Below, one piece after another: positions 1 through 28,441 of a stretch of DNA of 28,441 nt (position 1 is its first letter; each line of letters begins with the position of its first letter). The DNA is taken from positions 1-28,441 of IMG/VR virus record IMGVR_UViG_3300025122_000108; one strand, given 5' to 3'. The position numbers and the translations under genes are program-made. The notes beneath the pieces were generated by a model. The model had not been told where the DNA came from. It saw nothing but the letters and a program-made list of their open reading frames with translations, and searched no databases. This DNA is from a virus.

Positions 1-2880
1 ATCGTAAAGCACGCAGGATTCAGAATAATAGGCACAGCTGTATCAGATGACGCACCACTGAGCGGCCACAGAGGCTGTGTTCAGTTTCTTTGTGCAAGAC
101 ACCTAACATCTTCTAATGAGTCTGTTGGATTTCCTTCTTTTACATCCAATAATAGCTTCTCCGACCAGTCAGGTCCACAGGGTTTTAATATTGTTCGTGG
201 TATGATATTCTCAGCTACTGGAACAAGAGTTGAGGTTCTTGACTACGACCAGAAGTACTCTCCATCTACTGCGCTAGATGATTATGCATCAGTTAATCCA
301 ACCTCTTCTGATAGACTATATAAGACATTTAAGCTTGTCCTTTCATCTACAGCGGCAAACTGGACAGCGGATGGATATTCTAATGTAAAAGTATTTACAG
401 CGTCGCTGAATCCCACAGACGACAACTATTTTGGAAATGTCCTTAACACTGATCCAGAGAGGTTTGAGTCAGAACAGCACCTTCTCTATGCAGCTTTTCC
501 TGTAGAGGATGAGATTTTAACAGTTGACACAGCCGCAAACGCTATAGCTATTTGCTCTGGATCAGCATCTGGATCTGCTGCGTCAGGAATATCCGGGCTG
601 ACATACAGGGATGCATTCGGAAGATTCGACACAAGATACACTGCGCCAAGAACAACATACTTCATATCCCAGCCATACGGAAAGAAGGAGTGGGAGCTAT
701 TCTATTTTGAGACGATATCAGACGGATCTGTTGCGAATGAGAAGTATAAGATCTCTATATCAAGTCTAAAGAAGCCAACAAATCCTAAAGATCCGTATGG
801 AACCTTTACTATTGAGGTTAGAAATTTTGATGACTCTGATACATCACCACAGGTTCTTGAGAGATACCCACTTTGCACATTGAATCCTAATGATTCTAAC
901 TTTATAGCAAAGAAGATAGGTGATTTTAAGGCATATTACAATTTTGACGCCGAGTTAGAGTCTGAACGTAGACTGCTTGTAAAGGGTAAGTATCCAAATA
1001 AATCATCTAGGATTAGAGTTGTGCTTAGCACAGAGCTACAGCAGAAAAAGATACCAAAAGATGCGCTTCCATTTGGATTCAGAGGCCTTCCAGTCATCAA
1101 GACCAATGACTCATTAACAGATACCTTGCAAAGCATTAGGGGAACATACTCTAATCCTGGAGGAGCGACAAGGGGTGTTCAAGCAAACGGAACTGTTGGT
1201 CCGGGAAGATTAACTTTCTACACTGGAAGTACTGAGGCTATGACCTTGAGCGGTCCGGTTTCAGCTTTGAGCTCGTCTATTCTTCCCCCAGTGCCGCTCA
1301 GGTTCAAGTGTACTAGAGGAAAGGTCAGGCTTTCTCCTGCGTTCGTCGGACAGCAAGGGTCTGAAGAGATAGCAGATTCAAGATATTACTGGGGATGCAA
1401 ATTTGATTCCATTCCAAGAACAGGATCGTTATCAAATGCAGTTCTAAACTCGAATGCCTCAACCGAGGTGAACGGATTATTTAGATCATATTCTAAATTC
1501 TTAGGAATAAAGAAGCTAGATACACTCGTCACAGGCGCCGGAGCAGATGAATTTAATTGCAATAAGTTCACATTAGCTCGAGTTGCTCTTAAAAATTCAG
1601 TTCAACAGTCTAATGGCCTAGATAACCTTGGTGCCACTGCAAATAATGCAATAACTGGAACAGTTAAAGAGCACATTCTTGAGACAGCCTATATTAGAAA
1701 TGGATCTCCTGATCTTGCGACGTATGCTGTGAGTGACGGATATATCACGAAGAGAGTAACATTCGCAACACTATTGGCTATGACATCATCTCTATACTTT
1801 AATAAGTTTGTTGACTATTCTAAGTTTACAAACATGATGTACGGCGGATTCAATGGTGTCAATATTCTTGACAAGGATATGGCCAGAATGGATGACAGAG
1901 CTTCTTCTGGTGACACAGGAGGAAAGGCTGTTGCATCTCCTGATATTGGCTTAAAGATGGGCGATGACAATGCATTTGGAATAGGAAAGACAAATAACAT
2001 CATAGCATCATATAGGACAGCAGCAAGAATTCTTACAGATCCTATGTCTTCTCGAGCAAACCTCATAGCAATTCCAGGGATCAGAGATACAGCACTTACA
2101 GACTATGTCCTTGGTCAGCTTGAGGATTACGGAAAGGGATTCTATATAATGGAGATTCCAGGATACGACTCTTCTGGAAATAGAATCTTTGCTGGAACTG
2201 GACTAGCTAGCGTTACAAAGACACTAGAAGATCTTGAGTCCAGAGCATTAGACAACAATTATGCAGCCGCATATTTCCCAGATGTTACGATAAATGATCC
2301 AATTAACAATCAACTTGTCGATGTACCAGCATCAGTTGCTGTAATCGGAGCTATAGGATTTAGTGATAATGTTTCCTATCCATGGTTCGCGCCAGCAGGA
2401 TTCAATAGAGGGTCTCTTGACTTTGTAACAAATGTACGTGTTAGATTAAACCAGGCTGATAGAGATGAGCTGTATGACGCTAGAATCAATCCAATAGCCA
2501 CATTCCCTCGAGCAGGATTCGTTATCTTTGGACAGAAGACCCTCCAGCAGGCAAGAACTTCTCTTGATCGTGTTAATGTAAGAAGAATGCTTCTAGAGGT
2601 CAAACGAATAATTGTTGATGTTGCGAATAAGATAGTCTTTGAGCAGAACACTCCTGAGACAAGAGCTAGATTTATCGCTCAGTCCACACCTCTTCTAGCT
2701 CTTGTTCAGAGCCAGCAAGGAATTGATCAATTTAAGGTAGTAATGGATGCAAGCAATAACACGCAAGAGGATGTAGAAAATAACATTCTCAATGGAAGAA
2801 TAGTGGTTGTTCCCACAAGAGCCGTAGAGTTCATAGCTATAGACTTTATCATCACTAATGCTGGAGTAAGTTTTGAGTAA
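1..2880 (+). CDS. Tail sheath protein 1 (5' end outside window)
   Basis: This is a contractile tail sheath protein of the T4 gp18 family. The frame is open from base 1, so the true start lies upstream; the first internal ATG at 202 has no special claim, and residues before it continue without a stop. About 959 residues are visible. The C-terminal third carries the conserved sheath signature, including YPWFAPAGFNRG (about visible residue 793), FGQKTL and LDRVNVRR, and ends in a beta-rich tail (VEFIAIDFIITNAG) of the kind that links neighbouring subunits in sheaths. It is clearly paralogous to the next gene: both share YFGNVLNTDP, YWGC and IPGIR blocks in the same order. It is much longer than T4 gp18 (659 residues), so it probably carries extra surface domains in the middle. 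Family assignment is secure; why there are two copies is not known. Confidence 0.92.
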   Translation: MVKHAGFRIIGTAVSDDAPLSGHRGCVQFLCARHLTSSNESVGFPSFTSNNSFSDQSGPQGFNIVRGMIFSATGTRVEVLDYDQKYSPSTALDDYASVNPTSSDRLYKTFKLVLSSTAANWTADGYSNVKVFTASLNPTDDNYFGNVLNTDPERFESEQHLLYAAFPVEDEILTVDTAANAIAICSGSASGSAASGISGLTYRDAFGRFDTRYTAPRTTYFISQPYGKKEWELFYFETISDGSVANEKYKISISSLKKPTNPKDPYGTFTIEVRNFDDSDTSPQVLERYPLCTLNPNDSNFIAKKIGDFKAYYNFDAELESERRLLVKGKYPNKSSRIRVVLSTELQQKKIPKDALPFGFRGLPVIKTNDSLTDTLQSIRGTYSNPGGATRGVQANGTVGPGRLTFYTGSTEAMTLSGPVSALSSSILPPVPLRFKCTRGKVRLSPAFVGQQGSEEIADSRYYWGCKFDSIPRTGSLSNAVLNSNASTEVNGLFRSYSKFLGIKKLDTLVTGAGADEFNCNKFTLARVALKNSVQQSNGLDNLGATANNAITGTVKEHILETAYIRNGSPDLATYAVSDGYITKRVTFATLLAMTSSLYFNKFVDYSKFTNMMYGGFNGVNILDKDMARMDDRASSGDTGGKAVASPDIGLKMGDDNAFGIGKTNNIIASYRTAARILTDPMSSRANLIAIPGIRDTALTDYVLGQLEDYGKGFYIMEIPGYDSSGNRIFAGTGLASVTKTLEDLESRALDNNYAAAYFPDVTINDPINNQLVDVPASVAVIGAIGFSDNVSYPWFAPAGFNRGSLDFVTNVRVRLNQADRDELYDARINPIATFPRAGFVIFGQKTLQQARTSLDRVNVRRMLLEVKRIIVDVANKIVFEQNTPETRARFIAQSTPLLALVQSQQGIDQFKVVMDASNNTQEDVENNILNGRIVVVPTRAVEFIAIDFIITNAGVSFE

Positions 2881-2900
2881 CGGATACATATTGATAGAAT
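2873..2900 (+). promoter_or_regulatory. Weak sigma70-like promoter candidate before sheath 2
   Basis: TTGAGT at 2873-2878 and TAGAAT at 2895-2900 are separated by 16 bases, a passable -35/-10 pair. It begins inside the last codons of sheath 1. The sequence is AT-rich and TAGAAT is common in this genome because AGA is a favoured arginine codon, so the match may be chance. Confidence 0.2.
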
Positions 2901-2926
2901 CTTTAGGAGAGATAAATGGCTGAGAC
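2893..2926 (+). repeat. Leader repeat, copy 1 (before sheath 2)
   Basis: The 18 bases at 2893-2910 (GATAGAATCTTTAGGAGA) match 16 of 18 bases at 5983-6000 in front of the tail tube gene. Both are followed, after 5 or 8 bases, by the identical start ATGGCTGAGAC. The repeat contains the ribosome binding site, so it may be a shared high-expression leader for the two most abundant tail proteins, or a trace of duplication. Confidence 0.6.
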
Positions 2927-5900
2927 AGTTTTTAACAGTGCCGGTGTTACAGCAACTGAAATCGATCTTTCAGCACCTACAGTTGCAGGTCCTGTTGGGA
3001 CTCCAGCGGGTGTAGTGGGAACTGCTAATCAGGGCCCAGCATTCGTTCCTGTAACCGTAGCTAACTATAGAAATTTTTCTCGCATATTTGGAAACACAGA
3101 TGGTGAAAAGTTTGGACCTCTTGCTGTTAGTCAATTTTTAAAGAACGCGCAGGCTTTAACTTATATTAGAGTTCTTGGTGTCGGAGATGCAAAGAAGAGA
3201 AATACTAGCACTGGAAAGGTAAACAGGGCTGGATTTGTTGTGGGATCACAGCAGATAGATGATAGAGGTACAGTTGCAAGAAATCCTTACGCAACTAGCC
3301 CATATAGTGATCTGGGAAGAACATACTTTCTAGGATGCTTCCTATCTGACTCAGCTGGGTCTTCATTGCTTAAAGACGCAGGAATATCAGGAGATACTAA
3401 ATTAGGCGGAACAGGATCTCACCCGATTATACGAGGTGTTCTCATGGCTCCGTCTGGTGTCATACTGGGGCTGTCTGGAACAAGTAATGGAAGCAATGTA
3501 GTTGGAACAGGTGCTGTAACAGCATCTGCAACAAATGGTCAAACTAGCACAGGGTTCGCATACGGCGGAGCTATGACAGGAACACTAAATCTTGCCACTC
3601 AGAACTTTGTCATGCTTCTAAATGGGCACAAGGCCACCGGTGAGGGTCCAAATATAATCACAGCATCATTTGACCTAGAGTCTCCAGCTTACTTTGGAAA
3701 TGTGCTAAACACAGATCCTCTCGAGATGGAAAAGAAGGGACACCTTCTTTATGCAAGATACGATATCCACCCAGCATTCGTAAAGGCAACTGGATCAGGA
3801 GTAATTAAAAATGACTGGTACTCACATGCAGCTCAAGGAACGCAGGAAGATATCGCATTCCTGCTAACAAGCTCGTTAGCTAGAAATACAGGAAATGCAT
3901 CAGTTCCAGACTATGATTCATTCCAAGATAGATTTAAGGCTCCAAGATCACCCGCAGTTATATCGCAGGATTTTGCTGGAACGAAGCACAGTCTGTTCAG
4001 GGTGTTCTCTATATCAGATGGATCATTTACCAACGACCTCTTTAAGATTTCAATTGAAAATATTAAGCCTTCTCTGGTAGACTCCTATGAATATGGAACG
4101 TTTGATCTCATTGTTAGATCATTTGATGACACTGATGAGGAGAAGAGACCCCTAGAGTCTTACAGAGGATTGTCCCTTGATCCTTCTAGTGATAAGTTTA
4201 TAGCAAGAGTCATTGGAGATCAAAATACATACTTTGACTTCGATCAGGCCACAGCGTCACAGAAGATAGTTGTACAGGGTAATCATCCAGTTATATCAAA
4301 CTATATTAGAATAGAGCAAAGTGATCAGCTGAAGGCAGGAGAGCTTCCGAAGTCATCACTTCCGATGGGCTTTAGAGGTCTCGATCACCTTGTAACATCT
4401 GGAAGCAATATTCTATGTACAGTTAGTCAGTCCCAGATTAACCAAAGATATCAAGGCAATGAGTCTTATTCATACCTAAGAGCTGTCACACCACCTGTTC
4501 AGTTTAGAGAAAGTGTAGCAATAGGAACAGCTCCCAATAAAAATACAAACTCATCACTTTACTGGGGATGTCAATTTTCTAGAAAGGTTTCAGTTTCAAA
4601 GACCAATCTTTCTTCAGTTCAAGACAATACATGGAGATCTAGAGTAAAATACTTCCCAGATTTCGCACTATCTAATAGAAACTTTTCTGTTGGAAACAAT
4701 GCTGGCGTCGCAGATTCAAATGGAACAGTTTTAGACTGTGATAGATTTAATAATAATATTTTCTCACTAGAAAGAATTCAGGTTAGAACCGGTTCTGATA
4801 CCATTGCAGATGTTAATGAGTGGGTTAGCGCATCTTATGTGAGAAACGGATCTATTACAGCAAATACGGGAAACAAGACTAGGGCATTAAAGGTCTCGGA
4901 TCTAAAGACGCAAGGAAATAGAAGGTTTTCAAAGTTCACATTTGTTCTTCAAGGTGGCTTTGATGGAACTGATATGTTCAACCAGGATAGAATGGATCTT
5001 TCAAATGCAGCTGCTAAGAGAGAGATGGATGATGAGACAAATCAGGGCGGCACAAATGGACCCACAGTAGCAGCATATAGAAAAGCTGTTGACATGATGG
5101 GAACTAAATCTGATGTTGACATAAACCTTCTTGTGATTCCTGGAATTAGACAGGCAGCTGTTACAAATTATGCAATAGATGCTATTGAGAATAGATTTGA
5201 TGCGCTCTATATCATGGATATTGAGGAAAGAGATGAAATCAATACAGTAATAACGTCATCCGTCTCTAATCCAAGTGTAGCTTACACAGTAGCAGCCTTT
5301 AAGAATAGAGGGTTAAATTCATCCTTTGCATCAGCTTATTTCCCAGATGTCATTATGACAGATCCTACGACAAATACAAATGTTCAAGCTCCTCCTTCAG
5401 TTGCTGTTCTTGGTGCCTTTGCTATCAATGACGCTGTTGGATATCCGTGGTTCGCACCTGCTGGATTTACAAGAGGAGCTCTAAAGGATTCGCTATATTC
5501 AAAGGTGCCTGTCAGCAAGGCAAACATGGACACGCTTTATGATGCAGATATAAACCCAATCACTGCATTCCCAGGAACTGGATTAATGGTATTTGGTCAA
5601 AAGACACTTCTTGCAACAGACTCTTCTCTAGACAGGGTTAATGTTAGAAGGCTTCTCATAAATGTGAGAAGATCTGTCAGACGTGTTGCAAACACCATGT
5701 TATTTGAGCCAAATAGGCAGGAGACTCTTGATAGGTTTAATGCTCTTGTTACACCCATTTTACAGAGTGTACAGGAGAGAAGTGGTGTTGATAGATACAA
5801 GGTTGTAATCGATGCAACAACAACAACGCAGGCTGATATTGAGAATAACACCCTAAGGGGCAAGATATTCTTACAGCCTACACGTACAGCAGAATTTATA

Positions 5901-5951
5901 GCACTTGACTTTGTTGTAACAAATGCAGGAGATGCATTCCAAAATGCATAG
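2916..5951 (+). CDS. Tail sheath protein 2
   Basis: This is a second, full-length contractile tail sheath protein of 1011 residues. The start is fixed by an AGGAGA ribosome binding site at 2905-2910, five bases before the ATG. The N-terminus (MAETVFNSAGVTATEIDLS) has the typical look of a sheath N-terminal arm. The conserved sheath core is at the C-terminus: IPGIRQAAVTNYAID (about residue 740), YPWFAPAGFTRG (about 843), FGQKTLL and LDRVNVRRLL, ending in ALDFVVTNAGDAF. The middle 200-700 region is long, Ser/Thr/Gly-rich and less alike between the two copies, as expected for surface-exposed insertions. The tube gene follows 57 bases later, the usual sheath-tube order. It may form a mixed sheath with protein 1 or be used at a different position in the tail; the sequence does not decide this. 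Confidence 0.95.
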   Translation: MAETVFNSAGVTATEIDLSAPTVAGPVGTPAGVVGTANQGPAFVPVTVANYRNFSRIFGNTDGEKFGPLAVSQFLKNAQALTYIRVLGVGDAKKRNTSTGKVNRAGFVVGSQQIDDRGTVARNPYATSPYSDLGRTYFLGCFLSDSAGSSLLKDAGISGDTKLGGTGSHPIIRGVLMAPSGVILGLSGTSNGSNVVGTGAVTASATNGQTSTGFAYGGAMTGTLNLATQNFVMLLNGHKATGEGPNIITASFDLESPAYFGNVLNTDPLEMEKKGHLLYARYDIHPAFVKATGSGVIKNDWYSHAAQGTQEDIAFLLTSSLARNTGNASVPDYDSFQDRFKAPRSPAVISQDFAGTKHSLFRVFSISDGSFTNDLFKISIENIKPSLVDSYEYGTFDLIVRSFDDTDEEKRPLESYRGLSLDPSSDKFIARVIGDQNTYFDFDQATASQKIVVQGNHPVISNYIRIEQSDQLKAGELPKSSLPMGFRGLDHLVTSGSNILCTVSQSQINQRYQGNESYSYLRAVTPPVQFRESVAIGTAPNKNTNSSLYWGCQFSRKVSVSKTNLSSVQDNTWRSRVKYFPDFALSNRNFSVGNNAGVADSNGTVLDCDRFNNNIFSLERIQVRTGSDTIADVNEWVSASYVRNGSITANTGNKTRALKVSDLKTQGNRRFSKFTFVLQGGFDGTDMFNQDRMDLSNAAAKREMDDETNQGGTNGPTVAAYRKAVDMMGTKSDVDINLLVIPGIRQAAVTNYAIDAIENRFDALYIMDIEERDEINTVITSSVSNPSVAYTVAAFKNRGLNSSFASAYFPDVIMTDPTTNTNVQAPPSVAVLGAFAINDAVGYPWFAPAGFTRGALKDSLYSKVPVSKANMDTLYDADINPITAFPGTGLMVFGQKTLLATDSSLDRVNVRRLLINVRRSVRRVANTMLFEPNRQETLDRFNALVTPILQSVQERSGVDRYKVVIDATTTTQADIENNTLRGKIFLQPTRTAEFIALDFVVTNAGDAFQNA

Positions 5952-5982
5952 AATAAATTTTGCAAGCTAGATACTTAAGAAT

Positions 5983-6019
5983 GATAAACTCTTTAGGAGA
6001 TAGAAGAAATGGCTGAGAC
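5983..6019 (+). repeat. Leader repeat, copy 2 (before tail tube)
   Basis: GATAAACTCTTTAGGAGA at 5983-6000 repeats the leader seen at 2893-2910 with two differences, and leads into the same first eleven coding bases. It holds the AGGAGA ribosome binding site (5995-6000) of the tube gene. Confidence 0.6.
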
Positions 6020-6500
6020 GTTATCCGTCACCGATATGTTACCTAATAAATTTGAGCCCAAAAGGCAGTTTAGGTGGATTTTTGCGATAGAAGGTATTGA
6101 TGCCTTTTTGATGAAAACAACTAGTAGACCTAAATTTACACTGGCTCAAAAGGAAATTCCCTGGATAAATGCAAAGCGTTATGTATCAGGGAGGCTCACA
6201 TTTGACCCGATCGCACTCACACTGTATGATCCGATTGCACCATCAGGAGCACAACAGGTCATGGAGTGGATTAGAACGCACTATGAGTCTGTATCTGGTC
6301 GTGCTGGATACGCAGACTTCTATAAGCGTGACTGCCAGCTAAAGCTTTTAGATCCAATTGGAACAGTTGTAGAGCTTTGGGATATAAAGGGTGCATTTTT
6401 ACAGGATGCAACATTTAATAACCTTACCTATGAAAATGAATCAGACCCTGTAGAGATCGCTATCACGCTTCGGTATGATAACGCTGTTTTGCAATACTGA
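6009..6500 (+). CDS. Tail tube protein (gp19-like)
   Basis: This is the major tail tube protein, 163 residues, the same length as T4 gp19, which it resembles. Hexameric rings of it form the inner tube through which DNA passes. Visible family features are the N-terminal RQFRWIFAIEGIDAFLMKT strand, SGRLTFDPIALTLYDPI, the short helix around HYESVSGRAGYADFYKRD, and the closing beta pair LWDIKGAFLQDATFNNLTY and PVEIAITLRYDNAVLQY. The start is set by AGGAGA at 5995-6000. It lies directly after the sheath genes and just before a strong terminator, so it is the last gene of that transcription block. I am confident of the family and role. Confidence 0.93.
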   Translation: MAETLSVTDMLPNKFEPKRQFRWIFAIEGIDAFLMKTTSRPKFTLAQKEIPWINAKRYVSGRLTFDPIALTLYDPIAPSGAQQVMEWIRTHYESVSGRAGYADFYKRDCQLKLLDPIGTVVELWDIKGAFLQDATFNNLTYENESDPVEIAITLRYDNAVLQY

Positions 6501-6520
6501 TACTCACGATTCTTTTATTT

Positions 6521-6554
6521 AAAGCCCTCCTATTAAGGAGGGCTTTTTTATTTT
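6521..6554 (+). terminator. Rho-independent terminator after the tail tube gene
   Basis: AAAGCCCTCC (6521-6530) pairs perfectly with GGAGGGCTTT (6537-6546), giving a 10-bp stem with a six-base loop, followed by a T-rich tract (6544-6554). It sits 20 bases after the tail tube stop and is the only textbook terminator in the window. Confidence 0.93.
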
Positions 6555-6562
6555 AATTTACC

Positions 6563-6592
6563 TTTACATAGAACCCAGTATATTTTTAGAAT
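6563..6592 (+). promoter_or_regulatory. Sigma70-like promoter candidate before the tail chaperone
   Basis: TTTACA at 6563-6568 and TAGAAT at 6587-6592 are 18 bases apart, each one mismatch from consensus. It lies directly after the terminator, where a new transcription unit is expected. A start about seven bases after the -10 box would leave a very short leader that barely includes the ribosome binding site at 6599-6604, which weakens the call. Confidence 0.35.
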
Positions 6593-6608
6593 AAAGAAAG
6601 AGGAAATT

Positions 6609-7421
6609 TTGTCGGATCATCAAGGTGTTCAAACACACAATGTAATGAAAGATGACTTTGGTTGGGATGTTCCTGTAGAGGGAGTTCCGGTTCCATCTGA
6701 GGGAAAAGTGTATTCTGAGGGATCTGGGCTTCACAATAAAAATCTTCTTCACATAAGATCTATGACAGCTCGTGATGAGGATATACTTGCTTCTCGAGCC
6801 CTTATTCAGCAAGGCATAGTAATAACAACTTTGCTCGAATCTTGCTTAGTTGAAAAAGATATAGATGTTAGAGATATGCTTATCGGAGATAGAAATGCTC
6901 TGATGGTATCTGTTAGGATCACAGGATATGGGACATCGTATAATGCAGAGGTAAATTGTCCGGAATGTGGAAAAAAGAGCAGCCAGAATTTTGACCTATC
7001 AAACCTAGAGATAAAGCGTCTAACATTAGATCCAGTTAGACAAGGAGAGAATGTATTCTCATTTAAGCTTCCCGTAACTGGGAAGGAAGTTCACTTCAGA
7101 TTCCTAAGGGGGGCTGATGAGGAAGAGATGAATCTGACGGCGGAACGTCGCAGAAAGATGATGCCTGATGCAAAGATTGATAGTCTTGTCACATCCAGAC
7201 TGGAGCAATTAATTGTTTCAATTGAGGGAGTAAGTGATAGGAATAAGATAAACGCATTCGTTAAAGACATGCCAGCGCTAGACTCTAGAAAGTTAAGAAC
7301 ATTTATAGAGAATCATGAGCCCGGAATTGACATGTCTGTATGGATGAGTTGCGCTCAATGCAACCAGGAATCTCGTGTATCTCTTCCGATCGGCGCCGGG
7401 TTTTTTTGGCCCACGGACTGA
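6609..7421 (+). CDS. T4-family baseplate hub / tail assembly chaperone
   Basis: This is a member of the T4-family baseplate hub assembly chaperone group (the gp26-like T4_baseplate family), thought to help assemble the hub and tape measure. It starts with TTG at 6609 behind AGAGGA at 6599-6604. Recognisable stretches are VPVPSEGKVYSEG near residue 26, the ARDEDILASRALIQQG helix, MLIGDRNALMVSVRITGYG, and a split zinc-ribbon: CPEC at residues 117-120 and CAQC at 248-251. The protein proper ends at 270 residues, but its last codons cross seven T at 7401-7407, beyond which another frame continues with a typical chaperone extension. Position between tube and tape measure is where phages keep their frameshifted tail chaperones. 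Family call is firm; the exact function is inferred from homologues. Confidence 0.82.
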   Translation: MSDHQGVQTHNVMKDDFGWDVPVEGVPVPSEGKVYSEGSGLHNKNLLHIRSMTARDEDILASRALIQQGIVITTLLESCLVEKDIDVRDMLIGDRNALMVSVRITGYGTSYNAEVNCPECGKKSSQNFDLSNLEIKRLTLDPVRQGENVFSFKLPVTGKEVHFRFLRGADEEEMNLTAERRRKMMPDAKIDSLVTSRLEQLIVSIEGVSDRNKINAFVKDMPALDSRKLRTFIENHEPGIDMSVWMSCAQCNQESRVSLPIGAGFFWPTD

Positions 7422-7677
7422 GTGGAGAGAGTCTTTTCTAGAAGAAGCGTTTCTACTTCAATATCATCTCAATATGAGCTATTCTGATGTAAGAAACCTT
7501 CCTGTAACATACAGGCGATGGTTCATAAGTCGTCTGGGTTCTGAATTCAAGAAGAGGTCAGATGCTAGAAAGAAAAGCAGAGGCCAGCAAAGTCAGGACA
7601 CCCAGACAAGCATGCAAGATAATATGAAAGCTATCGATGAAATGATCAAGGCTTCGGGTGAAAAGAGCTTTAAGTGA
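7375..7677 (+). CDS. Chaperone extension frame (DUF6760/gp51-like), probably made by frameshift
   Basis: This frame overlaps the end of the chaperone gene. The nominal GTG at 7375 has an AGGAA at 7366-7370, so separate initiation is possible, but the part that looks like conserved protein begins after the slip site: WRESFLEEAFLLQYHLNMSYSDVRNLPVTYRRWF, followed by a basic then polar tail. That pattern (acidic helix, YH, then a short hydrophobic helix and RRW) resembles the small partner protein found after the T4-type hub chaperone in phage tails and extracellular contractile injection systems. Read through the slip, the fusion would be about 355 residues (266 + 89). It ends 36 bases before the tape measure gene, as G/GT-type chaperones do. 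The resemblance is by eye; a profile search would settle it. Confidence 0.6.
   Translation: MYLFRSAPGFFGPRTEWRESFLEEAFLLQYHLNMSYSDVRNLPVTYRRWFISRLGSEFKKRSDARKKSRGQQSQDTQTSMQDNMKAIDEMIKASGEKSFK
7398..7410 (+). promoter_or_regulatory. Putative programmed frameshift site (GGGTTTTTTTGGC)
   Basis: The chaperone frame reads GGG TTT TTT TGG and then stops at 7419. The frame that continues reads GGC from 7408. Moving between them needs a +1 slip (skipping the T at 7407) or a -2 slip on the T run; both end in the same downstream frame. The -1 frame closes quickly at 7439. A pairing of homopolymer, overlap and conserved downstream frame is typical of tail assembly chaperones. A sequencing indel in the T run is the main alternative. 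Confidence 0.6.
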
Positions 7678-7713
7678 TCTTCGTTTACTGAATATGTATA
7701 GTCGGAGGCGCGT

Positions 7714-10422
7714 GTGGCTGATACCAGAGAGCTACAAGAACAAAAGAGGCTTGTAGATGCAGTCAACGCATCAATACGTGGTGTTAATGAAGCTCTAAAG
7801 CAGCAGATTCGCATACATGATCTTATAAGGCAGAAGGCTGAAGGCGCAGCTCTAGATCTAGCAGCAACAGATGCAGAGATATCAGCGCTGCTGGGAAGTG
7901 CAGGATCTGATTTAGAAGCAGGGGCAAGTAGATTCTCTTCTGGAATGAGTAGCTTTGAATCATCAACAGCCGCTGCTGGTAGCGGAGTTGCAGGTCTGGG
8001 TGAGGTTCTAGAGGGTTTTGCTAAGAATGTTGAGAGAACATTTGACGGTGCTGGAAAGGCTATTTCTGGATACGTTGACAGAGATGTTCGACAGGCTGTA
8101 GGGGATATTCAAAGACAGTTTGGCGGCCTTGGAGATGATATCAATCAGGGTGCAAATAATCAATCCGCGGCGATGAGAGAGCTTGTCAGTGACACGTACG
8201 AAATGTATGTGAATACGACAAATGATGCCTACATGGTCCAAGATCAAGGGCTTCAGTTTGCATTTGACAATCTAGGCGATCTTATGGGATATTTCACAGA
8301 GCTATCTGGAGATCCAATAAATGCACTTGCAATGACACGTGACGCATCAAAAGAGATGGTCATCGAGATGGGAATGTTTGGCAAGGGCCTAGGGCTAACG
8401 CAGGCTGAGGTGGGAACATTCGTTCAACGTCAGATAAGCCTAACAGGAAAGGCTGGAACTGATATGCTTCAGGAGGCTGCAGCCGCCGCGAAGGGAATTG
8501 AACTTAGAACCGGTATATCATCAAAGCTGATATCTAAAAACGTCCATGGAATAATGGAAGATACCAAAAACTTTGGAAATGTGACTGTTCAGGAGGCTGC
8601 AAGAATCTCCACAGCTCTTCTTCAGATAGGAATAGATTACTCAGATCTTGGAAATATGCTCGGTAAGTTCCAAGGATTTGATCAAGCTGCTGGAACAGTT
8701 AGCAATCTAACCTCTGTATTCGGTCTTCAGATGGATGCAATGGCCATGATGGAGTCTGCAAATACCGATCAGGATAAGTTCCTAAGGGATATGAGAGAGA
8801 GCTTCCTGGCAGCAGGCAAGTCAGTTGACACATTAACCCTCTATGAGAAGAGATTTATTCAGGAGCAGCTGGCGCTTAAGGATGTTGAGTCAGTTGAGAG
8901 ACTTTTAGATCCGAGAGCAGCAATAAGCGGAATGGAGGATCTAGCAGCTGCATCAGAGGAGATGGATCCAGAGGAGGCACTCAAATCTGTAAAAGATGAC
9001 ATCGACATGATCAGAGATGCATCTGAGCTGACAGCCGAGGCACTAGCGACAATGGCACGAAGAGGTATAATGGCTCCTTTCCAGGATGCCGCGCTATCTA
9101 TTGAGCAAGACGCTGTAAAAATGGCGGGATCTTTAACACAGCTAGGAACTGGCAAGGGAGCAGAGGCGGTCAAAGAACTGGGACAGTCTGCTGAGGGAAT
9201 AACGGCTGGATTTGAAACTGCATTTGAAACCGTGGAAACAAAATTTACTGAGCTAATTGAATCCATGAAGAGAAAGCTAGAGGAGTCAGGTCTTCTTGGT
9301 GAGTCTGAGTCAAAGACATCTGCAAGATTCAGGGCTGCGTGGGACTTGAGCTTAGAGAGAGTAGATGATGCCACAGGACAGACATTTAATAATATGACAG
9401 AGATCGCCACAAAGGAACTCAAAAAACAGCTAAAGACATCAGGATCTGTTTACAATGAGATGGCGAAACAGGTGGGAAGACTAGGATCAAGCTATTCTGA
9501 TCTAACAGAGGAAGAGAGAAAATCTCTAGCAGATAGGATGAAGCTGGGAGAGGACTGGGAGAAAGAGCTTGAGATGATATTCAATAGTCAGGCAGCTGCT
9601 ACAGAGAGGCAGGTCATGAGTGATCAAGATACTGCCAGAGCTCTTTTAGAACAGGTGAAGGCTGAAGGCGGTGAACTCGGAGCAGATACACTTGCTAGTG
9701 TTACAGCTATGCTTCCTGCAAAGCCAGAAGAGATAAGAGATTTTGTAGCGGGCGGCACTACGACGTGGGAGAAGCTAGCTAGCTCTGCTGAGGCATCTCG
9801 TCAATCAGCCCAGGCACAGGCTGAAGCAGCGGCACGTGCAGAAGCTGATGGCGACGAAGGTGGCGCCGGAGGTCGACCCACTACAGAAGGGGGCTATCTT
9901 AAAGAAATACACATGACCGTTCGACAGATCCTTTCTATTCTTCCTCTTCTTCAGCCACAGGAAGAGTCCGGAGGAATAATTGAAAGTGCTCTTTCAGCTG
10001 CTGCTGCTACAGCAGAGGAAGGAACAGTTGTTGTCGCAGGAATTCTTGAGAGAATAGCAGACTTAACAGGCATCAATTTTGGAGGTGAAGAGGCTAGTCC
10101 CGAAGACGGCGAAACAGGAGAAGTTGCAAGTGTTCTTGCACTAAATGCTGATAGAGCACAGGAAGAATCCGGAGCGCTTGTTGGACAGCTCGAATTAATA
10201 CGAGAGACAAATGACCTAATTGCTGCTTCAGCACTAGAGCAAAGCGTAGAAACTGTTAACCATCTAATGGCAATAAAAGAATTATTAACAGCTGCAAACA
10301 CAGCTGCACAGACATCAGAAATTCCTGTTCAGCTAACCATACAGCTGGGTAGAGAGAAATTAGAGCAGGTATTGGGAATAGAGCCTGGAGAAACAATAGT
10401 TACATTTGGAAATGTAGAATAG
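7714..10422 (+). CDS. Tail tape measure protein
   Basis: This 902-residue protein is the probable tape measure, which sets tail length and sits inside the tube. It starts with GTG at 7714 behind GGAGG at 7704-7708. The first 60 residues form a charged coiled coil (RELQEQKRLVDAVNASI), and most of the rest is predicted helix rich in Ala, Glu and Gly, with heptad-like runs near residues 410-560 and 690-720. No convincing membrane segment or lysozyme/peptidase motif is visible. It directly follows the chaperone pair, the standard order. If the usual ruler relation of about 1.5 angstrom per residue holds, it would specify a tail of roughly 135 nm; that is inference. Sequence similarity alone is weak, as usual for tape measures, so the call leans on length, composition and position. 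Confidence 0.8.
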   Translation: MADTRELQEQKRLVDAVNASIRGVNEALKQQIRIHDLIRQKAEGAALDLAATDAEISALLGSAGSDLEAGASRFSSGMSSFESSTAAAGSGVAGLGEVLEGFAKNVERTFDGAGKAISGYVDRDVRQAVGDIQRQFGGLGDDINQGANNQSAAMRELVSDTYEMYVNTTNDAYMVQDQGLQFAFDNLGDLMGYFTELSGDPINALAMTRDASKEMVIEMGMFGKGLGLTQAEVGTFVQRQISLTGKAGTDMLQEAAAAAKGIELRTGISSKLISKNVHGIMEDTKNFGNVTVQEAARISTALLQIGIDYSDLGNMLGKFQGFDQAAGTVSNLTSVFGLQMDAMAMMESANTDQDKFLRDMRESFLAAGKSVDTLTLYEKRFIQEQLALKDVESVERLLDPRAAISGMEDLAAASEEMDPEEALKSVKDDIDMIRDASELTAEALATMARRGIMAPFQDAALSIEQDAVKMAGSLTQLGTGKGAEAVKELGQSAEGITAGFETAFETVETKFTELIESMKRKLEESGLLGESESKTSARFRAAWDLSLERVDDATGQTFNNMTEIATKELKKQLKTSGSVYNEMAKQVGRLGSSYSDLTEEERKSLADRMKLGEDWEKELEMIFNSQAAATERQVMSDQDTARALLEQVKAEGGELGADTLASVTAMLPAKPEEIRDFVAGGTTTWEKLASSAEASRQSAQAQAEAAARAEADGDEGGAGGRPTTEGGYLKEIHMTVRQILSILPLLQPQEESGGIIESALSAAAATAEEGTVVVAGILERIADLTGINFGGEEASPEDGETGEVASVLALNADRAQEESGALVGQLELIRETNDLIAASALEQSVETVNHLMAIKELLTAANTAAQTSEIPVQLTIQLGREKLEQVLGIEPGETIVTFGNVE

Positions 10423-10432
10423 TGAGAGAAGT

Positions 10433-10672
10433 ATGTCATTAATAGATAAGGTTCGTAATAATCCCCTGTACAGAAGCTGTGCTGAGAAGTTAAGTGATGA
10501 AGATCGTGAAAAGCTTGAGAATGACATGATGAGGATATTAGAGGGATATGAGAGATTCATTAATGATTTTGGTGAAAAAATATCAACAGATGATGGATTT
10601 CAAAATGTGGTAGAAAATCTTGACCACTTAACGTCTGAGGATGGTATAAAGGGATGGCAAGAGAAAAACTAA
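10433..10672 (+). CDS. Small acidic protein of unknown function (79 aa)
   Basis: I do not recognise this gene. It encodes 79 residues, mostly charged and helical (LSDEDREKLENDMMRILEGY), with no Cys pairs, signal peptide or membrane segment. It starts with ATG 10 bases after the tape measure stop, with only a weak GAGAGAAG as ribosome binding site, and its last 19 bases overlap the start of the next large baseplate gene. Tight packing on both sides supports it being real and co-translated. Position between tape measure and baseplate genes suggests a small baseplate or assembly factor, but that is only context. Confidence 0.6.
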   Translation: MSLIDKVRNNPLYRSCAEKLSDEDREKLENDMMRILEGYERFINDFGEKISTDDGFQNVVENLDHLTSEDGIKGWQEKN

Positions 10673-13600
10673 AAGACTTTTTAAGATCAATTGGAGCGAC
10701 ATCTGATATGATCTCATATACCATCGATGATGAGGACTTTGATGGTCTTGCAAAAGTTGGAGATGATTTGGGCATAGATCCGGAAACAGGACAGCCTCTC
10801 GTAGATCTTAATGTAGAGGCGATCGGTATGCTAGGAGATTATGCAAAATTCATAGTAGATATCTCAGATAATTTATTTACTGTAGAAGGAGGAAACAAAG
10901 AGGCGGCTTCAGGAAATCGTGGAGACAGCATTGTTCTAGCAGAAAATACGGGTGTTACAAGACCGTTTATAAGTCAAGGTGAGACTCTTGGAAGTGTTAT
11001 GTCATCCTATTCAAACAGTGGAATATTTGGTGAGGATCTTGATAAGATACTAGACAAGACGGGAAAAGTGAGTCCGAAGATGAAGTATGACGGAACAGAG
11101 GTGGTTAATGGTGGACCTCTGAGATCAGGAAATACTTTATTGAGTAGTATCGAAGGTGCACCCGCCATACCGCAGAGCGGAATCACAGAGGCCGATTCAA
11201 CCTCATATACTCCTGAGTCACTAGCCCAAGAAGCTGTTGAGAACTTTATAAGCCAAAATAACAGGTTTAGCCCTTCAAAGAAAGATTTTAAGGCGTACTC
11301 ACCAGTTCCAACAGATGCTACTGATTTTGATTCTGGAAAAGATGATGTAGGAACAGCTACATCACAATCTGAGATAGGAAAATTTGATAAAAATTCTATA
11401 AAGATGATTAATGACAGTCTAAAGGATGTGGGATCATCTCTTTTACTAAAGATGGCCGGATGGGATAACTCAGTAATACCAGGTGATAGTTCAAATCCAA
11501 ATACTTTTGATTTTGATAAAGATGACAACTTAGATAGTTCTAGCAGCCCTATGCGTAAAATTGATCCTGAACTATTTAGAGCTAGGTCGGCATATAACTC
11601 ACCTCAATTTTCAAAGACTGGGATGTCAACAAGAGCAGGAAAAGGAAGCTTTTTAACACAAGATGACCTTTTCAGTACAAAATATACATACTCATTTGGA
11701 ACGACTACAACTTCAGATACACCGTTCTCATCTGAATTTAATCAAGATATACTTATAGCACAGGCTGCAGCAGCTATTGCAGCGATGCTTGTTATAGCTC
11801 AGGAAACGTTTGGACAAATAGATAATATGGTCAATGCAAGGGCCCGATTAGGAAATGGTCCATATTTTGCTGGGCAGTCAACTATTATTGCAACTCAGGC
11901 AAAATTTGAGCTGATTAGAAATATTGTTCTAACGCCAACAAAATATCCTTATTCTGATGCTGTCAATCAAGGATTTTTGGTATTATTTGATGGAGAGCTT
12001 GGTGGAGATACATCTCAGGCCGATGGTATAGGAAAATATCAGCAGGTTCAGGAGGCACCAGGATTTTGGCTAGCTGTTGCAAGAAGTGTTCTAAGAAGCT
12101 TTGAATATTTTGCCACAGTTAATAGTGACATAATGAGCGGAAATGTTTCTTCATCATCATCAACATCACTATCAAACATACTTCACTCAATTTCTATGTC
12201 AGGAATTCTTAATATTCTCAACGTCGCTGCCACTATTGGTGATATCTCACTAAAGATGAATGGCGGAATGCCAGGAGTTAACTCTAATAATTCAGTAGGA
12301 CCATGGAACATAGACGCTCTCGCCGACGGTCCTGGGACTAGAATATCCAAAAGCAGAACACAGGACGGACTTACATCTCTATCTCTTGCATGGCGAACTA
12401 GTTCCACACCTGCGCTATACATGATTCCAAGAAATGTGATGAGGGCAGCAGAGGATATGGGAACTCTGGTCAATGGAACCAATCCACTAAAAGGAATGAT
12501 GGGATCTAATCTAATAAAGAAAACATATATAGATGCCTCAGCAGAGGGGCCTAATGCTAGAATTCCAGGAGATATAGTTGAGAGGATGGAAAATGCACTA
12601 GATGCAGAGTATGTTCCATTCTATTTTCATGATCTTAGAACTAATGAGATAGTCTCGTTTCACGCGTTTTTAACAAGACTAACAGATAGCTTTAGTCCAA
12701 GTTTCGTTAGAACGTCTGGGTATGGTAGAATGGATGAGGTTCAGGTATTTAAGAATACTACGAGAAGTATTGCTTTATCATTTTATATTGTGGCGACATC
12801 TAAGGATGACTTCAATGAGATGTGGTGGAAGATTAATAAGCTCACAACACTAGTATATCCCTCTTGGACAAAGGGAACAAAGGTAACTGTTGGATCAGAT
12901 AATAAGAAATCTATATTTACTCAACCGTTTAGTCAAGTTCTTGGAGCATCTCCCGTCATACGCATGAGGGTTGGAGACGTTATAAAGGGAAATTATTCTA
13001 AGTTTAATCTAGCCAGGATGTTTGGTATAGGTGATGAAGATGTGATGCCAATGGTGCAGGGAGAGGATGCTGCTGTAGCTCTCAAACCAGCTACTCCCTC
13101 TTCAATAGATGTTAAGTCCAAGATGCGAGCTGAGCCCTTTGGATCAGAGGCTTTCAGTGCCTTATTTGCATCACCTCTAACTTTGCTAGGAGACAATCCA
13201 CCCATTGGCACCACGAGGGCAGCGAGGGCAGTACTATCTCAATTGCTTGTAAACGGATTTGCAAATCCTCTTGGATTAGCTGCGATAGTCTCTAGGATGA
13301 AGGACCCAGATAGATCTACAAATATCATACCATTATCTCCCTCAGCTGCTGGAGCGATAACAACTGGAGCGTCTATATTGGCAGCGGGATCTGCTGGAAC
13401 AGGTACACCGCTAGACGCTTTTACAGGATACAAACCTTCAGAGATAGTTTATCTTAGGGCAACTATGGCAAGGGGGTATAAGACAGGACATATAGAAGGG
13501 GGACAGGTTAAGCAAAGCCCAGATAACAGCTCAGAGTATAGGGTGACTAGACCAGTGAAGTGCATGGTTATATGGAGATCATCTGTTTCGCTGGAAGGAA

Positions 13601-14307
13601 AGAGCGACGCACAGTCATCTCCAACATTCAAAGGCCCAAAGAGAAGAGGAAATCCAAGAACAAAAACATCATATGCTGTGACTGTTATAGATCTTGGAGC
13701 TCCCATTCATCTCATGGGAAAACTATTCATAGTTGATCACAGTGATCTTCTTCCCAACCCTGACCTCCTGTTTAATTCAACAGTCATGCCTACGATCTCA
13801 ATGCAGTCACTTGGTGAAGGTCTTGCCCAGGCTTTGGCAGATGTTGGTGCAACTGCAAGCGGAGTTCCTTCCGATCAGATGCAGATTGTTATGTCAGATG
13901 CTGCTAGATTCATGGATGAGAATAACAATCCAATCACAAAGGCATTTGCTAGCACAGCAGGAAGAGGGCTGGCCGGAGTTATGACAAGGCTAGATTTTGA
14001 CTGGCTTGATGAGTCTTTTAATTGGGAGATTGACTGGAATTCGCGAGCACCTATGGGTGTCAAGGTGGATATTGCATTCACGCCGATCCATGATCTTCCC
14101 CCAGGCCTTGACCACTCCGGATACAACAGAGCACCAATATATAATGTCGGGGATATAATGAAATATGTCGCCGGCGATCCTTACCCAGATGACGGTGCGG
14201 CATCAGAGGACTCATACACAAGACATGGAGGGTCAGGAGCAGCAACTGACAATCCAGCGTCTCCATATGACTACGCTGATCCCAAGACGTGGTTCAAAGA
14301 TGACTGA
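10654..14307 (+). CDS. Large baseplate / tail-tube-initiator-like protein (1217 aa)
   Basis: This very large structural protein has no family I can name with certainty. The N-terminal 350 residues are acidic and Ser/Asp/Gly-rich, probably flexible. A hydrophobic Ala-rich helix lies at about residues 366-383 (IAQAAAAIAAMLVIAQ). Around residues 650-750 there is a block with the pattern FHDLRTNEIVSFHAFL, then YGRMDEVQVFKNTTRSIALS, then MWWKINKLTTLVYPSW, reminiscent of the tube-like domains in baseplate cap proteins of T4 type (gp48/gp54) and of LysM-tail proteins in contractile injection systems. The C-terminus is proline/aspartate-rich. It overlaps the preceding small gene by 19 bases and is followed 9 bases later by a gp53-like gene, so a baseplate role is well supported by context, the exact part is not. 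Confidence 0.65.
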   Translation: MAREKLKDFLRSIGATSDMISYTIDDEDFDGLAKVGDDLGIDPETGQPLVDLNVEAIGMLGDYAKFIVDISDNLFTVEGGNKEAASGNRGDSIVLAENTGVTRPFISQGETLGSVMSSYSNSGIFGEDLDKILDKTGKVSPKMKYDGTEVVNGGPLRSGNTLLSSIEGAPAIPQSGITEADSTSYTPESLAQEAVENFISQNNRFSPSKKDFKAYSPVPTDATDFDSGKDDVGTATSQSEIGKFDKNSIKMINDSLKDVGSSLLLKMAGWDNSVIPGDSSNPNTFDFDKDDNLDSSSSPMRKIDPELFRARSAYNSPQFSKTGMSTRAGKGSFLTQDDLFSTKYTYSFGTTTTSDTPFSSEFNQDILIAQAAAAIAAMLVIAQETFGQIDNMVNARARLGNGPYFAGQSTIIATQAKFELIRNIVLTPTKYPYSDAVNQGFLVLFDGELGGDTSQADGIGKYQQVQEAPGFWLAVARSVLRSFEYFATVNSDIMSGNVSSSSSTSLSNILHSISMSGILNILNVAATIGDISLKMNGGMPGVNSNNSVGPWNIDALADGPGTRISKSRTQDGLTSLSLAWRTSSTPALYMIPRNVMRAAEDMGTLVNGTNPLKGMMGSNLIKKTYIDASAEGPNARIPGDIVERMENALDAEYVPFYFHDLRTNEIVSFHAFLTRLTDSFSPSFVRTSGYGRMDEVQVFKNTTRSIALSFYIVATSKDDFNEMWWKINKLTTLVYPSWTKGTKVTVGSDNKKSIFTQPFSQVLGASPVIRMRVGDVIKGNYSKFNLARMFGIGDEDVMPMVQGEDAAVALKPATPSSIDVKSKMRAEPFGSEAFSALFASPLTLLGDNPPIGTTRAARAVLSQLLVNGFANPLGLAAIVSRMKDPDRSTNIIPLSPSAAGAITTGASILAAGSAGTGTPLDAFTGYKPSEIVYLRATMARGYKTGHIEGGQVKQSPDNSSEYRVTRPVKCMVIWRSSVSLEGKSDAQSSPTFKGPKRRGNPRTKTSYAVTVIDLGAPIHLMGKLFIVDHSDLLPNPDLLFNSTVMPTISMQSLGEGLAQALADVGATASGVPSDQMQIVMSDAARFMDENNNPITKAFASTAGRGLAGVMTRLDFDWLDESFNWEIDWNSRAPMGVKVDIAFTPIHDLPPGLDHSGYNRAPIYNVGDIMKYVAGDPYPDDGAASEDSYTRHGGSGAATDNPASPYDYADPKTWFKDD

Positions 14308-14316
14308 GGATAGATA

Positions 14317-14613
14317 ATGGCAACTAGTAGATATGAGTACACACCAAGAATATTAGGTCGATCAACCTTGGCGACGCCATCAACGTCATCTAGAATATAT
14401 TACGCGATTAACAGTGGAGCACTTCCCTATACAACAATGATTTTAAAAGAGGCCCAGCGTCTAGATCACATAGCCGGAGGAGCGTATGGAGCCTCTTCTC
14501 TGTGGTGGGTCATAGCTGCAGCAAGTGGGATAGGCTGGGGTCTGCAGGTGCCTCCAGGAACAATAATCAGAATTCCTAGTGACATGAACACAGTCTTTAG
14601 TCTTGTGAGATAA
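14317..14613 (+). CDS. LysM/gp53-like baseplate wedge protein
   Basis: This 98-residue protein has the layout of a LysM-type module as found in the baseplate wedge protein gp53 and small tail proteins of the X type: LDHIAGGAYGASSLWWVIAA, then GWGLQVPPGTIIRIP at residues about 50-90. In that module the WWVIA strand-helix and the PGT..RIP ending are the hallmark. The N-terminus is short and Ser/Thr-rich. The start ATG at 14317 follows TGAGGA at 14305-14310, which overlaps the stop of the upstream gene. It is two bases from the next gene, so the three are translated as a unit. It is likely to connect baseplate wedges; T4 gp53 is larger (about 196 residues), so this is a minimal version. Confidence 0.72.
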   Translation: MATSRYEYTPRILGRSTLATPSTSSRIYYAINSGALPYTTMILKEAQRLDHIAGGAYGASSLWWVIAAASGIGWGLQVPPGTIIRIPSDMNTVFSLVR

Positions 14614-14615
14614 AC

Positions 14616-17600
14616 ATGTCAAATTCTGTGAATAATCTATCTGCCGCTGTAAAAAATCTTGGTCAATATTTTAGCATGCTTGGTCGATCAGACATAATAT
14701 CTATGATGATCGAGGGAACTCAAGGAAGTCAAGATGCTCTCCTATCCTTATCAGTTGCTGACCTGGGCGGAGAGTCATCACCGACCAATGACATAGATGT
14801 ACAAGTTATAAAGGATCTCATGTATGTTTTAATGGATAATACTGAAGGAGCATTTTTTACAAAAGACATCTTAAGCACCAAGTATCTAAGATCAAAATTT
14901 GATCTGAACACCACAGTAGACGCCGGCGGCAATCAATATGATGGAATTGATAAATACGTGAGAGTAGTATATAGTCCCAAACATATTGACGGAGAAGGTA
15001 TCTTTAGCTATGATGATACTACAGGATGGTCAGGTACACAAGGAGAGCTACAGACAGCTGGGCTTCTTGCTGATTTCGACGTCAATGATATAACTCGTCC
15101 AGGTGTAATAAGTGTAGGTGACGATGGAAGAATGCTACCAAGAACAGACTTAAATTCGTCAAGAGTTAACAATTCAGCAGATTCAGATAGATATGAAAAT
15201 CCATCATTGTCAGCCTTTGTATTTCCAAATCTCAGAATCGGTCCACCCACTAGAAATACAGATGCAGTCGCGCTATTTTGTAATTCAATTCCAACACTTG
15301 AGATGTCAAGGTGTGTCCCCTATATCGATATAAGATTTGTCTCTGAGGTTCCTCCTATAGTAGGTGAGAGAACTAAGAAGATGTCAATTTTAAGATTCTT
15401 AGGAATGAATCAGGAAAGTAATGACAGGATAGGTATGGGAGATGCCCTCCCGACAACGATCCAGGGATATCTTGTCACTGATCCTAGCGCACTAACCACA
15501 GCGACTACATCTGATGGAACGACGTATGGAACTTCAGTATCTTCTGCTGGAATGGAATTATTTACATCCCCCCAGACCATGGTTAATGCTAATATAAACT
15601 CATCAAATGAATCATTTGGTGGTTTAGCTGGGAGAGTTAGAGATCCAATGTTGCCTCTTGCAACTCTAGATCAATTGAAAATTGATATAGCTGGTGTAGG
15701 TCAGCATCTATTAGCAAATAAGACAGGAACACTATCATTTACTCTTCATGATAGATCTAGGATGTCTGACATAGCACCCCTCATATCGATGGATCTATTT
15801 TCTTCTACATTTATCATAATTGAATATGGCTGGAGACATCCTGAGGGCAACGATGTTGATAGTAATGTATTTGGTGCTCTTTTGAATTCCATGAGAAGCA
15901 CATCTGCATTTAATATTGTCGCAACAAATTTTACTGTTCAAAATGACGGACAGGTAAAGATTAATGTGAGACTCGCGTCACGGGGAGCGCAGGACATAAG
16001 AACCATTCCAATAGGGGTGGGTGAGGTAATGCCTCTAGCACCGCTAAAGGGAATGATAATCCCGTATCTTGCAAAACGACTTGCAACAGAGAAAAGCAAA
16101 GAGAAGGATTTTCAATCAAGAGATATACTTCAAAAAATTCCTGTTTCTATGAGTTCTGCATCTAGAAGCTCCACAGTTATTACGCGTGATCTATATGATA
16201 AGTTTATAATGCTTTTGAAACATCTTCCTGAGGGAGGTGAGAGTAGCGTAGCTGATATAGAGCCTCTTATAAAGGAGCTTGTTGGTGAGGATGGGACATC
16301 TGGATTAGAAAGCACGAGCCACTCATCACTCAAGCAGCAGGTGAGGTCAAAGGTGTCGGGTATGAGAAATGCAGCTACACCAGATCCCTTTATGATGGAG
16401 ACACACCCAGTTTGCATACAGAAGGCCATCACTGCGGGTGTTGTTGCAGATGACTTTGTTTCCTTAGGAAATCTTTTTTTGAGCTTTGTAGGGTATCCGC
16501 TCGCGTGTTCTGGAAAATTTGATGAGGTTCAGATGATGTTCTATAGATTTAATAACAATGCAGCTGAGGCAAGAATCTTACCATCTATCGCAAGCTTTGA
16601 GATAAATAACAATGAATTTTTCTTAGAGATGGAAAAGTATATATCGTCTAATCCGGCCATGTCAGTACAGGGATTTATCTCATTTATAAACAAGAGTTTT
16701 ACAAATAACCCGTCAGATTACAATTTTGGATTTGATCTAGCAGGAAAATACAGGGCATTATCGGAAGCTCAAACATCTGAGGCAGAAACAGAAGAGCAGA
16801 AGAAAGAAAAGCAGAATGCTGTAAGGGTTATTCAGGATGAAATAGATGAGTTTCTTAGAAATACGTATGGTGCCACAGGCGGAGGACAGCCAAGATATGA
16901 TCTTCCAGACGTTCGTGTCTATTTTGAGTCTCTTCCGGCCATGAAGGTGGATGAGACACACCCGACATACCCATCAGTCTCTCTAGACCCTTCAAAGGTG
17001 ATTCTTAGAGTTCATGTATTTGATGCGTCAGCAACTCCTCACACGAAGGAGTTATTTTTATTATCAGCTATGTCTGACGGTGACATAGCAATTGCTCTTA
17101 AAAATTCAAGCAGTTCTGCAAATTCTGAGGCAGCAGCATCAGCAAACCAAGACAACCCACCAAGCGGAGCTGAAGGAGAAACAACTCCAAGCTCTGATGT
17201 AGCTTCTCCTGCCGCTACAACTAGCGCTGCTGAATGGGATGTCATAACGACAAACTTATCTAGTGAGGATGTAAAAAAGATGATAAAGTCATCTGTTCCT
17301 AGCTTTACGTTTGGAAGCCAATTTTCTGCTCTCACAAATTTATCACTTAGCTCGACAACACAGGGCGGCGCGGCTGATGTATTTCTATTAAATGCTAGGG
17401 GTCATAGCAATGATCCACAAGTAGGAGAAGGTGCACAGCAGCCTTTCGAGGATGTTCAGGTTATTCCTGCATCTGTAAGCATTGATATGTTTGGGTGTCC
17501 TCTTCTAGAGTATGGGCAGCAATTCTTTGTTGATGTTGGAACTGGGACAACTGCAGATAACATGTATACTGTTAGTAAGATCAGTCACAGCATAGATGCT

Positions 17601-17726
17601 GGAAGATTTACTACAAACGTCGGAATGGCATTTTGTTCAAATGGAACAATGAATAGTTTTAGATCTATACTTGCTGCAAGCCTTTCTAAACTAACTGAAA
17701 TATCTACAGAAACAGATACTTCTTAA
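14616..17726 (+). CDS. Large baseplate hub-like structural protein (1036 aa)
   Basis: This is probably a central baseplate or hub protein. Three parts stand out. Around residues 365-460 a block reads GTLSFTLHDRSRMSD, then FIIIEYGWRHPEGN and a long beta-rich stretch, as seen in large hub proteins. Around 718-745 a charged coiled coil (AETEEQKKEKQNAV) occurs. Residues about 830-873 are a Ser/Ala/Glu linker. The last 110 residues (SVSIDMFGCPLLEYGQQFF, then YTVSKISHSIDAGRFTT) resemble the strand pattern of gp27/late-control-type hub domains. It starts two bases after the gp53-like gene, with only a weak GTGAGA upstream, so translation is probably coupled. It is the last tail gene before the replication genes. 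Hub assignment is inference from pattern and position. Confidence 0.6.
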   Translation: MSNSVNNLSAAVKNLGQYFSMLGRSDIISMMIEGTQGSQDALLSLSVADLGGESSPTNDIDVQVIKDLMYVLMDNTEGAFFTKDILSTKYLRSKFDLNTTVDAGGNQYDGIDKYVRVVYSPKHIDGEGIFSYDDTTGWSGTQGELQTAGLLADFDVNDITRPGVISVGDDGRMLPRTDLNSSRVNNSADSDRYENPSLSAFVFPNLRIGPPTRNTDAVALFCNSIPTLEMSRCVPYIDIRFVSEVPPIVGERTKKMSILRFLGMNQESNDRIGMGDALPTTIQGYLVTDPSALTTATTSDGTTYGTSVSSAGMELFTSPQTMVNANINSSNESFGGLAGRVRDPMLPLATLDQLKIDIAGVGQHLLANKTGTLSFTLHDRSRMSDIAPLISMDLFSSTFIIIEYGWRHPEGNDVDSNVFGALLNSMRSTSAFNIVATNFTVQNDGQVKINVRLASRGAQDIRTIPIGVGEVMPLAPLKGMIIPYLAKRLATEKSKEKDFQSRDILQKIPVSMSSASRSSTVITRDLYDKFIMLLKHLPEGGESSVADIEPLIKELVGEDGTSGLESTSHSSLKQQVRSKVSGMRNAATPDPFMMETHPVCIQKAITAGVVADDFVSLGNLFLSFVGYPLACSGKFDEVQMMFYRFNNNAAEARILPSIASFEINNNEFFLEMEKYISSNPAMSVQGFISFINKSFTNNPSDYNFGFDLAGKYRALSEAQTSEAETEEQKKEKQNAVRVIQDEIDEFLRNTYGATGGGQPRYDLPDVRVYFESLPAMKVDETHPTYPSVSLDPSKVILRVHVFDASATPHTKELFLLSAMSDGDIAIALKNSSSSANSEAAASANQDNPPSGAEGETTPSSDVASPAATTSAAEWDVITTNLSSEDVKKMIKSSVPSFTFGSQFSALTNLSLSSTTQGGAADVFLLNARGHSNDPQVGEGAQQPFEDVQVIPASVSIDMFGCPLLEYGQQFFVDVGTGTTADNMYTVSKISHSIDAGRFTTNVGMAFCSNGTMNSFRSILAASLSKLTEISTETDTS

Positions 17727-17756
17727 TTGAAAATCTACCCATTCATGGTGTAGAAT
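17727..17756 (+). promoter_or_regulatory. Sigma70-like promoter candidate at tail/replication boundary
   Basis: TTGAAA at 17727-17732 and TAGAAT at 17751-17756 are 18 bases apart and lie in the 35-base gap between the last baseplate gene and the polymerase. An imperfect hairpin (CTACCCA, loop TTCA, TGG-T-GTAG, 17735-17753) overlaps the -10 box. The expected start would fall at about the GTG start codon (17762), so the transcript would be leaderless or the true polymerase start is further in. Confidence 0.35.
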
Positions 17757-17761
17757 AACAT

Positions 17762-18964
17762 GTGAAGATAGTAATTTCATGTAGAATACTCGGAACACAA
17801 AAACATCTCCTTAACAGTGATGAGGGAGAATCATTTAAGTGGGTTTCTGATATTCCAGATGATGCGTGGGTCCTTGATGACAGACCAGTTGTGAGAGATC
17901 TTAAGGCAATATCTGATGCAACTGGCAGGGATGTATTTAGTTTTTCTAAAACACCCCACGGATGTGCCTGGAAAGAAATATTAAAAAAACATAAAGGAGA
18001 ATCTATAGACATTCCATGGGCAGACGTCATACCCACAGGGCAGTTTAAAAGATACCTTCTAGATGCTCTAGATCAGCTCTGGATGATCTCTAGAGAAGAG
18101 ATCGATGGTTACTATATGAATGAATTTATAAGTAACAGAGAGCTGTTATTGAGCTTACACAGAGCTGCAGTCGATAGAGACATAATTCAGGATTTGTTAT
18201 CAGATGACTTAACAGTAAATAAATCTGAATTAAAGAAGTTTTATTCTGATGATGGACTTTCTCCAGCCGTGAGGTATGGCCAGTCTGGGTCAATAACCGG
18301 AAGGTTGATAATAAAAGAAGGCCCAAACATATTGACTTTAAAAAAGAGTAATCGTAAAATTTTTAAATCTAGATACCCAGGTGGCAGCCTTATTCAGATA
18401 GACATAGTTTCCCTAGAACCTAGAATTGCCCTGGCTGTAGCAGATAAAGAAATACCAGGTGACATTTATAGCTGGGTGAGAGATAATGTTTTAATGGGGG
18501 AGGTCACAAGAAACCAGGCAAAGATCGTAACAATTAGCTGTCTTTATGGTATGTCAGCATGGTCTCTTTCTAAGCGCCTGCCAGATTCAATCGACGCCAG
18601 ACAGGCGTTGTCTGATGTCAGGGAATATTTTGATATCCCATATATGGAATCAAATTTAAAGCGACAATATAATAAAAATGGATTTATTAAAAATTTTTAT
18701 AATAGAAGGATAAAATCAGGAGATGCTTTTGTGAATCACTACTTACAATCTACGGGGGTAGATGTCTCTCTTGAATCATTTAGATGGGTTATCGATAAGT
18801 TAAAGACGGAAAAAATAAATGCAATTCCTATATTCGTTATACATGATGCTATAATTTTAGATGTTAAGTCTGGTGTAGATAAAATAAAAGATATTGTTAG
18901 TGATGGTATTCCTATACAAAAATTGAATAAAAAATTTCCTGTAACAGTTGAAAATATTTGTTAA
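17762..18964 (+). CDS. Minimal family A DNA polymerase (polymerase domain only)
   Basis: This 400-residue protein is a family A DNA polymerase reduced to its polymerase part. Motif A is IDIVSLEPRIAL with D214, E219 and R221 in the places of E. coli D705, E710 and R712. A TGRL motif precedes it. Motif B is RNQAKIVTISCLYGMS with R250, K254 and Y262; the Phe762 position is Ile258. QST at the Q849 region and motif C IHDAIILD (H361, D362) follow, with Ala363 where Glu is usual. Both metal-binding aspartates remain, so activity is plausible. The first 150 residues show no proofreading exonuclease motifs, and no flap nuclease domain is attached; a separate one is at 23405. The GTG start has no clear ribosome binding site. 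It may be a repair or replicative enzyme; the sequence does not say which. Confidence 0.85.
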   Translation: MKIVISCRILGTQKHLLNSDEGESFKWVSDIPDDAWVLDDRPVVRDLKAISDATGRDVFSFSKTPHGCAWKEILKKHKGESIDIPWADVIPTGQFKRYLLDALDQLWMISREEIDGYYMNEFISNRELLLSLHRAAVDRDIIQDLLSDDLTVNKSELKKFYSDDGLSPAVRYGQSGSITGRLIIKEGPNILTLKKSNRKIFKSRYPGGSLIQIDIVSLEPRIALAVADKEIPGDIYSWVRDNVLMGEVTRNQAKIVTISCLYGMSAWSLSKRLPDSIDARQALSDVREYFDIPYMESNLKRQYNKNGFIKNFYNRRIKSGDAFVNHYLQSTGVDVSLESFRWVIDKLKTEKINAIPIFVIHDAIILDVKSGVDKIKDIVSDGIPIQKLNKKFPVTVENIC

Positions 18965-18982
18965 GATAATATGGAGAAAATT

Positions 18983-19564
18983 ATGAATAATTTTGAAAAA
19001 ATAAAAGATAATTGGGAAAAATTTGAATCGCTTTGTAGGAGGCTTAGTGATAATAATTTAAATAATCTCTTAGATAGCGTCGGAGAGAGAATTTTAATGT
19101 GTCCTGCTTCAACAAGAACAGATCAATATGGATGTTATCCTGGAGGTCTTGTAGATCACTCACTAAAGGTCACAGCTGCTATGAGAAGGCTAAATGATGC
19201 ATATGATTTAGATCTGACAGCTCCGTCTATTGCATCAATATTAAAGGCTGGGTTGCTTCATGACATAGGTAAAATAGGTGATCTAGAGAAAGATAATTTC
19301 ATAGAACAAGATTCTGACTGGCATAGAGATAAGCTTGGTCAGCTATATAAATTTAATGAGGATCTTCATAGAATGTCGGTATCTCATAGAACACTATACA
19401 TCTTACAAAATTTTGGCGTAACACTTACATCTGACGAGTGGTTGTCAATTCAACTAGCTCAAGGATCTCACTTTGAGGAGAATAGGTTTTATGTGGGACA
19501 CGAACCAACATTAGCAATAATTCTCCAGCAGGCAAAATCATTTGTCATTCATAGAGAAAAATAG
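18983..19564 (+). CDS. HD-domain phosphohydrolase
   Basis: This is a metal-dependent HD-superfamily protein of 193 residues. I place the start at ATG 18983 because GGAGA at 18973-18977 is correctly spaced for it, while the in-frame ATG at 18971 has no ribosome binding site. The metal ligands are visible: H59 in GGLVDHSL, H93-D94 in LLHDIGKIGD, and candidate further ligands H135 (SVSHRT) and H163 (QGSHFEEN). HD proteins of phages cut nucleotides or phosphodiesters; the substrate cannot be read here. It lies 18 bases after the polymerase gene, which suggests a nucleotide or DNA-related job. CYPGGLVDHSLKV is typical of the subfamily with a conserved GG before the first His. The family is secure and the substrate open. 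Confidence 0.85.
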   Translation: MNNFEKIKDNWEKFESLCRRLSDNNLNNLLDSVGERILMCPASTRTDQYGCYPGGLVDHSLKVTAAMRRLNDAYDLDLTAPSIASILKAGLLHDIGKIGDLEKDNFIEQDSDWHRDKLGQLYKFNEDLHRMSVSHRTLYILQNFGVTLTSDEWLSIQLAQGSHFEENRFYVGHEPTLAIILQQAKSFVIHREK

Positions 19565-19603
19565 ACATTATTAATATTTTGTGAGATATTTATGAATAAT
19601 GTC
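19564..19603 (+). promoter_or_regulatory. Hairpin enclosing the start of the next gene
   Basis: GACATTATT (19564-19572) pairs perfectly with AATAATGTC (19595-19603), and inside it AATAT (19573-19577) pairs with ATATT (19586-19590). The start codon ATG (19599-19601) lies in the outer stem and the only Shine-Dalgarno-like bases (GTGAG, 19581-19585) lie in the apical loop. Such a fold could hold back translation unless ribosomes from the upstream gene open it. The pairing is seen; a regulatory role is inferred. Confidence 0.45.
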
Positions 19604-21059
19604 ACGTCTCACGTCAGCAGAATTTAAAAAGCTCTATGGAACATCCATGGATAATGTTCCTGAAAAGGGTGTGTGGTCAGGCCGAGGAATTGGAATACCA
19701 GTCGCTGGAGCTATTGGCGGCGGAGATGACTACAAGCAGAAGATAGGTCGTGGAAAGCTTCCTGACTTTAGAACAGGAAGCCCAACACAGGGTGCCGACT
19801 CAACATTTTCATCATATCTTGCTAGAGTGAATACTGGGTATGATGATTATGACAAGGCAGTAGAATATATGCCTATGTTTCCTGAGCAAGAAGAGGAAGA
19901 GGGTGATATTTATTCATGGGATGTCGAACCAGTTAGAAGTAGAAAGCTTCCTAAAGACTTTAAGATAATGAGGCCTAAGCAAAAGGGGTTAAAAGAGAAG
20001 ATGGAATTTAACGAAAACTATATTGTTCCGAGAAGTAGATATAATCTAAATCATTTATTTGAACAACCAGCTCCAGAAGTATCTGATCCAGATCTAAGCT
20101 CAGTAAGAATAAAAGATGTAGTAGCAGATGTTTTGGGAGATGCCCTTCTAGCGCTAGCCGATACGGCGGGCTACGACGTACCTGGAGCATTGCTGCTCGT
20201 ACCGACTGTCGCGTATAACATGTATCAAATCAGGTCAGCTACAAACAAGGGTGAGGAGCTGCTTCAGGCGATGGCAGCCAATCCAAGCGATGATATAGCA
20301 GTAGATATGGATGATGTCATGCAGGACATCACAAGAGATCTAGTTGATGTCATGCAGAGAATAATAGAATTCTTGCCAGCATCTGTAGTATCAGTTGGCA
20401 CAGCTAATATTGGTTCGTTTATAGCTGGTCAGGCTGCCACTTATGCTGCAGGTACAGCTATAAGATCTGGATCTGAAATGTATGAAGATCTTCTTAATAA
20501 GCTACCGGATACAGTTAGAACAATTATAGAGTGGACGCCTGTATCACCAGATCCATCCGGAGTAGTTATTGGCGTGATGAAGGGGATCATATCTCAGGGA
20601 CTTTCAATGGTTGGAAAGCTTCACAAGGCGATAAACGAATATAAAGGCGCGCGAGACGCTCCGCATACACCAAGCCCAGATACACAAGAAGCCGGTCCTT
20701 CGCAGGACATGACTAAAGCTCAGGCCTATGAAATGATACTTACAGGAGATGATGTCAGTGCTGGAGCGGGTTTATCAGAACTAAAGAAGTTTATCAAAGA
20801 GTCAATTTATCCCGACTATAGCACATATCACGAGGACAAGCCCGCAGGATATAAGTCTAGAAATGTACCAACCGTAGTTACAAAACAAGAGGCTGAATCG
20901 GTTTTCGATAGGCTAGATGACTATGATGATTTTTCTGTCGCGTATAAGGCGGATGGAGGAATTGTAAATTATCAAGCTCGATCACTAGAGGAGCAGGCTC
21001 TCAGAAACCTTATTCAGCAAGGTCTGCACCGAGTGCTTGAGAGTAAAAAAAAAAATTAG
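19599..21059 (+). CDS. Unrecognised, possibly virion-associated protein, 3' end frame-shifted
   Basis: I do not recognise this gene. The main frame gives 486 residues. The N-terminal 160 residues are polar and Gly/Asp/Pro-rich, with an acidic EQEEEEGD stretch near 97. The middle holds hydrophobic segments (DVPGALLLVPTVAYNMYQI near 195-215; an Ala/Gly-rich stretch near 265-290; VVIGVMKGIISQG near 325) that could enter a membrane or pack in an assembly. Residues 385-486 have short amphipathic helices (LSELKKFIKESI, LRNLIQQGLHRVL). It stops directly after eleven A (21045-21055). Reading one base back, the frame continues with coherent protein, so the real product is probably longer, to 21278. 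It lies between replication genes but its composition resembles structural phage proteins. No enzyme motif is visible. Confidence 0.65.
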   Translation: MSRLTSAEFKKLYGTSMDNVPEKGVWSGRGIGIPVAGAIGGGDDYKQKIGRGKLPDFRTGSPTQGADSTFSSYLARVNTGYDDYDKAVEYMPMFPEQEEEEGDIYSWDVEPVRSRKLPKDFKIMRPKQKGLKEKMEFNENYIVPRSRYNLNHLFEQPAPEVSDPDLSSVRIKDVVADVLGDALLALADTAGYDVPGALLLVPTVAYNMYQIRSATNKGEELLQAMAANPSDDIAVDMDDVMQDITRDLVDVMQRIIEFLPASVVSVGTANIGSFIAGQAATYAAGTAIRSGSEMYEDLLNKLPDTVRTIIEWTPVSPDPSGVVIGVMKGIISQGLSMVGKLHKAINEYKGARDAPHTPSPDTQEAGPSQDMTKAQAYEMILTGDDVSAGAGLSELKKFIKESIYPDYSTYHEDKPAGYKSRNVPTVVTKQEAESVFDRLDDYDDFSVAYKADGGIVNYQARSLEEQALRNLIQQGLHRVLESKKKN

Positions 21060-21278
21060 ATGTCGAAGACGTAGATGATATCGACGAAAAAGATATTGAT
21101 GAACAAAGTATCGTAGCCAATCTTGGAGGCGTACCCAATCTTCCTCTTGGTATGTCTACACCTACATTTGGGAAGAAAAAGAAGGCCATCATGGAAGGCA
21201 GCAGGAAGCGGTTTTGGAAATGCTGTGCCTGTTGGTGATGTAGGCTTAAAACAGATTAAGAAAAAGAAAAAGAAATAA
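21045..21278 (+). pseudogene. Displaced 3' end of the preceding gene (two frame changes)
   Basis: After the A run, the -1 frame (codons from 21056) reads LDVEDVDDIDEKDIDEQSI and on to LPLGMSTPTFGKKKKAIMEG, an acidic then basic stretch in keeping with the upstream protein. At about 21200-21206 sense seems to return to the original frame, giving GSGFGNAVPVGDVGLKQI and a run of six Lys before TAA at 21276-21278. The two shifts cancel. A missing A in the A run plus one extra base near 21203 would restore a single ORF of about 560 residues. This explains the otherwise empty stretch 21060-21278; it could be sequencing error, slippage, or real decay. Confidence 0.55.
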
Positions 21279-21286
21279 ATTAAAAC

Positions 21287-21315
21287 TTGAACACTACTAT
21301 TAAAAACAATATTAT
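21287..21315 (+). promoter_or_regulatory. Sigma70-like promoter before the ssDNA-binding gene
   Basis: TTGAAC at 21287-21292 and TATTAT at 21310-21315 are separated by 17 bases in an AT-rich stretch without coding frames. A start about seven bases further would give a leader of about 40 bases to the ATG at 21361. This is the best-spaced promoter candidate in the window and sits ahead of the recombination/replication block. Confidence 0.4.
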
Positions 21316-21326
21316 TAAGTTGCTGA

Positions 21327-21348
21327 TAAACATTGAATATTAAACATT
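21327..21348 (+). repeat. Direct repeats TAAACATT in the leader of the gp32-like gene
   Basis: TAAACATT occurs at 21327-21334 and again at 21341-21348, 14 bases apart start to start, just upstream of AAGGAG. T4 gp32 represses its own translation by binding its unstructured AU-rich leader, so these could be part of a comparable site. The role is speculation. Confidence 0.35.
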
Positions 21349-21360
21349 AAGGAGTTAAAA

Positions 21361-22146
21361 ATGGCAAATATCGATTTTGATGCTATCCGTAAGAAGCTTG
21401 AGAGGCTGAGCGGAAACACTAAGAACAGGTCTATGACCTGGCGACCAGTTGAGGGTGAGGAACATACTGTTCGTCTACTTTCATTTCCAGATAATGATGG
21501 ACAGCCCTTCAAGGAAAGGTGGTTCTATTATAATATCGGAACTAATAGGGGGCTTCTAGCACCTTACCAGTTTGGAGACCCAGATCCTATCCAGGAGCTT
21601 ATTACAAAGCTTCGGGAAGAAGGGACGAAGGAATCCTATGAACTAGCTAAAAAGCTATATCCTAAGATGAGAACTTATGCTCCGGTCGTAGTTCGCGGCG
21701 AGGAAGACAAGGGTGTCCAGATTTGGGGATTCGGAAAGATGGTCTATCAGACGCTTTTGGGTTTGATGCTTGATGAGGACTATGGTGATATCACAGACCT
21801 AACTGAGGGGAGAGATATCAAGGTAGTTTGTTCAAAGCAGCCAGGAAAGAGGTGGGCTATGACTGAAGTAAGGCCAAGAGGCAAGCAGACAAAGCTGTCA
21901 GATGATCATAAGCAAGTGAAGTCGTGGATGTCTGAGATTCCAAATCTAGATGATATGTATACCGCGAAGTCATATGATGAGCTATCTAAGATTATAAATG
22001 ACTGGCTCAGCGATGATGACACTGATGGTGCCGATGAGGATGAAGCCTCTAGCACTAGTGAGTCAAGTGATGCTACATCTAAGACTGAGTCTGGATATAG
22101 CAGCATAGATGATGCATTCGCTGACTTGATGTCTGAAGACGACTAG
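21361..22146 (+). CDS. Single-stranded DNA-binding protein (gp32-like)
   Basis: This 261-residue protein is a phage ssDNA-binding protein of the T4 gp32 type, which coats single strands at forks and recruits helicase and recombinase. The start is fixed by AAGGAG at 21349-21354. Recognisable parts are the basic N-terminal helix (RKKLERLSG), the core HTVRLLSFPDNDGQPFKE, the YAPVVVRGEEDKGVQIWGFG strand pair, DYGDITDLTEGRDIKVV, and a C-terminal tail from about residue 210 that is almost entirely Asp/Glu/Ser, the usual protein-docking tail. Only one Cys is present, so the zinc site known in T4 gp32 is absent. RecA follows 79 bases downstream. The family call is strong because core pattern and acidic tail agree. 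Confidence 0.88.
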   Translation: MANIDFDAIRKKLERLSGNTKNRSMTWRPVEGEEHTVRLLSFPDNDGQPFKERWFYYNIGTNRGLLAPYQFGDPDPIQELITKLREEGTKESYELAKKLYPKMRTYAPVVVRGEEDKGVQIWGFGKMVYQTLLGLMLDEDYGDITDLTEGRDIKVVCSKQPGKRWAMTEVRPRGKQTKLSDDHKQVKSWMSEIPNLDDMYTAKSYDELSKIINDWLSDDDTDGADEDEASSTSESSDATSKTESGYSSIDDAFADLMSEDD

Positions 22147-22151
22147 TTAAC

Positions 22152-22174
22152 TGAGAGTTCCTTTGTAACTCTCA
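22152..22174 (+). other. Short hairpin after the gp32-like gene
   Basis: TGAGAGTT (22152-22159) pairs with AACTCTCA (22167-22174) around a seven-base loop, starting five bases after the stop codon. There is no T tract, so it is not a standard terminator; it may protect the mRNA 3' end or act as an attenuator. Confidence 0.5.
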
Positions 22175-22181
22175 TTGAACA

Positions 22182-22206
22182 ATATCTTACAATAGTTGTA
22201 AGATAT
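22182..22206 (+). promoter_or_regulatory. 11-bp perfect inverted repeat before recA
   Basis: ATATCTTACAA (22182-22192) pairs perfectly with TTGTAAGATAT (22196-22206) around a three-base TAG. It ends nine bases before the ribosome binding site of recA (22215-22220). Without a T tract it is unlikely to terminate; an operator or RNA regulatory hairpin is more likely. TATAAATG at 22204-22211, overlapping its end, is one base from the T4 late promoter consensus TATAAATA. Confidence 0.55.
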
Positions 22207-22225
22207 AAATGCTTAGGTGGAAATA

Positions 22226-23401
22226 ATGTCGTCAAAAGGAATGGAAGATTTTACTTCTGATCTTATTAAGTCTCTTAATAAGGAGCATGGCAGTAGAGTT
22301 GCATATAATCTTGCATATGATGATTCTCCAACACATGTCAATCGCTGGATTTCAACGGGCTCTAAATTACTAGATTACGTTTGTTCCAACAGGAGAGATG
22401 GGGGGCTACCAGAAGGTAGAATTATTGAGATATTTGGTCCCCCATCTATTGGAAAATCACACATAGCTACACAAATCGCTAGGTCTACTCAACAGATGGG
22501 CGGGATCATTGTCTACATAGATACTGAAAATGCCACATCTGTTGAAAATTTAAATGCACTAGGTGTGAATGTGTCACAAAGATTTGTATATGTAGATACT
22601 CATTGCACAGAGGAGGTCTTTAAGGTAGCAGAATCTACGATAATGAAAGCAAAAGGTATGAGCAAGGATGTGCCTATAACCATTATCTGGGATTCTGTTG
22701 CTGCTTCCTCCCCCAAGGCGGAGTTGCTTGGAGATTATGATAAAGAGTCTATAGGTCTTCAGGCAAGAGCAATTTCAAAGGGCATGAGAAAGATAACAGG
22801 TGTAATAGGTAATCAGAATATTTTATTTGTCATTCTTAATCAAACACGTGTGAAGATAGGTGTGATGTTTGGAGACCCTACAACTACACCAGGAGGAAAG
22901 GCAATACCATTTCATGCTTCAACGAGAATAAAGCTAGGTGCTGGCCAGCCAATAAAGGATGGAGATGATGTCATAGGAATCAATGTATCTGCTAAGACAA
23001 TCAAGAATAAAGTTGCACCGCCATTTCGAACTGTGAATTTTGAAATTCATTTTGGAAAAGGAATTAGAGAGCATGAACAAATATTTGATATTCTTAGAAA
23101 ACATGGTGCTGAAGTTATAAATGGAAAAGAAATTTCAGTTTCAGGTACGAGCTCGTGGAAGACATTATCAGTTGTTGATACTAAATCAGGTGAGTGCTTG
23201 ATTGAGAAAAAATTTCATAAACCAAAATTTAATGAAATAATGACAGATCCAGAATATTCTTCATACATTGATGATCTTTTAGAAACAGTTATGGTTAAAA
23301 AGATGAATAATGATGATCTAGATGTCGATGTTGATTCTTATGTTGAAATTAGTGCATTGGCAGAAGCTATTGATGACGATCTAATTGATCCAGAGGGCTA
23401 G
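22226..23401 (+). CDS. RecA/UvsX-family recombinase
   Basis: This is a RecA-fold strand-exchange ATPase of 391 residues. I choose ATG 22226 because AGGTGG (22215-22220) is its ribosome binding site and overlaps the alternative GTG at 22217. Walker A is GPPSIGKS (71-78), the catalytic Glu follows in IDTENA (E101), and Walker B is TIIWDSVAA (D156). The DNA-binding L2 region has the bacterial RecA-like wording NQTRVKIGVMFGDPTTTPGG (205-224) rather than a strongly divergent UvsX form. The C-terminal 60 residues are acidic, as in RecA. It lies between the ssDNA-binding protein and the exonuclease and should serve recombination-dependent replication and repair. The exonuclease starts three bases after its stop. 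Confidence 0.92.
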   Translation: MSSKGMEDFTSDLIKSLNKEHGSRVAYNLAYDDSPTHVNRWISTGSKLLDYVCSNRRDGGLPEGRIIEIFGPPSIGKSHIATQIARSTQQMGGIIVYIDTENATSVENLNALGVNVSQRFVYVDTHCTEEVFKVAESTIMKAKGMSKDVPITIIWDSVAASSPKAELLGDYDKESIGLQARAISKGMRKITGVIGNQNILFVILNQTRVKIGVMFGDPTTTPGGKAIPFHASTRIKLGAGQPIKDGDDVIGINVSAKTIKNKVAPPFRTVNFEIHFGKGIREHEQIFDILRKHGAEVINGKEISVSGTSSWKTLSVVDTKSGECLIEKKFHKPKFNEIMTDPEYSSYIDDLLETVMVKKMNNDDLDVDVDSYVEISALAEAIDDDLIDPEG

Positions 23402-23404
23402 AAT

Positions 23405-24379
23405 GTGGAGGAAAAGGATAGAAATCTTGTTATTTTAGTTGATGCACTGAATCTTTTTACAAGACACTTCGTGGCACACCCTGCTATCAATTCTAATGGT
23501 GAGCACGTAGGTGGAATAGTTGGATTTCTTTATGCAGTAATAGATCTAGCAGAACGGTATAGGCCGGCACAAATAATTGTTGTCTGGGAAGGCGGCGGAT
23601 CTACACGAAGAAGAAATTTATTCAAAGACTATAAGTCTAAACGTAGGCCCGAAAGACTTAATCGATATTATGATGATGATATTCCCGATACAATTGAAAA
23701 TAGAAATCACCAGATTTCAATACTTGTAAGTATCATAAAAGATCTGCCAATAGAGCAGCTATATATACCTGACTGTGAGGCAGATGATGTCATAGGGTAT
23801 CTTAGTAAATACAGATTAAGAGAGTGTAGAAAATTAATAGTCTCTTCTGATAAAGACTTTTATCAGTTGCTTGATAAAAAAACAATTATTTATTCACCCA
23901 CATGGAAAAAACTTGTAACTGCAAAAGAAGTAAAGGAGAAATTTAAGATCTCTCCTAGAAATTTTTGTCTTGCAAAGTCAATTTGTGGAGATCCGTCTGA
24001 TAATATAAAAGGAGTCAAGGGAGTTGGATTTAAGACTATATCTAAAAGATTTCCTGAATTGATATCGGATGAAGATATAATGATATCTGATATAATTTCT
24101 GTCGCGCAACAAAATATATCTGAGGGTAGCAAAATAAAAGCGTTTGAAAGAATAATAGATTCAGAAAAACTAATAAGAAGAAATTGGAAATTGATATATC
24201 TTGACACATCAAATTTATCTGAATTTCAAATAACTAAGATTGTTAATTCTGTTGATACTTTTACAGAATCAAGAAATAAGATGAATGTAATGAGAACGCT
24301 GATTAAAGAGGGTGTACAGACATTTAATGTCGATAGGATGTTTTTGTCAATGAATCATATGGGAAAAAAGAATGTCTGA
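23405..24379 (+). CDS. 5'-3' exonuclease / RNase H of the flap endonuclease family
   Basis: This 324-residue protein belongs to the FEN/5'-nuclease family that includes T4 RNase H, which removes RNA primers and flaps. Conserved acidic residues are in place: D13 in LVDALNLF, D123/E125/D127/D128 in DCEADDVIGYL, D149 and D151 in SSDKDFYQL, and D196/D199 in GDPSDNIKGV. The basic stretch FKDYKSKRRPER (73-84) is the usual arch-side substrate contact, and GVKGVG (203-208) is the helix-hairpin-type DNA-binding loop. The GTG start follows AGAGGG at 23392-23397 inside the end of recA. As the polymerase at 17762 lacks such a domain, this gene supplies that activity separately. Its end overlaps the helicase start by eight bases. 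Confidence 0.92.
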   Translation: MEEKDRNLVILVDALNLFTRHFVAHPAINSNGEHVGGIVGFLYAVIDLAERYRPAQIIVVWEGGGSTRRRNLFKDYKSKRRPERLNRYYDDDIPDTIENRNHQISILVSIIKDLPIEQLYIPDCEADDVIGYLSKYRLRECRKLIVSSDKDFYQLLDKKTIIYSPTWKKLVTAKEVKEKFKISPRNFCLAKSICGDPSDNIKGVKGVGFKTISKRFPELISDEDIMISDIISVAQQNISEGSKIKAFERIIDSEKLIRRNWKLIYLDTSNLSEFQITKIVNSVDTFTESRNKMNVMRTLIKEGVQTFNVDRMFLSMNHMGKKNV

Positions 24380-25754
24380 TTCGTCGTATTTTGGACAGTA
24401 TGGAAAACAATTTCAAGAAAAGATTTTTCAATGTTTTATAACTGATCATTCATGGTCCACGCATATGTCAGATGTGATGACTTATGAATATTTTGACTTG
24501 AGGTATTTAAAATATTTAACAGAAAAATATTTTAACTATTACAAAAAGTATAAGTCATTTCCAACATTATCTCTTCTTATTTCAATTATACGTGATGATC
24601 TTAGGGAGGGAAATGATATAATATTAAGAGATCAGATTGTTGAATTTTTGCATAGAGTGAAAACTAATCCAGATCCTGGAGACTTACAATATGTAAAGGA
24701 TAAGACGCTAGAGTTTTGTAGAAAGCAGGCTTTAAGAGACGCATTAGAGAAGTCTGTTGAGCTTATAGCAACAGACAACTATGAGTCTGTTGTATCTCTC
24801 ATGAAAGATGCCATTTGTGTTGGAATGCCAAATACGCTTGGACATGATTTTTTTAATGACTATGAGTCAAGATTCTCTATTATAAATAGATCTGCTTGTC
24901 CGATAGGCATACCGCAGATCGACAAGAAAGGCATACTAAATGGAGGGCTCGGTAGAGGAGAGCTCGGAGTTATGATAGCAAATACAGGTGTTGGAAAATC
25001 TCACTTTTTAGTTCATGCAGGGTGTGAGGCATTGAGACGTGGGAAAAATGTGATTCATTATACATTTGAGCTTTCTGAGAGAGCAGTAGGAATAAGATAC
25101 GATAGTAATTTATGTAATATTTCTAACGATGATGTAATTGATAGAAAAGATGAGATTCTTAAGATGTACGATGGGATGGATTTAGGTAGATTGATCATTA
25201 AGGAATATCCCACAGGATTTCCAAGTATCATGACAATTAAAAGTCACATTGAAAAGCTTTTACTCAAGTCTTTCGTTCCCAGCCTGATAATTATTGATTA
25301 TGCAGATATCATGCGGTCGACTAGAAAGTTTGAATCTTTGAGACACGAATTAAAACTAATATATGAGGAACTTAGAAATTTGGCAATGAGTTTAAATGTT
25401 CCTGTCTGGACTGCATCACAGGCTAATAGAAGTGCAGCTAATTCTTCTATAGTGGGATTAGAAAATATGTCTGAAGCATACGGAAAGGCAATGGTCGCGG
25501 ATATAGTTCTATCTATTTCAAGAAAGCCTTCTGAGAAGGCATCTGGATGCGGTCGACTATTTGTAGCAAAAAATCGTGCTGGAAGAGATGGAATATTATT
25601 TCCTATTCATCTTGATACATCTATTTCTAGATTATTTGTTGTTGAAGATGCTGAGGAAATGTCGCTTAGTGATGTTATAGAGACAGATAAAAGCTCTATG
25701 AAGTCATTGTTAAAAGAGAAGTGGGGAGAGGTTAACGGTAACAAGTCCGTGTGA
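24372..25754 (+). CDS. Replicative DNA helicase (DnaB/gp41-like)
   Basis: This is a DnaB-family hexameric helicase of 460 residues, comparable to T4 gp41. The first 160 residues are a helical N-terminal domain. The RecA-like motor starts with GGLGRGELGVMIANTGVGKS, with Walker A at 203-211. FELSER follows at about 232, Walker B is SLIIIDYADIM (D309), the motif 3-type glutamine is in WTASQANR (Q350), and the arginine-finger region is FVAKNRAGRDG (398-407). The start ATG lies within the end of the exonuclease gene (eight-base overlap), with a weak ribosome binding site, so translation is probably coupled. A primase is not present in the window. The call is secure. Confidence 0.92.
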   Translation: MSDSSYFGQYGKQFQEKIFQCFITDHSWSTHMSDVMTYEYFDLRYLKYLTEKYFNYYKKYKSFPTLSLLISIIRDDLREGNDIILRDQIVEFLHRVKTNPDPGDLQYVKDKTLEFCRKQALRDALEKSVELIATDNYESVVSLMKDAICVGMPNTLGHDFFNDYESRFSIINRSACPIGIPQIDKKGILNGGLGRGELGVMIANTGVGKSHFLVHAGCEALRRGKNVIHYTFELSERAVGIRYDSNLCNISNDDVIDRKDEILKMYDGMDLGRLIIKEYPTGFPSIMTIKSHIEKLLLKSFVPSLIIIDYADIMRSTRKFESLRHELKLIYEELRNLAMSLNVPVWTASQANRSAANSSIVGLENMSEAYGKAMVADIVLSISRKPSEKASGCGRLFVAKNRAGRDGILFPIHLDTSISRLFVVEDAEEMSLSDVIETDKSSMKSLLKEKWGEVNGNKSV

Positions 25755-25778
25755 TAAATTTTAGTGATGGGAGTTGGC

Positions 25779-28229
25779 GTGTATAGTTTTGACGAAGTTT
25801 TTAGTGAAAGCGTAAAATATTTTGACGGAGATGAACTCGCTGCAAATGTGTTCGCAACTAAATATGCTCTTTGTGATAGAGCTGGAGATTTTTATGAGCT
25901 AACACCTGATGACATGCACAGGAGGATTGCGAAGGAATTTGCAAGAATCGAAAAAAAGTATGAAAATCCTATGACGCAGAATGAGATATACTCTCTTCTT
26001 AAAGATTTTAAATATATTGTTCCTCAAGGAAGCCCAATGGCGGGAATCGGGAATGATTTTCAAATCCAATCTTTATCAAATTGCTTTGTCATAGAGTCCC
26101 CTCATGATTCTTATGGGGGAATTCTTAAGACAGACCAGGAGCTTGTTCAAATAGCTAAAAGACGTGGGGGTGTAGGATTTGACATATCTACAATTAGACC
26201 AAAAGGTCAGTCAACAGGAAATTGTGCGAGGACAACAGATGGCATTGAAGTATTCATGGATAGATTTTCAAATTCTTGTAGAGAAGTGGCTCAGGGTGGC
26301 CGACGCGGAGCACTTATGCTTACTATCTCTGTTCATCATCCTCAAATTAGGGATTTCATAAAGATAAAGCGGGATTTAGCACGAGTGACAGGTGCCAATA
26401 TTTCAATTAAGGTAACAGATGAATTTATGAATGCCGTCATAGATGATGAGGATGTAGATCTTAGATTTCCAGTTGAAGATGAGTCACCTAGAATTAGAAA
26501 AAAGGTTAGTGCAAAGGAGCTGTGGAATGATATCATTGAATCAGCACATGCTTCTGCAGAGCCAGGGATTCTATTCTGGGACAATGCTAAAAAGTTAACG
26601 CCTTCAGACATTTATGAGAGTGAGGGATTTGGATCTGTTTCTACAAATCCATGTGGCGAAATTATTCTTTCTCCATATGATTCTTGTAGATTGATGCTAA
26701 TTAACCTATCTTCATTTGTTGAGAATTCATTTTGTAGTGATGCAAGTTTTGATTTCAAGACGATGTCGAAAGTGGTCCAGAAAGCTCAGAGGCTTATGGA
26801 TGATATGATTGATCTTGAAATAGAACAGATAGATAAAATTCTTGAAAAAATTAATTCTGATCCTGAGCCAGATATTGTCAAGTTAAATGAAAAAAATATG
26901 TGGAAACAAATAAGGGATAGAGCAAGGAGAGGTCGGAGAACTGGGCTTGGAGTGACATCAGTTGGAGATGCATTAGCTGCCTTAAATGTTACATACGGGT
27001 CTGAAGAATCTATTAGTATTGTTGAGAAAATTTATAAAACACTTTGTATAAATTCATATATGTCTTCTTGTCTTCTGGCTAAGGAACGTGGTGCATTTCC
27101 TGTTCATGATTTTACTAGAGAAACGTATCACCCATTTTTAAGAAGAATATGGGAAGAAAACCCGAAGCTTCTAGATATGAATGAAAAATATGGAAGAAGA
27201 AATATAGCTCTAACAACAACAGCACCCGCTGGCTCAGTCTCTGTATTAACACAGACAACATCGGGAATTGAGCCAGCATATCTCTTGAAGTATACTAGAA
27301 GAAAGAAGCTTACTGAAAGTGATGCAGGTGGCAGAGTAGATTTTATAGATGATGTTGGAGACCGGTGGCAGGAATATGATGTTTATCATCATGGATTTAA
27401 AAAATGGATGGACGCAACAGGAAAAACTGAGGTAGAAGATTCTCCCTATTGGAAGTCTACAACAGATGATATAGACTGGGTGTCTAAGGTTAAGCTGCAA
27501 GCAGCAGCACAGAAGTGGGTCTGCCACGCAATATCAAATACAACAAATGTTCCTTCTGAGACATCTATTGACACAATTAAGGACATCTATATGCAAGGCT
27601 GGAGGCTAGGATGCAAGGGAGTAACCGTCTATAGAGAGGGAAGCAGAACCGGAGTATTAGTCAGATCAGAAAAGAATGCCTTTAAAACTCATGATGCTCC
27701 TGTCAGACCTGGAGAATTGCCATGTCAAATCCATCATGCAACAATTAAAGGTGAGGCGTGGACAATTCTCGTAGGATTGATGGATGGTAGCCCCTATGAA
27801 GTGATGGGAGGCTTACAAAAATACATAGAGATCCCCAGGAAATATAGGAAAGGAACTATCATAAAACATCATTACAAGACCAAGAATTCTAGATATGATC
27901 TCCAGATTGGAAAGAATGGTGAAGAGATTTTGATCAAGGACATAGTGTCAGTCTTTGATAATCCTAATCATGCTGGCTATACAAGGACGATATCCCTCGC
28001 CCTTCGACATGGAGCGAGGATCAACTATGTGGTTGAACAGCTTCAAAAAGATGTAGAGATGGATATGTTTTCCTTCTCAAAGGTGATTGCTAGAGTTCTT
28101 AAAAATTACATAAAAGATGGAACAGTCCCTGGAAAGACGTCATGTGGAAATTGTAGTGCAGAAGATACACTAAGATATCAGGAGGGCTGTGTAACATGCA
28201 CAGCGTGTGGTTTTGGAAAGTGTGGATAA
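25779..28229 (+). CDS. nrdJ: Class II (B12-dependent) ribonucleotide reductase
   Basis: This is an adenosylcobalamin-dependent ribonucleotide reductase, which makes deoxynucleotides without oxygen and without a separate radical subunit. I place the start at GTG 25779 because GGGAG (25769-25773) is five bases upstream; GTG 25764 and ATG 25767, in the same frame, have no such site. That gives 816 residues. Visible features are SNCFVIES near 100 (first redox Cys), RRGGVGFDIS, QGGRRGALML, the active-site loop NPCGE with C292 and E294, TAPAGSVSVLTQTTSGIEP, and CHAISNTTNVP. The C-terminus holds CGNC and CVTCTACGFGKCG, matching the Cys-rich tail of this class. No intein or intron interrupts it. It follows the helicase by 24 bases. 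Confidence 0.93.
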   Translation: MYSFDEVFSESVKYFDGDELAANVFATKYALCDRAGDFYELTPDDMHRRIAKEFARIEKKYENPMTQNEIYSLLKDFKYIVPQGSPMAGIGNDFQIQSLSNCFVIESPHDSYGGILKTDQELVQIAKRRGGVGFDISTIRPKGQSTGNCARTTDGIEVFMDRFSNSCREVAQGGRRGALMLTISVHHPQIRDFIKIKRDLARVTGANISIKVTDEFMNAVIDDEDVDLRFPVEDESPRIRKKVSAKELWNDIIESAHASAEPGILFWDNAKKLTPSDIYESEGFGSVSTNPCGEIILSPYDSCRLMLINLSSFVENSFCSDASFDFKTMSKVVQKAQRLMDDMIDLEIEQIDKILEKINSDPEPDIVKLNEKNMWKQIRDRARRGRRTGLGVTSVGDALAALNVTYGSEESISIVEKIYKTLCINSYMSSCLLAKERGAFPVHDFTRETYHPFLRRIWEENPKLLDMNEKYGRRNIALTTTAPAGSVSVLTQTTSGIEPAYLLKYTRRKKLTESDAGGRVDFIDDVGDRWQEYDVYHHGFKKWMDATGKTEVEDSPYWKSTTDDIDWVSKVKLQAAAQKWVCHAISNTTNVPSETSIDTIKDIYMQGWRLGCKGVTVYREGSRTGVLVRSEKNAFKTHDAPVRPGELPCQIHHATIKGEAWTILVGLMDGSPYEVMGGLQKYIEIPRKYRKGTIIKHHYKTKNSRYDLQIGKNGEEILIKDIVSVFDNPNHAGYTRTISLALRHGARINYVVEQLQKDVEMDMFSFSKVIARVLKNYIKDGTVPGKTSCGNCSAEDTLRYQEGCVTCTACGFGKCG

Positions 28230-28249
28230 TACATAGATAAGGAGATAAA

Positions 28250-28354
28250 ATGGTGTACTCAGATAAAGTTTTAGATCATTTTGAAAATCCAAGACACGAA
28301 CGTACGGGTGCGGCGAGTCTATTGCTTTCTAGGTGGTATAATGAAGTGGGTTAG
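28250..28354 (+). CDS. 34-codon ORF starting like IscU/NifU (remnant or small peptide)
   Basis: A strong AAGGAGA (28239-28245) precedes ATG 28250. The first 15 residues, MVYSDKVLDHFENPR, closely match the N-terminus of IscU/NifU iron-sulfur scaffold proteins (YS-kV-DH--nPR). After residue 16 the resemblance ends, and the frame stops at 28352. None of the cluster-binding Cys residues is present, so it cannot hold a cluster. It overlaps the next gene by 14 bases. It may be what is left after a deletion in a scaffold gene, or a short peptide kept for its own reason. The similarity is by eye and short. Confidence 0.45.
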   Translation: MVYSDKVLDHFENPRHERTGAASLLLSRWYNEVG

Positions 28355-28441
28355 TAAAATATCTCCTCTTATTAAAGAGGTCGAATTAAGAAAGAATCCA
28401 GTTATCATAACTGTTAATAAATTTGATGAAAAATCTGCAAA
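28341..28441 (+). CDS. Possible ClpP-like protease, start only (cut by window end)
   Basis: ATG 28341 follows AGGTGG at 28331-28336 and the frame is open to the window end, giving 33 residues. MKWVSKISPLIKEVELRKN and then PVIITVNKFDEKSA recall the N-terminus of ClpP-like proteases carried by T4-like phages, in which a similar strand-helix leads into the first catalytic region. The catalytic residues would lie beyond the window, so this cannot be confirmed here. Confidence 0.4.
   Translation, partial: MKWVSKISPLIKEVELRKNPVIITVNKFDEKSA

Follow-up and report, generated by a model that had tools for sequence, protein, structure and literature searches.

A Putative Programmed +1 Ribosomal Frameshift in the PF12322 Tail Assembly Chaperone Gene of a Marine Phage and Its Relatives

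Tail genes and an overlapping ORF pair

The stretch of DNA analyzed here (the window) is the entire 28,441-base virus record IMGVR_UViG_3300025122_000108, probably a genome fragment, and all coordinates refer to that whole stretch. The tail genes are arranged in the order of two sheath-size proteins, tail tube, ORF1, ORF2, and a long ORF presumed to encode the tape measure (Table 1). The overlapping ORF pair lies directly between the tube gene and the presumed tape measure gene, an order also found in phages immuto, SP-15, and LIS04; in Flavobacterium phage immuto and Listeria phage LIS04 the gene 3' of the chaperone is annotated as tape measure. A sequence-only reading of this DNA had placed a T4-family hub chaperone between tube and tape measure, and this assignment is borne out by the matches of ORF1 to PF12322 (64 bits versus a curated cut-off of 24.5) and PHROG 150, with the tape measure assigned by position. 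ORF1 has a TTG start and encodes 270 aa with the C-terminal end ...PIGAGFFWPTD. ORF2, in the +1 frame relative to ORF1, spans an open frame of 7348-7677. The T run between them is exactly T7401-7407 and is read in frame 0 as GGG TTT TTT TGG CCC ACG GAC TGA. The -1 frame, which had been noted to close after about ten codons, is indeed closed 11 codons past the T run.

Table 1. Features of the chaperone locus and its neighbors in the window.
Feature	Coordinates	Strand	Evidence
Tail tube protein	6009..6500	+	PHROG 4542 3.2e-24; upstream of ORF1
ORF1, T4_baseplate (PF12322) chaperone, short form (G-like)	6609..7421	+	PF12322 2.1e-17, PHROG 150 1.7e-21; AlphaFold model pLDDT 90
Open but unselected 5' part of ORF2 frame, including GTG 7375	7348..7407	+	pN/pS 1.25 in +1 frame
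Putative shift site TTT_TTT_TGG_C	7401..7410	+	YTT TGG invariant in 90/90 relatives; P-site third base T in 90/90
ORF2 part predicted to be translated (T-like domain, 89 aa), reached post-shift	7408..7677	+	pN/pS 0.16 up to ATG 7474, 0.21-0.27 beyond
ATG within ORF2 (rival start)	7474..7476	+	Kept in near clade; selection begins ~65 nt 5' of ATG
Presumed tape measure protein, 902 aa	7714..10422	+	Position and length only; no family match of its own

Several other features of the window were recorded. A strong hairpin with a T tail, resembling an intrinsic terminator, lies at 6521-6546 between the tail tube and chaperone genes and would reduce chaperone expression relative to the tube; the SP-15 record has a terminator annotated at the equivalent tube-chaperone position (L013 2367-2399). 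The consecutive sheath-size genes at 202-2880 and 2916-5951 (892 and 1011 aa) look related by eye, which suggests a two-protein sheath. An eleven-A run (21045-21055) at the 3' end of gene 19599-21059 may be a spot of polymerase slippage or of uncertain sequencing. No phage tRNA was found in the window.

The family search with ORF2 gave nothing above the cut-off; the only sub-threshold match was DUF6760 (PF20546), at E 0.053 for the window and at best 0.0057 among 18 members, still short of the cut-off. An eCIS link via DUF6760 was dropped since the match is sub-threshold only. By sequence, ORF1 had no credible match among solved structures. The ORF1 and ORF2 parts were folded separately; the ORF2 part gave a helical model (pLDDT 84). 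For the ORF1 model, the best structural matches among 862 chains were YqbN (3klu, Z 5.9) and the HK97 tail assembly chaperone (2ob9, Z 5.6), both covering ORF1 residues 4-111 with an rmsd of 7-8 and Z below 8; we take 3klu (YqbN) to be an XkdN-like tail chaperone. Foldseek with the ORF1 model returned no significant match (E not significant). Position and the putative frameshift point to a tail assembly chaperone, and the structural matches, modest in Z, may do so as well.

Frame relation and selection among relatives

A wider scan for relatives added 80 loci, and 96 distinct sequences were compared. Located by profile, ORF2 has the +1 frame in 95 of the 96 relatives and the -1 frame in one, at identities down to 25%. 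The nearest relatives (85-86% protein identity, from independent metagenome assemblies) keep the seven T and the frame, and those at 52-67% identity keep TTT TTT TGG CC together with the +1 relation. Among the +1 relatives are cultured phages of Flavobacterium, Microcystis, Bacillus (SP-15), Listeria (LIS04), Streptococcus (GXN1), and Streptomyces (BRock), and a scan of genome contigs yielded one further relative, L145, which is +1 with TTT TTT CGT. It had been suggested to check whether relatives keep the T run and the frame: the frame is kept, and the run is 7-8 T long in most relatives but only 3-4 T long in 10 of 66 representatives (TTT CTT TGG, TTC TTT TGG). Homopolymers are error-prone, and the T run might reflect a sequencing or assembly error; the chance of this is negligible, and a wrong base count is ruled out by the recurrence of the run and frame in independent assemblies at all divergences, by the +1 relation in 95 of 96 relatives, by a nearby frame-0 stop in every relative, and by the onset of +1-frame selection at the T run (see below).

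Some individual records deserve mention. In IMGVR_UViG_3300025109_000059 a short deletion shifts the frame after ...RRWFI and truncates ORF2, which is intact in the other near relatives; this could be an assembly error or a real variant. The record of Microcystis phage Mel-JY01 annotates ORF2 as a separate gene starting within ORF1 (L011 3195-3431), probably a missed +1 frameshift. The long product is absent from the annotated records examined.

We computed pN/pS over five divergent pairs. Upstream of the T run, pN/pS is 0.23 in frame 0 and 1.25 in the +1 frame; from the T run to ATG 7474 it is 0.16 in the +1 frame, 2.81 in frame 0, and 1.78 in the -1 frame. The +1 frame is therefore under protein selection from the T run, 5' of any conserved start, which argues that it is translated from the run onward. 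An alternative is that ORF2 encodes an independent protein initiated within ORF1 without a frameshift, either at GTG 7375, which is preceded by AGGA at five nt in the window, or at ATG 7474, whose equivalent is kept in the near clade; in one sub-clade an ATG overlaps the ORF1 stop. However, the +1 frame is unselected between the GTG and the T run and selected between the T run and the ATG, the GTG is missing from all but the nearest relatives, and the ATG is absent beyond the clade. No ORF2-frame start codon is conserved among the relatives, and 34 of 90 lack any start up to 45 nt past the site. A separate start would also leave the invariant YTT TGG unexplained. The lack of conserved start codons, combined with selection from the T run, is a strong argument against independent initiation of ORF2, which we consider improbable. 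The refuting case named beforehand, homologues whose second frame lacks a slippery run and begins at a conserved start of its own, was not seen within this group: no start is conserved.

The shift site and its surroundings

The site in 90 relatives reads TTY [T/C]TT TGG CC, with TGG TC as the one exception. TGG is preceded by TTT in 79 and by CTT in 11 of them. Neither TTC nor any other Leu codon occurs at this position, whereas in the rest of these genes TTC accounts for 31% of Phe codons and CTT for about 28% of Leu codons. The joint probability of this TTT/CTT bias is ~2e-9 with 44 representatives at 60% identity and 9e-4 with 16 at 50%. The codon preceding the shift codon can be TTC, as in the TTC_TTT_TGG of 5 of the 90 relatives. 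In GXN1 and BRock the sites are TTC_TTT_CGT and CTG_TTT_CGC, respectively, with three T each and the same frame relation. The seven-T run, proposed earlier as the slippery element, is exact in the window but not essential: the 3-4-T runs in some relatives indicate that the element is instead YUU_U, which is invariant before GG (90/90).

Two other mechanisms would place the shift on the T run itself. Slippage of RNA polymerase would produce mRNAs with an inserted or deleted base, and most relatives have a homopolymer of 7-8 T. Seven T is short for polymerase slippage, and the 3-4 T of the 10 representatives and the three T of GXN1 and BRock make this mechanism very improbable. A -2 ribosomal slip, adding one extra Phe, fits the TTT TTT TGG of the window and most relatives, and the phage Mu tail chaperone uses -2 (PMC5009743). 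Since TTC_TTT_TGG, TTC_TTT_CGT, and CTG_TTT_CGC offer no cognate -2 re-pairing at the same frame relation, +1 is favored over -2. Of the +1 or -2 difference suggested from the sequence alone, +1 is the more probable direction of the slip, and a -2 slip appears quite improbable.

Sequence comparison brings out a conserved +1 relation, selection that changes frame at the site, and an invariant YTT_TGG. We conclude that a programmed +1 ribosomal frameshift very probably generates two tail assembly chaperones from this one gene; frame conservation, selection, and codon choice support the frameshift-extended tail chaperone that had been proposed. The slippage itself and its efficiency we infer as follows. 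Most ribosomes would read ...G-F-F-W-P-T-D and then stop, giving a short protein similar to lambda gpG. In a minority, with P-site tRNA-Phe on TTT 7404-7406 and the A-site TGG unfilled, the ribosome would slip to TTT 7405-7407, take GGC 7408-7410 as the next codon, and continue in ORF2 to yield a fusion of ~355 residues similar to lambda gpGT. Across the relatives, the P-site tRNA-Phe or tRNA-Leu would move forward by one base and pair again with UUU. If the two products act as their lambda counterparts do, the short one would cover the tape measure and the long one would bring in tube subunits; both may take part in loading these subunits on the tape measure. TGG after the shift codon is a sense codon with no obvious stall. 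For LIS04 (TTT TTT AGT), slipping would have to take place on the first TTT; the LR756508 site (TTT CTA) fits the shift scheme less clearly.

No stimulator was identified for the window: its own clade has neither a Shine-Dalgarno (SD)-like element nor a significant hairpin, no downstream RNA structure is predicted in the window (z 0.32), and the upstream RNA in the window is not unusually structured (p 0.64). Among the 90 relatives, 60 have an SD match of at least 6 bases within 45 nt upstream, compared with 15 when synonymous codons are resampled; in a control stretch, 1 match stands against 1.4 expected. An upstream hairpin beats the synonymous controls in SD-bearing relatives (mean z -3.8 for near-SD and about -2 for far-SD), and in relatives without an SD-like match it does not exceed them (z -0.5). 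Most often 18-19 or 23-25 nt separate the SD from the shift codon; the intervening fold would often leave 4-9 nt. Covariation of the hairpin in the relatives is not clearly above column shuffles, so the case for the hairpin rests on the synonymous resampling. The hairpin is likely to be real in the relatives and may play a stimulating role: in 63 of 90 relatives the SD-like sequence with the intervening hairpin upstream probably stimulates the shift. As an internal-initiation signal, the SD and hairpin were rejected, there being no conserved ORF2-frame start at a suitable distance. Hairpin-shortened SD spacing is known at the initiation of some T4 genes; we know of no case of an SD and hairpin composite acting as a frameshift stimulator.

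Relatives with a -1 frame, T4 gp26/gp51, and known systems

In ten RaK2-type jumbo phages (L017, L018, L137-L144) and in LR756511, ORF2 is in the -1 frame. By hhalign (95%), this ORF2 and its counterpart in the +1 group are homologues, and an in-frame U_UUU_UUC is present at the equivalent Phe-Phe codons in 11/11 of the -1-frame relatives. Several records of RaK2-type jumbo phages annotate a small gene after the hub chaperone, and this gene probably belongs to an overlooked -1 frameshift product made at U_UUU_UUC. T4 gp26 and gp51 both match PF12322. ORF1 residue 266, the second Phe of the site, corresponds to profile column 218 of 219 in PF12322; past that column gp26 (208 aa) ends ~three residues on, and gp51 (249 aa) runs 49 more. 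The gp51 tails of six T4-type phages show a weak, in-register likeness to ORF2 that is above 300/300 column shuffles in two comparisons. The end of gp26 and the extension of gp51 at the site column, together with the likeness of the gp51 tail to ORF2, are suggestive of gp26 and gp51 being the short and long forms encoded as two genes.

A joint reading, which we put forward tentatively and at somewhat less than even chances, is that PF12322 is the frameshifted chaperone of the T4 lineage, with an ancient Phe-Phe site used for +1 or -1 shifts, a gene duplication in T4, and stimulation by the SD and hairpin in many members. Within that reading, the +1 sites would be YUU_UGG and UUU_CGN in the marine and other phages, and the -1 site U_UUU_UUC in the RaK2-type phages. 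The family appears to use +1 and -1 at the same codons. Frameshifting in PF12322 hub chaperones suggests roles for the T4 assembly proteins gp26 and gp51, for which we propose a two-gene replacement. It would also contribute a large natural collection of +1 sites resembling that of release factor 2 (RF2) but with a sense A-site codon, and what may be a new kind of upstream stimulator.

Tail chaperones made by -1, -2, and +1 shifts are well known (PMC5009743), and 350 forward frameshift cases from actinobacteriophage annotations have served as positives (PMC10885494). G/GT-type frameshifting was reviewed as widely conserved in long-tailed phages, T4 excepted (PMC5009743). No description of PF12322 frameshifting was found in the literature searched, which excludes most subscription journals. 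With tail chaperone frameshifts, including +1, already known, the PF12322 form with YUU_UGG would be a variant. T4 gp26/gp51 also belong to PF12322, and gp51 has an ORF2-like C-terminal extension, but they are separate genes without a frameshift. A precedent for the two-gene reading of T4 is gp143/gp144 of Bacillus phage 0305phi8-36, a proposed short/long chaperone pair from two genes without a frameshift (PMC2147016). In HF1-group haloviruses a +1 shift with TTT-CGC was proposed for the tail chaperone pair (PMC7230728). These viruses and HSTV-2 are also myoviruses with a +1-requiring chaperone pair between tube and tape measure, but their hosts are archaeal; the first chaperone of HSTV-2, tried as a PF12322 member, gave no match. 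At influenza PA-X UCC_UUU_CGU, tRNA-Phe slips from UUU to UUC (PMC3498833), the same slip that would occur in GXN1, BRock, and L145, although in a eukaryotic virus and an unrelated gene.

At the RF2 (prfB) +1 site the shift takes place on CUU_U or, less often, on UUU_U (PMC5009743). The tetranucleotide CUU_U/UUU_U is common to both systems, but UGG_C with a sense A-site codon (Trp) replaces UGA_C of the RF2 site CUU_UGA_C. In RF2 the SD and the shift codon are 3 nt apart; the window has no SD, and in the relatives the SD-like matches lie mostly 18-25 nt away with a hairpin between. By its sequence, the chaperone site is RF2-like at the shift codon and is not an RF2-type cassette. The lambda gpG/gpGT and P2 gpE/E' genes likewise form an overlapping pair before the tape measure gene with a minor extended product, and by analogy with them neither part would be expected in the virion. 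Lambda and P2 use a programmed -1 shift, whereas the locus described here would use a +1 shift in PF12322 proteins at a YUU_UGG site.
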